This document shows positions 1-64,000 of a stretch of DNA of 64,000 nucleotides, one piece after another (the stretch's first letter is position 1; every line of letters starts with the position of its first letter). Origin of the DNA: Methanogenium marinum (GTDB taxonomy: Archaea > Halobacteriota > Methanomicrobia > Methanomicrobiales > Methanomicrobiaceae). Where the stretch lies: NCBI RefSeq assembly GCF_028912405.1, contig NZ_JAKELO010000002.1, forward strand, positions 1,807,276-1,871,275. Reading direction: 5' to 3'. Both the position numbers and the translations under genes were made by a program. The notes beneath the pieces are model-generated. The model made no database searches and was not told the DNA's origin. It saw nothing but the letters and a program-made list of their open reading frames with translations.

Positions 1-2
1 GC

Positions 3-140
3 GGCTATACTGTTCAGGATACCAGTACGATTCATGATCCTCTGATGTTAATCATAGGTGAACTGCTCCTTATTCTGGCAATTGCACTCTGGTATACTCT
101 TTTCCGTTTGAGAAAAGCAAAGAAAAGGAATTCAATATAA
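3..140 (+). CDS. C-terminal end of a hypothetical membrane protein (5' truncated by window edge)
   Basis: Open frame GYTVQDTSTIHDPLMLIIGELLLILAIALWYTLFRLRKAKKRNSI* with one TM helix and a basic tail. Confidence 0.5.
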   Translation, partial: GYTVQDTSTIHDPLMLIIGELLLILAIALWYTLFRLRKAKKRNSI

Positions 141-148
141 ATTCTGTC

Positions 149-358
149 CAGCCAAAAATTTCAAAAGAACTGGTAAAATCAGATTGTACGTTCTCCCCTG
201 CTTTTGATGAGCGCTATTCATATCACGAATTTTCCAGCGAATATGGCGGTATCAAACAAAAATGGGTCATGTACCATTCCGACCCGATGCACAAACGGCA
301 GAATAAGACATTTGAAAAGAACCTCGTGAAAAATCTGTGCAAAAGAATTCGGATGTGA
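149..358 (+). pseudogene. Transposase C-terminal remnant, IS1634-like
   Basis: Frame reads ...FDERYSYHEFSSEYGGIKQKWVMYHSDPMHKRQNKTFEKNLVKNLCKRIRM*, resembling IS1634/IS4-type transposases; no start and no full-length ORF. Confidence 0.5.
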
Positions 359-436
359 ACCTGATGCACATAATGCAGAATGTGAGAAAAGTCCTTTCCT
401 TTTGACGTTTTACTCTCTGTGTTGCAGACCGTGTTT

Positions 437-2127
437 CTACATCGCCTCTACCCGGCGGAAACGGAAGATGATACGCCAGTCTTGTTGTTCCCGAAGCGTG
501 ACCTCATTCATCTCCTCAAGGAATTGGCAGAGGTCCTTCATGTTCTTCGCATGCTGAATCTGGTTTCTGATGGCAGTGATGTGGCGGACGGTGTGTGCAT
601 ATCGTTCAGCATTGCGCTGATATTCCCGCTGGAGACGGAGTGCAGCTATGGCTGAACCAACGGCGGGGAGGGTGATAGTAAAGAAGGCCAGAATCATGGG
701 AACGCGAAACGGGTAATCTGTTTCCCAGTGACCGATACCGGTTGCATGAAGAACCGCAAGTATGAGTGTGACAAAAAAGATTGCTACACCTGCATAGGTC
801 AGCAGTGTGTATGTACGTTGTGCAGATTTCCGTGCTTTTTCATAAAACGTGAGGCGGTTTGTTACCCATGCTGAGCGGAAGAATTTTTTGATGGGCACAT
901 ACGGAATATCAAGGCGGCAGAAAGAGATGGGCCGTGTGGCCATTATCTCCTCAAATGCCATCACCATCCAGTCGTTTGGGCGGTGGGCCATACTCATGTG
1001 GGGGGGTGTATCCGGTTTTTCACACTGGATACAGATGATGCAGAGAAAGAATGCTGCACGCAGGCGTTCGGCGAGGAAGTTGTAATCAATCCATCTGCGG
1101 TGGAAATCCCCATGGCGTGATGCATACATCAGGAGTATGATAAAGGAGATCTCCAACACCTCAACCCAAACCAGCCAGGGCAACTCCGGGAGAAAAAGTG
1201 TCTGGAATGTAATCGTGGCAACAGCAAGGGCGGCAAGGAGGGTGACAAGCGTGCCGGTCCATGTGTGCAGACGCTGATATTTCTTTGCTAAAAGACGGGT
1301 CTGGGTAAAGTAAGGGAGTAAAGATCCATAAATGGGTTCCAGAACCGTGTCATCCAGTGATGCCACCACCGTTTCCTCATGCAGAGATGTGATGTATCGC
1401 TGGTATGTGGCAGAATAATCGGAGAGATTTACATTTTCTGTGTTGTACTGATTGAGCTGTGCATAGGAATCGAAGATCATATCGTCATGGGGCAGTTCAT
1501 AATGCCTGCCATTCATCGGATCAACTGCAAAAATAGTCCGTCCATGATTTCGTGCAAGATCAAAGACGCTCCCTGGTTTGTAAAGATTTGCACCGGGTTC
1601 CCACTCCCCGATAAGAAGGGCAAGCGTGCACCAGTCGATGATTGTGTCATGGACCGGGTTGAACCCCGGGGTTGCATTTTCGGCACGGACTCTTTCAATG
1701 GTGTGGGCTATGTCCCCCTCAAACGGATCAGTTGTATGATCCGGTTCATTTTCCCCACAATAAATGAGGACTATTTCAGGGGGTGAAATGCCTTCCCATA
1801 TACTGTCTGCAAGCAGTGCCTCAAGAATGGTGTGCTCCGGCCCTGCCTGGTGAGGGAGAATGAACCGGTAAGAATGCGGTGTGCCGGCGAGGCTATTTTC
1901 GATGCGAAGGAACAATTTTTTATTGTCTTCAGTACAGGGCCAGCGGTGAAGTGGTGTTCTGTTACGATAAGTCCCACCTGAACAGAGGTTGCAAGGGGGC
2001 CGGGCGGGTATATAGAATTGGTTTGTTGGGCGGAGGTATCTGCCTCAGTCTGCCATGTATCCCTGTTTTCTGTTTCTGCCAGCATCTCTCTTTGTATCCT
2101 CCTCCTGAGTGGCAATAAAGGTTTCAT
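437..2127 (-). CDS. SLOG/LSDAT-like nucleotide-sensor domain plus SLATT/DUF4231-like 2TM-2TM protein; N-terminus in another frame (apparent -1 frameshift at 1916-1921)
   Basis: 492-aa ORF with two TM pairs and the HRRWIDYNFLAERLRAAFF motif; the upstream frame supplies VQVGLIVTEHHFTAGPVLKTIKK, which joins LFLRIENSLAGTPHSYRFILPHQAGPEHTILEALL. Confidence 0.6.
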
Positions 2128-2328
2128 GTGAATGTGTAGGGAATCAGATTACCGATTTGTGGTGATTTCTGAGTTTTCAGAGACAAATCTCGATTTTTTT
2201 ACTGAAGGTATTGGAACCTGCCCTTTTCTTTTGCCGGAAAATATCACCCGAATCTTTAGATAAAGTATTTCTCCTCTGCCGGAAATCGGACTATATCACA
2301 TAACGGTGTTGTGGAGAGGTAATGGTAC

Positions 2329-3213
2329 ATGAGTGGAGAAGGTGGAGGTTTAGGGAAAGGTCTCGGTAGTGGAAGTGGAGCAGGTGCTGTGAATCTCATT
2401 CCCCGGGTGGCAGGGTTTGCGTACGCAATTGTGGTAATAATTGCACTGGGGATACTCTGGTACACCGGGAAAATAAATCGCAAAAAGGCATTGGTATTTT
2501 TACTCATCTCAACAGCACTGGGTTTCCTTATTTTTGCACCCGTTGCACCCCACAACTTCCAGCAGCTGATTCTTCGCGATGTCACCTCCCTTGGTGCGTC
2601 CCTCCAGGCGGCGGCTTTTGGATTGATTCTGCTTCTGCTTCTCTCACTTGTCTTTGGAAGGATATTTTGTGGGCATATCTGCCCCGCCGGTGCAATCCAG
2701 GAACTTGCTTCTCTTGTTCCACTGCCCAAATTCGGGCAGAACCTGAATACCATTTCTCGTGTTATCCGGGCGGTCGTTTTTGTAATTGTTCTTGCAGCAG
2801 CGTTCGGGTGGTCTGTCGGCATTATCGATTATTTTGGCTTGCAGGAGTTCTTTTCACTTGATGTGACGTCCGTTTTATTTTATGTATTTCTTGGAGTGTT
2901 GCTTCTTTCAATGGTGGTATACCGGCCGTTCTGTCGGTTTATCTGTCCGTATGGGCTGCTCCTCTCTCTCACTGCAGCGGTGAGCTCCTTTAAATTCCGG
3001 CGCACAGACAAATGTATTGAATGTGGATTATGTGAAAAGGCCTGTCCCACCAATGAGGCAAAGGTTGGTGACCTGAAATCGGAGTGTTATATGTGCGGCC
3101 GGTGTATTGAGGTATGCCCGGTGGAAGGTGCCCTTGTGTATCGGCGTTCAACAGGTAGATGGTCTGCAGCAGGCATCCCCGATGAGAAGGAACAGGCAGA
3201 AAACACTCCCTGA
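2329..3213 (+). CDS. NapH/MauN-like membrane 4Fe-4S ferredoxin protein
   Basis: FCGHICPAGAIQEL and FCRFICPYG motifs, multiple TM helices, C-terminal CIECGLCEKACP and CYMCGRCIEVCP clusters. Confidence 0.85.
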   Translation: MSGEGGGLGKGLGSGSGAGAVNLIPRVAGFAYAIVVIIALGILWYTGKINRKKALVFLLISTALGFLIFAPVAPHNFQQLILRDVTSLGASLQAAAFGLILLLLLSLVFGRIFCGHICPAGAIQELASLVPLPKFGQNLNTISRVIRAVVFVIVLAAAFGWSVGIIDYFGLQEFFSLDVTSVLFYVFLGVLLLSMVVYRPFCRFICPYGLLLSLTAAVSSFKFRRTDKCIECGLCEKACPTNEAKVGDLKSECYMCGRCIEVCPVEGALVYRRSTGRWSAAGIPDEKEQAENTP

Positions 3214-3333
3214 TTTTTCATAATTTAATAGAAAAAAATTCATATTTATCGTGTCGTTCCGATGGTCTGACACGATATATTACCGGCACTGGATTTTTTT
3301 CTCCTGCCAGTTGGGCATCCCTTATGTATTTGG

Positions 3334-4623
3334 TTATGTCTTCCTGCCTGATTTTCCTGATACAATGGCTTTTGCAGCAAGCGCACCGGTTGAAAAAGCT
3401 GCCTGCAGGTTATATCCGCCGGTGTCACCATCGATGTCAAGGACTTCTCCGATGCAGAAGAGGCCGGTCACTGCTTTTGCCTCCATGGTTTTCTGCCGTA
3501 TGGCGTCCCGTGCCACGCCGCCCCGTGTCGCCATTGCCGTTGCATATCCTTCTGTTCCTGCCACAGTGAATGGAAAGTCTGTCAGGTATCTGATGAGGGT
3601 ATTTCTGTCAGTTTTGGTGAGGTGGGCACAGGTGGCATCACGCGGGATCCCTGAAAGTTCAAGCAGGCGAAGGATAAACCGGGCGGGAGCTTCTGTTCCG
3701 GAAAGGACTGTATTCACCTGATGATTTTTTCCATCTGCTATGGTGGTAGTCAGTTCTTTTCTTGCTCCCACCTCATCTTTACCTGCCACAAATCCCACGT
3801 GCAGGATATCACCGGGCCGCACATACCGGGAGATGTGCAGGGCACCGGGGCCGGAAATGCCGTTGATGGTGAAGATGATATCTCCTGTTACCTGCTGATT
3901 TTTTTTACCATCGTGGTACAGGGAGAGCGGGACGTTGTCAAATGAGATGCCGGTCAGGTCACGGAAGGGATAATTCCGGATGAGGAGGGCAGCGAGGGCA
4001 GGCCCCGTCTCTGTGACGGGCAGTCCCAGCATTCCTGCAAGGGTATATCCGTCACCCGCCGATCCGGTTGCCGGGTATGAGGCACCGCCGGTTGCAAGCA
4101 CAACATTTTCTGTGGTATAGGTAGCATTTCCTGTTTTAACGGAGAACAGATCGTCTGAATGTTCGATTTCAAGGACAGATTCCCCGCACCGGATCTCAAC
4201 ACATTTTCTGGTGCATTCTGTGAGGAGGAGAGAGAGAACGTCCTTTGCAGTGCCATTGTCTTTTGGAAAGTATTTGCCGTTCTCATCGGCGGTAAAAGAA
4301 AACCCGCGTTCGTTGAAAAATTCCAGCAAGTCAGTGTTTTTGAAGTTCATCAGGGCAGACCGGAGAAATTTCCCTCCTTCCCCGTAATGGGAAATGAATT
4401 CGTTCATTGTTCCGGTATGGGTGAGATTACATTTGCCTGCGCCGGTGATGCAGAGTTTTTTGCCACAGGATGACATCTTCTCAAGGACCAGAATCCGTTT
4501 GTTGCCCCCCCCGGCATGGCAGGCACAGAAGAGTCCGGCAGGCCCGCCTCCGATGACGATGGCGGTATATATGGTGTCAGTTTCGGCAATGTTTCTGGTG
4601 GTGGAACTATCTTCGTATGTCAT
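3334..4623 (-). CDS. HI0933/YhiN-family FAD-dependent oxidoreductase
   Basis: AIVIGGGPAGLFCA, SSCGKKLCITGAGKCNLTH and GEVLDIDGDTGGYNLQAAFSTG motifs. Confidence 0.92.
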   Translation of the reverse strand: MTYEDSSTTRNIAETDTIYTAIVIGGGPAGLFCACHAGGGNKRILVLEKMSSCGKKLCITGAGKCNLTHTGTMNEFISHYGEGGKFLRSALMNFKNTDLLEFFNERGFSFTADENGKYFPKDNGTAKDVLSLLLTECTRKCVEIRCGESVLEIEHSDDLFSVKTGNATYTTENVVLATGGASYPATGSAGDGYTLAGMLGLPVTETGPALAALLIRNYPFRDLTGISFDNVPLSLYHDGKKNQQVTGDIIFTINGISGPGALHISRYVRPGDILHVGFVAGKDEVGARKELTTTIADGKNHQVNTVLSGTEAPARFILRLLELSGIPRDATCAHLTKTDRNTLIRYLTDFPFTVAGTEGYATAMATRGGVARDAIRQKTMEAKAVTGLFCIGEVLDIDGDTGGYNLQAAFSTGALAAKAIVSGKSGRKT

Positions 4624-4701
4624 ATCTGTTGGGTCAGTATTCGTTGGTATTTATGCCGTATTATCTTTTACAGGGCGTTGCCCCCTTTGTGTGGAAGGTG
4701 A

Positions 4702-5535
4702 CTAATTTCCTTCGGTATTGGTATTTTCTGAAGATGCATTTCGGAAAGTTGCATGTTTTCTCCCGGTTGCAGCAAATATCTCATCGCAGACTGCAGGGAA
4801 GCGACAGGTCAGAACGTTCACTCCTTCTTCGGTTATTCCTCCGGGGGTGGCGACACGACTGACGATATCTGTACACGCTGTCCCGGGAATTTCCAGCAGA
4901 GCGGCCGTTCCGATGAATGTCTCGCGGGAAAGTGCTTCTGCTTCGTCTGCAGGAATCCCTGTCATCCGGGATGCAGATACGGCAAATTCGTGAATCATCT
5001 CCGCAAAAAATGCAGGGGCACAGCTGGTGAGGGTGGTATACGATTCAATGTCCTGTTCAGATATGATGGCCGGAGTGCCGATGGCCCCAAAGAGGGAGAT
5101 TACCCGTTCCCTGTCTGCCTTTGTTGTGCGTTCAGAAAAAACGATGAGTGATACTCCCTTCAGCTGTTCTGAGGTGACAGAGGGTATCACCCGCACTACC
5201 CGTGCCGAAGTCAGGGCTTCGAGCTCGCTCAGGGGTACATCCGATGCAATCGAAATAAGCAGTTTATCGTCTGTCAGGAGGTCTTTTATTTCCTCCATGG
5301 CCGGCACCACGTCCGGCTGTCTGACACAGAGGATGATGACACCCGCGTCCTTCACAAGTGTGCGGTTGTTGTCTGCTGTCTGTATTCCTGTCTCTGCGGC
5401 AATTGCGTTTTGTGCCTCCGGTGTCCGGTTTGAGGCACAGAGTTGTTGTGGAACTGCTGCCCCCCCTCTGAGAAATGACCGGATGAGCATCCGCCCCATG
5501 CTCCCTGTCCCGATGATTCCAATACGTGTGTCCAT
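4702..5535 (-). CDS. Pyrroline-5-carboxylate reductase family protein
   Basis: IGIIGTGSMGRMLI Rossmann motif; ProC-like C-terminal half; start taken at MDTRIGIIG. Confidence 0.75.
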   Translation of the reverse strand: MDTRIGIIGTGSMGRMLIRSFLRGGAAVPQQLCASNRTPEAQNAIAAETGIQTADNNRTLVKDAGVIILCVRQPDVVPAMEEIKDLLTDDKLLISIASDVPLSELEALTSARVVRVIPSVTSEQLKGVSLIVFSERTTKADRERVISLFGAIGTPAIISEQDIESYTTLTSCAPAFFAEMIHEFAVSASRMTGIPADEAEALSRETFIGTAALLEIPGTACTDIVSRVATPGGITEEGVNVLTCRFPAVCDEIFAATGRKHATFRNASSENTNTEGN

Positions 5536-5577
5536 TACCCTATATCTTACTTTTTTGGTTCTTATTTTCATCCCCGT

Positions 5578-6200
5578 TCAGGGATGTCCGGTTGCAGCAT
5601 GAGCAGATATTTCATCGTCCGTCAGAGTCCTGCCGTATGTTTTCAGCCCCGAGATGGTTCCATCGAATTGACGTTGATTTGTGGCAGTCCCAAAGAATAT
5701 GCCGTCCGTGCGGGGGGTGATCCTGTTTCCCGTTGTTCTTTGCATGTTTGTATAGCTTTGCACAGCTTTGTAATCCGGTTTGTAAAGATAATTCTGGGAA
5801 ATATGGCCAGAATCAGCAATTGGACTTCTCATTGAAGGATTTCTGGATCTCTTTGCAATTGTGCAGGGATCACAGGCACAACCACTCCCATCGGATGCTA
5901 AATCAGGATTGCTGTATGATCCGTGCAAAGTATGCAAAGTACCTGTATTCTCTGTATATCTATCTATTATAGTCTCATATTTAGGAATATAAAGGGCAAT
6001 TTGTCCGTTGTTTAGTTTTGCAATATTGGCTGTTTTTGTGTGCAAAGCTACTCCAAAGCTGCAAACATATCCGGGACTATACGTTCCGTCGATGTCATCA
6101 GGGTCATTGTCGTTCCGGTGTTCTCTCTATTGGTGATGAGTAATTGAATTGCTTTATTCAAATCTTTTCATCAGGCAATTTATGCGAAACATTCCCAGAT
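5578..6200 (-). pseudogene. Degraded surface protein with LamG/concanavalin-like C-terminus
   Basis: 155-aa ORF ends FDGTISGLKTYGRTLTDDEISAHAATGHP; upstream another frame reads NKAIQLLITNRENTGTTMTLMTSTERIVPDMFAALE*; no intact start. Confidence 0.45.
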
Positions 6201-6566
6201 TCACGTATGTTTTGAAAAAAAGGACGGTTTTAATTGGTAGAATATAGGATGATACTCTTCTTTCAACCAGATAATTGTACACCATTCTTGGTATGGATTC
6301 TTAGCGGGTTATACGGGGTGCACACTCCTCTGATCGAAAATATATTAGAAAATTGGAAATATAGTGGTTTGCACCTCAAGGTTGCATGGCAAACGGATTT
6401 GCGGGAGCAAAATATGAGGCGGTACTATTGAAATTTTCGTTAATCAACACCCCTGTCGGATGGATTCCTCCCGGAAATGATATTTTGAACGGCAGAGATA
6501 TGGCTTCATCAACAGAATCAAAAAATGTATGGAATGGTTGGGTATTTTATATTCTGGCTGTATTTT

Positions 6567-7445
6567 TCAGGTTTCCCGGATGATAATGAGCCGCCACTCT
6601 GTGCCATGTATCCCGATAGTGGTCCAGTAGGCTTCTTTCTGTACAACTTCACCAAAACCGGTGTCATAGAATGCATACGTGTCATACCCTGACCAGTTCC
6701 CCGCATAGTGGTGTGCAAAGTCAAGTATTTCCGGGAAATCTTCATAGAGGGATTCGTTAAAGGTCTCTTTGCCGATTTCTTCCGGGTCTGCGTCATAGAG
6801 GACACGTCCGTCTGTCTGGGCTGCCATGATGGTATATGGCGTGTCTTCAACAGCAGGGACTGCATATTCCCCGATGATTACATCCGGTGCAAACGAAAGA
6901 CTCACAAGGCCTGCCAGCTTTTCTTCTTCGTTAAATACCGGGTATTCAATGACAGAAGCATATCCTCCCTGTGCAAGGGGGAAAAGGTCACTCATAAGTG
7001 CCTGTCTGGTGGAAAATAATTCCTGAATAACGGTCTGGTTTCCAAGGTTCTTCCCGATGAGCATATCTGTCTTTGATGCCGGCAGTCCCGTGAGGACGGT
7101 TCCGTCTCTGCCGACGGTGATCACGGTTTTACAGGAGGGGGCAGCATAGAGGAGTGTAGAGAGTGGCACATAATTGCACGCACATGAAGCATCAAGACCC
7201 ATTTCTGAAAGTTCTCCTGCTGTTTCTGCCGCTGTTGTATCCAGTATCAGGAGCCGGGTATTGATGTCACCCTGGAGGGTGCTGAGAATCTGTTGCATTT
7301 CGGCGTGTGCTGCGGTATCATCACAAGTGGGTGCAGGCGACTCCTCTGTATGGAGACATCCTGCTGTAAAAATCACAGAAGAGATGAGAGCTGCTGCAAT
7401 AAAGATTGAGATAATTGTGGTAATTGGCCCGGTGTCTGCTTTCAC
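6567..7445 (-). CDS. Cache-domain-like secreted lipoprotein
   Basis: Signal peptide with lipobox FTAGC; Cache-like core (DGTVLTGLPASKTDMLIGKNLGNQ...VIEYPVFNEEEKLAGLVSLSF). Confidence 0.7.
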   Translation of the reverse strand: MKADTGPITTIISIFIAAALISSVIFTAGCLHTEESPAPTCDDTAAHAEMQQILSTLQGDINTRLLILDTTAAETAGELSEMGLDASCACNYVPLSTLLYAAPSCKTVITVGRDGTVLTGLPASKTDMLIGKNLGNQTVIQELFSTRQALMSDLFPLAQGGYASVIEYPVFNEEEKLAGLVSLSFAPDVIIGEYAVPAVEDTPYTIMAAQTDGRVLYDADPEEIGKETFNESLYEDFPEILDFAHHYAGNWSGYDTYAFYDTGFGEVVQKEAYWTTIGIHGTEWRLIIIRET

Positions 7446-7540
7446 CCTGAGATGTTAGAAAAAGAGTGGTATATTCTTTTTGCTGTTCGTTTCAATAGCA
7501 TAGATATTCTACACCGATCACCAGATTCATCTGCATTGAA

Positions 7541-7768
7541 ATGAATATTTCATTTATTATGGCATCCCCCCTTCTCGCAGTGGTATTTTCATTCTTTATT
7601 CCGGGACTTGGACAGTTGTATACCGGACAGTTTCTGAAAGCTGTTCTGCTCTTCGTTGCAGCAGTGATCTTTGGATTCTTCTCGTTCACGCTTATTACTA
7701 TTCCTCTGTATGTCATTGTCTGGATCTACAGCATGTATGATGGGTACACGAAAGCGAAGGAGATGTAA
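7541..7768 (+). CDS. Small two-TM protein, TM2-like
   Basis: LLAVVFSFFIPGLGQLYTGQFLKA motif followed by a second hydrophobic segment. Confidence 0.65.
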   Translation: MNISFIMASPLLAVVFSFFIPGLGQLYTGQFLKAVLLFVAAVIFGFFSFTLITIPLYVIVWIYSMYDGYTKAKEM

Positions 7769-7857
7769 TCCATCCGATTTGCAGCCAGAAGTATGTGGAA
7801 CCGGTAAGCCGGGGAACGGTTAACCTGGTACCCCGTATTGATGAATTTATTGGATAA

Positions 7858-8424
7858 TTATGGGAGAGGAACAGTTTTGTTCCTCTCTCCCTCTTCTTTT
7901 GTGTTTATCCCCTGCCTGAGACATTTGTGTATCATCTCCCTCAGACGAAAGAGGGTCTGTGTCTCTGCAAAATCTCTTCCTTCCCAGCGGATGATACCGT
8001 TTCTGTCGATGAGATAGAGATATGCCGATGTCGGGTCTGCTATCTCCAGGGGTTCGGTGAGTTCAGATGCACTGCCATAAACGGTCATTACATAGTCATG
8101 GTCTGCTTCCGGAATTCCTGAACGCATTCCCCCATCAATCATTATTCGCATTGGCCGCCAGATGGCTGAACGTATGACCGGGATCTCATAGATTACGATT
8201 TTTTCTCTCCCCTTAAACTCCTCTTTGATGGGGATTACCCAGGAATCTATCATATCCTGAGCCTCGCGGACAAATGCAACGACAATGAGTGCCGGGGCCC
8301 CCTTTGCTGCATCTGGGAGTGTTTTTTTCTTCCCGGAAAGTGTTTCAGCAGTTATTTCCGGGAACCGGAATCCTGTCACCATGGGGGTTGAATAGGTTTC
8401 ACTGATGATGAATCTGCCGGACAC
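7858..8424 (-). CDS. Thioredoxin-fold protein, ATP10-like
   Basis: PALIVVAFVREAQDMIDSWVIPI and AYLYLIDRNGIIRWEGRDFA segments. Confidence 0.6.
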   Translation of the reverse strand: MSGRFIISETYSTPMVTGFRFPEITAETLSGKKKTLPDAAKGAPALIVVAFVREAQDMIDSWVIPIKEEFKGREKIVIYEIPVIRSAIWRPMRIMIDGGMRSGIPEADHDYVMTVYGSASELTEPLEIADPTSAYLYLIDRNGIIRWEGRDFAETQTLFRLREMIHKCLRQGINTKEEGERNKTVPLP

Positions 8425-8660
8425 TGTGATATGTTGTCACATGGAGGGGTAATTGTCGTCCCTGTTTGTCATATCTTTTGGGTGAAAAGGGAGGGACGGT
8501 GGGCTTTGTGGTAAATATGTGAGGACATATTCTGAATGTCCGGATTTTCTGAAATATACAGGGTGTCCGGGATAGTGGTGAATCTCTGCCTGTCACCGGA
8601 ACGTTTTATCCGGTTGTCAAAACGTGGGAGATGGAATTTAAAAAAGAGTAAAAAGTATCT

Positions 8661-9143
8661 TTATTCAGATGATGCCTGCAGTTCTTCCAGCCGGTTTTTG
8701 ACCGCATCAACATGACCGGTCACCTTGACACGGGACCACGATTCACAGATGATACCATCGGGGTCTATAATGTAGGTTGTCCGCACAATTCCCAACATCT
8801 CACGCCCCAGAATCTTTTTCGGCCGCCATGCTAAGTATTCCTTGATGACTGCGTGTGATTCATCCGAGAGGAGGATAATCTTTAGGCCATGGGTGCCGGC
8901 GAACTTTGCGTGACTCTGGCAGGAGTCTGCACTGATTCCGAGGACTACTGCATTCAGGTGGGAAAATGCATCCAGTTCCTCATTGAAACCTTTTGCCTCT
9001 GTTGTGCAGCCGGGCGTGTTATCCTTTGGGTAAAAATAGAGAACAACCCATTTCCCTGCAAAGGTATTCAGGCAGATTTCAGTATTATTTTTATCCGGAA
9101 GACAGAATCCGGGTGCCGGCGTGCCGGCTTCAAGTGCCACCAT
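8661..9143 (-). CDS. bcp: Peroxiredoxin (Bcp/PrxQ-type thiol peroxidase)
   Basis: WVVLYFYPKDNTPGCTTEAKGF catalytic motif. Confidence 0.93.
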   Translation of the reverse strand: MVALEAGTPAPGFCLPDKNNTEICLNTFAGKWVVLYFYPKDNTPGCTTEAKGFNEELDAFSHLNAVVLGISADSCQSHAKFAGTHGLKIILLSDESHAVIKEYLAWRPKKILGREMLGIVRTTYIIDPDGIICESWSRVKVTGHVDAVKNRLEELQASSE

Positions 9144-9625
9144 GATGATTCACAAGAGGATTACCTTACGTGATACTATTTATAATTGTTTCCATTCTCA
9201 CCTATTTTTTTGCATGTCTGTTGTTTCTCAGGATAAGGGATTCACAAAACAAAAATTGATTTGAGGGTAGCGGTTGGGTTTAGTCTGCATCGTGTGCGGG
9301 TATACTAAAACTATGGCACCGGGGCAGTTTTATGGGGAACATCAATCCTGGTGAAAGATAATTTCAATCTGGATTGGGTGTTTTTCTTTCGTATTTCCCC
9401 TTTGTGATCTGCGATATCCATTGTACGTATAAGAGTTGTTGTGTTATTTTATCCAGGATCATTCGTACACAAAAAATACGATTCTGCTGGTTTGAAAATC
9501 ATATATTCCATCCACTTATGTCGAATAAATCATACAATTATTATTTACGTTAAATTTGGTGTGATCAAAATAGAAAATATTTATCAATGATGCTACTAAA
9601 GGTAAAAAAAGTGTGAAGTGATCTC

Positions 9626-10762
9626 ATGAAATATTCAGGGTTATTTGTAGCCGCGTTATGCGGTCTTATTCTTGCTGTGGCACTCTGTGCAGGGTGCACC
9701 GACACATCAACAACTGCAGCCGCACCGGTTGGAGGAGAAGATGCATCTGTTAGTCTGATAACTATCACAGACGGGATGGGCAGAAGTGTAACCGTTCCTG
9801 TTGCTCCTGAACGTGTTGTCTGTTCCGGCTCAGGTTGTCTGCGCTACCTGACCTATCTGCAGGCAGAGAATCGGGCCGTCGGGGTTGATGATATGGAGAT
9901 AAAAGAGAGTATCTTTGATGCACGTCCCTATGCTCTTGCAAATCCCCAATTTTCCTCCCTGCCGATGATCGGTGAATTCCGTGGGAATGACGACCCTGAG
10001 AAGATTGTTGCCTCCAATCCGCAGGTGATATTCAAGACCTTCTGCACCGAGGCATCGGAGGCTGACGAATTGCAGGAGAAGACTGGTATTCCGGTGGTTG
10101 CCCTGAACTATGGTGACCCCGGTGCCGGTCGTGCTGATATGGATCAGTCACTCCGCACCATGGGCACCGTCTTAGGAAATGAAGATCGGGCAGAAGTGGT
10201 GATCACATACTTTGATGACCTCACTGCTGACCTTAATACACGAACACAGGGGATTGCAGAAGAAGACCGCCCAACAGTCTTTGTCGGTGGTGTTGCCTAC
10301 CGTGGCCCGCACGGTTTCCAGTCAACTGAACCTGCATATCCACCGTTTGCGTTTGTCAATGCTCGTACACTCTCTGAAGGTCCTGACACTGCACATGCTG
10401 ATATTGCTCAGGAAAAAATAATTGCCTTTGATCCGGAGGTAATCTTTGTTGACCTTTTCACTCTCCAGACCACCCCCTCGGCCGTCGATGAACTGAGAGA
10501 TGACCCGTCATATACCGCGATGACTGCCGTGCAGGCAGGCGAGGTGTACGGTGTGCTACCGTATAACTGCTATTCTATTAACCACGGTTCAGTGATGGCA
10601 GATGCCTACTTCATTGGCACCGTGCTCTATCCTGAGGAATTTTCAGATGTTGACCCGGCAAATAAAGCAGATGAAATTTACACATTCCTTGTGGGAGAAC
10701 CGGTCTTTGATGAGATGGACGCCTTATTTGACGGGATGGCATTCAAACGGACCAATCTGTAA
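9626..10762 (+). CDS. Iron/siderophore ABC transporter substrate-binding lipoprotein
   Basis: Lipobox ALCAGC, DGMGRSVTVPVAPERVV motif; followed by FecCD permease and ATPase. Confidence 0.9.
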   Translation: MKYSGLFVAALCGLILAVALCAGCTDTSTTAAAPVGGEDASVSLITITDGMGRSVTVPVAPERVVCSGSGCLRYLTYLQAENRAVGVDDMEIKESIFDARPYALANPQFSSLPMIGEFRGNDDPEKIVASNPQVIFKTFCTEASEADELQEKTGIPVVALNYGDPGAGRADMDQSLRTMGTVLGNEDRAEVVITYFDDLTADLNTRTQGIAEEDRPTVFVGGVAYRGPHGFQSTEPAYPPFAFVNARTLSEGPDTAHADIAQEKIIAFDPEVIFVDLFTLQTTPSAVDELRDDPSYTAMTAVQAGEVYGVLPYNCYSINHGSVMADAYFIGTVLYPEEFSDVDPANKADEIYTFLVGEPVFDEMDALFDGMAFKRTNL

Positions 10763-10814
10763 TGACCAATATACCTTCTTTTCTAAAAACCGGCTGCAGA
10801 ACTGATCGGCTTTT

Positions 10815-11924
10815 TTGTGCAGTTCTTCCCGCCTGGTATCCGGAGGTACCCTGATGCATTTTACTGATGGAAAAATTCCGGAAGGATATATTACCTACAC
10901 CCGGCGGAAGGTGGCGATTATTGGAGCAGGCATTCTGGTACTTCTCCTGCTCCTCGTTGTTTCCATTGCGGTCGGTGCTGTTGATATTCCCATTCGTTCT
11001 GTTGTGGGGACGCTCACCGGAATGGCACCGGATCCACTCTATGACCGGATCATATGGAATATCCGCCTGCCGCAGGCACTTGCCGCGATTGTGGCAGGAG
11101 TTGGTCTTGCGATTGCCGGTGTTGGGATGCAGTCAGTCCTGAGAAACCCGCTTGGTTCACCATATACTCTGGGTATTTCCCATGCAGCAGCCTTCGGTGC
11201 TGCGTTCTCAGTCATTGTCCTTGGAACCGGCACGATGCGCAGCAGCGGTGCTGACGCAGTTGCACTCAATAACCCGTATATTACGACCATCTTCGCCTTC
11301 ATATTCTGCCTCGTCGCAACGTTCATTATAATCGCGATATCACGTATCCGGGCGTCATCGCCCGAGGTGATGGTGCTTGCAGGTGTTGCCATTGGTTCGC
11401 TCTTTACTGCCGGGACGATGTTTCTGCAGTACTTTGCTGACGATGTACAGCTTGCGGCTGTTGTCTTCTGGACATTCGGAGATGTGGGCAGGGCCGGGTG
11501 GAATGAACTCATTGTGATGACTGTCGTTGTCGTACTGGCTATCATCTATTTCGTAATGAAACGCTGGGACTACAACGCGATTGATGCCGGTGATGAAACG
11601 GCAAAAGGACTGGGGGTCAATGTTGACCGCGAACGTATTGTGGGAATGCTTGTCGCCTCATTTGTAACAGCCATCATCGTGGCCTTTTTGGGTATTATCG
11701 GGTTTGTCGGTCTTGTATGTCCGCATATGGTTCGCCGGTTAATTGGCGATGACCACCGTTACCTTGTCCCCGGTACCTGTGTCTGCGGGGCCCTCCTGCT
11801 TCTGGCCTCTGACACCGCCGCCCGTCTCATTATTGCACCTCATATTCTGCCGGTAGCTATTCTCACCGCGTTCATGGGTGCTCCAATATTCCTTTATCTC
11901 ATTATATGGGGGCGGTCACGGTGA
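10815..11924 (+). CDS. FecCD-family iron ABC transporter permease
   Basis: RLPQALAAIVAGVGLAIAGVGMQSVLRNPLGSPYTLGIS and FLGIIGFVGLVCPHMVRRLIGDDHR motifs. Confidence 0.95.
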   Translation: MCSSSRLVSGGTLMHFTDGKIPEGYITYTRRKVAIIGAGILVLLLLLVVSIAVGAVDIPIRSVVGTLTGMAPDPLYDRIIWNIRLPQALAAIVAGVGLAIAGVGMQSVLRNPLGSPYTLGISHAAAFGAAFSVIVLGTGTMRSSGADAVALNNPYITTIFAFIFCLVATFIIIAISRIRASSPEVMVLAGVAIGSLFTAGTMFLQYFADDVQLAAVVFWTFGDVGRAGWNELIVMTVVVVLAIIYFVMKRWDYNAIDAGDETAKGLGVNVDRERIVGMLVASFVTAIIVAFLGIIGFVGLVCPHMVRRLIGDDHRYLVPGTCVCGALLLLASDTAARLIIAPHILPVAILTAFMGAPIFLYLIIWGRSR

Positions 11925-12682
11925 TTCTCGATATCAATGGTGTTTCTTTCACCTATCGCAGTTCAGACGTGCTGCATGATGTTTCCTTTGACGTAAAACC
12001 GGGAGAGGTGGTCTCTATCCTCGGACCAAACGGGGTGGGGAAGACCACACTTCTACGGTGTATTAATGCGATTCTTGCGCCAAAGACGGGAAATATCCTT
12101 GTTGGTGATGATAATATCCTTTCCCTCTCACGCATGGAGGTGGCACGCCGCATCGGATATGTGTCACAGCAGTGCGAAAAGGCACGCCTGACGGTCTTTG
12201 ATGCCATTCTTCTGGGACGACGGCCGCATATGGGCTGGAGTGTTTCGGATGATGATCTAAAGATTGTTGAGTCTGCTATCCGTATGCTTCAACTTGAAAA
12301 TCTCTCTCTGCGCTACACGGATGAGATGAGCGGCGGAGAACTTCAGAAGGTAAGTATTGCCCGTGCCCTTGTGCAGGAACCAAGGCTTCTCCTCCTCGAT
12401 GAGCCGACGAGCAGTCTGGATCTGAAAAATCAAATTGACATTCTCTCCACCATACGGGCAGTGGTGAAGAGCCACCAGGTATCTGCGGTCATGACGATGC
12501 ATGACCTCAATCTTGCTATCCGTTTCTCAGACCGGTTTATCCTCCTGAAAGACGGGACGATTTATGAAGTGGGTGGCCATGAGATTATCCGGCCGGATGT
12601 AATAGAAGAGGTGTATGGTCTCCCCGTCTATGTGGAGACGGTTGCCGGCCATCCGGTGGTTGTTCCCAACGGTGGCAAATGA
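11906..12682 (+). CDS. Iron ABC transporter ATP-binding protein
   Basis: Walker A GPNGVGKTT, signature SGGELQKV, Walker B LLLLDEPTSSLD; overlaps the permease. Confidence 0.95.
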   Translation: MGAVTVILDINGVSFTYRSSDVLHDVSFDVKPGEVVSILGPNGVGKTTLLRCINAILAPKTGNILVGDDNILSLSRMEVARRIGYVSQQCEKARLTVFDAILLGRRPHMGWSVSDDDLKIVESAIRMLQLENLSLRYTDEMSGGELQKVSIARALVQEPRLLLLDEPTSSLDLKNQIDILSTIRAVVKSHQVSAVMTMHDLNLAIRFSDRFILLKDGTIYEVGGHEIIRPDVIEEVYGLPVYVETVAGHPVVVPNGGK

Positions 12683-12853
12683 CGATGGGGTGATGCCAGT
12701 CTTCCTCCTCTCCTGCTTTTCTTTCCTTCTGTTATCATCACTATCACTTCACTTCCTACAAAGTCACCAATAGATCCGCTATTTTTTCCCGGTTGCATCG
12801 GATGAAAGGGCAAAAGGAGAACCTTTTTACCATTTTTTTGCCCATAAACAATT

Positions 12854-13567
12854 ATGAAATACAATCTGACCGGAGACAATCTGCAGTTCGTTACCCTGGA
12901 AATTGAGCCGGGGGATAAGGTCTATGCGGAAGCCGGTGCGCTGGTATACATGTCCGGCAACATTAATATGGATGCAAAACTTCAGGGCGGACTTCTGAAA
13001 GGCCTGAAACGCACCCTTGCCGGTGAATCTTTCATGGTGACACATTTTACCAGTGTCGGTGGTCCGGGGCTTGCCGCATTCGGAGGAAACTGTCCGGGAA
13101 AGATTGTAGCAATGGACATCACTGGAAAAGAGTTCATTGCACAGAGAGATGCCTTCCTCTGTGCCGAAGAGAGTGTAAAATGGGAGATTGCATTCCAGAA
13201 GCGTCTTGGTTCCACATTCTTTGGCGGTGAAGGATTTATTCTCCAGCATCTCTCCGGGGAGGGTATGGTATTTCTGCATGCAGCAGGAGACCTCGTGGAG
13301 GTTGACCTGAAACCGGATCAGGTATACAAGGTATCTACAGCCCATGTGGTCGGATGGGAACCATCGGTTACCTATGACATACAGGCAGTAGGTGGAATAA
13401 AAACAGCGATGTTTGGTGGTGAAGGTCTCTTCATGACCACGCTCACCGGACCTGGCAAAGTGATTATCCAGTCGATGACCCTGCCACAGTTGGCAAATGC
13501 CGTGCAGCCCTTCCTTCCGACCCAGTCATCCGGGGGCGACAGTGGTGGGTTCCAGTTGAAATTCTGA
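12854..13567 (+). CDS. AIM24/TIGR00266-family protein
   Basis: LEIEPGDKVYAEAGALVYMSGNINM and GEGFILQHLSGEGMVFLHAAGDLVEVDL. Confidence 0.85.
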   Translation: MKYNLTGDNLQFVTLEIEPGDKVYAEAGALVYMSGNINMDAKLQGGLLKGLKRTLAGESFMVTHFTSVGGPGLAAFGGNCPGKIVAMDITGKEFIAQRDAFLCAEESVKWEIAFQKRLGSTFFGGEGFILQHLSGEGMVFLHAAGDLVEVDLKPDQVYKVSTAHVVGWEPSVTYDIQAVGGIKTAMFGGEGLFMTTLTGPGKVIIQSMTLPQLANAVQPFLPTQSSGGDSGGFQLKF

Positions 13568-13574
13568 TGTTCTT

Positions 13575-13862
13575 ATGACAGAAATACAGTCCGAAGCAAA
13601 CAGCCGGGGCAGACGTGCAGGGGGAATTCTCCTCCTTGCATGTGCCGTCATTGCACTTCTCCTGTTTGTACTGGCCAATTTGGGCATCATCGCAGCGGGA
13701 CTCTTCACGTTCCTTTTTCTGGCACTCATCGTAGTGGGTATCATCTGTATCGGAATTGCACTATTTGCGATTCCAATGTATATTATGAAAGATCCCACGG
13801 TTGAGCCCGGCAATTATGAACTGGACGATGTTTCACCAGTGAACGATGCTAAAGATCACTGA
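13575..13862 (+). CDS. Small two-TM hypothetical protein
   Basis: Two hydrophobic segments; 8 bp after the AIM24 gene. Confidence 0.55.
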   Translation: MTEIQSEANSRGRRAGGILLLACAVIALLLFVLANLGIIAAGLFTFLFLALIVVGIICIGIALFAIPMYIMKDPTVEPGNYELDDVSPVNDAKDH

Positions 13863-13916
13863 ATATTCATTTTTTTCACCAATATATATCGAGAGTGAGA
13901 ACCTACCATATTTGTC

Positions 13917-14705
13917 ATGGAGATGAGGTGTCCTGTCGTACTTGTACATGGGTGGAAGAGTCATCCAGAAGTGTGGAATCCTCTTGTCCGGCGGTTGGAG
14001 GAGGAGTCTTTTGTATGCTGGAACTTTAGCCATGCCAAACTGCGGGATGCAGGCGCAGAAGAGATTGGCCGTGCCCTGATGGATTTTATCCATACGATGC
14101 AGGAGAAGCATGAATACCGGGGCGAGGTTGATATTGTCTGTCATTCCATGGGTGCTGCGGTAGCCAGATATATGCTGGAAGTGATGGATGGTGACTCCCG
14201 TACCATTCCGGTGAGGATGCTCATTGGTATCGGCCCGCCGAATAACGGTTCATCGATGGCAGAACTCTTCAATGATCCCGTTCACGGGCCCGCCATTCTG
14301 CAGCAGCTGAAGGGCACCTTTGTGCCGAAGACTTATGATCCGGCGGCTGACAGGTTGGTTCAGGAATTCCGGTCAACCGGGCCGTTTGTGCAGGCACTAC
14401 GGGATGTCGGTCTGCGCAATGATGTCAGGTACCGGGTGATTGTTGCCGGAAATACGACCGGCACACCGGATTTCTTCCCCCTCTTCAAAGGACAGACATG
14501 GGCATATTCGCGAGAAGGGTGGCAGATGACTGCCCGGGGGGATGGCATTGTCTCTCATATGGATTCCCATATGTCGGGTGCTGAGATTGCCGTACTGCCG
14601 GATGATCCAGCGGCGCTGAATGTGGCTGCATCGGATTATTGCCATCTCCGCCTGCCGGGAAACCCGGAGGTGGTTGAACAGGTGATCCGGTTTTTGCGGG
14701 AGTAG
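13917..14705 (+). CDS. Alpha/beta hydrolase (lipase class 2-like)
   Basis: PVVLVHGWKSHPEVW, VDIVCHSMGAAVARY nucleophile elbow, IGIGPPNNGSSMAEL. Confidence 0.85.
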   Translation: MEMRCPVVLVHGWKSHPEVWNPLVRRLEEESFVCWNFSHAKLRDAGAEEIGRALMDFIHTMQEKHEYRGEVDIVCHSMGAAVARYMLEVMDGDSRTIPVRMLIGIGPPNNGSSMAELFNDPVHGPAILQQLKGTFVPKTYDPAADRLVQEFRSTGPFVQALRDVGLRNDVRYRVIVAGNTTGTPDFFPLFKGQTWAYSREGWQMTARGDGIVSHMDSHMSGAEIAVLPDDPAALNVAASDYCHLRLPGNPEVVEQVIRFLRE

Positions 14706-14881
14706 ATCTCTCAAACGTATATTTTTGGCAGGATGCAGATCTTTGTTGACGTCTGATGCATAATTTTGGCACAATATTTTTTTGAATGAAACCCGAAAAT
14801 GGGAGTCATAATTATGGTTTTCCTGTATGATCACCAGAGATTACAAAAAAGGGAATGAAACAGGGAGATGTGTAATTATCC

Positions 14882-15739
14882 TTATTGTGGGGTAGAAAAA
14901 TCGTTCACATCCCACCAAATCTTCATCCGGTGGGAATGGCCGGGCACAACGACAGTATCGCCGTCATGCTGCAGGGACTGCATGATATACTCCCTGAGCA
15001 ACTTTTCCTGCTTTTCTGTTGTGACAAAGTGTCGTGGTTTGAAATATTCAACTGCCTCATCTTCGGTTGCAAACCGGTAGATATGTTCATAGACAAAATG
15101 CTCGATATGGGGGAAAATACCCATCCCATAGAGGATATTGAAGATAATATCTGAATTTGGTGATGCCACATACTCTGTTCCGTGGAGTTTCGGCCAGAGA
15201 TCTGCAGACATCCTCTCCCATGAGGCAACTCCCGCAAACCAAAAGATATAGACATATTTTGAGGATGCTTCAATCATCTTTTCAATCGCTGCTTTCATGT
15301 CGGGGACATCCAGCGAAAATGAGGCAAAAACTACATCATAGGGCCCCGAGAGATCTGCTGCCACATCCACATCTTCCCAGCGTTTCTGTACGCAGTCTGC
15401 ATTCCCGATGTTCTCCTCTTTCAGGTTCTCCTTTAAAACGGAAAACATACCAACAGAAGGTTCAACAGCAGTAATATGGCTGACCTGGCGGGCGATGGGA
15501 ATGGTGATGGCACCCGGCCCTGCTCCCACGTCACAAACCCGTGATTCAGGTGTCAGGGCGAGTCCGGCGATGGTCCGGTTGACCCTTTCGCCGTTCTTTT
15601 CATATGACATCCGGTAGAATTTGCGGGCGGCGTCCTGTTCGTCCCACATACTTGCACTGTCCTTCCGGTTGTTTATTTCATGGTTCTTCTGCCACTGTTC
15701 TTTCCAGCATGTGTTCCAGTCGATGGGTGTCTGTGTCAT
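14882..15739 (-). CDS. Class I SAM-dependent methyltransferase
   Basis: RVCDVGAGPGAITIPIA motif I. Confidence 0.85.
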   Translation of the reverse strand: MTQTPIDWNTCWKEQWQKNHEINNRKDSASMWDEQDAARKFYRMSYEKNGERVNRTIAGLALTPESRVCDVGAGPGAITIPIARQVSHITAVEPSVGMFSVLKENLKEENIGNADCVQKRWEDVDVAADLSGPYDVVFASFSLDVPDMKAAIEKMIEASSKYVYIFWFAGVASWERMSADLWPKLHGTEYVASPNSDIIFNILYGMGIFPHIEHFVYEHIYRFATEDEAVEYFKPRHFVTTEKQEKLLREYIMQSLQHDGDTVVVPGHSHRMKIWWDVNDFSTPQ

Positions 15740-16077
15740 ATTCTCTCCTCAGGTGTCAGGGATTTCTGCATAATTCTCCATGTGGGCATACCGGTGGTTT
15801 CTTTCTGAAATGTGCTGTATGAGCGTATTCAGTGACCGGGCAGGCACGGGTCATACGAAAAATACAATTATTCTAATTAAGTGTGATATTTTATCTATTA
15901 AATAGGAATCTATTTTCCTGACCAGGGCATGGTTTCTCTCTTTCCCCGATTTATCTAAAGAGTATTTTCCCTGCCTGAATCTGGGTTAAATATTTGCCCC
16001 TGATGCCCGCTTCCGGTACCATTTTGTCGGCATGACTCAAATATTCTGTATTGCCCGATACCGGAGCTGTTACCTGT

Positions 16078-17247
16078 ATGATCATACTTGATGAACCCTA
16101 TGTATCCCGTTACCTGAGAGAGACCATCATCTCTGCCGGTTTGCCTGTGCTCATAAATGAGATGTCGGAAACGCAGGACTTTCCGGATGAGACTATGCTC
16201 ATGGACGATGCGGCAAGTATTGCCCTGATGAAGGATGACCCGGATCAGAAACTGTACAGTAATTCTGAACATGCTCTTCAGTGGATTGCAGATAATCTGG
16301 TGTTTACCGGACTTCCGGAAACAATCAGACAGTTCAAGGATAAGGTGGCATTCCGCCGTCTTCTCCTGCCACTCTTCCCTGATTTTTTCTTTCGTGAAGT
16401 GGCAGCAGAAGACTTGGAAAACCTGGACATCCGCTGTATTCCAAAGCCCTTTATCATCAAACCGGCAGTAGGGTTTTTCAGCGCGGGTGTGCATATGGTC
16501 ACATCTGACGCTGAATGGGAAAAGGTGCTTTTATCCTTGAGAGAAGAGATAAACGTTCATTCTTCGCTTTTTCCCCCACAGGTATACAACTCTGCGACAT
16601 GGATAATTGAAGAGTATATTCAGGGAACCGAACTTGCAGTGGACGCCTGTTTCACAGCCGATGGAGAACCGGTTGTTCTCAATATTCTCTCTCATATGTT
16701 CTCATCCGATGCGGATGTGGACGACAAAGTCTACCTGACGTCCAAAGCGATTATCAGAGAATACCTGTCTCCGGTGATGAACCTTCTTCGTCAGATTCAG
16801 GCACTCACCGGCATCAGGAATTTCCCCCTCCATATTGAGGTGCGGGTGGATGAAGACGGGCATGTAGTACCTATTGAAGTAAATCCAATGCGGTTTGCAG
16901 GGTGGTGTACGACTGATATCGCAGCGTACGCCTATGGTATCAACGTTTACCGGGCATACTTTGAAGAGAATGCACCTGACTGGGAGACACTGTTGGCAGA
17001 TGACAATGGAGATGTCTACGCCCTCTTTGTGGTAAAACCCCCTGAAGATATGCCCCCCAAAACAATTGTCGGGTTTGATTATGATGGGTTTACAGCCTCG
17101 TTTGCCCATCCCTTAGAGATGCGTCCGGTGGACTTTGACTTATATCCGGTATTCGGATTCTTCTTTGTGAAGATGGAAGACGGGGATATGCGGGAAGCAG
17201 AAGCATTCCTGCAGGCTGATCTGCGGGAGTTTATTCGTATCCGGTAA
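16078..17247 (+). CDS. ATP-grasp domain protein of unknown specificity
   Basis: KPFIIKPAVGFFSAGVHMV, WIIEEYIQGTELAVDA, FPLHIEVRVDEDGHVVPIEVNPMRFAG; start taken at MIILDEPYVSRY. Confidence 0.75.
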   Translation: MIILDEPYVSRYLRETIISAGLPVLINEMSETQDFPDETMLMDDAASIALMKDDPDQKLYSNSEHALQWIADNLVFTGLPETIRQFKDKVAFRRLLLPLFPDFFFREVAAEDLENLDIRCIPKPFIIKPAVGFFSAGVHMVTSDAEWEKVLLSLREEINVHSSLFPPQVYNSATWIIEEYIQGTELAVDACFTADGEPVVLNILSHMFSSDADVDDKVYLTSKAIIREYLSPVMNLLRQIQALTGIRNFPLHIEVRVDEDGHVVPIEVNPMRFAGWCTTDIAAYAYGINVYRAYFEENAPDWETLLADDNGDVYALFVVKPPEDMPPKTIVGFDYDGFTASFAHPLEMRPVDFDLYPVFGFFFVKMEDGDMREAEAFLQADLREFIRIR

Positions 17248-17328
17248 TGCCTTAATTTTTAACGGGCAAAAAAGGGGTGAACGGGCATTGATGTTTTTTA
17301 TGTGACCGGGGTTAGGATTTTCAGGTAT

Positions 17329-17910
17329 CTATTCCGGGTGTTTATCTTTCGGAACGGGAGTCTCTTCCTTCCCTTCTGCTACCTCGCAGACAATCCCAGT
17401 CAGTACTGAGAACACAATCAGGTATGTGGTCAGGACTGCGGTATAGAGGCCGCCGAAATAGTAGATCATGACCGGAATGAACGGGAGTTTTACCGACCGC
17501 GTATAGAGGAATACACCTGCAAGAGCAGTTCTCATCCCTTTTTCCCGGAAATCAGCGAGCATTGAATACCAGACATAGACAGGGCCTGTTGCAATGATAC
17601 CAGCGATGATTGCGATTATCCATCCGGTTCGTCCCGATTTTGACCCGAGGTGCTTTGCAATTGCTTTTGGTTTGATGAAGAGATTGACGAGAAACATCAG
17701 GACAAAAACCAACACCAGTACAGGGATTATTTGCCGGAGAACATCAAAAAAGGCATTCAGTGCCTGGATTGCAACTGTTATGTCCAGAATGGCAACAATG
17801 CAATAGATACCTGCGACAATCCCGAGGAAGATGAGAGGGAACCGGGAATTGTACTTTTTATTCTGGTTCCCGTTTCCATTCTCTTTTTTCATCTCCCCTT
17901 TCTGCTTCAT
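17329..17910 (-). CDS. Permease component, split DUF318/UPF0718-like
   Basis: Five predicted TM helices; 4-bp overlap with the upstream permease half. Confidence 0.6.
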   Translation of the reverse strand: MKQKGEMKKENGNGNQNKKYNSRFPLIFLGIVAGIYCIVAILDITVAIQALNAFFDVLRQIIPVLVLVFVLMFLVNLFIKPKAIAKHLGSKSGRTGWIIAIIAGIIATGPVYVWYSMLADFREKGMRTALAGVFLYTRSVKLPFIPVMIYYFGGLYTAVLTTYLIVFSVLTGIVCEVAEGKEETPVPKDKHPE

Positions 17911-18341
17911 AGTATGCCTCCAAGAAGGGAGAGGGTGACTTCAGTTAGTATGGCAATAAGAATTGCAAAGATAAATCCACAGAGATTGCGTGCAATTGCA
18001 AATCGTTTCCCGAGGATGTTCATCTCCATGGGAAGCTGAATAACACCAACAGTGACCCACGCAACGATGAATGCGGTAACCGCAGTGATGCTGATGCCGG
18101 TGTTCAGGAGTTCCCCTCCAATTACATAGCTTGTAACCGGGTTTCCGGCAGCAATACTTCCAATTGCAGCACCGGCGACCGGATCAACGAGCGGATGGCC
18201 GGTAAAGACCATTCCATACCATTCGGGTGGAATTATTGTCAGAAGAAGGCTTACCAGAAGCAGGATTCCAAGGATCTGTGGGATCACCTGCACCATGGAC
18301 GTATATGTCTTCTCAGCACTGGCCCGTATATCCATATTCAT
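17907..18341 (-). CDS. Permease component, split DUF318/UPF0718-like
   Basis: AAIGSIAAGNPVTSYVIGGELLNTGISITAVTAFIVAWVTVGVIQLPME. Confidence 0.65.
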   Translation of the reverse strand: MNMDIRASAEKTYTSMVQVIPQILGILLLVSLLLTIIPPEWYGMVFTGHPLVDPVAGAAIGSIAAGNPVTSYVIGGELLNTGISITAVTAFIVAWVTVGVIQLPMEMNILGKRFAIARNLCGFIFAILIAILTEVTLSLLGGIL

Positions 18342-18357
18342 TCATTATGGGAAGAGT

Positions 18358-18412
18358 GGGTTAATGGTTGGGATCCCACCTGTCATTGGGATCCCGGTTT
18401 GGTGATTAACCC
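18358..18412 (-). promoter_or_regulatory. 55-bp imperfect hairpin/dyad just upstream of the split permease
   Basis: GGGTTAAT (18358-18365) ... ATTAACCC (18405-18412) enclosing two GGGATCCC boxes (18370-18377, 18388-18395). Confidence 0.55.
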
Positions 18413-18528
18413 TGTTCTTTGAGTGTGGGCCGTTGCCGGGAAAAGATTTGAGTAGTGGAATGTGGATAAATTTCAACGAAAGATGGGCAGGAAGATGCCG
18501 CATCCTTCTGATGAATTAAAAAACAGAT

Positions 18529-18984
18529 CTACCAGACTTCGGGAAATGCCATGTTGGTATAGATATCTTCAAGGCGTGCCTTGTGGCCAGCTTCCATGTT
18601 GGAAAGGTTTGTGAATAATTTCTTTTGTTCCGCGTCTGTACTCAGTTCTGCGAGTTCCCGGTACATATTTCGTGCATCCTCTTCCTTCTTGATAGCAAGG
18701 GCAATGCCTTCGACGGGTTTCATATCCACTGTCAGTTGTGGAACATCCAGTGTTTCTGAAATCTTGTAGTCCCGTTCTTCATCAAAGTGAAATGATTTAA
18801 TCGGTTTCGTGAGAAAATCTTCCAGTGTTTCCCGGTGGCCCTGTTCTTCTTCAGCAAGTTCACTGAATATTTTTTTCATTGTCTCATCAGTTGCGCATCT
18901 CTCGATTCCCCGATAGAATGTGTAAGATTCCACCTCGTTTGCGATAGCACCTGAAAGAATACTACGAAATTCTTCTTTTTTCAT
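18529..18984 (-). CDS. Ferritin-like/rubrerythrin-family protein
   Basis: AIANEVESYTFYRGIE, ELAEEEQGHRETLEDFL and LSNMEAGHKARLEDIY helices. Confidence 0.85.
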   Translation of the reverse strand: MKKEEFRSILSGAIANEVESYTFYRGIERCATDETMKKIFSELAEEEQGHRETLEDFLTKPIKSFHFDEERDYKISETLDVPQLTVDMKPVEGIALAIKKEEDARNMYRELAELSTDAEQKKLFTNLSNMEAGHKARLEDIYTNMAFPEVW

Positions 18985-19276
18985 ATATGTTCCCCCCCAG
19001 TGAGGATGGTGGTAATAGTGTGGGTGAGATATATAAAATATTGCCCGGCCAGAACCTCCATGTGAGGGTGACCAAATATATAAATTATTTGATTTTTCAG
19101 AGCTGTTTTTTGAAAAGCAGTCGTGATTGTCTGGTTATTATACAAATAATTCCGCTGAATCGTGGATATGGGAGCCTTTCCTCTTTTCTTTGTATAATTT
19201 GGGATCTGAGTGTCAGGTTCTCAATTGGGGAAGATGGGGTATATGTTTATTACTATCATGCGCCATAATAAAATTT

Positions 19277-19507
19277 ATGAAAACCATCATCCATGCCGCA
19301 AAGAGTTTCAACGGAATCCAGATATCATTCCTCTCTGGGAATGACACGGTATCTGAACTCTTCAGTTATGAAAACCTGATTGACATGAAAATAAATGTCT
19401 CAGATCTTGTCGAACACCCTGAATATTATGCTGTTGACATGAATGGGCCTGTTATTCGCAGAACTGATTTTTGCAAACCTGAAATGCACCAAGAATGTAA
19501 GCAATGA
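19277..19507 (+). CDS. Small hypothetical protein
   Basis: MKTIIHAAKSFNGIQISFLSGNDTVSELFSYENLIDMK...; codon usage looks plausible. Confidence 0.4.
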   Translation: MKTIIHAAKSFNGIQISFLSGNDTVSELFSYENLIDMKINVSDLVEHPEYYAVDMNGPVIRRTDFCKPEMHQECKQ

Positions 19508-19872
19508 ACGTTGGCAGGCGAAATAGTAACGTATTTTTTCAAAGGGTGTTCGGGATGACGTCATTTTTCTGGCAGTGGTGAATTTTATTCATCTCTGACA
19601 GGAAGAGATGTTCATGTACGATATTTTCTGGTAATTGTATTCATGGATAGTAAAAGACGGGTGTTACATTTCCGGATTTGTTCATTTCTTCTCTGCGTAT
19701 TTGCTTTTTTTTTGGAGTGGATGTTCAAACATATTTCCTGTCCGGTAAGATATGCCTGAATAACGGGTGGGTCCAGGGGTATATTTCTTCTCTGATTGCG
19801 AATAAAGAGACGAAATACTGGAAGAAGAAGTATATGACATTGCGAGAAACGTGTGAAGTGTGGGATGCCTAA

Positions 19873-20823
19873 ATGCTGGAAATATATTTATCCCGTAATG
19901 GTGATGACGCTCGCCTGGGTCAACCCATAAAGGTCACAGAATTTGAGAAGAACTGCTGGATAAATCTTATCGCGCCGGATGATGCAGAGATAAAACGGGT
20001 TGCAGATGCTCTCTTTGTGCCGGATGATTTTCTCAGGGCAGCACTCGATGATGATGAACAGCCACGGATTGATTCTGAAGATGACGTTTCACTGGTTGTC
20101 ATCGATATCCCGGAAGTTACGTCAGGAAAAAAACCGTATCTCTATGACAGCTTCCCCTTGGGCATTATCATCACGAAAGATGCAATCATAACCGTTTCAT
20201 TGCGGAAGAACCGGATTATTGATGATTTTATCAACGGTGAAATCAAGTCATTTGTCACTTATAAACGCACCCGGTTTCTGTTTCTCATATTATTCAGGAC
20301 AGCACGACTCTATCTGAAAGATCTTCGGACGATTGACAAAAAAAGTGAAGAATATGAGCTGACACTTCATAAATCCATGAAAAATGAAGCACTGATTGGC
20401 CTGATGAACCTACAAAAAAGTCTGGTCTTCTTCTCAACCTCCCTGAAGGCAAATGAAGGTGTCCTTGAAAAAATAATGAAGTTTGGCCCTATACGATTCT
20501 ATGAGGAGGACCGCGAATTACTTGACGATGTAATAATTGAAAACCGGCAGGCGATTGAGATGGCGGGCATCTATTCCAATATTCTCTACGGGATGATGGG
20601 TGCATTCGCGTCTGTTATTAATAACAATATGAATCGTGTGATGAAGATTCTTGCATCAATTACGATTATTTTCTCTGTTCCAACGATAATATCCAGTTTT
20701 TATGGTATGAATGTAGGGCTTCCCATGCAGGATGACCCGTCTGCATACCTCTTTATTATTCTCCTCTCCGCTGCAGTCTGCTTTTTACTGGGATATCTTC
20801 TGAAAACAAAGGATTTTTTGTAA
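19873..20823 (+). CDS. CorA-like Mg2+/divalent cation transporter
   Basis: C-terminal IISSFYGMNVGLP motif with two TM helices. Confidence 0.9.
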   Translation: MLEIYLSRNGDDARLGQPIKVTEFEKNCWINLIAPDDAEIKRVADALFVPDDFLRAALDDDEQPRIDSEDDVSLVVIDIPEVTSGKKPYLYDSFPLGIIITKDAIITVSLRKNRIIDDFINGEIKSFVTYKRTRFLFLILFRTARLYLKDLRTIDKKSEEYELTLHKSMKNEALIGLMNLQKSLVFFSTSLKANEGVLEKIMKFGPIRFYEEDRELLDDVIIENRQAIEMAGIYSNILYGMMGAFASVINNNMNRVMKILASITIIFSVPTIISSFYGMNVGLPMQDDPSAYLFIILLSAAVCFLLGYLLKTKDFL

Positions 20824-20914
20824 AACAAAATATTCATCATTTTTCTGATGGTATTGTCATGTCGTCCCGTACCGTTTGCAGGGCAAAGAAGTAAATGAGT
20901 GTACGGATGATTGT

Positions 20915-21367
20915 ATGGCGGAACACCGTATGGGGGGTGTTTCTTTGGGTTCCCGGAGGGGGTATAAATTGAGTAAATCTAATGGAAAATGTTTTGATGT
21001 AAATCTTAAACTGGCGTCAACGGGTGGCGTATCTCAACTGGTGGAAGCCGCAGGGCGACAAATGAATTCATGTGGTGTTTGTGACACTGCGAATGATTGT
21101 GTGAAACGCATTCTGGGGGAGGTGATGTTTGATATTATCATGAACGGATACCCGGATCACCGCGGATACCTTGCACTTGGGTGTACATTCAACAAAGGTG
21201 ATGTCACCATACGGATAGCAGACCATGGAATCCCGCGTAACATCTTTGAGGATGCGGATAACCCTGTTGCAGGGAGGATTCGTGCAGAAATGGATGAATT
21301 ATCATATACATCTGTTGCAGGAGAAAATATACTACAGATGGTAAAAACGGGTGCACTATACCTTTAA
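20915..21367 (+). CDS. RsbW-like HATPase (anti-sigma-factor-type) protein
   Basis: VKRILGEVMFDIIMNGYPDHRGYLALGCTFNKGDVTIRIADHGIPRNIF resembles HATPase_c_2 N-box and DxG motifs. Confidence 0.6.
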   Translation: MAEHRMGGVSLGSRRGYKLSKSNGKCFDVNLKLASTGGVSQLVEAAGRQMNSCGVCDTANDCVKRILGEVMFDIIMNGYPDHRGYLALGCTFNKGDVTIRIADHGIPRNIFEDADNPVAGRIRAEMDELSYTSVAGENILQMVKTGALYL

Positions 21368-21603
21368 TTTCAATTTTTTGTAATTCAAACCTGCCTTATG
21401 CTTAGGCCATTTTCTGATAATTTTTTGGAAAAGGGGCGGCAAAATTATGTTTTTCCGTCCAAATCATCTGATGATTATGTTCTCGCGAGAGTTGGTCAGG
21501 GAGCACCTGAATGGTTCATTTGTCTGAAGGAAAAATAGGCAAAAAAGAAAAGATGCTCGCGTGTGACCCGTAGTCAAAAAAATGGTTTTTTGATTAAGTA
21601 AGG

Positions 21604-22113
21604 TTATCTCTGGATTTTTTCTATGTTCATCCGGCAGGAGGAGTCGCCCATACACATGTGTGTGTCTGTACTGATGTGATAATCGGGGTTCAGGCTCTCT
21701 ACGGCCGCTGTAGTATAGGCGCTGCAGAGTTCACAGGTGTGACGGGCTTCCCCCCCGAACCGTTCTGTGTTTGCTGCCATCGGGCACTGCTCAGTGATAA
21801 TGGTCGCTGAATTTCCCTTTTCCTGTATGATCCGGCCCTGCAGTTGAGGGCCCAGGACGATCCTTGAGATCTCATTGAATGCTTCAGCAACCTCCACAGC
21901 GGAATTAACTGGATATCCAATGCTTTTTGCAATGTCTGCCTGTTTCTCTCCGAGTTTTTGCCAGATCTCTTTTTCTGCCATGTTCAGTTCACTTTGCTGC
22001 TCCGGCGCAATCTTGCTGAATGCCTGTTCATAGGCGAAGGGCATCATGTCAGAACACCGGGTTGCAATATCCCAGCGTTGTTCAGCCGAGATCTGTTTTA
22101 GTTTTTGTACCAT
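21604..22113 (-). CDS. Uncharacterised Cys-rich methanogen protein
   Basis: Intact ORF with C-terminal CPMAANTERFGGEARHTCELCSAY...MCMGDSSCRMNIEKI. Confidence 0.6.
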   Translation of the reverse strand: MVQKLKQISAEQRWDIATRCSDMMPFAYEQAFSKIAPEQQSELNMAEKEIWQKLGEKQADIAKSIGYPVNSAVEVAEAFNEISRIVLGPQLQGRIIQEKGNSATIITEQCPMAANTERFGGEARHTCELCSAYTTAAVESLNPDYHISTDTHMCMGDSSCRMNIEKIQR

Positions 22114-22280
22114 TTCTTCCTCTCCCTCCCTGGGGGTCCGGATAACAGGCTGAATCCCTCTGTTGAGTGTAAGGCTTCCGGAGGATCACATTATCATAGT
22201 AATCCGGTTTTCAATGAGCCCACGATTTCGCCTGGAGCCGACTGTCCCCGAAGATCAACCTCTTAGCAGTTTTTCATGCA

Positions 22281-22496
22281 TTAAATGTTGTTGTCCTCTT
22301 TTGTGCATGATTGAAAAAAAAACACCATTCTCCTGTTAATATCCCGGAAATCTGCTGAATTGCATGAGAACCGTTGCATGGTCACCTCTCCTTCGGGCCG
22401 GACACCGTTCACGATGTCAGGGAGCGATAGACCGGATGAACGTGAATAATCCGTGATGTATGTCCACATCATAGCCGGAATAAGGTTTTTCACCAT
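22281..22496 (-). CDS. Possible small protein
   Basis: 71-aa ORF with a G-rich RBS-like sequence (GGGGGGAGACAAAATG); no recognised domain. Confidence 0.25.
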   Translation of the reverse strand: MVKNLIPAMMWTYITDYSRSSGLSLPDIVNGVRPEGEVTMQRFSCNSADFRDINRRMVFFFQSCTKEDNNI

Positions 22497-22877
22497 TTTG
22501 TCTCCCCCCTGAATGGAATAATCACCCTTGGTCTTTCGCTATACCCTGTTGTATCAGAGTTATTTGTATGGAGGAATGGCAGGAAAATAATAGGTGTCTG
22601 CACGGGACACTGAGACAAATCTATCTGCCCCGCGTCAGGTCTGCAGGCGGACAATCTGGTGTTGTATATGGGTGGTATGACCCACGACGATAGTTGGTTT
22701 GGCCTTAGATATACAGCGGCGGGATGTTGTCCTTAGAATCGCCCGGCTGATGGAATGCCCGATGGCCGTATGCAGTTATTCAGGATGGATATATACTGTT
22801 CCTGTCTCTCTCTCAGGTGATGGGATTCAGAAATAAATGAATGAAGAGAACCCGTCAGGAGATTGTGTGTCTGCCTT

Positions 22878-23549
22878 CTATGATTTGTTCGTTTCTTCCT
22901 CCTCATCTTTGAATCCCTCATATATTTTTTCAATGAATTCAACACGGGTGGCGATCATAATTTCGTCGCTCTCTTTTATTATGGGATTTTGATTGTAAAG
23001 GAGAAAATCGCTGTTTCTGTAGAGGCCGATGAATACACTGTTTTTTGGAAGGTTAATCTCCGAGAGCTCTGTTCCCTCGAACTTCTTTCCCGCAATGACA
23101 CTGATGAACCTGACATCCCCCCGCATCATGGTTGAAAGTTCGATGGTATCGATACCGCGGAGGGTATGGAAGATGCTGGTGGATGTTGTCTGTGGGGAAT
23201 TGACAACGTGATGAAAACCGAGCCGTTTTGCAACGGTCATAAACTGGACATCATCTGTGGTGATAATTATTTCAGGTACACTGAACTGTTTTGCAATCAG
23301 CCCGATGATGATGTTATCCTGGTCATGAATGGTGCAGGCGACGATGGCATCTGCCTTCTCAATCTCTGCTTTTTCCAGGATGTCGGGCCGTGTACCTTCT
23401 GCATTAATAACTGTACAGTCGAGAGTTTCTGAAAGCTCTTTTGCCCGGTTCGGATTTCGTTCAATGAGAACTACTTCTGATCCTGTCTGGATCAGTGTCT
23501 GTGCCAGATTGACACCCAGAGCACTTCCTTCCACAATGATGACACGCAT
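22878..23549 (-). CDS. TrkA-family K+ channel/uptake NAD-binding protein
   Basis: MRVIIVEGSALGVNLAQTLIQTGSEVVLIERN Rossmann fold plus TrkA-C-like tail. Confidence 0.92.
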   Translation of the reverse strand: MRVIIVEGSALGVNLAQTLIQTGSEVVLIERNPNRAKELSETLDCTVINAEGTRPDILEKAEIEKADAIVACTIHDQDNIIIGLIAKQFSVPEIIITTDDVQFMTVAKRLGFHHVVNSPQTTSTSIFHTLRGIDTIELSTMMRGDVRFISVIAGKKFEGTELSEINLPKNSVFIGLYRNSDFLLYNQNPIIKESDEIMIATRVEFIEKIYEGFKDEEEETNKS

Positions 23550-23737
23550 GTATATTGCCTCTTCACCTCATGTTCTCACGAAACCCGATATACATAACGG
23601 TGCATTTCTCTCTCTTTTCGGGGAGCATATCGGTGTTCTGAATTCCTTTTCTGAGGAACTGGCATCACTGCACCGGTGATGCCGGAGATACCTGTTGTGC
23701 TTTTTATTCCGTACGTTTATCCCGCGACAGTGACGGA

Positions 23738-24088
23738 TTATGTAATCTCGAATTCGAGAGCTTCCTTTTCGAGGAAGTAACCCAGTACTGTCCTGATGAC
23801 AACGACAACAGCGAGCATGATAAGTTCCTCCTGTGTTGGGGCAAAGATAGTGGCAAGGATGTCTGCTGCAATGAGAAATTCCAGCCCAAAGACGATTTTT
23901 CCCGTCAGTCTCATCCTGAGCTTGTTATAAGGAATTTTTACTCTCCTGAATTCAATGATTATCATCTTCACGATTGCGTCGAGACCGCCGTAGATGATAA
24001 TGAAGGCTCCGGTCACCTCAAAGAAAAATGTGAGTATATGCAGGAGCTCAAAAAAAAGGGCATATCCATCGATGGAGAGGAGACTCAT
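23738..24088 (-). CDS. DUF1622-like membrane protein
   Basis: FLEVTGAFIIIYGGLDAI...FGLEFLIAADILATIFAPTQEELIMLAVVVVIRTVLGYFLEKE. Confidence 0.75.
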   Translation of the reverse strand: MSLLSIDGYALFFELLHILTFFFEVTGAFIIIYGGLDAIVKMIIIEFRRVKIPYNKLRMRLTGKIVFGLEFLIAADILATIFAPTQEELIMLAVVVVIRTVLGYFLEKEALEFEIT

Positions 24089-24179
24089 AGGGAAATGAAT
24101 GGTATGGAGGGTATAAATAATTCATCTCCCGGAGAGCGGAGTGACTTTCATCCATTGTCCGGGACGGTATTTTTCATTT

Positions 24180-24740
24180 CTATAACCCGAAATACTCCAG
24201 TCCAGCCAGTAAAACTACAATCATGATGCAGAGCGGGATGACAATGTACCAGGGATTTATTTTCAGATAATCGGGAATTGTCATGGAAGGGAACGTCCCT
24301 TTCGAGAGAACCTTTTCGTTGAGGACGGGATAGGCTGCCGCAAAGATGCCTGCACCGATGAGAATTCCGGTCACCCCACCGAAGAGGGCATCAAGGGAAC
24401 CGTGTCCCACTGCTCCTGCGACGGTGCCGGGACAGTAACCGAGGATGGCAAATCCCATCCCAAAGATGATGCCGCCGATGACGGTTGATCCAATCGAGCC
24501 GGGCTTTGGGTGCAGTTCGACCATCCCTTTGCTTTTCATTGCATAGATGCCGATCATCCCCACCACAACTGCGGCGAGCATCACCTTGATGACCGTAAAG
24601 TCTGTTAAGAGAAGCTGACCGAGGATTACGTTGTACTCGGTCACTCCACTGATATAGAGGAGCCCTCCAAAGCAGATGCCGATGAAAAATCCGATCAGGA
24701 GCTGGAGCCGGTTGTTTTCATGCAGGTGTTCAAACATCAT
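24180..24740 (-). CDS. YeeE/YedE-family sulfur compound transporter half
   Basis: IIFGMGFAILGYCPGTVAGAVGHGSLDALFGGVTG motif. Confidence 0.88.
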   Translation of the reverse strand: MMFEHLHENNRLQLLIGFFIGICFGGLLYISGVTEYNVILGQLLLTDFTVIKVMLAAVVVGMIGIYAMKSKGMVELHPKPGSIGSTVIGGIIFGMGFAILGYCPGTVAGAVGHGSLDALFGGVTGILIGAGIFAAAYPVLNEKVLSKGTFPSMTIPDYLKINPWYIVIPLCIMIVVLLAGLEYFGL

Positions 24741-24750
24741 GTTCTCCTCC

Positions 24751-25251
24751 TCACCACAACACCCCGTAGAGAAGGAATGCTGTCACAATGCCCGACACAA
24801 AAAAGACGATCACGGCAATCCAGCTCGAAATCGCCAGCTGAAGTGTGCCGCTGATTCCGTGGCCGCTTGTGCAGCCCCCTGCCCAGCGTGAGCCGAGTCC
24901 CATAAGAATGCCGCCTCCAAGAGCAACCACGAGGCGCAGCCCGGTGTCATACCCGAAGGTGTCACCGAAGAGTGTCGGCACCCATTCGAGCGAAAATCCC
25001 CCAAGAATCACTGATACGGCAAACGCTCCCAGAAACACACCTGCTACGAGCATCCATTCCCAGTCAACAATGGGAGCAAACTTTTGGTAGTAGGGTTTTT
25101 CGTCAGTCTTCTTTCCCCTGAAGATATGTTCAATCATTCCGCTCGTCCGTGTGTATGCAGTCGAACACCCGAGTGGTTTGTTTGAGAGCAGAAATGCAAT
25201 CCAGCTGAGTATGCCGATGCCCGCTCCTGCAATATATGGTGTCACATCCAT
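24751..25251 (-). CDS. YeeE/YedE-family sulfur compound transporter half
   Basis: PLGCSTAYTRTSGMI and GLGSRWAGGCTSGHGISGTLQLA motifs. Confidence 0.9.
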   Translation of the reverse strand: MDVTPYIAGAGIGILSWIAFLLSNKPLGCSTAYTRTSGMIEHIFRGKKTDEKPYYQKFAPIVDWEWMLVAGVFLGAFAVSVILGGFSLEWVPTLFGDTFGYDTGLRLVVALGGGILMGLGSRWAGGCTSGHGISGTLQLAISSWIAVIVFFVSGIVTAFLLYGVLW

Positions 25252-25280
25252 TCATTTCCCCTCCTTGTTACGGTCTCTCC

Positions 25281-26672
25281 TTACTCTTTCTTTGGCAGAA
25301 ATCCTGCAGCGATATAACCGGTGAGCCCGCCTGCAGCATTGTATACATCGGAGAATCCGTGCTGTTTCAGGATACTGCAGGCAAGGCTGGAACGATGTCC
25401 GGTGCGGCACATTGCAATCGTGGGCCTGTCCGGGTCGAGTTCGTCTGCTCGTGTTCTGAGGTCCATGGCAAGGATGTTGACTGCACCTGTAATGTGCTGT
25501 TCTTCATATTCATCCGGGGACCTGACATCAAGAAGAACGGTGTTTGTGTCCTGAATTTTGTCATGCACTTCTGAGGGAGAGAGCTGGTGGATGTGATCGG
25601 TGGTGTAGCCGGCGGTCACCCAGGCATGGGTGCCCCCCTTCAGGTATCCTGTCGTTCGGTCGAGGCCGACACGCCGGAGCTGGACAACTGCCTCATGTGC
25701 CTGTTCGGGGTTGTCGGTCACAAGGAGGATGTCTTTGTCCGGCGGCAGCACCCATCCTGCGAAGGTGGAAAAGTTGGCGCCCATGTCGATATGATAGCTC
25801 CCGGGGATATGCTGGCCTCCGAAAGTGGCATAGTTGCGTATACCCACCACGATGGTGTCTGCATCATTCATCTGTTCATAAAATTCAGCCGGTTTCATTG
25901 CTTTCAGGGGGGGAAGGGTTCTGACAGAGGCCGGACCCCTGCGGTTGATGTCACTGCACCGGGCGAAGTGGTCGGGTGCCGGTGGCATGCTGACTGTCAG
26001 TGAACGGATGAACTCCTCTTTATCCGCTATCAGGAGGGCCGGATTGTAGGTATTTTCATACCTGATGGTTGAAATCCGCATTGCACCCATTGCCTTCCCA
26101 CAGAGTGACCCCGCTCCATGTGCAGGGAACACCAGGCACTCGGGAGGGAGGACCATGACCTTTGTATGGAGGTTCTCATACAGCTCTCCTGCCAGCTCAT
26201 GTGCTTTTCCCGGAAAGAGGTCGGGGCGGCCAACATCACCAACAAAGAGTGTATCACCGGTAAATGCCGCAACGGGTGTATCCCCCCGGGAAGTGTCGGT
26301 GACCACATAGACAAGGCAGTCGGGTGTGTGTCCAGGTGTCTCGAGGACATGGAATTCCATATCTTCGATGCTGAAGGTGTCACCATCAGAAAGTGGTATA
26401 TGTGCAAAGGTGCAGTGGCCTGCGGCCGGAGCATAAATCGTTGCACCAGTCTCTTCGGCAAGGTCCATGTGGCCCGAGACAAAATCCGCATGCAGATGCG
26501 TCTCAAGAATGTGGGTTATTTTCAGTCCCTCAGCCTCTGCGGCCTCGAGATAACGGTCAACATCACGGCTCGGATCAACGATGGCACACGTTGTTTTTCC
26601 ACCAATAAGATACGAGCTGTGGGCGATTTTTTCAATAAAGAATTGTTTCAACAACATATTATCGATTCCCAA
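25281..26672 (-). CDS. MBL-fold metallohydrolase with two C-terminal rhodanese domains
   Basis: ETHLHADFVSGHMDLA, VLETPGHTPDCLVYVV, FTGDTLFVGDVGRPDL; rhodanese CRTGHRSSLAC. Confidence 0.92.
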   Translation of the reverse strand: MGIDNMLLKQFFIEKIAHSSYLIGGKTTCAIVDPSRDVDRYLEAAEAEGLKITHILETHLHADFVSGHMDLAEETGATIYAPAAGHCTFAHIPLSDGDTFSIEDMEFHVLETPGHTPDCLVYVVTDTSRGDTPVAAFTGDTLFVGDVGRPDLFPGKAHELAGELYENLHTKVMVLPPECLVFPAHGAGSLCGKAMGAMRISTIRYENTYNPALLIADKEEFIRSLTVSMPPAPDHFARCSDINRRGPASVRTLPPLKAMKPAEFYEQMNDADTIVVGIRNYATFGGQHIPGSYHIDMGANFSTFAGWVLPPDKDILLVTDNPEQAHEAVVQLRRVGLDRTTGYLKGGTHAWVTAGYTTDHIHQLSPSEVHDKIQDTNTVLLDVRSPDEYEEQHITGAVNILAMDLRTRADELDPDRPTIAMCRTGHRSSLACSILKQHGFSDVYNAAGGLTGYIAAGFLPKKE

Positions 26673-26687
26673 TTTCAGTGATGCTCC

Positions 26688-28496
26688 CTATACGATGAAA
26701 AATATATAAATCAATCCTGTCGCAATGAACAGAAAGAGGATGGTCATTCCCCCTCCTGCCCGCAGGTAATCGCCATTGTGGTATCCTCCGGGGGTCATCA
26801 GGAATGCATTGACCTGATGCGTGGGAAGGATGAACGAATTTGAGGCGCAGAGTGCGACAAGGAGGGCAAGCCCGCGAGGGTCAAGGCCTGTTGAAGTGCC
26901 GATGATTATCACGAGTGGCACCAGAACAATGGTTGCGCCCACATTTGACATGAAGAGACTAAAGAAGGTAGCAAGCACCGCAATGCCGAGGAGGATGAGG
27001 AGTGGATGTGCCATTGAAAGCATACCCATCATGCCATCAGCGAGATAAGCTGCTGTTCCGGTCTGTTCCATGGCAATGCCCAGCGGAATAAGTCCTGCAA
27101 GGAGAAAGATCGTCCGCCAGTCGATGGCCTGGTATGCTTCATTGATGGTCAGTACCCTGCCAAGGATCATTACTATTGCGCCGCTGAGAAGTCCGAGTGC
27201 TATTGGGACACCAGTGAAGGTGAGGGCAATGCCGCCCACAAGGCAGAGGAGGGCAAAAGGACCCTTTGATGCTGTCACTCCTTTCTCTTCGGGAACCGTG
27301 CTCAGAACAAACTCCGGTCCCTGCCCGATACGGGTGATCTTCTCCCACGGACCGAAGACTACAAATGTGTCTCCCGGATTCATGGGAATGTCGGATATGT
27401 CACGCCGGTGTTCTCCTTCCTTTGTCAGGGAAAGGATGACCTCGAGTCCGTGCTGTTTTCTGAATGCTACTTCACGGACTGTTTTTCCTGTGTAGGGCGA
27501 GTGGGGCCGGACAATTATTTCGGCAAATCCTGCATGTTCTTCTCCGATTTCTTCGGTGTGGCGCTCAGGATTTCCCACCGGGACAAGGCTATAGTCTGCC
27601 GCAAACTGTTCCGCATCCTCCTTCGTTCCGAGGATGGAGAGTACCTGCCCCTCAGCAAAGACCGAATATCGCCACGGTGCATAAAGAATATCCCTTCCGG
27701 TCTTTACCGCCAGAAGATGCAGCGAGTATCGGGATTTGAGGGAGTTATCTTCCCTGGTTGTGCCGACGAGGGGGCTGTTTTTGGGAATAATATAATGGTG
27801 CATGTTCCCGGGCAGTTGCCAGGTCTCGATTATTTCCTGCTGGACCGGAATGGTTTTTGTTTTCCCATCGTCGGACGGGAGGACATACCTGCCTAACAGG
27901 AGAAAATACATAATACTGGCCACAAGGAGAACAAGCCCTATCGGGGTGACGGCAAAGATGCCGAACGGCTCAAGGTTCCCCTGTATCATGAGATCATTGA
28001 GGAGAATAAGAGGAGATGACCCCACCATCGTAATGGTCCCGCCGATGATTGCCATGAATCCCATCGGCATTATAAGGCGGGAACGGGGGATATTGGTTTT
28101 TTTGGAAATGCGCAGGATAGCAGGAAGAAAGAGTGTTGCTGACCCGATATTCTGCATGAATCCTGACAAAATTCCGACTACTGAATAGACGATGGTCATC
28201 AGTTTTGTCTCGTTTGCACCTGCAATCATGACGATTTTTCGTGAAAGCTGGATCATCATGCCAGTGCGGTCCACCCCATACCCGAGGATCATCACCGCCA
28301 TAACCGAGATAACAGCGTTACTTGCAAACCCGGAGAAGGTCTGGGCAGGAGAGACGAGACCCAGCCATCCCAGCGTGAGCATGATGATGATGGCGATGAT
28401 ATCGACCCTGAGTTTATCTGTCACAAACAGGATGACGGTCGCTGCAAGGACAAGGAGGACAAGGATTATCTCAGGAGTCACACCGGTTACCACCAT
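26688..28496 (-). CDS. SLC13-family permease with internal TrkA-C domains
   Basis: Multiple TM helices, FMQNIGSATLFLPA, central TrkA-C-like segments, FSLFMSNVGATIVLVPL. Confidence 0.9.
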   Translation of the reverse strand: MVVTGVTPEIILVLLVLAATVILFVTDKLRVDIIAIIIMLTLGWLGLVSPAQTFSGFASNAVISVMAVMILGYGVDRTGMMIQLSRKIVMIAGANETKLMTIVYSVVGILSGFMQNIGSATLFLPAILRISKKTNIPRSRLIMPMGFMAIIGGTITMVGSSPLILLNDLMIQGNLEPFGIFAVTPIGLVLLVASIMYFLLLGRYVLPSDDGKTKTIPVQQEIIETWQLPGNMHHYIIPKNSPLVGTTREDNSLKSRYSLHLLAVKTGRDILYAPWRYSVFAEGQVLSILGTKEDAEQFAADYSLVPVGNPERHTEEIGEEHAGFAEIIVRPHSPYTGKTVREVAFRKQHGLEVILSLTKEGEHRRDISDIPMNPGDTFVVFGPWEKITRIGQGPEFVLSTVPEEKGVTASKGPFALLCLVGGIALTFTGVPIALGLLSGAIVMILGRVLTINEAYQAIDWRTIFLLAGLIPLGIAMEQTGTAAYLADGMMGMLSMAHPLLILLGIAVLATFFSLFMSNVGATIVLVPLVIIIGTSTGLDPRGLALLVALCASNSFILPTHQVNAFLMTPGGYHNGDYLRAGGGMTILFLFIATGLIYIFFIV

Positions 28497-28734
28497 ACCA
28501 TGTCAATATCTCCAGATAGGTGTATGGTGTAATAAAGAGAGTGGGTGATTTTTCCGGGAGTGTGCCAATGGAGATGGATTTTGCAGTGATTGATTTTGCA
28601 CTGGTATCGATGAAGGAATTGGCCTGTTCGTGATGGTGTGTCTCTTTTCCACAGCGGATCTATTTTTTTAGCCTCGAATGTTGCATAGCGGACAAATAAA
28701 AGTTCTGACTCTGAAAAAAAGAGAGATTTGTTTG

Positions 28735-29661
28735 TCAGGCTTCCGGCGGGATCATTACCGCATCGATGACATGAATGACGCCGTTGCTGCATTTTACATC
28801 CGTGATGATGACATTGGCACCATCCACCATCACTCCGTCAGAAGTATCAATGGCGAGAGGGCTGCCCTGCAGAGTGTCTATTTCGCTCATAGTCGTGATA
28901 TCCGCAGCCATGTATCTCCCGTCCGCGACATGATAGAGCAGGATGTCTGTCAGCTGCCCTGAGGGGTCCTCAAGAAGTGCTTCAACCGTCCCCTCAGGCA
29001 ATGCTGCAAAAGCGTCGTCTGTGGGAGCAAATACAGTAAAGTCCATCGTTTCATCGCTCAAAGTTGTATCAAGTCCGGCTGCCTGGAGAGCTGCAACAAG
29101 GGTGGTGAACCGTCCGTCAGCAACCGCCGTCTCGACAATGTTGTCTTTTGGCAGCATCACTGCATCGATGACGTGAATGACACCGTTGCTGCAGACAATG
29201 TCTGTGGTAATAATGTTTGCTTCCTCAACCATGACGCCGCCTGTTGTGTCAAACTGTATCCGTTTGCCATTGAGTGTCATTGCATCCGGTTGTGATGTCA
29301 CATCTGCTGCCATAAGGTTTCCTGAAACAACATGATACAGGAGAATATCTTTCAGATCTCCTTCCGGGTCCTCAAGGAGGGCTGCGATTGTTCCTTCGGG
29401 AAGTGCCGCCATGGCATCATCCGTTGGCGCAAATACGGTGAATGGGCCCTCCCCCGAGAGCGTCTCCGTCAGTCCTGCGGCTTGGATCCCTGCAAGAAGG
29501 GTCGTAAATGACCCTGCATCCTGTGCAGTTTCCACTATGTTTTTCATTGCTGGTGTCTGTGTTGGGGTAGGCGTTGCCTCGGGGGTTTCTGAAGTAGTAC
29601 ACCCCGCGACAAGTACTGCTGCCACCACAAGAATAAAGCCCAGCATTTTCAGTGATTTCAT
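28735..29661 (-). CDS. Fasciclin (FAS1) lipoprotein with two FAS1 domains
   Basis: Lipobox VLVAGC; two FTVFAPTDDAxAALPEGT...DILLYHV...NGVIHVIDAVM repeats. Confidence 0.95.
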   Translation of the reverse strand: MKSLKMLGFILVVAAVLVAGCTTSETPEATPTPTQTPAMKNIVETAQDAGSFTTLLAGIQAAGLTETLSGEGPFTVFAPTDDAMAALPEGTIAALLEDPEGDLKDILLYHVVSGNLMAADVTSQPDAMTLNGKRIQFDTTGGVMVEEANIITTDIVCSNGVIHVIDAVMLPKDNIVETAVADGRFTTLVAALQAAGLDTTLSDETMDFTVFAPTDDAFAALPEGTVEALLEDPSGQLTDILLYHVADGRYMAADITTMSEIDTLQGSPLAIDTSDGVMVDGANVIITDVKCSNGVIHVIDAVMIPPEA

Positions 29662-30187
29662 TCAATACACCCTCCATCATCAGATGGATGTCGGTTAATT
29701 GATGTTAATTTACTTAATTGTTATCAGGGAAAGGCCGATGGGGGGGTACGTAGAGTTATGGCACACACAGGGGAATCATTCGTGAATCTGATTGATATTC
29801 TGGTTGTATTCAGGATTTTGCGTTAAAATCCACGTTTATCCATGTATAGACTTCCTTTGTTTGTTTTTCATTTTGGTCCAATTTGTCGTTTTTTTGAACG
29901 ATAGTGATTATTTCCTCTCCTTTTTGATATTAATCCTCACATTTGGGAATTTATGAAGGGTATAGGTGATTTAGTTCTCCTCAGAATAGTGTGAGCTGGA
30001 TGAAATGATTACAAAATAGTGGAAGACGGAGAATGCAGATTTCTCTGGCCAGCACGAGTTTCATCGTGAGATGGCTAATATCAGGTTTGGGATGGTAACT
30101 GAGGCTGATGATGATCTTTTCCGGATTATTTCAAAATCCTTCTGGTTTTCCCGGTTCGTCTGACAGACTCATCCTTATGTATTTCCA

Positions 30188-31615
30188 TTATCTCTTCACC
30201 CATGTTCTCGGGAACAACAGAATAAATAATGGAATTATTTCAATCCGTCCGAGGAGCATGTCGATGATTAACACCCCTTTCAGGAGGGCTGGCATTGCAG
30301 CACTGGTGATGCCACAGGAGAGGCCGACTGTTCCAAGGGCACTTGATACTTCGAAGATGGAATTGTCAAGGCTGAACCCATGGAGCATAAAGATAAAACT
30401 GGAGACAATAAGGACGAGTGAATACAGAAAGACAAAAGTGAGTATATTGTAGACCATCTCTGTCTCAATCACTTCGTCTTTAACTTTGAGGGGGGTAAGT
30501 GCTTCACGTGGCAAAAAATAGCGGATGAAAACAAGATGCACTACTTTCAGGAGAATTATGAGTCTGAGAATCTTGATGCCTCCTGCCGTTGACCCCACAG
30601 AACCGCCCACCCACATGAGGGCGGTGAGTACTGCCTTTGACCCGTCAGGAAGGGTGCCGATGTCAACCGTGGAAAATCCTGCTGTACTCAGTGCGGAGAA
30701 TGCCTGAAAGACAGAGATAGATAATCCTTCTGTGGGAGTCGTTTTCCCAGCCAGTGTGAAGAATAACAGAAGAATTCCGATGACGGCGAATACAAGGAAA
30801 TACCTGAACTGAATGTCTGAAAAGATGGCTAATTTATTCTCAATCAGCCGGGGATAAAGGCTGAAATTAAAGGCTCCCATCAGGCAACTGAGGGTTATAA
30901 GAAATGGTATCGTGAGTCCGGAAAACCCGGCGGCAGATTCCGGTTGTGTTGAAAATCCGCCGGTGGACACTGCGGAGAGTGCGTGGCAGACTGCATCAAA
31001 AAGTGGCATGCCCCCTGCAAAGAGGATGATAAACGAAATGGCAGTTAAGAGGCAGTATATCTGCACCAGCACTTTTGCAGTTGCGGTAACGCCGGGACGC
31101 AGGGGTGTCTCAGGGCTGTTGATTGCATACAGGCGGTGTGCACTTGTCCCCGGCGGGATGAAAACCATCAGGATGATGATGATAATTCCAATGCCGCCCA
31201 CCCACTGGAGCCATGAACGGGCAAAGAGAAATGCGGGACCCACGGTTGCAGGGGCAACAGAGAGGCCGGTTGTCGTCACCCCGGAGACTGCTTCAAAAAA
31301 GGCATCCAGAAAGGGCATACCTGTTGAGAGGGTGAAAGGAATGGCGCTCAGAAATGCTGCAAAGGGAAAGATTATCGCTGCAATGATGAGGGCTTCCTTC
31401 CATTCCAGTTCACCGTCCGGGAGCAGGCGGTGGAAGAGATATCCCAGGAAAATGATAGAGGTCCCGATTACTGTATACGTACCTGCAATTGAATACTCTC
31501 CGAAATACAGGGCAACAATGAGTGGCACCAAAAGCATGGCACCCGCTCCCATCACTAATACCGAGAGATATTTCAGAACGACAAGCGGTTTTACCGGTGA
31601 GACCAGTTCGTACAT
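30188..31615 (-). CDS. TrkH-family potassium uptake protein
   Basis: SGVTTTGLS, SAVSTGGFSTQ, SALSTAGFSTVD, SSALGTVGLSCG selectivity-filter repeats. Confidence 0.94.
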   Translation of the reverse strand: MYELVSPVKPLVVLKYLSVLVMGAGAMLLVPLIVALYFGEYSIAGTYTVIGTSIIFLGYLFHRLLPDGELEWKEALIIAAIIFPFAAFLSAIPFTLSTGMPFLDAFFEAVSGVTTTGLSVAPATVGPAFLFARSWLQWVGGIGIIIIILMVFIPPGTSAHRLYAINSPETPLRPGVTATAKVLVQIYCLLTAISFIILFAGGMPLFDAVCHALSAVSTGGFSTQPESAAGFSGLTIPFLITLSCLMGAFNFSLYPRLIENKLAIFSDIQFRYFLVFAVIGILLLFFTLAGKTTPTEGLSISVFQAFSALSTAGFSTVDIGTLPDGSKAVLTALMWVGGSVGSTAGGIKILRLIILLKVVHLVFIRYFLPREALTPLKVKDEVIETEMVYNILTFVFLYSLVLIVSSFIFMLHGFSLDNSIFEVSSALGTVGLSCGITSAAMPALLKGVLIIDMLLGRIEIIPLFILLFPRTWVKR

Positions 31616-31698
31616 GCAGACACCACTTCATTGGGGAGAGGGTTCTTAATGTTTCACCTGAATCTGGATTTCCTTCCCCGGGAAAAAAAGAGATATTT

Positions 31699-32523
31699 TC
31701 AGAGCCACTTGATACTCAGTGGATTTCTTTTGGGTGCCGTCATGGTGCTCCGCTGTTTTGGGTATCCGAAGGTGAGGGCATATGAGGGCATGTATCCCTC
31801 CGGAATTCCCATTTCTTCCCGTAAAGGTGCGAACTCTTCCATTGCGATCTTTAAAAATCCATTCCAGCAGGATGCGATTCCATATCCCTTCGCAACCAGT
31901 TCAAAGTAGGAAAGTGCAATGATTGGGTCTGCCTTTGCCCAGGTGCTCCCTTCCGGTATTGTGGCGATAAGGAGGTGGGGTGCACTATGACAGACTGCAT
32001 CCTCGCCCAGTCCCCATCGTCGGATGATACCGTTGTACTGGAGGGAATAGGGGTGGTTTGGTCTTTTCTCAACCTCTGTCTTCATCCACTCTACGGTGTG
32101 AGCTGCAATCATCTGCACCTTCTCCGGGTCATGGACAACAATCCATTTTACCTTCTGGCTGTTTGCTGCAGTCGGGCTGTAGCGGATAACATCCAGCATC
32201 TGTTCAATCAGTTCTCTTTTTAGAGGTTTTTTCCGGTAGTGGCGGATTGATCTGCGGGTCTGAACAAATCTTGCGAGCTGGTCTGGTTTAATATCAGAAG
32301 CACGTTCGTTCATGGATAGCGGGTATTCACCTTCAAAATTTGTTTCCAGGGCATTAAACAGGCAAAATATCTCGCAGTGTCCGCATTTTATACACTTGTC
32401 TTCGAGGTCTTTTGCAATCATCGGCAGTTTACTCTCTTTCATTGAGATGATTGACACCGGGCAGACCCTGACGCACACACCGCATTTTGTGCAGGTTTCC
32501 GGGTTGACAGTGATGTTACTCAT
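31699..32523 (-). CDS. Nitroreductase-family protein with N-terminal 2x[4Fe-4S] ferredoxin domain
   Basis: CTKCGVCVRVCPV and CIKCGHCEIFC clusters; RRSIRHYRKKPLKRELIEQML nitroreductase motif. Confidence 0.92.
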   Translation of the reverse strand: MSNITVNPETCTKCGVCVRVCPVSIISMKESKLPMIAKDLEDKCIKCGHCEIFCLFNALETNFEGEYPLSMNERASDIKPDQLARFVQTRRSIRHYRKKPLKRELIEQMLDVIRYSPTAANSQKVKWIVVHDPEKVQMIAAHTVEWMKTEVEKRPNHPYSLQYNGIIRRWGLGEDAVCHSAPHLLIATIPEGSTWAKADPIIALSYFELVAKGYGIASCWNGFLKIAMEEFAPLREEMGIPEGYMPSYALTFGYPKQRSTMTAPKRNPLSIKWL

Positions 32524-32680
32524 GCTGAATTAAATTGGCAGGATTCCATTTAATGGTTATCTTTGATGTTAAAATTAATCCATTAATTTTTGGAAAAATT
32601 ATAGTGTTTTGTATTTATCTGAATGCAGAATGGTTCGTTTTTTTGTGGAGAAATTCTTCTGAACATACAAAAAAGGAGTG

Positions 32681-34609
32681 TCATGTCGGGAGTTTTAGCA
32701 ATGGGATGTCAGGAGCATTTTTTTGTGTCTCACGTCTCCAGTTGCCTTCCAGTATAAATATTTCAAAACAGCACCCTTTCCCGGGAATCCCGGTTTCCCG
32801 AATGGTAATGCCGGTTATTTTAAGGATTTCTGAGACAAGAAATAGTCCCAGTCCGGTATTTGATCCGACATCTTTGCTAAATATTTTCTCTTTCATATCT
32901 GTGGGAACACCGATGCCGTTATCTTTTACCGTAATAATCCCAATGGATTCTTCATTCCGGAATGAAACATGGATTTGGGTTACTGACTTCCCATGATGGA
33001 TGGCATTGTCACAGAGGTTATAGAAGACCCTTTCAAGCATAAGGTCTGCATAAACAAAGATGCCTTCGACATCGATGTCGGTAATGATATTCTGCGCCGA
33101 TGATTGCATAAATGCCCCATCAGCAACCTTTCCAAGATTCTGCCATCCGGGCTTGCTCTGTCCCATATCCTGGTAATCGCGGGTAAACTGAATCTGTTCC
33201 TCGATCTTATTGGTGACATCAATTATTCTATCAACATAGGTTGATGGTTGCTCTTCTGTGATGTCTTCTTTCAGGAATCCCTCCAGCATCATAAGAACCG
33301 TTAACTGGTTGAGGATATCATGACGGGTGATGGAAGAGAGCAGATTGAGTTTGTTGTTTGCCTCTAAAATGGCATTTTCGGTACGTTTTAATTCTGTGAT
33401 GTCTCTGCCCACTGACTGGTATTCTGTTAGTTTGCCACGATCATCGAAAATTCCACGGTCACTCCATTGCTGCCACCTGGTGCTGCCATCAGGTATTATA
33501 ATCCGGTTTTCGATGGTTGCAACCGGATGTTCCGGTGTAAGAGATAATAATGTCTCTTTTATGCGTTTGTTATCTTCTTTCGGAATATTTGGCTTAAATT
33601 TAGCTTTCAAGAGTTCCTGCCGTGTTTTTCCAAAATAGCGGCAGTAGGCATCATTGGCGAATATATGTGTTCCATCCGGCAGAAACCGGCAGACAAATTC
33701 TGTCTGGTCTTCTACGACTGTCCGGTAGAGGGTTTCACTGGTCCGGATGGTATCCTCCATCTGTTTGCGGAGGGTGATATCGGTTGCGTGCACCGTTACA
33801 CTCTTCACATTACCGTCGGCATCAAATACCGGGTCAATAGAGTAATCCCATATTCCTTCCCATGATTCCTCTTTTTTGAAGGGTTTGCCAGTGGAAAAAA
33901 CCTGTTGGAGCCAGACATTTCGTTTTTTTCCAATGTGTTCGGGGAAGAGATTCCAAACATCTGTTCCAATTATCTCTTCCCGTGTCTTCCCGAAGCGTGC
34001 CGGATACCCATCATTTGCATCCAGCACGATGGCATCCCTGTCAAGGAGTACAATTGTTGAGACAGATGAATCAAGGAGTGAGCGTGCACGCTGAACACTT
34101 TCTTCCAGCTCGTTTCTGCTTTTGATCAGTTCATCCCTGTTTTTTGAGAGTTTCTGGTTTGCTGCTTCTATTTCCAGTTTTTTTTGTTTGATTTCATCTT
34201 TCACACTTTTATTTTCAGCTGCCTTCCGGATGGTATTGAGTAGTTCAGCAAATTGTGCTTTTGGATGGCCACCCTTCTGAAGATAATAGTCTGCTCCGGC
34301 ATTGAGTGCGTCAATGACGATATCTTCTCTGCCTTTTCCGGTGAAGATAATAAAAGGTGTGTCGTCTCCTGTTGAACGGAGGAGGGAGAGAAATTCAATG
34401 CCATTCATTTTAGGCATTTCATAGTCAGAGATGATGGCGTCATACCGGAATTCCTGAATTTTGAGAAAACCTTCCTCTGCGGAACCTGCTGTGTCAACGA
34501 TACAGCTCCCTTCCCGTTGAAAATAGTGTTGTGTGACGTTTAACAGTAATTCTTCGTCATCCACATACAGAATACGGTGAAGGTTCGAGTCATGTGCAGT
34601 TTCCGGCAT
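32681..34609 (-). CDS. Hybrid regulator: receiver + PAS + PAS + histidine kinase
   Basis: ILYVDDEELLL receiver; two PAS domains; SSITRHDILNQL H-box; VFYNLCDNAIHHG N-box. Confidence 0.92.
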   Translation of the reverse strand: MPETAHDSNLHRILYVDDEELLLNVTQHYFQREGSCIVDTAGSAEEGFLKIQEFRYDAIISDYEMPKMNGIEFLSLLRSTGDDTPFIIFTGKGREDIVIDALNAGADYYLQKGGHPKAQFAELLNTIRKAAENKSVKDEIKQKKLEIEAANQKLSKNRDELIKSRNELEESVQRARSLLDSSVSTIVLLDRDAIVLDANDGYPARFGKTREEIIGTDVWNLFPEHIGKKRNVWLQQVFSTGKPFKKEESWEGIWDYSIDPVFDADGNVKSVTVHATDITLRKQMEDTIRTSETLYRTVVEDQTEFVCRFLPDGTHIFANDAYCRYFGKTRQELLKAKFKPNIPKEDNKRIKETLLSLTPEHPVATIENRIIIPDGSTRWQQWSDRGIFDDRGKLTEYQSVGRDITELKRTENAILEANNKLNLLSSITRHDILNQLTVLMMLEGFLKEDITEEQPSTYVDRIIDVTNKIEEQIQFTRDYQDMGQSKPGWQNLGKVADGAFMQSSAQNIITDIDVEGIFVYADLMLERVFYNLCDNAIHHGKSVTQIHVSFRNEESIGIITVKDNGIGVPTDMKEKIFSKDVGSNTGLGLFLVSEILKITGITIRETGIPGKGCCFEIFILEGNWRRETQKNAPDIPLLKLPT

Positions 34610-35176
34610 GGGTGTCTATATATGTCTATTTTATTGGTAATATGATAAACTTTTGGTAATGTTTAGTAGCATTTATATAATTTATGGGGCTAATGGGCCT
34701 AAATATCCTTATTATCTGATTTGATTGCATAATAAATGACTAATTGCAGATTTTGAGAATATTTTTTGGTGGATGGTATGAGATAGTCCCGTGTATATTT
34801 CCCTGTTTTTTTGTGTATATGGGTTCTGTTGTATCGGGATTTTAGTATGGATCGGACTGTCTGGTGCGGTTCCTGTATCTCATTTCAAAATCAGTATCGC
34901 GGATATTCTGGTTCCTGAGGTAGGTCCACTCTGTTCCATTCGTCCATTCTCTCTGAAAAAGATCCGTTCCTTTTTCAGGGTGCCTGTTCATCTCCATCGT
35001 TCTTCAACATTTTATTGACCTGTTTTTCAATTCCCTGATTATTTTCTCTATTCCTGATGGATAATTGCGTCCTCTCCCATTTGAATAAGGGGTTTATCAA
35101 TCGATATTACTCTCCGGAGGCTCTTCTTTCTTACATTGATACCTGAATGTCAATTTAACCGATGACCTTCCTGTTC

Positions 35177-35207
35177 ATGGCTTTTTAGCCATAACCTGAT
35201 ATATCAG
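35177..35207 (+). promoter_or_regulatory. Hairpin ATGGCT-TTTT-AGCCAT plus 12-bp palindrome CTGATATATCAG upstream of the antiporter
   Basis: ATGGCT 35177-35182 / AGCCAT 35187-35192; CTGATATATCAG 35196-35207; ATG at 35228. Confidence 0.5.
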
Positions 35208-35227
35208 ACTGACTCATGGACTGACTG

Positions 35228-36421
35228 ATGAGTGCCGGGATATTGCCAACTGTAGAACTTCAGATGACTCTCCTCTTGTTCTTTGCCCTTGCAGGCTATC
35301 TTCTTGCTTCAAGAATTAACCAGTCTGCCGTTGTGGGTGAGATATTACTTGGTCTTATCGTTGGCCCTTCTGTTCTCGGATTGATTACCTACACGGAATT
35401 TGTCCAGGCTATTGCCGGACTTGGTGCTGTAATCCTTATGTTCGTGATAGGGTTTGAGTTTAAGATAAAGGACCTGACGAATGTAAATTACGGAATATTA
35501 GGTATTATCGGGATAATTGTTCCCTGGATCGGGGGTTATTTTGTCTCTCTTGCCTTTGGGTTCAACCATGAAAGTGCCCTATTTATCGGGACGGCACTTA
35601 CTGCGACATCCATTGCAATAACAGCCAACGTTTTAAAGGAAATGTGTCTTCTGGACACCGAATTTGCAAAGGCGATAATTGGCACAGCGGTTATTGATGA
35701 TATCCTCAGTCTTCTTGCACTCTCGATAACGGCTGATATTGCATCCGGGAGCTTTTCAATAGAGAGTCTTGCTTTCATTATCATAAAACAGGTCGGATTC
35801 CTGATTATTATCGCCGTGATTGGCCTCTTCGTCATTTCAAAGATGATTGTCAGGATGGACAGGAGCCCGATTGCAAAAAAATACCCCGAGTTTGTATTCA
35901 TATTTGCGGTGATGATTGCATTCCTATTTGCAGCACTGTCTGAATTTATCGGGATTTCGGCGATTATTGGTGCATTTATTGCCGGGGTTTCCTTTAACGG
36001 CATCAACCTGATACATAGCAGGGACATCGCAGAGGGTGCGGAGTATCTCTATATCATATTTGCATCAATATTCTTCGTATCACTGGGGATACTTGTCGAT
36101 TTAACAGCCCTGACAGGTCCGGTGCTTCTCTTTATCGCCGTAATCACAGTTCTTGCGATAATCACAAAGGTGATCGGCTGCGGCATTCCGGCACGAATCC
36201 TTGGCTATTCCAAAAGAGACTCTCTTGCAATAGGATTCGGTATGTCGCCGAGGGGTGAGGTGGCAATGATCGTCGCTCTTCTCGGCCTTAATCTATCTCT
36301 TATCGGTCAGGATATCTATACTTCGATAGTTGTGATGAGCATTCTGACAACGGTTATAACCCCGATTGTCTTCAGAAACTGGCTCTTCAAGAAAGAGGTT
36401 GCTGAGTGCAGGCTGGAGTAA
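35228..36421 (+). CDS. Cation:proton antiporter (CPA2/KefB-like)
   Basis: Multi-TM; AVVGEILLGLIVGPSVLG, TALTATSIAITANVLKE, VIDDILSLLALS. Confidence 0.93.
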   Translation: MSAGILPTVELQMTLLLFFALAGYLLASRINQSAVVGEILLGLIVGPSVLGLITYTEFVQAIAGLGAVILMFVIGFEFKIKDLTNVNYGILGIIGIIVPWIGGYFVSLAFGFNHESALFIGTALTATSIAITANVLKEMCLLDTEFAKAIIGTAVIDDILSLLALSITADIASGSFSIESLAFIIIKQVGFLIIIAVIGLFVISKMIVRMDRSPIAKKYPEFVFIFAVMIAFLFAALSEFIGISAIIGAFIAGVSFNGINLIHSRDIAEGAEYLYIIFASIFFVSLGILVDLTALTGPVLLFIAVITVLAIITKVIGCGIPARILGYSKRDSLAIGFGMSPRGEVAMIVALLGLNLSLIGQDIYTSIVVMSILTTVITPIVFRNWLFKKEVAECRLE

Positions 36422-36435
36422 AATATCGTATTTTT

Positions 36436-37893
36436 TTATTCCTCTTTCAGGCTCTCGTATATCTCTCCGAACTGTTCGATTGCGGTCTGAAGGTTTTCTG
36501 CAATTTCGCCTGCGATAATATCGGGTTCCGGCAGGTTTTCCGTGTCTTCGAGGCTCTCGTCTTTTATCCAGAATATGTCAAGACTGACCTTGTCGCGTTT
36601 TATGAGGTCGGCGTATTGATATGGTTTAAACTGCTCAGTTTCCTTCCTCTCGTGGCGGTTTTCGGGGTTATAGCATTCGATGAAATTGGTGAGGTCATCG
36701 AGTGACAGGGGACTTTCCTTCAGTGTGAAGTGTTTGTTTGTTCTGAGGTCGTATATCCAGAGGGTGTCTGTCCAGGGCTCCTCGCGTCCTGCTTTTCGTT
36801 CAAAGAAGACAACGTTTGCCTTTACTCCCTGTGCGTAAAAGATTCCGGTGGGAAGTCTCAGAAGGGTGTGAACGTCGCATTCGGTGAGAAGCTTTCTTCT
36901 GATTGCTTCGCCCGCACCGCCTTCAAACAAGACATTGTCCGGCACAACGACGGCTGCTTTTCCGTTTATCTTTAACATGCTCCGTACATGCTGGAGGAAA
37001 TTGAGCTGCTTGTTTGATGTTGTCGCCCAGAAATCATCCCGCTCGTAGGTCTGTTTATCCTTCTCTGCCTTTCCGTCACCGTTTATGACGGTATAGCTGC
37101 TTTTCTTGCCAAAAGGTGGATTGGTGAGAACAAGGTCGTAGTGCTCTTTTGGTTCTGACAACAGTGAGTCTGCGACATTAACCGGGCTTTTATCCGTTCC
37201 GATGCCGTGCAGGTAGAGGTTCATTGCACAGAGGCGGGCGGCACTGTCGACAATCTCGGTTCCGTGGAATGTCTTCTCTTTTAGATATACGGACTGTTCC
37301 CGGTCGAGTTGGTAGTTTTTGACGAGGTAATCCCGTTCTGCAAGGAAGAATCCGCCTGTTCCGCATGCAGGGTCTGCAATGGTCTGGCAGGGTTTTGGGA
37401 CAGTTACTTCAACCATCGCCTGAATCAGCGCTCGTGGTGTGAAATACTGGCCCGCACCGCTTTTGGTATCCTCAGCATTCTTCTGGAGAAGACCTTCGTA
37501 TATCTCGCCTTTGACATCCATGTCAAGGCCGACCCAGGTCTCTTTTCCTATTAGTTCGACAAGTCGTCTGAGCTTTGCCGGGTCCTGTATCTTGTTCTGC
37601 GATTTTCTGAATATGACACCGAGGAGTCCGTGTTCTTTTCCGAGGGCTTCGAGGGTGTGGCGATAATGGATTTCAAGTGCATCCCCCTCTTTTGATGCGA
37701 GTTCTTCCCAGCTGTATTCATCCGGTATGGTTGATGGTTCGTTAAACGGCGGTTTTGTATGCTCGTCTGCCATTTTCAGGAAGAGAAGGTAGGTAAGCTG
37801 CTCGACGTAATCCCCGTAACTTACGCCGTCGTCTCTGAGTACGTTGCAGTAATTCCATAGTTTTTGTACGAGTGCTGAGGATTCGGATGCCAT
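36436..37893 (-). CDS. hsdM: Type I restriction-modification DNA methyltransferase subunit M
   Basis: GAGQYFTPRALIQAMV, IADPACGTGGFFLAE, VLTNPPFGKKSS. Confidence 0.97.
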   Translation of the reverse strand: MASESSALVQKLWNYCNVLRDDGVSYGDYVEQLTYLLFLKMADEHTKPPFNEPSTIPDEYSWEELASKEGDALEIHYRHTLEALGKEHGLLGVIFRKSQNKIQDPAKLRRLVELIGKETWVGLDMDVKGEIYEGLLQKNAEDTKSGAGQYFTPRALIQAMVEVTVPKPCQTIADPACGTGGFFLAERDYLVKNYQLDREQSVYLKEKTFHGTEIVDSAARLCAMNLYLHGIGTDKSPVNVADSLLSEPKEHYDLVLTNPPFGKKSSYTVINGDGKAEKDKQTYERDDFWATTSNKQLNFLQHVRSMLKINGKAAVVVPDNVLFEGGAGEAIRRKLLTECDVHTLLRLPTGIFYAQGVKANVVFFERKAGREEPWTDTLWIYDLRTNKHFTLKESPLSLDDLTNFIECYNPENRHERKETEQFKPYQYADLIKRDKVSLDIFWIKDESLEDTENLPEPDIIAGEIAENLQTAIEQFGEIYESLKEE

Positions 37894-37965
37894 ATTTGCC
37901 TGACTATTTCTGTATTTTGTGAGTGCTTTAGGGTGTTGGAATGGGACGGCAGGGTTTTTTCAGGA

Positions 37966-38292
37966 TCATGCTGAGGCATATACCAGTACTCCGGAATCAT
38001 CAATGCTCTTTTTAAGATACGGATTTTTCACCGCTTTTTCTTCGAGAAGATCAACACTGCGGCCGAACAATTGTTCAAGTTCTTCAAGAAGACCAAAATA
38101 GGAGTCGGCATGGTCAGTGTACGTCATCGTTTTGAATGAAACCATAATGTCAATATCACTTGTATCGGGGTTGAAATCGGAGCGAATGGCAGATCCAAAG
38201 ACAACCATCTGTAAGACATGATATTTTTCACATATTTTTTCGAGTTTTTCTCTTTCCGCGAGATTCTTGAATAGAGGACGTTCTGGTTTCAT
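37966..38292 (-). CDS. MNT-type nucleotidyltransferase (minimal DNA pol beta fold)
   Basis: VVFGSAIRSDFNPDTSDIDIMVSF (GSxxR...SDID). Confidence 0.85.
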   Translation of the reverse strand: MKPERPLFKNLAEREKLEKICEKYHVLQMVVFGSAIRSDFNPDTSDIDIMVSFKTMTYTDHADSYFGLLEELEQLFGRSVDLLEEKAVKNPYLKKSIDDSGVLVYASA

Positions 38293-38469
38293 CGGTGTAT
38301 ACTAATGAGGTATTTGTTTTACGAACAGGGATAACCGTTGCTATGGAAATCACATGGTGGTTTCTCATCCGGATGCCTGAATATTTAGATCAGGAATATT
38401 TTTCTCACACTGTCCTTTGGTATGAATTATCTCCGGGAAGATTCATAATCGATAAAATACACGAGTGAT

Positions 38470-38507
38470 TGTTCGTATATCCGAACATATGTTCGTCATT
38501 CCGAACA
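38470..38507. promoter_or_regulatory. Two tandem perfect dyads TGTTCG-N6-CGAACA
   Basis: TGTTCGTATATCCGAACA (38470-38487) and TGTTCGTCATTCCGAACA (38490-38507), 20 bp centre to centre; TATA-like AAATATATAC downstream at ~38549. Confidence 0.65.
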
Positions 38508-38915
38508 GTGAGCAATACTTCATTTTGGCTCTGTAGAAATACTGGCGAAATATATACAACATAGGAATGAATAATGGTCATCAGGAGAGTCCCTCTGTTT
38601 TCACGTTTTCATCTTTTCATACGTTTTTCATCAATTTTTCATCAGCAGATGAAAATGAAACTGCTCTGAAAGACGGCCATATTGAGGCTTATTCTCTTAT
38701 TAAGTACAATATATATAGAAGTGTACAGAGAGTAAGAGATGTTTTCATCAGATTTAGGTATCATTCAGCGTGTCTGATATGTGCGGGTGGGTATGTGTTT
38801 GTCTCTCTGTGATATTGGGATGGATGAAAACGTAAATGTGATTTTGCACATACGCGCTGGAATCGTAAAATAAATGGCTAATATTGGTTAATTCACATTT
38901 TCATGCCGGAAAATA

Positions 38916-38955
38916 CGTATGAAATCGTATGAAAATGTATGAAAACGTATGAAAA
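38916..38955. repeat. Four 10-bp direct repeats (CGTATGAAAA-like)
   Basis: CGTATGAAAT CGTATGAAAA TGTATGAAAA CGTATGAAAA; inverted unit TTTTCATACG at 38614-38623. Confidence 0.75.
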
Positions 38956-39142
38956 CCAACCGGCAGAATACCGGGAACAGGGGTGCTGCCTCCCATCTGG
39001 TTTGTCCATTTTCTGCTCTCCTCATGATTACCGTACGTTCCTCAGATATTCTCCCAATTATCTCCCCATATTTTACCCATATTCTCCGTATGTTTACCTC
39101 CCGGTCACCCATGTTCCCTCTCTGCCCGCACTCTTTGAACCT

Positions 39143-39591
39143 CCTTTTTTGACCCTATTTTTTGGGGAATTGGGAGGCAAAATGGACGTATTTTCTGTTC
39201 TTTCTTTGTCCTGGAAAAAGACGGGTATAATGCCATTTTTTTGCAGAAAAGACGGTTTATTGCGAATTATAGTGCAGCCCATATTGATGGATATTTTTGG
39301 AGGATGTGCAGTTCCTCTCGACTGAGAACACATCTCTCCGTGCTTCTGTGTGGATGCGTTTTTCCACACTTTTTTACCTCTTTTATTGGATAATAGGGGG
39401 GCAAAATGGGCGTATTTTGTGTTCATTTAGGATGATGGAAAAATAATGGGTGGAATGCCATTTATTTGCAAAAAAGACGATTTATTGCGAACTATGGGGC
39501 GCCCCATATTGAGGGGTATTTTCAGAGGATGTGTAGGTCCTCTCGACTGAGAACGCATCTCTCCGGGCTTTTGTGTGGATGCGTTTTTTTG
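39143..39591 (+). repeat. Two-copy imperfect tandem repeat, period ~224 bp
   Basis: gcaaaatgg at 39177 and 39401; gtgtggatgcg at 39348 and 39573; last ~112 nt of the units differ at about 15 positions by hand alignment. Confidence 0.85.
39552..39590 (+). terminator. Hairpin plus T-run at the end of repeat copy B
   Basis: AACGCATC (39552-39559) / GATGCGTT (39578-39585) followed by a T tract; copy A has the same hairpin with one mismatch. Confidence 0.6.
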
Positions 39592-39652
39592 GGGTGAAGG
39601 GTGGGCCTGATATGGAATTCCTGAAGGTAACGTTCCGTTGCCGCGATCAGAT

Positions 39653-41095
39653 TTATGAGTGCCTCTTCTTCTGCTCCTTCAACTCTTTTTTTCTGGCCTT
39701 CTCCTCCGCTGCCCGCTGCTCCTTTTCAGCCTTAATCCTCTCCAGAAGAACGGATGCCGGTTCATCATCAGGATTCTGTGGCACAAGCCTCCCCTCAAAT
39801 GCCTTTTTCAGTACACTCTGCCGGAGTCGCTCTGCCTTTGCAAGCGAATCATTCACCGCCTTTTCCATCTCGTCGATGACCGAGAACCTTCGCTCAATTT
39901 CACAGACGATTTCGTGCTGTTCGGGGAGGGGGGGAAGTGGAAAGGATAAACCATTCAATTTTTTGAGATTGATGTTATATTGCCCGGCGGTAGTTGCGGC
40001 CATCTTTTCAATTTTATTCCTAATGTAATTACTATTCCAGATTAATCCCAACCAATGCCAGATTATTTCGTTATCGATTAATCGATATCTGATCAAATAT
40101 GATGCAAAATAATGAGGTGAATCAAAATTAGACATCACAATAGCAGATCTACCAATCAGATCCTTACTTCCATTTGTACGTATGATCAGTAAATCGCCTT
40201 TCTCTAATGCTTTAGAACTATCTAAATTTTCAGATGCAGGAGCATATTTTAATTTATCAAGGGAAATTTTATTTTTGTATATATTTGGTATTCTTAAAAT
40301 TGGATGCCCTTCCCAACTGCTATCACACTTTACAGAAGTACCATAACCTGAATCCCAAGCTAAATTTGCCAAATTTATCCATGTCCAACCCTCTGGAAGA
40401 GAGTAATCTGGTGAATTATATGTGGGTTCACTTGTTTTCCGATCCTGTGTTTTAATTTTCTCCACCAAAACCTCAGCACTCTCAATATCCGGATGCTCCG
40501 CCCGCCACTCCTCTGTCAGGTCGCCGCACATCGCCGCCTTTAAGACTGACTGCCGGTATTTGGGTATCAGTGCCTTTGCCTTTTTCAGGGCCGATACGCC
40601 TGCGTCAAGCCGGGTGAATTCCTCTTCGATCTTTTCCACGATGCGGTGTTGTTCGGGGAGAGGGGGAAGGGGAATTTTAACGGAATATGCATCATTTCGA
40701 TTTAATCCTGGAATTGCAGTAGACTTATCAAGAGAATTTAGATTTAATGAATGAAGCAAATAGTAAGAGAAAAGTAATGACAAATTTTTAGATTCCTCTA
40801 TGAAATATGTAGTATCTATTGGGTAAAACGGTTCTTTTGATATATGAACAGAGCCAGCTGTCCCCTTTCTACCTATAATTAATCCCGGTGAGTTTACTAT
40901 TGGGAGGTTATGGTGTCCTACAATACCATTTGAGCCATAAACTGGAATATCTCCAGTATCTACTCTTGATCTTTTTGGGAGTCCTTTTCCATAGTTTAGC
41001 TCCAATATTTCCCCAATACTTGTGACAATCCACCCATCAGGAAGCTCATACAATTCGGACTGTGATTCTTCTGTATTCTCTAAAAAGGTATTCAT
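39653..41095 (-). CDS. hsdS: Type I restriction-modification specificity subunit S
   Basis: Two TRD-like halves, each ending PLPPLPEQH(R/E)IV..IE..F; start taken at MNTFLENTEESQ. Confidence 0.95.
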   Translation of the reverse strand: MNTFLENTEESQSELYELPDGWIVTSIGEILELNYGKGLPKRSRVDTGDIPVYGSNGIVGHHNLPIVNSPGLIIGRKGTAGSVHISKEPFYPIDTTYFIEESKNLSLLFSYYLLHSLNLNSLDKSTAIPGLNRNDAYSVKIPLPPLPEQHRIVEKIEEEFTRLDAGVSALKKAKALIPKYRQSVLKAAMCGDLTEEWRAEHPDIESAEVLVEKIKTQDRKTSEPTYNSPDYSLPEGWTWINLANLAWDSGYGTSVKCDSSWEGHPILRIPNIYKNKISLDKLKYAPASENLDSSKALEKGDLLIIRTNGSKDLIGRSAIVMSNFDSPHYFASYLIRYRLIDNEIIWHWLGLIWNSNYIRNKIEKMAATTAGQYNINLKKLNGLSFPLPPLPEQHEIVCEIERRFSVIDEMEKAVNDSLAKAERLRQSVLKKAFEGRLVPQNPDDEPASVLLERIKAEKEQRAAEEKARKKELKEQKKRHS

Positions 41096-41126
41096 AGTTG
41101 TGATATGTCCGTCCTCTACTATTGGT

Positions 41127-42368
41127 TCACATAAAATCATTAAGGGTAACTTTTGGTGTCTCTTTTCGTGTTGAGACTCTCTCAAAATTCTTGAGGACCT
41201 TATCGGTTATGGATTTCTTTCCACCGAGATAATTCATCAGGGAATTGTCATACTGCATGGCATATTTCTGCCGTTCAAATTCCATATTCAGTTCAAATGA
41301 ATTCGCAAAGGTGGAATAGAACTTTGGCCGTCTGTTTAAATCGGGGACGGTGATTCCGTACCTGTCTAACAGGGTTGTTGTATCCGCATAGTCAGGGTAT
41401 TTGACATACTCATAGGTGGTATAATCAAAGAATCTGCCTTTGTGCTGAATGGTGACTTCTTTTGGAGGTGGAGTATAGTCAGTATTACCTCCCATCCATT
41501 TCCGTTGCGTATCTCTGTTTACTCCGACAATATCAAAACCAAGGGGGGTTGCAAGCACATCTGACGCCGCAGATGCTGAATCGCTCTTGTGGGGTTTTAC
41601 CTCACGCCTGATATTTGAACCGTATAAAATGACCTTATCATCAAGGCCCTGACGGGCAACCACACGGTGAAATCCTCGCAGTTGTGCAGTGACGGAAACT
41701 GATGATCTGCCTTCAAGATCAAACCAGAAATTCCGGAACCCTGAAGCAAGCATCTCTGTTACCAGTTCTTCAGAAGATTTTACACCATATCGTGTTGAAA
41801 CAGGGATAAATATTGGTTTTGAATTGCGGAATTTAAGGGAATCATACGCACAGCCAACATAATTTAGATAATCCCCGGTCTTTATTGCGACTTCAGATTT
41901 ACTGGTATCCTGATTATATTCTTTGACTTTCAGATTGGGAACAAACAAAATGTCACTTCTTCCGTGGTATATGTCAAGAAAATTGCTCAGGCTATCCTCA
42001 TAATCAGGAATGAGGCATGGGTTAAATGAAAATGTCAGGGTGTTGAGAATCAATTTGTCGGAAAGAACGGGAATTCTCTTGTAAGAATCATAATTGTCTG
42101 AAAGAAATGGAGCATCCGGCCGGTCAATTTCCTTCTCGAACGTATTTTTTTTAACATTCTGGCTTTTCTCAATAACTGGATTTTTATCAAGCCATCTTCT
42201 TTCGAGCGATCTAATGTCCCGTAATGAACCCAAATCATTGAAATCAAGTGTTTTGAAGGGAGTTTTCAGAGTATTGTGATTGAACCTGACGTCTTTGATG
42301 GTAAACTGTGTCGTGTCATCCGCTTCAAAATTGCGAATCTCAATACTGCTCATATCTCCTCCCCTCAA
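41127..42368 (-). CDS. Unknown 413-aa protein embedded in the R-M operon
   Basis: Intact ORF overlapping the PIN-like gene by 29 bp; central IFIPVSTRYGVKSSEELVTEMLASGFRNFWFDLEGRSS looks barrel-like but is not assignable by eye. Confidence 0.7.
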   Translation of the reverse strand: MRGGDMSSIEIRNFEADDTTQFTIKDVRFNHNTLKTPFKTLDFNDLGSLRDIRSLERRWLDKNPVIEKSQNVKKNTFEKEIDRPDAPFLSDNYDSYKRIPVLSDKLILNTLTFSFNPCLIPDYEDSLSNFLDIYHGRSDILFVPNLKVKEYNQDTSKSEVAIKTGDYLNYVGCAYDSLKFRNSKPIFIPVSTRYGVKSSEELVTEMLASGFRNFWFDLEGRSSVSVTAQLRGFHRVVARQGLDDKVILYGSNIRREVKPHKSDSASAASDVLATPLGFDIVGVNRDTQRKWMGGNTDYTPPPKEVTIQHKGRFFDYTTYEYVKYPDYADTTTLLDRYGITVPDLNRRPKFYSTFANSFELNMEFERQKYAMQYDNSLMNYLGGKKSITDKVLKNFERVSTRKETPKVTLNDFM

Positions 42369-42909
42369 TGTCCCGAACAGCAGAATCCAGAATTTTTTGG
42401 CTGATTCTGAACTTGCTTTTCCCTATACAGTTGAGTATGTTAATAGTAAATTCAGATGTAAGATAATTATTTGCCTCCAGATGAGCCATAAATCCAATTG
42501 TTCCTGTTAAATGATCTAACAAAACCGGCAGGAACAGTTTCACTTTTTTCCTGGCGGTCTCATCATCCAGAATGAACATAAAATCACCTGTCTTTGTTGT
42601 CTTGTGCACATAAGAGAGGGCGATGACCTCAAATTCACCCTGGTCAATTACCAGTCTGAGTGGTTCAAAAGGAAGTCCTCCCGATGCAAAATCATCAATG
42701 GAAACAACGGAAATCGAATCTGAAAAATTGTAACTTCTGTTCTTTAAACCCGCTTCATACTGGACATGCTCAGGGATTTCAACGCAAAATTCCCTGACAA
42801 CAAGAGAGAAAACACCAAAACGCTCCGGCTCGTCCATCAAGTCTTCAAGGTCATCAAAAAAGCAGATGAAAAAAGACGAATCAGGGATCAGTTTGGTTCT
42901 AATCCTCAA
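42340..42909 (-). CDS. PIN-domain-like nuclease (toxin-like)
   Basis: LIPDSSFFICFF, VQYEAG, DQGEFEVIALSYV, FILDDETARKK, LTGTIGFMAHLEANNYL follow PIN acidic-residue spacing. Confidence 0.7.
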   Translation of the reverse strand: MRIRTKLIPDSSFFICFFDDLEDLMDEPERFGVFSLVVREFCVEIPEHVQYEAGLKNRSYNFSDSISVVSIDDFASGGLPFEPLRLVIDQGEFEVIALSYVHKTTKTGDFMFILDDETARKKVKLFLPVLLDHLTGTIGFMAHLEANNYLTSEFTINILNCIGKSKFRISQKILDSAVRDIEGRRYEQY

Positions 42910-43435
42910 TCAGCTCCCGGTAACGTTTCTCCGTGATGACTCCCTTTTTCAGGAGTCGTCCTGCGAGATATTCCTTATTTTTAAGGAGACTGTCAATTTT
43001 ATCAGATTTTTCCGTGTAACCGTAGGTCTTGTACACCAGAAACATCAGTTCGTCGCTCGTGAGAGAATCATAGAGTGAACGAACAATATTCAAGCTGATG
43101 ATTATCTTTTCCCGATTTTCCTGAGTGAATTCTTGTATTGATTCTTCTGCGAGATTTTTTCCCTCTGCGGTCAGATAGATGCCCTTCGTGTCACTCACAA
43201 AATAATCATCATGATTGTCAATACTGTCCGCTGCACTACTGGAATATGGCCCGTAATAATGGGGGATGAATTCAAAAAATTCAAAAAATTTGGGAAATGA
43301 TTTTGAGAAGAGGAACAATTCTTTCTGGAAATTAATTTTATTTTTTATGGGTCTGTCTGCTCCGCTCAGAAGAATTGCAATGAATTTATTCCGTATTGCT
43401 TCCTCCTGTTCGAAGGAAAGATCTGAATCCGCCAT
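42899..43435 (-). CDS. Panacea/SocA-like (antitoxin-like) protein
   Basis: INFQKELFLFSKSF...FIPHYYGPYSSSAADSI...KGIYLTAEGKNLAEE resembles the KLQKLLYLA...YGPYS...YxLTxxG pattern; 11-bp overlap with the PIN-like gene. Confidence 0.55.
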   Translation of the reverse strand: MADSDLSFEQEEAIRNKFIAILLSGADRPIKNKINFQKELFLFSKSFPKFFEFFEFIPHYYGPYSSSAADSIDNHDDYFVSDTKGIYLTAEGKNLAEESIQEFTQENREKIIISLNIVRSLYDSLTSDELMFLVYKTYGYTEKSDKIDSLLKNKEYLAGRLLKKGVITEKRYRELIED

Positions 43436-43492
43436 AATTTACCAACTGTTTGTATGATGTACCTTAATATAATTGGCCGGGCGGACTGAAAG

Positions 43493-43669
43493 TTATGCCG
43501 ACAAAACCTCATTCAACTCCGTCATAATCCCATTCAGCCCGTCACCAAACGCCTGATACGCAGAAAAGAGCCCGCCTTTCTGCATCAGCAGCTGGTTGTA
43601 TTCAAAGTCATCCGGGCCGATGGAGACGCTTGCACCGATGTGGTCCTTTATGATGGTGAGCCACTTCAT
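43493..43669 (-). pseudogene. Second copy of the hsdR 3' end (58 codons plus stop), possibly an expressed mini-ORF
   Basis: MKWLTIIKDHIGASVSIGPDDFEYNQLLMQKGGLFSAYQAFGDGLNGIMTELNEVLSA* aligns without gaps to the HsdR C-terminus; about 26/177 nt and 8/58 aa differences by hand; ATG overlaps the NTPase TGA. Confidence 0.88.
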
Positions 43670-45984
43670 TGATTTTTTTCACGAAGCCCTTCAAATAGAT
43701 CTTGGATTCCAATTTCTTCTTCAAGATATTGATCCTGAAGATTTTGATATTTGTATTCATCTTCATCAGGTTCACTTTCACAATTATCATAATACCCATC
43801 GATAACTGAACTTATTTCACCCAATATTGAATCAATATCGATTTTAAAGAATTCAGCAATTGTTTCTATCTCTTCTTTAATATTTTCTAAGTCATTTATG
43901 TCTGAACCATTATGGTCATAGCAGTCATATTTTAAGTTGTACTCATAATATCTTGGTTCACGGTCCTCTTGATTAATTTCAATCTCTATTCCTCCTTCAA
44001 TAAATATATCCAAGTCTGAAATTAATTTATCCCAATCATTCCCTTGAATTTCAACGCCTGTTGCATTTGAAAATTCAACGATTTGGATATATTCAGATAA
44101 ATATGTAAATTCTTTAGAAAGGAGACGTTTTTTAATTGCAGAAACAAAATCATTCCAGCTTGAAAAGAAAATATTCTTATTCTCTGTTAAAATTGAAAGT
44201 AATGGATTAATTCTCCTGAAATAGAATTTATCCACTTCAACTTCTTTCAATAATATTTCAAGCAGGCAGTTAGTATATTCAATATATTTTTCTTCATTTA
44301 TTTGTCCACTCACAGATACTAGGTGGATTGTCAATTTGTCCAATTTTGCCGTATCCTTTTCGTCGATGTATTTATTTCCAATTCTTTTGTTCGCCTCAAA
44401 ATATTGTTCAATAAAATTTGGATACCTCTCTATTTGATCAACTTTATTTTGATTTTTAAAAACATTCCATATTTTTTCCAATTCTCTGATACCATTAATT
44501 AAATTACATAAATGGCACAAGAGAAGATCACTTTCAACAATTTTTTTGTTCATAAAATCTTCGACAGAAGGATTTTTGTATCCTATTTTAATATCTCCTG
44601 TCAGTACAGATTTTGTTAAAGTGATTAATGAGCCGTCTAACTCTTTTAAAGAAAGATCAAATTCTCTCTTTAGCTTGACTACATCTGTTTCATTATGGTA
44701 ATATTCATGATAGTATTCAAATACTGAATTTTTACTGGTATTGTTATCCAAAATCGTTAAAATGACTAAAATAGTCCGAGAGTAATCTGACAGAGAACTC
44801 GTGTATACCTTATTCCATATTTCTTCTGGGTTATCAAGGACAGATAAAAAAGTGTCTACAAAATCAGCACGATTTATTTCTGTTAAGTTTGTCATTGATT
44901 CAATTATTCTTGGATTAAAATTCCTGTGACTAATTATTTTCAGATAATTTTTATCTTCGATTATTTTGTTTATATTTTCGTCTTCAATTTCAGAATGCCA
45001 GAGATGATTGTATAATATTTGAGCTTTAATCTTCTTTTCGGCATCATTGAATGATATAATATGTTCAAAATGTCCAAATCTTTCAGCAACATCTGATTTT
45101 TGTTGCGCCTGATTCAAGACATAATCTCTTGTTGTAAGAATGAATATTGTATTGCCTTTAGAGCGTTTTACTGCCATTATAAATGATTCAATTGATTTTT
45201 CTTTATTATCACCAGGCCCTTCAGTGTAATAGGTAGAACCTAAAAAGTCATCATAGTAAAATATCTGTTTTTTATCTCGTTTAAGGAGACTATATGCATC
45301 TTTAAAATCTCCTGATATTTTTATTGGCTGATATCCATTTGCAGAGTACTTGATTACCAAACCCTTCATAAGGGTAGATTTACCTATGCCGGGTTGGCCG
45401 GAAATAATGCAGACATGTTCTTCCTTCAGAATTTCATCTACTTCATGGAATTCATCTGTTATAACCATTTTAGGCAAAAAGTCAATGAAATTTTCGATGT
45501 CAATATCTGTTTGATTGTAGATGGCTTTATTCAAAATAATTTCAAGGACGGTACTACTGGTAAACCACAATTTTGGGTGTTTTTTTACGATATCTTCATT
45601 TTCTCTGAGGAAATTGAGAATGTCTTCTCTTCCAAAAATATCTTGTTCATTTTGACAATATGACCCAAATATACCCTTTATTTCTGATTTGTCATTTGGA
45701 TTCAATTCAGTTGATGCTGCGATAATATATCTATTTGGACTAATTATCTCAACTTTTTTCACTTCTTTTTTCAGATGACTTTTTAGAGTACTGGCCGAAC
45801 TTTTAAAATAATGCTTGCATTGGATTATTGTTGTTCCGCTTTTGAAACATCCCCTGATATCTATTCCCTTATCACGACCTGACTTAAATGTCTCAAGAGT
45901 CGCATCCAACTTTTTTTGGAATATATCACAGATCAATAATTCAAATTCCTGTGGGGATAAGCATTCCAAATCATAATCGACCAT
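43666..45984 (-). CDS. Mrr-like endonuclease domain fused to a nSTAND3-like NTPase
   Basis: N-terminal LSPQEFELLICDIF...GRDKGIDIRG...TIIQCKHY (Mrr-type D..QxK); IISGQPGIGKSTLMKGL Walker A; KKQIFYYDDFLGSTYY; no TPR or WD40 repeats seen. Confidence 0.82.
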   Translation of the reverse strand: MVDYDLECLSPQEFELLICDIFQKKLDATLETFKSGRDKGIDIRGCFKSGTTIIQCKHYFKSSASTLKSHLKKEVKKVEIISPNRYIIAASTELNPNDKSEIKGIFGSYCQNEQDIFGREDILNFLRENEDIVKKHPKLWFTSSTVLEIILNKAIYNQTDIDIENFIDFLPKMVITDEFHEVDEILKEEHVCIISGQPGIGKSTLMKGLVIKYSANGYQPIKISGDFKDAYSLLKRDKKQIFYYDDFLGSTYYTEGPGDNKEKSIESFIMAVKRSKGNTIFILTTRDYVLNQAQQKSDVAERFGHFEHIISFNDAEKKIKAQILYNHLWHSEIEDENINKIIEDKNYLKIISHRNFNPRIIESMTNLTEINRADFVDTFLSVLDNPEEIWNKVYTSSLSDYSRTILVILTILDNNTSKNSVFEYYHEYYHNETDVVKLKREFDLSLKELDGSLITLTKSVLTGDIKIGYKNPSVEDFMNKKIVESDLLLCHLCNLINGIRELEKIWNVFKNQNKVDQIERYPNFIEQYFEANKRIGNKYIDEKDTAKLDKLTIHLVSVSGQINEEKYIEYTNCLLEILLKEVEVDKFYFRRINPLLSILTENKNIFFSSWNDFVSAIKKRLLSKEFTYLSEYIQIVEFSNATGVEIQGNDWDKLISDLDIFIEGGIEIEINQEDREPRYYEYNLKYDCYDHNGSDINDLENIKEEIETIAEFFKIDIDSILGEISSVIDGYYDNCESEPDEDEYKYQNLQDQYLEEEIGIQDLFEGLREKNQ

Positions 45985-48735
45985 TTATACCCCCAAAACT
46001 TCATTCAACTCTGCCATAATACCATTCAGACCATCCCCAAACGCCCGGTGTGCGGAAAACAGACCGCCCTTCTGCATCAGCCGCTGATTATACTCAAAGT
46101 CGTCCGGGCCGATGGAGACGCTTGCACCGATGTGGTCCTTCATGATGGTGAGCCATTCCATCTGTTCCCGGCTGAAGGTGATGCCGTCCTCCTCGCGTTC
46201 GGCTATCCACCGCTCAAACCGGTGGTCGACCGTCTCTCTGTATGGTTCCAGGTAATCGTCGCATCCGAGCGAAAACCGGACGAGGGAGATGATGTCCGTT
46301 AACATCCGGTGCGGAGATGCACCCCGGACGTGGTTTCGTTCCACCTGCTCATATGCCTGCCAGACCTTGTCCGGGGTAAACCCGTACGGGGGCTTTGCGA
46401 GAATATCCGAGAGCTCTCGTATCTGTTCATACGTCAGGTGCCGCTCCCGTTTTGGGCGGCTGTATATAATTTGAAGAGCCGTTATCGAGTCCTTGTTCTC
46501 CTCGATAAACTGCCTGAAGTTTGCAACCGTAAGAACGGCCCGCTCCTTTGCATCCGTTGAAAAACCAGCCTCAATCACCCTGTCCTCGCTCACCTTGTCC
46601 AACACCTGCTCTGACTGTGTCTTTAAATCAAGCAGCAGGGTTCTGAACTTCGGGCTGTCAAACGGTTCACATGCGGTTGAAACAAGAGACTCTTTTGCCT
46701 CTTTTATCTGGGATGCATCCGGTGTTTCTGTTGCAAACAGCTCCGTTGCATGTTCCCGTGCCTCATCGGGGTCAACGGATGTGTAGAGAGTTTTAATAAT
46801 CTCAACAAACGGTGTCCCCGCCGTATCAGAAATTTCCTCACGTTCCCGGTCGCCAATCCGCCGGTCAAGCCTCGCAAGTCGTGTTGCAAGTGTTGTTATC
46901 GTAGCATTGTCATGATTTCCAACCGCAACCGATTCAAGGAGTTTTTTAAACGAAACGGAGGGCTTCTTGTCGATGACCACCTGCGGATTTTTCGATGATT
47001 CACAGACGCCCACCGCATCGACCACAATAAACCGGTCTTTCGCCGGTGCATCTGTTGTCACCTGGTGCAGGTCAGTGATATCAACCGTTCGTGTACCCCG
47101 GCCAAGCATCTGCTCGAAATAGACCTGCGATTTCACATCCCGCATAAAAATCAGGCATTCGAGCGGTTTGATATCAACGCCGGTTGACACCATATCAACG
47201 GTCACCGCAATTCTTGGATTATAGGAGGACCGGAACTCCCGGATCATATCCTCCGGTTTTCTGCCGGTCCGGTAGGTAATCTTCTTGCAGAAGTCATTCC
47301 CACGCCCAAACTCCTCCCTGATAATCTCGACAATATCTTCAGCGTGCGAATCGCTCTTTGCAAAAATAAGTGTCTTTGGAACCTCGCTTCTTCCGGGAAA
47401 GAGCGATGTAAAGAGATGCTCCTTAAACGTCCGGATGACTGTTCTGATCTGATCATATGAGACGACATTGCGGTCAAGTTGTCTCTGGGTGTATGTGAAC
47501 TCTTCATCTAAAAGTTCCCATCTCCGGTCCCGTGAAAGCTTCTCTCTTTTCTCAACCCAGAAGTCAGCATCCACCGTGCTTCCACCTTTGGTTATCTCTG
47601 TTACAATCCGGAATACGTCAAATCCGACATTGACACCGTCTGCAACCGCTCTGTCAGAACCATACTCCATCACCAGATTCTTGTTAAAAAACCCAAGCGT
47701 CTGCTTGGAGGGCGTTGCAGTAAGGCCGATCAGATGTGCATCGAAATACTCCAGCACCTGACTCCAGAGATTGTAAATTGAACGGTGGCACTCATCGGTC
47801 ACAATAAAATCAAAGGTTTCAATCGGAATATCGGGATTATAGACGACATCCTTTGGCTTTGCATTTGGCACCCCATCCTCAAACGATGAGAATTCATCTG
47901 ATTCTGGATCATAATCCTCATCGCCTTTTAATATGGAATACAGCCTCTGAATCGTGCTGATGCAAACCTTTCCCACCGGATCTATTTTCTGACCCGAAAG
48001 GTGCTGCACATTATAGAGTTCGGTAAATTTTCGCCCGTCATCAGGTGTGACATACATCTGAAATTCCTTGTATGTCTGCACACCGAGACTGGTTCTGTCC
48101 ACCAGAAACAGGACACGTTTTGCGTTGCAGTGCTTAATCAGACGGTAAATAAATGAGACCGCAGTGAATGTCTTTCCCGAGCCGGTCGCCATCTGTATCA
48201 GAGAGCGGGGATGATCCTCTGCAAACGAATGTTCAAGGTTGGTAACAGCTTCTATCTGGCATTCGCGAAGACCTGTTGTGACAAGAGGGGGATACTCCTG
48301 CATCCGTGCACGAAGTGTCTTCTCCTGCTTCATCCGTTCAGAAAATGTCTCCGGTCTGAGAAATGAAAATACTCTTCGGGAACGGGGCTCCGGGTCACGC
48401 AAATCCCTGAAATATGTCTCTTTTCCCGTGCTTTCGTATCCAAACGGAAGATATCCAAGTTCATTCGGAATGTTTGTGAGCTTCCCAGTGAGATATCCGT
48501 CTGACTGTTCACAGACGCCGCTCAGGGTCGTTCCCTCTTTTTTTGCCTCGATAACACCGACAGCCTTTCTGTCAACAAAGAGAAGGTAATCCGCATACCC
48601 TTCGGTGAGTGGGTATTCCCGGACTGCAACGCCTGCTCCTGCACCGAGGTTCAACTCATCCCTGTCCTGGATTACCCACCCCGCAGCAAGGAGCATCCCG
48701 TCAATGGTAATTCTTGCTTTTCCCTCTGGTGTCAC
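45985..48735 (-). CDS. hsdR: Type I restriction enzyme subunit R
   Basis: GVIEAKKEG, MATGSGKTFTAVSFIYRLI, VTDECHRSIYNLW, GLTATPSKQT. Confidence 0.96.
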   Translation of the reverse strand: MTPEGKARITIDGMLLAAGWVIQDRDELNLGAGAGVAVREYPLTEGYADYLLFVDRKAVGVIEAKKEGTTLSGVCEQSDGYLTGKLTNIPNELGYLPFGYESTGKETYFRDLRDPEPRSRRVFSFLRPETFSERMKQEKTLRARMQEYPPLVTTGLRECQIEAVTNLEHSFAEDHPRSLIQMATGSGKTFTAVSFIYRLIKHCNAKRVLFLVDRTSLGVQTYKEFQMYVTPDDGRKFTELYNVQHLSGQKIDPVGKVCISTIQRLYSILKGDEDYDPESDEFSSFEDGVPNAKPKDVVYNPDIPIETFDFIVTDECHRSIYNLWSQVLEYFDAHLIGLTATPSKQTLGFFNKNLVMEYGSDRAVADGVNVGFDVFRIVTEITKGGSTVDADFWVEKREKLSRDRRWELLDEEFTYTQRQLDRNVVSYDQIRTVIRTFKEHLFTSLFPGRSEVPKTLIFAKSDSHAEDIVEIIREEFGRGNDFCKKITYRTGRKPEDMIREFRSSYNPRIAVTVDMVSTGVDIKPLECLIFMRDVKSQVYFEQMLGRGTRTVDITDLHQVTTDAPAKDRFIVVDAVGVCESSKNPQVVIDKKPSVSFKKLLESVAVGNHDNATITTLATRLARLDRRIGDREREEISDTAGTPFVEIIKTLYTSVDPDEAREHATELFATETPDASQIKEAKESLVSTACEPFDSPKFRTLLLDLKTQSEQVLDKVSEDRVIEAGFSTDAKERAVLTVANFRQFIEENKDSITALQIIYSRPKRERHLTYEQIRELSDILAKPPYGFTPDKVWQAYEQVERNHVRGASPHRMLTDIISLVRFSLGCDDYLEPYRETVDHRFERWIAEREEDGITFSREQMEWLTIMKDHIGASVSIGPDDFEYNQRLMQKGGLFSAHRAFGDGLNGIMAELNEVLGV

Positions 48736-48925
48736 AATTGCATTCGCTCTTAAATCTCATTTTATTTTGAAAGCCTTAACAATATTCCCACAAAATGACG
48801 ATAAAATCAGAATGATTCTTCAGAATGGGAATCATGAAAGACACAATGCAGACCAAACCTGCAAAAATAAAATGAACAGATGTTTGAGAAATCCGGGGAA
48901 AAAAGAGATTATCTCCTCCCGAACT

Positions 48926-50626
48926 TCACCACAAAACCAAAATCCTTCCATCCGTCTCCGGGGAAATAGGAGAATTCTCTTCAATATCACCCGCAACAAG
49001 GTCTATCAGATTAATCTCGGTGGCAAATTTTCTCTCATCTGAAATAGCTTCAAGATTCGTATACCCGTCGCCACCGCCTGCAATGTAGTCATTTACTGCA
49101 ACAGTGTAGGTCGTATCCATCCCTATTGGCACCACGTCGCCGGACTCTGTTACAACCGAAAGGTCCTCGATCCGTTCTCCCGCAGAGTTTACCGTGTTGG
49201 TATCATAGTCGATGCAGAACGTTTCCGCCTTTGTATTGATAGTAAACCGCACACCCGAAACCTGCAAAAATCCTCCCGAAGGCGCCCGATTTTCCCCTGG
49301 GCATCCATCGCCCGTTACAACCAGTGCTGACGCAGACCGTTCAAGCGTCTCTTTGATTTCACTGCCGGTCATCTGAACCGTTACAATCAGATTCTCGTAG
49401 GGGAACATCTCGTTTAACGTCAGATATGATATCTCTCCTGCAGGAATGATGCAGTCACCACGTATTGTCCCTGAATTGATAAGAGCAATATCAACACCGG
49501 GCACGTTCTCACGGACCGTATCCATGGTGAAATCTCCCGCATTTGTCTCCCCTGTTCGCAGTGTCTTCTTTTGGACGTCAAGAGGGACGGTCGTAGAGCC
49601 GATTCCTTCTGACAGGCTTTCGGTATATTTCTCGTAATAGGGGGTGACAAATGATGTTATCTCTTCATCATCCGGCATATCCTCAGTGATTTCATATCGT
49701 TCAATGGCCGTCCCGATAACAACGCCGTTAAACATGGTGATATCAACAGTATCAGTCTCTTCGCCGTATTTTCCTGCATGAACAATGAGCGTATCCGTAC
49801 CGTCACCGGCGGTTACCGTTTCATTCCAGACGAGATGGTCGTGGCCACCTATGATAAGGTCAATGCCCGGAACAGACTGTGCAAGGGAAATATCCTCATC
49901 TCTGTCCTGATGGGTGAGTGCGATGATAATATCCGCACCCTCTTCTTTCAGGGATGTTACTGCCGAATTACCGATTTCAGCCGTGTTGTCGTATAATATG
50001 ACATCTTCACCAAGGGGCACAATCTTTTCAAGCTGGGGAGTGATAATCCCGAATATTCCTACCTTTGCCCCACCGGCGTCAAGGATTATGTAGTCTTTTA
50101 CCGTGTCATTCAATCCGGTGTCTGCGAAATCAAGGTTTGCGCAGATAACGGGATAGGATGCGTTTGTCGCCCACTCCTCAAACAGTCCCGTTGAAAAATC
50201 AAATGCATGGTTTCCGGGCACGGCTACGTCAAATCCTGCCATCGAATATGCGGTAACCTCCGGGATTCCGGCATACGTGTGATAGAAACTCCCTTCACCG
50301 AGATCGCCTGCAAACAGATACAGGGTGGTATCCTTTTCCTCACCAAGCGTTTCTGCGAGTGCACCGATTCTTCCTATGCGTGTTCCGGTATCGGTGTCAC
50401 TCATGCCAAACAGGTGACTGTGAATATCAGGTGTCGTTAAAATTCTGATCGTCCCTGAATAGGGTGAATCGTTTTGTTCTCCTAAATCCGTGCTGTTACC
50501 TGTGTGCATTCCTCCCAAAATGCCACTTCCAATACCTGTAGAAAGAATGGCTAAGAGGAGTATCGCAATCACCACACATGAAAGGATTATTGCCTGAATA
50601 TACCATATTACGGATGATCTCTGCAT
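48926..50626 (-). CDS. Membrane-anchored 5'-nucleotidase/UshA-like metallophosphatase
   Basis: RILTTPDIHSHLFG, VPGNHAFDF, LIIGGHDHLVW, LINSGTIRGDCIIPAGEI; start at MQRSSVIWYI. Confidence 0.9.
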   Translation of the reverse strand: MQRSSVIWYIQAIILSCVVIAILLLAILSTGIGSGILGGMHTGNSTDLGEQNDSPYSGTIRILTTPDIHSHLFGMSDTDTGTRIGRIGALAETLGEEKDTTLYLFAGDLGEGSFYHTYAGIPEVTAYSMAGFDVAVPGNHAFDFSTGLFEEWATNASYPVICANLDFADTGLNDTVKDYIILDAGGAKVGIFGIITPQLEKIVPLGEDVILYDNTAEIGNSAVTSLKEEGADIIIALTHQDRDEDISLAQSVPGIDLIIGGHDHLVWNETVTAGDGTDTLIVHAGKYGEETDTVDITMFNGVVIGTAIERYEITEDMPDDEEITSFVTPYYEKYTESLSEGIGSTTVPLDVQKKTLRTGETNAGDFTMDTVRENVPGVDIALINSGTIRGDCIIPAGEISYLTLNEMFPYENLIVTVQMTGSEIKETLERSASALVVTGDGCPGENRAPSGGFLQVSGVRFTINTKAETFCIDYDTNTVNSAGERIEDLSVVTESGDVVPIGMDTTYTVAVNDYIAGGGDGYTNLEAISDERKFATEINLIDLVAGDIEENSPISPETDGRILVLW

Positions 50627-51036
50627 TTTTATCTCACCTAAATAGTACGTTGCCTGATTGTCAATCTGAAATCTACCGGTGACCTCTTCACCTGACGCCG
50701 GATGGGACGGTGATCCGGATAACAATAATTCTGCACGTATTTCAAAGATGTTTGGGGTGAAGAGTTAAAATAATCAGTTAAATGTATAGAGCTTTTTTTT
50801 ATGGTGTGGCAGTACCTGTTTTTTCAGGCAGGTGAATTTGTCCCTGAAGATATTTTATCCGATATCCGCAAAGGGGGAGCCCAATTCTGTTTTTTGTTCC
50901 AATTCTGGATTTATTCAAAAGTATGTTACTTGTTTGAGGCTTTATCTACCATCCCTTTCTCAAATGGCCTTATATGTGGCTTTTGTTCCTTGTTGCCGGG
51001 CGATAGGTATTATATACGAAAATGGTATCTTAGACC

Positions 51037-52364
51037 ATGAAACCACTCATAAATACCGGGTTGCCGGGCCCGAAGGCACAGGCCATTCTCCGCCGGGATG
51101 CAGGTGTTGTCTCGCAGTCGATGGTGCGGGATTATCCGCTGGTCGTTGACCGGGCACAAGGCATGAACCTCTGGGATGTGGACGGAAACCGCTACCTCGA
51201 CTTTACCGCAGGCATTGCCGTGATGAATCTCGGATGGAACCACCCGGATATTGTGCAGGCAGTCACCAGTCAGGTGCAGAAACTCTCCCATGGTGCGTTT
51301 CTGGACTTTTGTTCTGAGGTGCCTGTTCAGTTCGCAGAAAAACTTGTCTCCATGCTGCCGGGTGACCTGAACCGTGTCTATTTCTCAAATTCCGGGCGGA
51401 AACAGTGGAGGCTGCCCTGAAACTGGCCCGCCACCACACCAAACGGAAGTATTTCATTGCGTTTTATGGCGGATTTCATGGGAGAACCTATGGTGCAATG
51501 AGTCTGACTGCATCGCGGGTTATCCAGCGCCAGTATTTCGGGCCGTTTCTGCCGGTCGTTCATGTCTCCTATCCAAACCCATACCGCCCGTTCGGGTTTA
51601 AAACAGAGACCTGTGACGTGGATGTCATACGGTACATTGAAGAAGAAATCTTTCCGATGGAGGTATCACCCGACGAAGTGGCGGCGATTGTCGTTGAACC
51701 TATCCAGGGTGAAGGGGGATACATTGTTCCGCCACGGCCGTTTTTAAAACGCCTGCGTGAGATCTGTGACGAACACGGCATTCTCCTCATCGTTGATGAA
51801 GTACAGTCCGGGTGTTTCCGTACGGGAACCTTCCTTGCATCTGAACAGTTCGGTGTTGTCCCTGACATTGTTTGCCTCTCAAAAGCCCTCGGGGGAGGGT
51901 TCCCGTTGGGGGTGACGGTAGCCTCCGATGAGGTAATGTCCTGGCCGCCCGGTTCGCATGCAAGCACTTTTGGCGGGAATAATGTAGCCTGTGCAGCAGG
52001 TCTTGCGGCTCTTACGGTTATGGATAAACCCGGTTTTGGGGATCATGTGACAGAGATGGGTGAATATATGACCGCAAAATTGCTTTCCCTCCAAAAACGG
52101 CATGATCTCATAGGCGATGTGCGGGGAATGGGTCTGATGATTGGTGCAGAACTGGTCAGAAACCGCACCACTAAGGAACTTGCGAAACAGGAACGCAGCC
52201 GGATATTAAATGAGGCGTTCAGACGTGGGCTCACCATGCTTCCTGCGGGTGAATCGGTGATACGGTTCTGCCCCCCACTTGTCATTGAAAAACAGCATAT
52301 TGACACAGGTATGGAAATTCTGGACAAATCATTTGAGATGCTGCAGCCCATGCCTGCTGTATGA
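51037..52364 (+). pseudogene. Class-III aminotransferase (acetylornithine/4-aminobutyrate type) interrupted by a frameshift
   Basis: ORFs 51037-51420 and 51405-52364 are the two halves; adding one G at 51394-51396 restores [40 protein letters not shown]. Confidence 0.9.
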
Positions 52365-52541
52365 TACGGGGGGAATCCACCGGTTTTGCCGGATTATTTG
52401 CAGAAAATGGTGTGGATTCTGCCTGGCCCGGCAGCTGAAGGCGAGGGGGAAAATGCCGGCATAAGCCGGCCGAATCCATTTGTTATTTTTGTCCTATGTT
52501 TACGAAATTATACCGTTCATCCATGTATTTCCTTATTATCT

Positions 52542-53294
52542 TCAGATGGATGCCTTTCTAAAGAGCAGAGCACCCACGACAATCATCACTACTGTACTGG
52601 CACCGAGAGCTGCAAGGCATACCAGGGGGTGAATGGCTGATGTGCCCAGAAGGCCGTAACGGATACCTTCCACACCATAGGTGAGCGGGTCGATGAGTGT
52701 CAGGGGTATCACCCATTCCGGCAGACTCTCGATGGGGAACAGAGCTCCGGAAAGCCCGAATATCGGGAATACCACAAAGTTCATGATGAGCTGGAAACCG
52801 TGCATATCCTCCATCTTTGAGGCTATGGCAATGCCGAATGCTGCAAAGCAGATCCCTATAAGAGTCATGAAGAGAAAAGCAATCACAAATCCTGTGATAG
52901 TGGTCAGTTTAAGACCGATAAAGAGTGACAGAATGAGAATGAAGGCTCCCTGAATGACTGCTGTCGTTGCGCCTCCGAGTGTCTGTCCGAGCATGATCTC
53001 AAGGCGTGAAACCGGTGCCACGAGTGTCTCCTTCAGAAATCCGAACTGTTTGTCCCAGATAATCTGTATGCCTGAAAAGACCGAAGTGAAGAGTACACTC
53101 ATCGCGATGATACCGGGGACCAGAAACTGAAGATAGTCCTCTCCTCCGCCACCCGGAATCTGCACGACAGAATTCAGCCCAAATCCCAAAGCCAGAAGGA
53201 AGAAGACGGGCATGCCGAGACTGCCAACAATTCTGCTCTTTGACCGGACATAGCGCTTCACGCTGCGCAGCCAGAGGGTATATACAATATCCAT
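52542..53294 (-). CDS. ABC-2-type transporter permease
   Basis: Hydrophobic ABC-2 architecture (FALSGALFPIESLPEWVIPLTLIDPLTYGVEGIRY-type region); directly after the ATPase. Confidence 0.92.
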   Translation of the reverse strand: MDIVYTLWLRSVKRYVRSKSRIVGSLGMPVFFLLALGFGLNSVVQIPGGGGEDYLQFLVPGIIAMSVLFTSVFSGIQIIWDKQFGFLKETLVAPVSRLEIMLGQTLGGATTAVIQGAFILILSLFIGLKLTTITGFVIAFLFMTLIGICFAAFGIAIASKMEDMHGFQLIMNFVVFPIFGLSGALFPIESLPEWVIPLTLIDPLTYGVEGIRYGLLGTSAIHPLVCLAALGASTVVMIVVGALLFRKASI

Positions 53295-54278
53295 CTAATG
53301 CCTCCTTCCCATCATCCGCATCCTTATACGGTCTGTTGCGCCCGCTTCATCTTCCCGGATGGTCTTTCCGGTGTAGTGCAAAAAGACATCCTCAAGCGTT
53401 GGTTTATGGATGGAAACTGAGGCAATCGCATATCCACGCTCCCCGAACAACCGGATGAGTTCGGTGATATGCTCTTCTGCGGACTGGAGACGGATGGTTA
53501 CCTGCCCGTCATGCTGTTCTGCACCGAATATCCACGGAGCAGATATTTCTGCTGCAATTCTCTCAGAATCCGGAGAAGATACGGTTACGACATCACCGCC
53601 AACACGGTCTTTCAGTTCATCAGGGGTGTCCATTGCAATAATTTTCCCCTGGTCAATGATGGCGATGCGGCCACAGAGGCGGTCAGCTTCGTCCATGTAG
53701 TGGGTCGTGAGAATGATGGTGATACCCTTCGTCTGGTTCAGGGTCAGGATGTACTCCCAGAGATGGTTGCGTGTCTGGGGGTCAAGGCCGAGGGTCGGTT
53801 CGTCTAAGAAAAGAACGGACGGTTCATGCAGGAGTCCCCGGGCGATCTCAAGGCGCCGCCGCATCCCGCCGGAGAATGTTTTCACCAGACTCTCTTTCCT
53901 GTCTTCCAGTTCAACAAGGTGTAGGAGGTCTGTAATTCGCTCTTCTCTAATCTCTTTTGGGATGCGATAGAGCCTGCCGTGAAAATCCATGTTCTCCCAT
54001 GCGGTAAGTTCTTCGTCCAGACTCTGGTCCTGGAAGACAATACCGATGGATTTTCGCACGCCGTCCTGATCTTTCTGAATGTCTATTCCATTGACACGTG
54101 CTTTGCCTGATGTCGGTTCAAGGAGTGTTGAGAGCATGGAAATTGTCGTGGTCTTGCCGGCACCATTCGGGCCCAGAAGACCAAATATTTCTCCTTTTTT
54201 AATATCAAAGGATATTGCATCGACAGCAGTAAAGTTCCCAAACCGTTTGGTAAGGTTTTCCACATGAATTGCGGTCAT
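53295..54278 (-). CDS. ABC-2 (drug-resistance-type) ATP-binding protein
   Basis: GLLGPNGAGKTTTISML, TFSGGMRRRLEIARGL, LFLDEPTLGLDPQTR. Confidence 0.95.
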   Translation of the reverse strand: MTAIHVENLTKRFGNFTAVDAISFDIKKGEIFGLLGPNGAGKTTTISMLSTLLEPTSGKARVNGIDIQKDQDGVRKSIGIVFQDQSLDEELTAWENMDFHGRLYRIPKEIREERITDLLHLVELEDRKESLVKTFSGGMRRRLEIARGLLHEPSVLFLDEPTLGLDPQTRNHLWEYILTLNQTKGITIILTTHYMDEADRLCGRIAIIDQGKIIAMDTPDELKDRVGGDVVTVSSPDSERIAAEISAPWIFGAEQHDGQVTIRLQSAEEHITELIRLFGERGYAIASVSIHKPTLEDVFLHYTGKTIREDEAGATDRIRMRMMGRRH

Positions 54279-54793
54279 ATCTTTCCCTCCCCTTCATCTC
54301 CTTTGTTCTTGTCCTGAAGTCTCCGAAGGGAACAGATGCAGGTGTCAAGAATTTCTGCTGCCGCCTCCGTTTTTTCTTCCGGCAGGTCACGCACACATTC
54401 CCGGATCTCCCACATGCTCTCTGCAAGGGTTGCGAATTCTTCCCCGAATATATCTGAATGGATGTTTCTCAGAAGCTGGAAGTGTTCACGTGACTGGTGT
54501 CTGTGTGCCTTAATCTCTGCAAGGGTTTTTTCCCCTTTTTCTGTCAGGGCATAGATGGTCTTTGAACGTGCACCCGTCTCCTGTGGAGCGATTAGTCCTT
54601 CATCTGCGAGATGACGGAGCATTGGGTAGAGTGTCCCTTTGCTGGGCACCCATTCCCCTTTGGTTAAATAGTCTATCTCCCTGAGGAGGTCATACCCGGT
54701 TTTGGGTTTACGGTGAAGGGAGTGCAGGACATACAGGGTTATCAGAGACCGTGTATGGCCGTTATGGGTGGTAAATTTCAGAATGCCTTTCAT
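54275..54793 (-). CDS. PadR-family transcriptional regulator
   Basis: LYVLHSLHRKPKTGYDLLREI...KGTLYPMLRHLADEGLI; 4-bp overlap with the ATPase. Confidence 0.9.
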   Translation of the reverse strand: MKGILKFTTHNGHTRSLITLYVLHSLHRKPKTGYDLLREIDYLTKGEWVPSKGTLYPMLRHLADEGLIAPQETGARSKTIYALTEKGEKTLAEIKAHRHQSREHFQLLRNIHSDIFGEEFATLAESMWEIRECVRDLPEEKTEAAAEILDTCICSLRRLQDKNKGDEGEGKI

Positions 54794-55003
54794 GGTGGAA
54801 TCACGTCTGTCCTGGAATGGTTCATCACAATACTGTATTGTATTGAACGGTTCGATATCGTACTATGTGTGGCTGTATCTTTAAAGCTATGGATAGGTAT
54901 AGACGTGTACAGAGAAAAAAATGAAAAAAGGTCAGGAAATGTGCGTTTTCAGGAAGTGCCTGAAAAATCAGGAACAATCCGGAATGCCCTGTTTATTCCG
55001 TTT

Positions 55004-55804
55004 TCAGTCAAATCGTGGGCCGTTCAGAATTAATTTGCACCATGCGGAAACAATCTTCTTGCGTGCGTCTTTCAGATCCGCCGGTCTGGGGAACCGTTCA
55101 AAGGAAATTGTTCTCGGTTGCGGGTATTTTAAAAGCCCCTCTTCACTTCCGGTGATGTGGTAGTGATAAAATCCGGTGAGGTAAATGCCCGTATACGGCA
55201 GAATTCCTTTCAGTCGGCGGGCAGACGTCTGCACTGCGGTGCGGCGATCATAGACGCACCTGGCGCCGGCATCAGCGAGACGTAGTGAGAGGTCATAATC
55301 CTCCAGGATTGATATGTCCCGGTGGCCGCCCGCTTTGAGATACATATCTTTTTTCACAGCAAAATTTGACCCTATCAGCCAGTAAAATCCAAAACAATGG
55401 AGTGCAAGGTAATATTGCCGCCATCCCTGAATGATACATGAACGGATGGTACGGTTATAGAATCTGACGGGGCCCGTGCAGACATCATATCCGCCGGTTG
55501 TAAGTTCTTCCTGGATAGTTTCCAGCCAGGTGGTGGGTTGGCGGGTATCTGCATCCGTGAATACGAGGATATTCCCGGTTGCTGCTGCGGCTCCCTCTCC
55601 ACGGGCACCCCCGATACCGGCCCGTTTCTGGGATATCACCTGGTCTGCAAAGGTTGCAGCCATTTCACAGGTTTTGTCAGAGGAACCGCCGTCGACAATG
55701 ATTATTTCATACATTTCCCGTGGGATGCTCTGGTTTACCAGAGATCTCAGACAGTTGAGGATTGTCTCCTCTTCATTGAGTGTGGGAATGATTATTGATA
55801 TCAT
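55004..55804 (-). CDS. Family 2 glycosyltransferase
   Basis: ISIIIPTLNEEETILNCLRSL and ILVFTDADTRQPTTWL. Confidence 0.92.
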   Translation of the reverse strand: MISIIIPTLNEEETILNCLRSLVNQSIPREMYEIIIVDGGSSDKTCEMAATFADQVISQKRAGIGGARGEGAAAATGNILVFTDADTRQPTTWLETIQEELTTGGYDVCTGPVRFYNRTIRSCIIQGWRQYYLALHCFGFYWLIGSNFAVKKDMYLKAGGHRDISILEDYDLSLRLADAGARCVYDRRTAVQTSARRLKGILPYTGIYLTGFYHYHITGSEEGLLKYPQPRTISFERFPRPADLKDARKKIVSAWCKLILNGPRFD

Positions 55805-55808
55805 GAAA

Positions 55809-56648
55809 TCACCGGATACGGGATATCTGGTTATTCAGGAGCAGGCGGCACCCCTTTCCGGCAGCTGGCATAAGGATTTCCCGGCAACTGTAGAGCGGAT
55901 AGAGGATGAGGAAGATAAATATCACTGCGTTTAGAGTGATAGCAATCGCAAACCACCATGCCATCAGTTCAAGTGCAACAAGGGAAAGCACAGCAGTAAT
56001 GCCCAGGAGTATCACTCCGTTTCTCAGACCGATGCCGACAACCGTGGTATATGTAGCGCCCAGATCTTCGTGATAGTCCAGTATTTCGTGTACAATCAAC
56101 GCTTCACAGCAGATGAACGTGCATACGAGTGCTGCTGTGGCAGGAAGGGAAAACAGCTGGGGAATTGACCCGCCGGCAAGAGTATATCCTGCAAGGAACG
56201 GGAGCCCTCCGAACATTGCACCGTGGCATATGATGTCTGCTGCAAATCTGTCCTTGAGTCTTGCCGGTGTTGCTGAATAGAGAGTCAGGGCAATCAGGCA
56301 GAGGAGCGTAAAGATAAATCCTGCGCCTGAGATGGTAACGGATATGAGGAGTGGTATGCCTGCAAGGATAACACACATCGCAATGGTCTCCCCTTTTGAT
56401 ACCACATTGTCAGCAAATGGATTTTTACCTGTTTTTGCCTTTCCCGAATGATTTTTGTCAATCTCTGCATCATACAGATTATTAATCACAAATCCGTATC
56501 CGGTGATGAAGAAGAAAAGGGCAAAGACAATGAAGAGGTCAGGTGAGATCCCTGCGGCGAGACATGCTCCTGCGAGGGGAAAGAGCGGATAAAATTTTAT
56601 CCAGTCTCCTGTGCGGAGCATTTTTTGGTATCCCTGTATTTTATGCAT
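55809..56648 (-). CDS. UbiA-family prenyltransferase
   Basis: NNLYDAEIDKNHSGKAKTGKNPFADN (NDxxDxxxD-like) in a polytopic protein. Confidence 0.9.
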   Translation of the reverse strand: MHKIQGYQKMLRTGDWIKFYPLFPLAGACLAAGISPDLFIVFALFFFITGYGFVINNLYDAEIDKNHSGKAKTGKNPFADNVVSKGETIAMCVILAGIPLLISVTISGAGFIFTLLCLIALTLYSATPARLKDRFAADIICHGAMFGGLPFLAGYTLAGGSIPQLFSLPATAALVCTFICCEALIVHEILDYHEDLGATYTTVVGIGLRNGVILLGITAVLSLVALELMAWWFAIAITLNAVIFIFLILYPLYSCREILMPAAGKGCRLLLNNQISRIR

Positions 56649-56686
56649 TGTTGTATTGTTCCTGTATTTTTTGTTTGTCCAAACGA

Positions 56687-57403
56687 TTATAATCTGGAAT
56701 TTGAATGATTTTCCCGCTGTTTATTTCCGGAAATCAGGTTGGTCTGGGTAAACTTCCTGAGGGACTCTCCCGATGGGAGCATGGTGTGAAAAGTCTCAGT
56801 ATCGGGTTTTCCGGTAGCACATTGTCTCGGACTCATTCCGCACCACATTGATGCGACAGACTGCTCGATGGTCTCTTCAACATCACTCTGTAGTCTGCCG
56901 AAGGCATGCATGTGGATGAGCATAAAGTTCGGGGACCAGAAATTTGCCAGAAACACCTCTTTATTGATTCCTTTCAGAATACCACGGGATACTGCTTTCT
57001 GATACAGCTCGTCAAGGGCGGCAAAACGGGTGCCTGGTTCTTTTTTTGCCTTCTCGGTAATATTCGGTGAGGAAGAGAACTGTTCAAAGAAGAGGGTCTT
57101 TTTCGGGTTTTCAAACATCCAGTGAAGCACCTGTCGTTTGACATTTTGAATCTGTTCTTCCACCGGTGTTTCCGGATGGATTGCCTCATCAACCGCATCG
57201 GTAAGTGCCCGGTGAATGGAGGCATACAGTGAATCAATCAGCTCTTCCTTTGTCCGGAAGTATCGGAAAAGAGTTCCTGCTGAGACGCCGGCACGGTCTG
57301 ATATCTGCTGTGTCGGTGTTGCCTGAAACCCTTGTGTTGAAAAGAGCTCTACTGCTGCCTCCATCAGGGCTCTCCGTTTTTCTTCTGATAATTGTCTGCT
57401 CAT
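56687..57403 (-). CDS. TetR-family transcriptional regulator
   Basis: RRALMEAAVELFSTQGFQATPTQQISDRAGVSAGTLFRYFRTKEELI. Confidence 0.95.
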   Translation of the reverse strand: MSRQLSEEKRRALMEAAVELFSTQGFQATPTQQISDRAGVSAGTLFRYFRTKEELIDSLYASIHRALTDAVDEAIHPETPVEEQIQNVKRQVLHWMFENPKKTLFFEQFSSSPNITEKAKKEPGTRFAALDELYQKAVSRGILKGINKEVFLANFWSPNFMLIHMHAFGRLQSDVEETIEQSVASMWCGMSPRQCATGKPDTETFHTMLPSGESLRKFTQTNLISGNKQRENHSNSRL

Positions 57404-57430
57404 ACAATTCCTCCCCGTCTTTTCCGTGCA

Positions 57431-57489
57431 TTACTGCGGATTCAGTAATTATTTTCTCTCCGTGTTTAAATGAGTAACTACTCACTCAT
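57431..57489. promoter_or_regulatory. Candidate TetR operator dyads
   Basis: TGAGTA-AC-TACTCA (57471-57484) nested with ATGAGT...ACTCAT (57470-57489), and TTACTG-N6-CAGTAA (57431-57448), all upstream of the tetR start. Confidence 0.55.
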
Positions 57490-57799
57490 TGGATTTTGCC
57501 CTTCTATTTGATACATATGCGTTAAATTCAACGAAATTTGTTCTATACTGCATTACCAGGGAGGATATTCCGGTTACTCTGGTTTTGTCCGGGTGTGATG
57601 CATTTTCAACGGTTTACCATGGGGGAATCTTTTCCCCATGCAATATGCAGTCCTCTGTCCGGTTGTTTGTAATAGACCTCCTCATTTTGCCCGTATGTGG
57701 TTCTGTTTCTAAAACCGGGCGTTTTGATCGGCGGAATTTATAAATAGTAAATTGATGCATGGGTGGTGCAGGCACGGCAGATGTGCCTATGGGGGAAAG

Positions 57800-58948
57800 A
57801 TGGTGTATACCTATTATAATCCTAGAATCGCCCTGATGGGAGCAGGGTGTGTGAAAGAGATCGGAAACCAGGCAAAAGCGATGGGGGGAACGAAAGCTCT
57901 TGTTGTATGCGGCGTTTCGAAACATGGTGAAGCCCTGGGAAAGGATGTTGCGGCACTTCTGAATGGTTCCGGTGTTGCGTCTGCTATTTTTGCGGGGGCA
58001 GAGCCCAATCCCACCGATACCAGCGTGCATGCCGGTGCAAAGATGTATGCGAGTGAATCGTGTGACATGGTGGTGGCCGTTGGCGGTGGCAGCCCGATGG
58101 ACTGTGCGAAAGGCATTGGGATTGTCGCAGCCAATGGTGGTAATATACGTGACTATGAAGGTGGAGGGCATGATCTGAAACCCCTTCCGCTGCTGATCAC
58201 CGTTAACACTACTGCAGGAACAGCAAGTGAGATGACCAGTTTTGCGGTAATCACTGACACCAGCCGGCACATAAAAATGGCGCTGGTTGACTGGAGGCTT
58301 ACTCCCGATGTGGCGATCAATGATCCTGAGCTGATGGTCAGTATGCCTCCGGGCCTTACCGCGGCAACCGGCATGGATGCACTGACGCACTCTGTCGAAG
58401 CATTTGTCTCGACGATTGCCACACCGGTTACCGATGCGGCGGCACTGAAGTCCATTGAACTGATTAAAGGCTACCTGCCAAAGGCGGTGAGTGATGGGAA
58501 AAACATGGAAGCCCGTGAGATGATGGCGTATGCTGAGTATCTCGCAGGCATCGCCTTTAATAATGCAAGCCTCGGGTATGTGCATGCGATGGCCCACCAG
58601 CTGGGCGGTTTCTACAACCTGCCGCATGGTGTGTGCAATGCCATTCTCCTGCCCTATGTGCAGACATTCAACAAAGAGGCAGTACCGGGACGGTTTGTCC
58701 TTATTGCAAAGGCCATGGGAGTGGATGTTTCAAAGATGAGCACGGACGAAGCAGCTGCTGCGGCCATTGATGAAATTAAAGCTCTTGCAGCAGAGGTTGG
58801 CATTCCGTCCGGTCTTGGTGAAATCGGGGCAAAGGAAGAGGATCTTAAAATGCTTGCAGAGAATGCCATGAAGGATATCTGCGGCATGACCAATCCGAGA
58901 GAGGCAGACTTGGCAGAAATTATTGCCATCTATAAGAGTGCGATGTGA
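57800..58948 (+). CDS. Iron-containing alcohol dehydrogenase
   Basis: VAVGGGSPMDCAKGIGI, GTASEMTSFAVITD, GMDALTHSVEAFVS, GYVHAMAHQLGGFYNLPHGVCNA. Confidence 0.95.
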   Translation: MVYTYYNPRIALMGAGCVKEIGNQAKAMGGTKALVVCGVSKHGEALGKDVAALLNGSGVASAIFAGAEPNPTDTSVHAGAKMYASESCDMVVAVGGGSPMDCAKGIGIVAANGGNIRDYEGGGHDLKPLPLLITVNTTAGTASEMTSFAVITDTSRHIKMALVDWRLTPDVAINDPELMVSMPPGLTAATGMDALTHSVEAFVSTIATPVTDAAALKSIELIKGYLPKAVSDGKNMEAREMMAYAEYLAGIAFNNASLGYVHAMAHQLGGFYNLPHGVCNAILLPYVQTFNKEAVPGRFVLIAKAMGVDVSKMSTDEAAAAAIDEIKALAAEVGIPSGLGEIGAKEEDLKMLAENAMKDICGMTNPREADLAEIIAIYKSAM

Positions 58949-59181
58949 ATAAGAGCAAAATAAAAAAATGAGACAGGGGCCCGTCCGGAGGTCATCCGCT
59001 CTTCCTTTTTTCGTTATTATGTGCACTTTCCGTCACGGAACGAATACATAATCCCTTTTTTGTGCTTTATATCGAAGAGTGCCGGAAGCCTTTTTTTGGG
59101 AAAAGCACGGTATGAATATCACTGAATGTTGCCGAGTGTCGCTAAATGTCGCAAAATGTACCGGTGGGAAAAGAGGGGTTT

Positions 59182-60678
59182 TTACCCAAATCTTCTGATA
59201 CTTGGTCTCTGCCCGATGCATTCAAAATCAACAAATCCTTTCTCCGGGTCAGTGTTAATGAGGCGGACTCTGACTTTATGGCCCACTTTCAGGCACTGTG
59301 TACCCCGCATGACCCTGCCTTCTACAGGTGGGGTGATTAGTCTTACATACGTGCCTCTCTCTGAAGCACCGGTGACAAAAGCCTCGAATATTTCCCCGAT
59401 TCTGTCCTGAAGAAGCACTGCGGATGCCGCTTTGCGCATGAACCGCTCAACTTTCTTGGACCCTTTTTCCCGGTCAGAGAGCCAGGCTGCCTCTCCTTCC
59501 AGATCTTCGTAGGTATATGGACACTGTTTTTGTTCAATGACCGATTTAACCAGCCGCTGGATGATGAGGTCTGTGTAGCGCCGGTTTGGAGCGGTGGAAT
59601 GTGTATAATCAGTGACGGCAAGAGCAAAGTGGCCAACCGGTTCCCGTTTTGGGTCACGTGCGATGTATTCACCGGGCCCCATCAGTTTCACAATGGTAAG
59701 AGACAGATCAGGGAACGTCTCCGGGTTCTCTTCCCGTTCATGGTCAAGGAACAGGGAGAGGGATTTTGCATCCGGCTTTTTTGGCAGTTTCCAGTCCATT
59801 TCCGCTGCGGTATCAACGATTTCACTCCAGTATTTTGGTGTGACGACAACCCGCTCGATCATGGGGAGCCCGGCGTCTTCCAGATATGCAACGGTTGTTC
59901 CGTTGGCGGCAACCATGAACTCTTCAATTATCTGGCGGGCAAGGTCCTGACGCTGCACCACCAGATCCCGTACCATACCTTCTTCAACCACTGGTTCTGC
60001 TTCGATGGTACGGAGGTCAAGGGCGCCGTGTTTCATCCGATAGTGCCTCAGGCGTTGCGATGCTTCATGCTGCAGACGGATTTGTGCAACAAGTTCCGGC
60101 ACATCACTAACAGACGGCGGGATTTCACGGGTTCCTTCCAGCCACTCTCCGACTTCTTCGTAGATGAGTTTGGCCTTGTTTTCGATGATGGCCGGGTACA
60201 AACTTCCATGGCGGGTGCTTCCATCGGGGAGAACGGTATACTCGATGACGACAGTCATGCAGTCCTGTTCCGGCAGAAGGGAAGAGATACCTTTGGAGAG
60301 ATGGTCGGGAAGCATGGGGAAGGTAACGATTCCGGTATAGACCGAGGTGCCGTTATGGGCGGCATACCGGTCGGTATCTGAATCGTAGGGAACATACGAA
60401 TCGACATCAGATATTGCGACTTTCACATGTATTTCCCCGTTTTTCCCCTCTTCACAATATTCTATCTGGTCGAGATCCATGGAGTCCCAGTTGTCGATGG
60501 ACGACCAGAGAAGAGACCGGAGGTCACGTACATCCTCCTTTTCCTCCCAAAATATCGGTTTTATGGCATTGACTTCGTGCAGGACTGAGTTGGGAAATTC
60601 GGGGTAAAATCCGAATCTCTCCATTGCATCCCATGCGATTGCAGCGAGGTCAACATAACGACGTTTGTTCATGCTCAT
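59182..60678 (-). CDS. RNB-domain (RNase II/R-family) exoribonuclease
   Basis: VAISDVDSYVPYDSDTDRYAAHNGTSVYTG, HGSLYPAIIENKAKLIYEEV, DYTHSTAPNRRYTDLIIQRL; S1-like C-terminus. Confidence 0.92.
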   Translation of the reverse strand: MSMNKRRYVDLAAIAWDAMERFGFYPEFPNSVLHEVNAIKPIFWEEKEDVRDLRSLLWSSIDNWDSMDLDQIEYCEEGKNGEIHVKVAISDVDSYVPYDSDTDRYAAHNGTSVYTGIVTFPMLPDHLSKGISSLLPEQDCMTVVIEYTVLPDGSTRHGSLYPAIIENKAKLIYEEVGEWLEGTREIPPSVSDVPELVAQIRLQHEASQRLRHYRMKHGALDLRTIEAEPVVEEGMVRDLVVQRQDLARQIIEEFMVAANGTTVAYLEDAGLPMIERVVVTPKYWSEIVDTAAEMDWKLPKKPDAKSLSLFLDHEREENPETFPDLSLTIVKLMGPGEYIARDPKREPVGHFALAVTDYTHSTAPNRRYTDLIIQRLVKSVIEQKQCPYTYEDLEGEAAWLSDREKGSKKVERFMRKAASAVLLQDRIGEIFEAFVTGASERGTYVRLITPPVEGRVMRGTQCLKVGHKVRVRLINTDPEKGFVDFECIGQRPSIRRFG

Positions 60679-60733
60679 TTGATATCATGCCTTTCATGGC
60701 TTAAATATCTCTGGGCACTGATTTTGGGAGCGA

Positions 60734-60820
60734 TCGTTTCTGGTGTATGTGTTGCTTTTGCATGTGGGTATTTGCATGCTGGGAAATGGACGACCCATTC
60801 TTGCTCGTCGTCAGAAACGA
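60734..60820 (-). promoter_or_regulatory. Structured candidate 5' leader of the RNB gene
   Basis: TCGTTTCTG (60734-60742) / CAGAAACGA (60812-60820) enclose GACGAC (60789-60794) / GTCGTC (60807-60812). Confidence 0.45.
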
Positions 60821-61044
60821 AAGACAATAACGTCTGAAAATATTGACGGGAATTTCGTTTATGTGAAAAATGAAATCATTTATTTTAAGAGTCCACGTTA
60901 AATAGCGAAGAGCCAAAAAATAGATGTGCTGCCCACACCGTTCGCAGGTCATCCCTGTGGAGTGTTACAGAAAGGAGATATAAATCTCCTGATTCCTCAC
61001 ATGAGTAACGGATAACGCGTACACCACCCGTATTCTGGTTATTT

Positions 61045-61287
61045 TTAGTTACCTCTGAATGGTTTAGCGTCTTCGATATGAAGGGTTTTTCCTTCAAATT
61101 CCCTTCCTGAAAGGGATTTTTTTGCCAGTTCGGCTTGTTCCGTTGTCGCGAAGATGACAAACCCGAATCCCCTGCCATGGACGATTTGAACTCCTTTGAT
61201 TTCTCCAAACCCGGTAAAGAGATCTCTGAGGTCCTGTGTTGTCATTGAATGTTTTATGTTTGAAACGAAGAGTTTGTGACTTGCCAT
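61045..61287 (-). CDS. RRM-domain RNA-binding protein (copy 1)
   Basis: KLFVSNIKHSMTTQDLRDLFTGFGEI...GRGFGFVIFATTEQAELA (RNP2/RNP1). Confidence 0.92.
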   Translation of the reverse strand: MASHKLFVSNIKHSMTTQDLRDLFTGFGEIKGVQIVHGRGFGFVIFATTEQAELAKKSLSGREFEGKTLHIEDAKPFRGN

Positions 61288-61289
61288 CT

Positions 61290-61355
61290 GTATTTCTCCC
61301 TGAATAGCAGGTTTAGTCTGCGTAACCACCAATGAATGTTTTGGTACGGTGTTGC
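61290..61355 (-). promoter_or_regulatory. Conserved leader of RRM copy 1
   Basis: ACCAAAACATTCATTGGTGGTTACGCAGACTAAACCTGCTATTCAGGGAG, shared with RRM copy 2. Confidence 0.6.
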
Positions 61356-61496
61356 TTCCTTTCCAGGATTAATTGAGACTCCGCTATACCATCTGCAGGT
61401 CTGCAATTTTGCCCTTGCGAATAGTAAGCAGGATACAGCAAGAAGCAGTGCTCTCATGTCTTGCATGACCAATGAGATGCATTCCGCCCTTGTCTC

Positions 61497-61751
61497 TTAG
61501 GGTCTTCTCTCGTTCTGATAGATGGGACGTGCGTCTTCCACCCGGAGGGTTCGTCCTTCGAATTCCTTTCCTGCCAGAGCTTCGCGTGCCTGTTCTGCCC
61601 CTTCAAGTGTATCAAAAGTGACAAACCCGAATCCCCTGTCACGGATGTATTTTATATCCGTGAGGTTGCCGAACCCGGAAAATATCTCTCTGAGCTCTTC
61701 TTCCGTCATTGAATGATTGATGTTTCCAACGTAGAGTTTGTGGCTTTCCAT
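61497..61751 (-). CDS. RRM-domain RNA-binding protein (copy 2)
   Basis: KLYVGNINHSMTEEELREIFSGFGNL...DRGFGFVTFDTLEGAEQA; start at MESHKLYVGN. Confidence 0.92.
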   Translation of the reverse strand: MESHKLYVGNINHSMTEEELREIFSGFGNLTDIKYIRDRGFGFVTFDTLEGAEQAREALAGKEFEGRTLRVEDARPIYQNERRP

Positions 61752-61817
61752 GTATACTCTCCTGACCAGCAGGTGTGATCTGCGTAATTCCCAATGAATG
61801 TTTTGGTGCCGGCGTGC
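61752..61817 (-). promoter_or_regulatory. Conserved leader of RRM copy 2
   Basis: ACCAAAACATTCATTGGGAATTACGCAGATCACACCTGCTGGTCAGGAGAG. Confidence 0.6.
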
Positions 61818-62035
61818 ATTTTTTCCTGTGATTTCTGTGTTTAAAATCTGATTTATTGCCTGTTTGGTCTTATTTTGTCTTATCTGTTCCCATGAATTAT
61901 GCCGGAAACCAAATCGCATCTTCTGGTTTTATGAACCGGTATTATGTCCCGGAATTGTGCCTCCGGTTGCATCAGATCTGTCTATGGGAAATGTTGATAT
62001 GCACGGTTCCCGAACGTGATCAGGCTGATATATTC

Positions 62036-62851
62036 ATGAATTCCGAGAATATTGTCTCTGGGGAGGCTGTTCTTCCCCCGCTCCTTGAGTTTCGTAATGT
62101 GACGGTGATGAAGGGTTCAAAGAAACTGCTTGATTCCCTCACGGTTACCATTCCGGAAGGAGAGCATATCGCCATTCTGGGCCCGAATGGTGCAGGAAAA
62201 TCATCATTTATCAAAGCCATTATGCGGGAATATTATCCCCTCAGAGGAGACGGGGTGGTATTCCGGGTATGTGGCAATGATGTGTGGCACGTCTCTGATC
62301 TCAGATCCCACTTTGGCATTGTTTCAAATGAACTCCAGTACACCTTCACCCGTGAGATCACCGGACGCGATGTCGTTCTCTCGGGATTCTTCTCCAGTAT
62401 CGGGCTGTACTGGCATGAGGCAACACCTGCAATGGAGCAAAAAACAGATGAAATTCTCCGGTTCCTTGAAATAGATCACCTCAGCGACCGTTTGTTCACC
62501 ACACTATCCTCCGGCGAGGCTCGCCGGTTTCTGATTGGCCGGGCACTGGTTCACGACCCAAAGACGCTCATCCTTGATGAACCGACAACGAGTCTTGACC
62601 TCCATGCTCTGCACATCTTCCGTGCAACACTCCGGAAGATTGCGCAGGCAGGCACCGGCATCATCATGGTAACACACATGCTCCCGGATATCATCCCGGA
62701 GACGTCCCGGATTATTCTCATGAAGGACGGGCGGTTCTGTGGTGACGGGCCGAAGAAGGAGATGCTGACGGGTGAGTGGGTTGGGAGGCATTTCGGGGTT
62801 CCGGTGCATATTAGAGAAGATGATGGCTGGTATTACGCGACCGGGTACTGA
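62036..62851 (+). CDS. ABC transporter ATP-binding protein, no adjacent permease
   Basis: ILGPNGAGKSSFIKAI, LSSGEARRFLIGRAL, LILDEPTTSLDLHAL; start at MNSENIVSGE. Confidence 0.92.
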   Translation: MNSENIVSGEAVLPPLLEFRNVTVMKGSKKLLDSLTVTIPEGEHIAILGPNGAGKSSFIKAIMREYYPLRGDGVVFRVCGNDVWHVSDLRSHFGIVSNELQYTFTREITGRDVVLSGFFSSIGLYWHEATPAMEQKTDEILRFLEIDHLSDRLFTTLSSGEARRFLIGRALVHDPKTLILDEPTTSLDLHALHIFRATLRKIAQAGTGIIMVTHMLPDIIPETSRIILMKDGRFCGDGPKKEMLTGEWVGRHFGVPVHIREDDGWYYATGY

Positions 62852-62910
62852 TAGATTGTCACGGGAAGGGTGGCCGCTTACGCTTTTTTTCTTCTTTCCC
62901 TGTTCCTCTG

Positions 62911-63162
62911 CTATTCCTCCTTTGGTTCCCAGATGGGAATACCTGCATAAGTGATCTTTTTGATGCGGTGATACGGTATTGGTGTGGTCCCTCCCGTGGA
63001 GATCACCTCAAAATAATCCCGATCAAGATTGGTGATATACTCCCCTTCGGCAGTTGAACGGTCATTTGGTGCCCCACGGTCGATATATTCCACCGTGGCC
63101 TTTTTGAAGTTAAACTCCGGATCATGCCAGATGCGGAGGAGGAGGGCATGGGTGGTACGCAT
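62911..63162 (-). CDS. DUF504-like small protein
   Basis: LLLRIWHDPEFNFKKATVEYIDRGAPND...IPYHRIKKITYAGIPIWEP. Confidence 0.85.
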   Translation of the reverse strand: MRTTHALLLRIWHDPEFNFKKATVEYIDRGAPNDRSTAEGEYITNLDRDYFEVISTGGTTPIPYHRIKKITYAGIPIWEPKEE

Positions 63163-63453
63163 GAAGGGTGATAGGGGTGGTGCTGGTATTTCAGGTTTCC
63201 CGGGCCCGAAGATGATGCGTGTCTTCAGTCCCGGAATATTAGAGAATTACGAAGAGTAATGGCTGACCATTTTTGAATAAAAAGGAAACAGTCTGCCATT
63301 TGTGCAATCCGGGCGTGTCCGGGAGGCAGTCCTGTCCGAAGGGTCGAAGTATATTTATCCAGCGGATAGTAATTGTGATAAAACCAGTATTTATCGTGGA
63401 TCACAGGCAACACGAATTGTTCAAAATTATTTGAATCAAATTGTGGTTTTCAC

Positions 63454-64000
63454 ATGGCAATAGAACTTATTTATATCGTAGCACTGATTTTGACCGGTAT
63501 TGTGGTCGGTTTTGCCGGCGGAATGCTTGGTGTCGGCGGCTGTTTCATCATGATCCCGGTGCAGTACTGGGTTTTGACCTCAATGGGGCTGGACCCCGGG
63601 ATAGCTATCCTGATTGCATTCGGAACGAATCTTGCGGTCGTCCTGCCGACCGCCATGTCCGGTGCATATGGGCACAACAAAAAGGGTGCGGTTGCCTGGA
63701 ATGCCGCATTGACCATGGGTATTGCCGGGTTTGCCGGTGCTCTTGTGGGCGGATATATTGCGACTCTGATTCCGGGAGAATATCTGACGGCCCTCTTTGG
63801 ACTGGTGATCCTTCTCAGCGCTGTCCGGATGCTTACGGCCAAACCGCCGTCAGTGGATGCCGAACCGGTCGATGATGTCATCACATTCCTCCTGTGGGGT
63901 ATTCCTATAGGTCTTCTCTCTGGTATCATTGGTATCGGTGGTGGTGTGGTTCTGATTCCGGTGATGGTCTTAGCACTGCACTTTAAGATGCACACCGCTG
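63454..64000 (+). CDS. TauE/SafE-family sulfite exporter-like permease (runs off window)
   Basis: GIVVGFAGGMLGVGGCFIMIPVQYW and GLLSGIIGIGGGVVLIPVMVLAL; open to the window end. Confidence 0.9.
   Translation, partial: MAIELIYIVALILTGIVVGFAGGMLGVGGCFIMIPVQYWVLTSMGLDPGIAILIAFGTNLAVVLPTAMSGAYGHNKKGAVAWNAALTMGIAGFAGALVGGYIATLIPGEYLTALFGLVILLSAVRMLTAKPPSVDAEPVDDVITFLLWGIPIGLLSGIIGIGGGVVLIPVMVLALHFKMHTA

Follow-up and report, generated by a model that had tools for sequence, protein, structure and literature searches.

Stranded hsdR 3' ends suggest one way in which defence genes enter type I restriction operons

In a type I restriction-modification (RM) locus of Methanogenium marinum, the last 58 codons of hsdR are found twice, once as the end of the gene itself and once behind the NTPase gene that follows it. 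Our results indicated that this arrangement probably arose when two versions of the locus were joined, at one junction through homology in hsdR and at the other non-homologously. Four observations underlie this reading: both parental arrangements exist in relatives, the breakpoint between them can be placed, constraint on the second tail is relaxed, and the pattern recurs in other phyla, where two instances have a close comparator. The pathway would have been homology-facilitated illegitimate recombination (HFIR) or the repair of a break with homology on one side.

A second hsdR 3' end in the Methanogenium locus

The window, the whole stretch of 64,000 nucleotides analysed here, contains HsdR (EcoEI-type), HsdM and HsdS together (Pfam, PADLOC), and the genes lie on the minus strand in the order flank gene, hsdR, cargo, hsdS and hsdM. 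The flank gene (48926..50725, minus strand) encodes a 5'-nucleotidase/phosphodiesterase-like protein and is syntenic in G013, G009, G017 and G019 (tblastn with the window proteins), indicating that the RM locus occupies the same chromosomal place in these genomes. HsdR (45985..48735, minus strand) is a 916-aa protein with ResIII and EcoEI_R_C domains (Pfam), and its orthologues share 95% aa identity in G013, 93% in G009 and 84% in G017 and G019. The last 58 codons (45985..46161, minus strand; tail 1), which form the functional hsdR 3' end, are the direct repeat D1.

The sequence-only reading had placed an nSTAND-like NTPase gene at the hsdR stop codon with a gap of 0 bp. Indeed, its ATG lies at the base directly after the hsdR TAA (45985), and the 772-aa product (43666..45984, minus strand), an Mrr-type nuclease plus NTPase, matches Mrr_cat (2e-6) and nSTAND3 (1.3e-46) in Pfam, with PF20720 and PF04471 above cut-off, which bears out that identity. 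By eye, the motifs GID..QCK and Walker A GQPGIGKST are intact. Moreover, the protein matches the PADLOC candidate PDC-S73 (PDLC05079) over its full length (1-765, 1.1e-148), and NTPases of this type are rare in the phylum of the host (3/394 genomes). From its sequence, the Mrr-nSTAND3 NTPase is suspected to be a candidate defence protein, the defence role of PDC-S73 being itself a prediction.

The NTPase TGA (43668-43666) overlaps the ATG (43669-43667) of a 58-codon ORF (43493..43669, minus strand; tail 2), the two codons sharing ATGA. As read earlier from the letters, these 177 nt resemble 45985-46161, with 85.1% ungapped nt identity over 58 codons and 50/58 identical aa; in addition, the ORF alone matches the C-terminal end of the Pfam EcoEI_R_C model (E 8.9e-9). 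The two tails differ at codon positions 1/2/3 by 4/4/18 nt (pN/pS 0.15). The earlier statement that most changes are synonymous holds for this pair, but not for the changes private to tail 2: in a set of tail 1, tail 2 and the tails of G013 and G009, tail 2 has private changes of 7 N:4 S, against 3 N:20 S for the remaining three (Fisher p 0.005). These include R27L, at a position conserved in all relatives compared. Such mostly amino-acid-changing private substitutions indicate that hsdR-like constraint has been lost and that the fragment is decaying. The description of the tails as diverged alleles is right in that they are not a recent exact duplication, but tail 2 is no intact allele; by its substitution pattern it appears to be a remnant under relaxed constraint and not a second functional hsdR end. 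Synonymous differences number 9 for any pair among tail 2, G013 and G009 and 16-17 from tail 1 to each of them, and tail 1 is the outlier among the tails (95th percentile of windows). These counts only suggest that tail 1 is the foreign one of the two tails in the window.

Two versions of the locus in relatives

In seven loci of the Methanomicrobiaceae, the family of the window genome, the gap between hsdR and hsdS holds different genes: the NTPase in G013 and G024, a three-gene module in G009, a SIR2-like gene in G019, a 616-aa gene in G017, nothing in G003, and the NTPase, a tail and the three-gene module in the window. G013 (L011), the 95% hsdR match, is labelled Methanogenium; it and G024, which belongs to another genus, have hsdR-NTPase-hsdS with one tail. 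G013 runs from the NTPase to hsdS without a second tail, and in G024 the NTPase lies immediately before hsdS. The order in G009 is hsdR, a 57-nt spacer, three other genes and hsdS, and the NTPase is absent. In the window, tail 2 is followed on the minus strand by this spacer (43436..43492; 52/57 identical in G009, absent from G013) and three further genes of the same haplotype B. They encode a 178-aa PDC-M19A-like protein by PADLOC (42899..43435; 89% aa identity in G009, absent from the G013 locus), a 189-aa PDC-S70-like protein (42340..42909; PADLOC, tblastn) and a 413-aa protein of no family (41127..42368; Pfam, tblastn). hsdS (39653..41185, minus strand; Pfam) and hsdM (36436..37893, minus strand; Pfam) come next.

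The 413-aa protein is kept in G009 together with its PDC-M19A-like and PDC-S70-like partners, and the three genes are a possible undescribed module. The region between hsdS and a nucleotidyltransferase gene (39146-39588) contains two ~225-nt imperfect tandem repeats, which G013 has too.

By blastn, the window aligns collinearly with G013 (86%) over 50817 to 43665, the NTPase region included, and next with G009 (86.5%) over 43669 to 41021. The breakpoint joins the NTPase stop to hsdR codon 859, with ~2 nt (AT) common to both sides. Since the window follows G013 up to the NTPase stop and G009 thereafter, and G013 lacks a second tail, two haplotypes appear to be joined at the NTPase stop. No sharp mosaic boundary was found within the window hsdR by blastn against G013 and G009. 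All these comparisons are with other species, none of them conspecific, and the close pairs described below are separate species too.

The empty site looked for in relatives is present in G009 (L092), which ends in a tail of the 43493-43669 type followed by the same spacer. Excision of the NTPase as a cassette via the 177-bp repeats, raised earlier as a possibility, is not supported by these loci: G013 and G024 have the NTPase without a second tail, and the G009 tail, at 19 nt from tail 1 and 17 nt from tail 2 but 10 nt from the G013 tail, is not the product of recombination between tails 1 and 2. The same tail makes it quite unlikely that the four-part arrangement is ancestral, with G009 having lost the NTPase by recombination between tails and G013 and G024 having lost the other module. 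Direct repeats could allow such a loss, but the NTPase already stands directly before hsdS in another genus (G024), and tail 2 would still need a separate origin.

Second hsdR ends at other loci

For the survey, 10 kb on each side of every HsdR locus was queried with each 100-aa piece of its own HsdR. The sequence-only reading had suggested a search for other genes at the hsdR 3' end with the same tail repeats, and such genes were found: a second hsdR 3' end follows hsdR in the same orientation in 13 of the 78 loci that had 1 kb or more of downstream sequence (11 at E<1e-3; L062 and L079 by alignment) and in 2/35 further archaeal loci (L159, L161). Only two matches came from HsdR pieces other than the C-terminal one, among them the internally deleted L089 hsdR, and upstream almost nothing was found. 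Similar tail copies were found for only ~6 non-hsdR genes of 801 ORFs in the same loci (Fisher 5e-10, counted post hoc). Twelve events were taken as clean cases of hsdR, cargo and tail; L050, L089 and L161 were left out, and L062 and L079 may share an origin. Genes are present between hsdR and hsdS in 67/114 loci. The cargos are varied small modules, toxin-antitoxin pairs among them, and include nucleotidyltransferase/HepT or HEPN pairs, YhcG nucleases, a PIN toxin, GxxExxY (PDDEXK_3), S23, a REP transposase, a TPR protein and a HATPase_c_4/RecG-C-like protein. They have no common recombinase, and the displaced tails are 14-58 codons long.

In L054 (19184-20678), the last 27 codons of hsdM are copied ~1.9 kb downstream (89% aa identity), so the scar is not restricted to hsdR. 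In L089 (14983-15199), the second hsdR copy consists of the N-terminus fused to its own C-terminal tail. An internally deleted second copy of this kind would fit a history in which hsdR was first duplicated in tandem over its full length, after which the second copy lost most of its sequence and the NTPase was inserted. For the window this is very improbable, given that no other hsdR piece lies near its tail and that the members of most tail pairs differ at third positions, as diverged alleles, and are not exact copies.

Each of the 12 clean cases lies in an uncultured or unnamed assembly, and nearly all positives are metagenome assemblies; the isolates in the set, 3 plasmid loci (isolates) and ~30 viral contigs yielded none. 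These sources are what an assembly artefact fusing two strain haplotypes would lead one to expect, but cargo end and tail start have no long common k-mer for an assembler to cross. Moreover, the second tails are decayed in L016, L069 and L070 as in the window, and hence are not live hsdR ends of a coexisting strain; an artefact is extremely unlikely.

Two close comparators bear on which end is foreign. L040 is an empty site, its hsdR being followed directly by hsdS, which it overlaps by 4 nt. The hsdR of L041 is ~94% identical to that of L040 in nt, but its last ~45 nt are foreign and hold the ATG of the YhcG cargo, and the tail behind this cargo is 92.6% identical to the L040 hsdR end. Between L065 and L062, hsdR is nearly 100% identical over much of its body and diverges abruptly 35 codons before the L065 stop. 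Tail 2 of L065 starts exactly at the divergence codon, with the insertion at one point within ~3 nt, and is 91% identical to the L079 tail and 66% to its own tail 1; L062 is here a carrier of its own insert and no empty-site comparator. Judged by these alignments, the insert in L041 and L065 carried a replacement hsdR end and the native end was displaced downstream. The earlier idea of a cassette bringing a replacement hsdR 3' end is thus borne out in these pairs from unrelated phyla as regards the replacement end, but not as regards a dedicated cassette.

A true mobile cassette, in which cargo and hsdR tail move as a unit (circular or linear), enter hsdR tails and excise via the repeats, would suit these replacement ends, the many unrelated cargos in one architecture and the existence of the repeats. 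It is nevertheless unlikely, because the varying tail lengths (14-58 codons) imply no fixed site, no recombinase is shared, and the NTPase occurs without tail 2 in G013 and G024. Furthermore, if a circle had entered by a single crossover, tail 2 would begin with donor sequence, but tail 2 of L065 is native from its first codon.

In L062 (6482-7190) and L079 (12770-13453), the GxxExxY (PDDEXK_3) gene and the inverted repeats TGTCTGAACC / GGTTCAGACA that bound it sit precisely in the gap from the hsdR stop to the tail copy, and resemble a small mobile unit that lacks a transposase. Behind hsdR in L065 (12764-13487) is a REP-associated tyrosine transposase gene with REP-like AAAGATGACATCTTT palindromes on both sides. 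Terminal inverted repeats, sought at all insert ends, were found only in these three loci (as REP-like pairs in L065). The window and most inserts have none, and transposition was rejected as the general cause. Target-site duplication was likewise rejected as the general cause, since most tail pairs are old diverged alleles and tail 2 of L065 matches the hsdR of another clade; the short tails of L079 are nearly identical and could have arisen in this way.

Proposed origin, known systems and significance

In the preferred reading, the joining of two locus versions, the hsdR-hsdS interval would be a turnover site for small defence modules. Version A would have had hsdR coupled directly to the Mrr-nSTAND3 NTPase, and version B hsdR, the spacer, the three-gene module and hsdS. 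A non-homologous join between the NTPase stop and hsdR codon 859 would have left the last 58 hsdR codons of B stranded behind the NTPase, where the tail, no longer completing HsdR, would decay but persist as a short frame that is coupled to the stop of the NTPase gene. The recombinants that survive would be the ones with an intact hsdR and continued translation of the genes behind it, and deletions extending downstream would take out hsdS and not survive. Homologous entry in hsdR and non-homologous exit would account for the coupled hsdR/cargo start, the variable tail lengths and the diverged tails. Homologous recombination may remove longer repeats, which would explain the ceiling of about 60 codons.

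Elements that integrate into the 3' ends of genes or tRNAs restore the end of the target gene. The hsdR events likewise have a complete host 3' end and a displaced original end, but, unlike such elements, they have no integrase and no constant core site, and neither a fixed target site (tails of 14-58 codons) nor a shared recombinase was found among the cargos. With HFIR they have in common one homologous end, one non-homologous join and the gain of foreign genes; both junction types were found in L041/L040 and L065/L062, and the window is consistent with them against G013 and G009. Published HFIR products usually combine deletions of ~1 kb with a microhomology of 3-10 bp (PMC3240628). HFIR deletes recipient DNA, whereas the hsdR events retain it together with a piece of the interrupted gene: only ~2 nt are shared at the window join, and no recipient sequence was lost in L065. 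The likeness to HFIR is therefore one of principle and not of the full signature.

Small toxin or defence modules between hsd genes are also known from DarTG2, which sits between hsdS and hsdR in EPEC, in a gap called a potential recombination hotspot (PMC12255303), and from prrC, which lies in EcoprrI, a type I RM operon (PMC12707154, review). The passages of these accounts concerned with DarTG2 and prrC describe neither stranded hsd ends nor an entry route; in the window, by contrast, hsdR is the first of the hsd genes and a duplicate of its 3' end remains as a scar. The literature searched, which lay outside subscription journals, yielded no account of a duplicated hsdR end.

Coupling of hsdM and hsdS is documented for EcoKI (PMC3510504), and hsdR and the next gene overlap by NTGA in 26/40 loci without cargo. 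The start of the tail frame overlaps the cargo stop in 6/12 events, with ATG in the window, L041, L044, L069 and L159 and TTG in L060, against a random-frame expectation of 12% (binomial p 0.0014; post hoc, small sample). The tail stop overlaps the start codon of the next gene in several loci (L016, L041, L044, L060). The tail may act as a translation bridge to the following gene; the 57 nt that separate it from that gene in the window weaken the argument there. More tentatively, hsdR 3' ends could be a recombinase-free acquisition site, at which small toxin and defence modules pass from one restriction locus to another with a replacement end and the displaced end is kept as an in-frame bridge coupling the next gene, usually hsdS.

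The clustering of defence genes in restriction operons is known, and their entry route is mostly traceless. Stranded hsdR ends are directional scars that can be searched for automatically, and a close comparator separates the cargo-borne end from the host end. Similar leftovers in unrelated microbes suggest that this is one way in which defence genes enter restriction operons. If the bridge is real, it would provide a rule for adding genes to a dangerous operon, in which the nuclease comes before the specificity subunit, without disturbing its balance.
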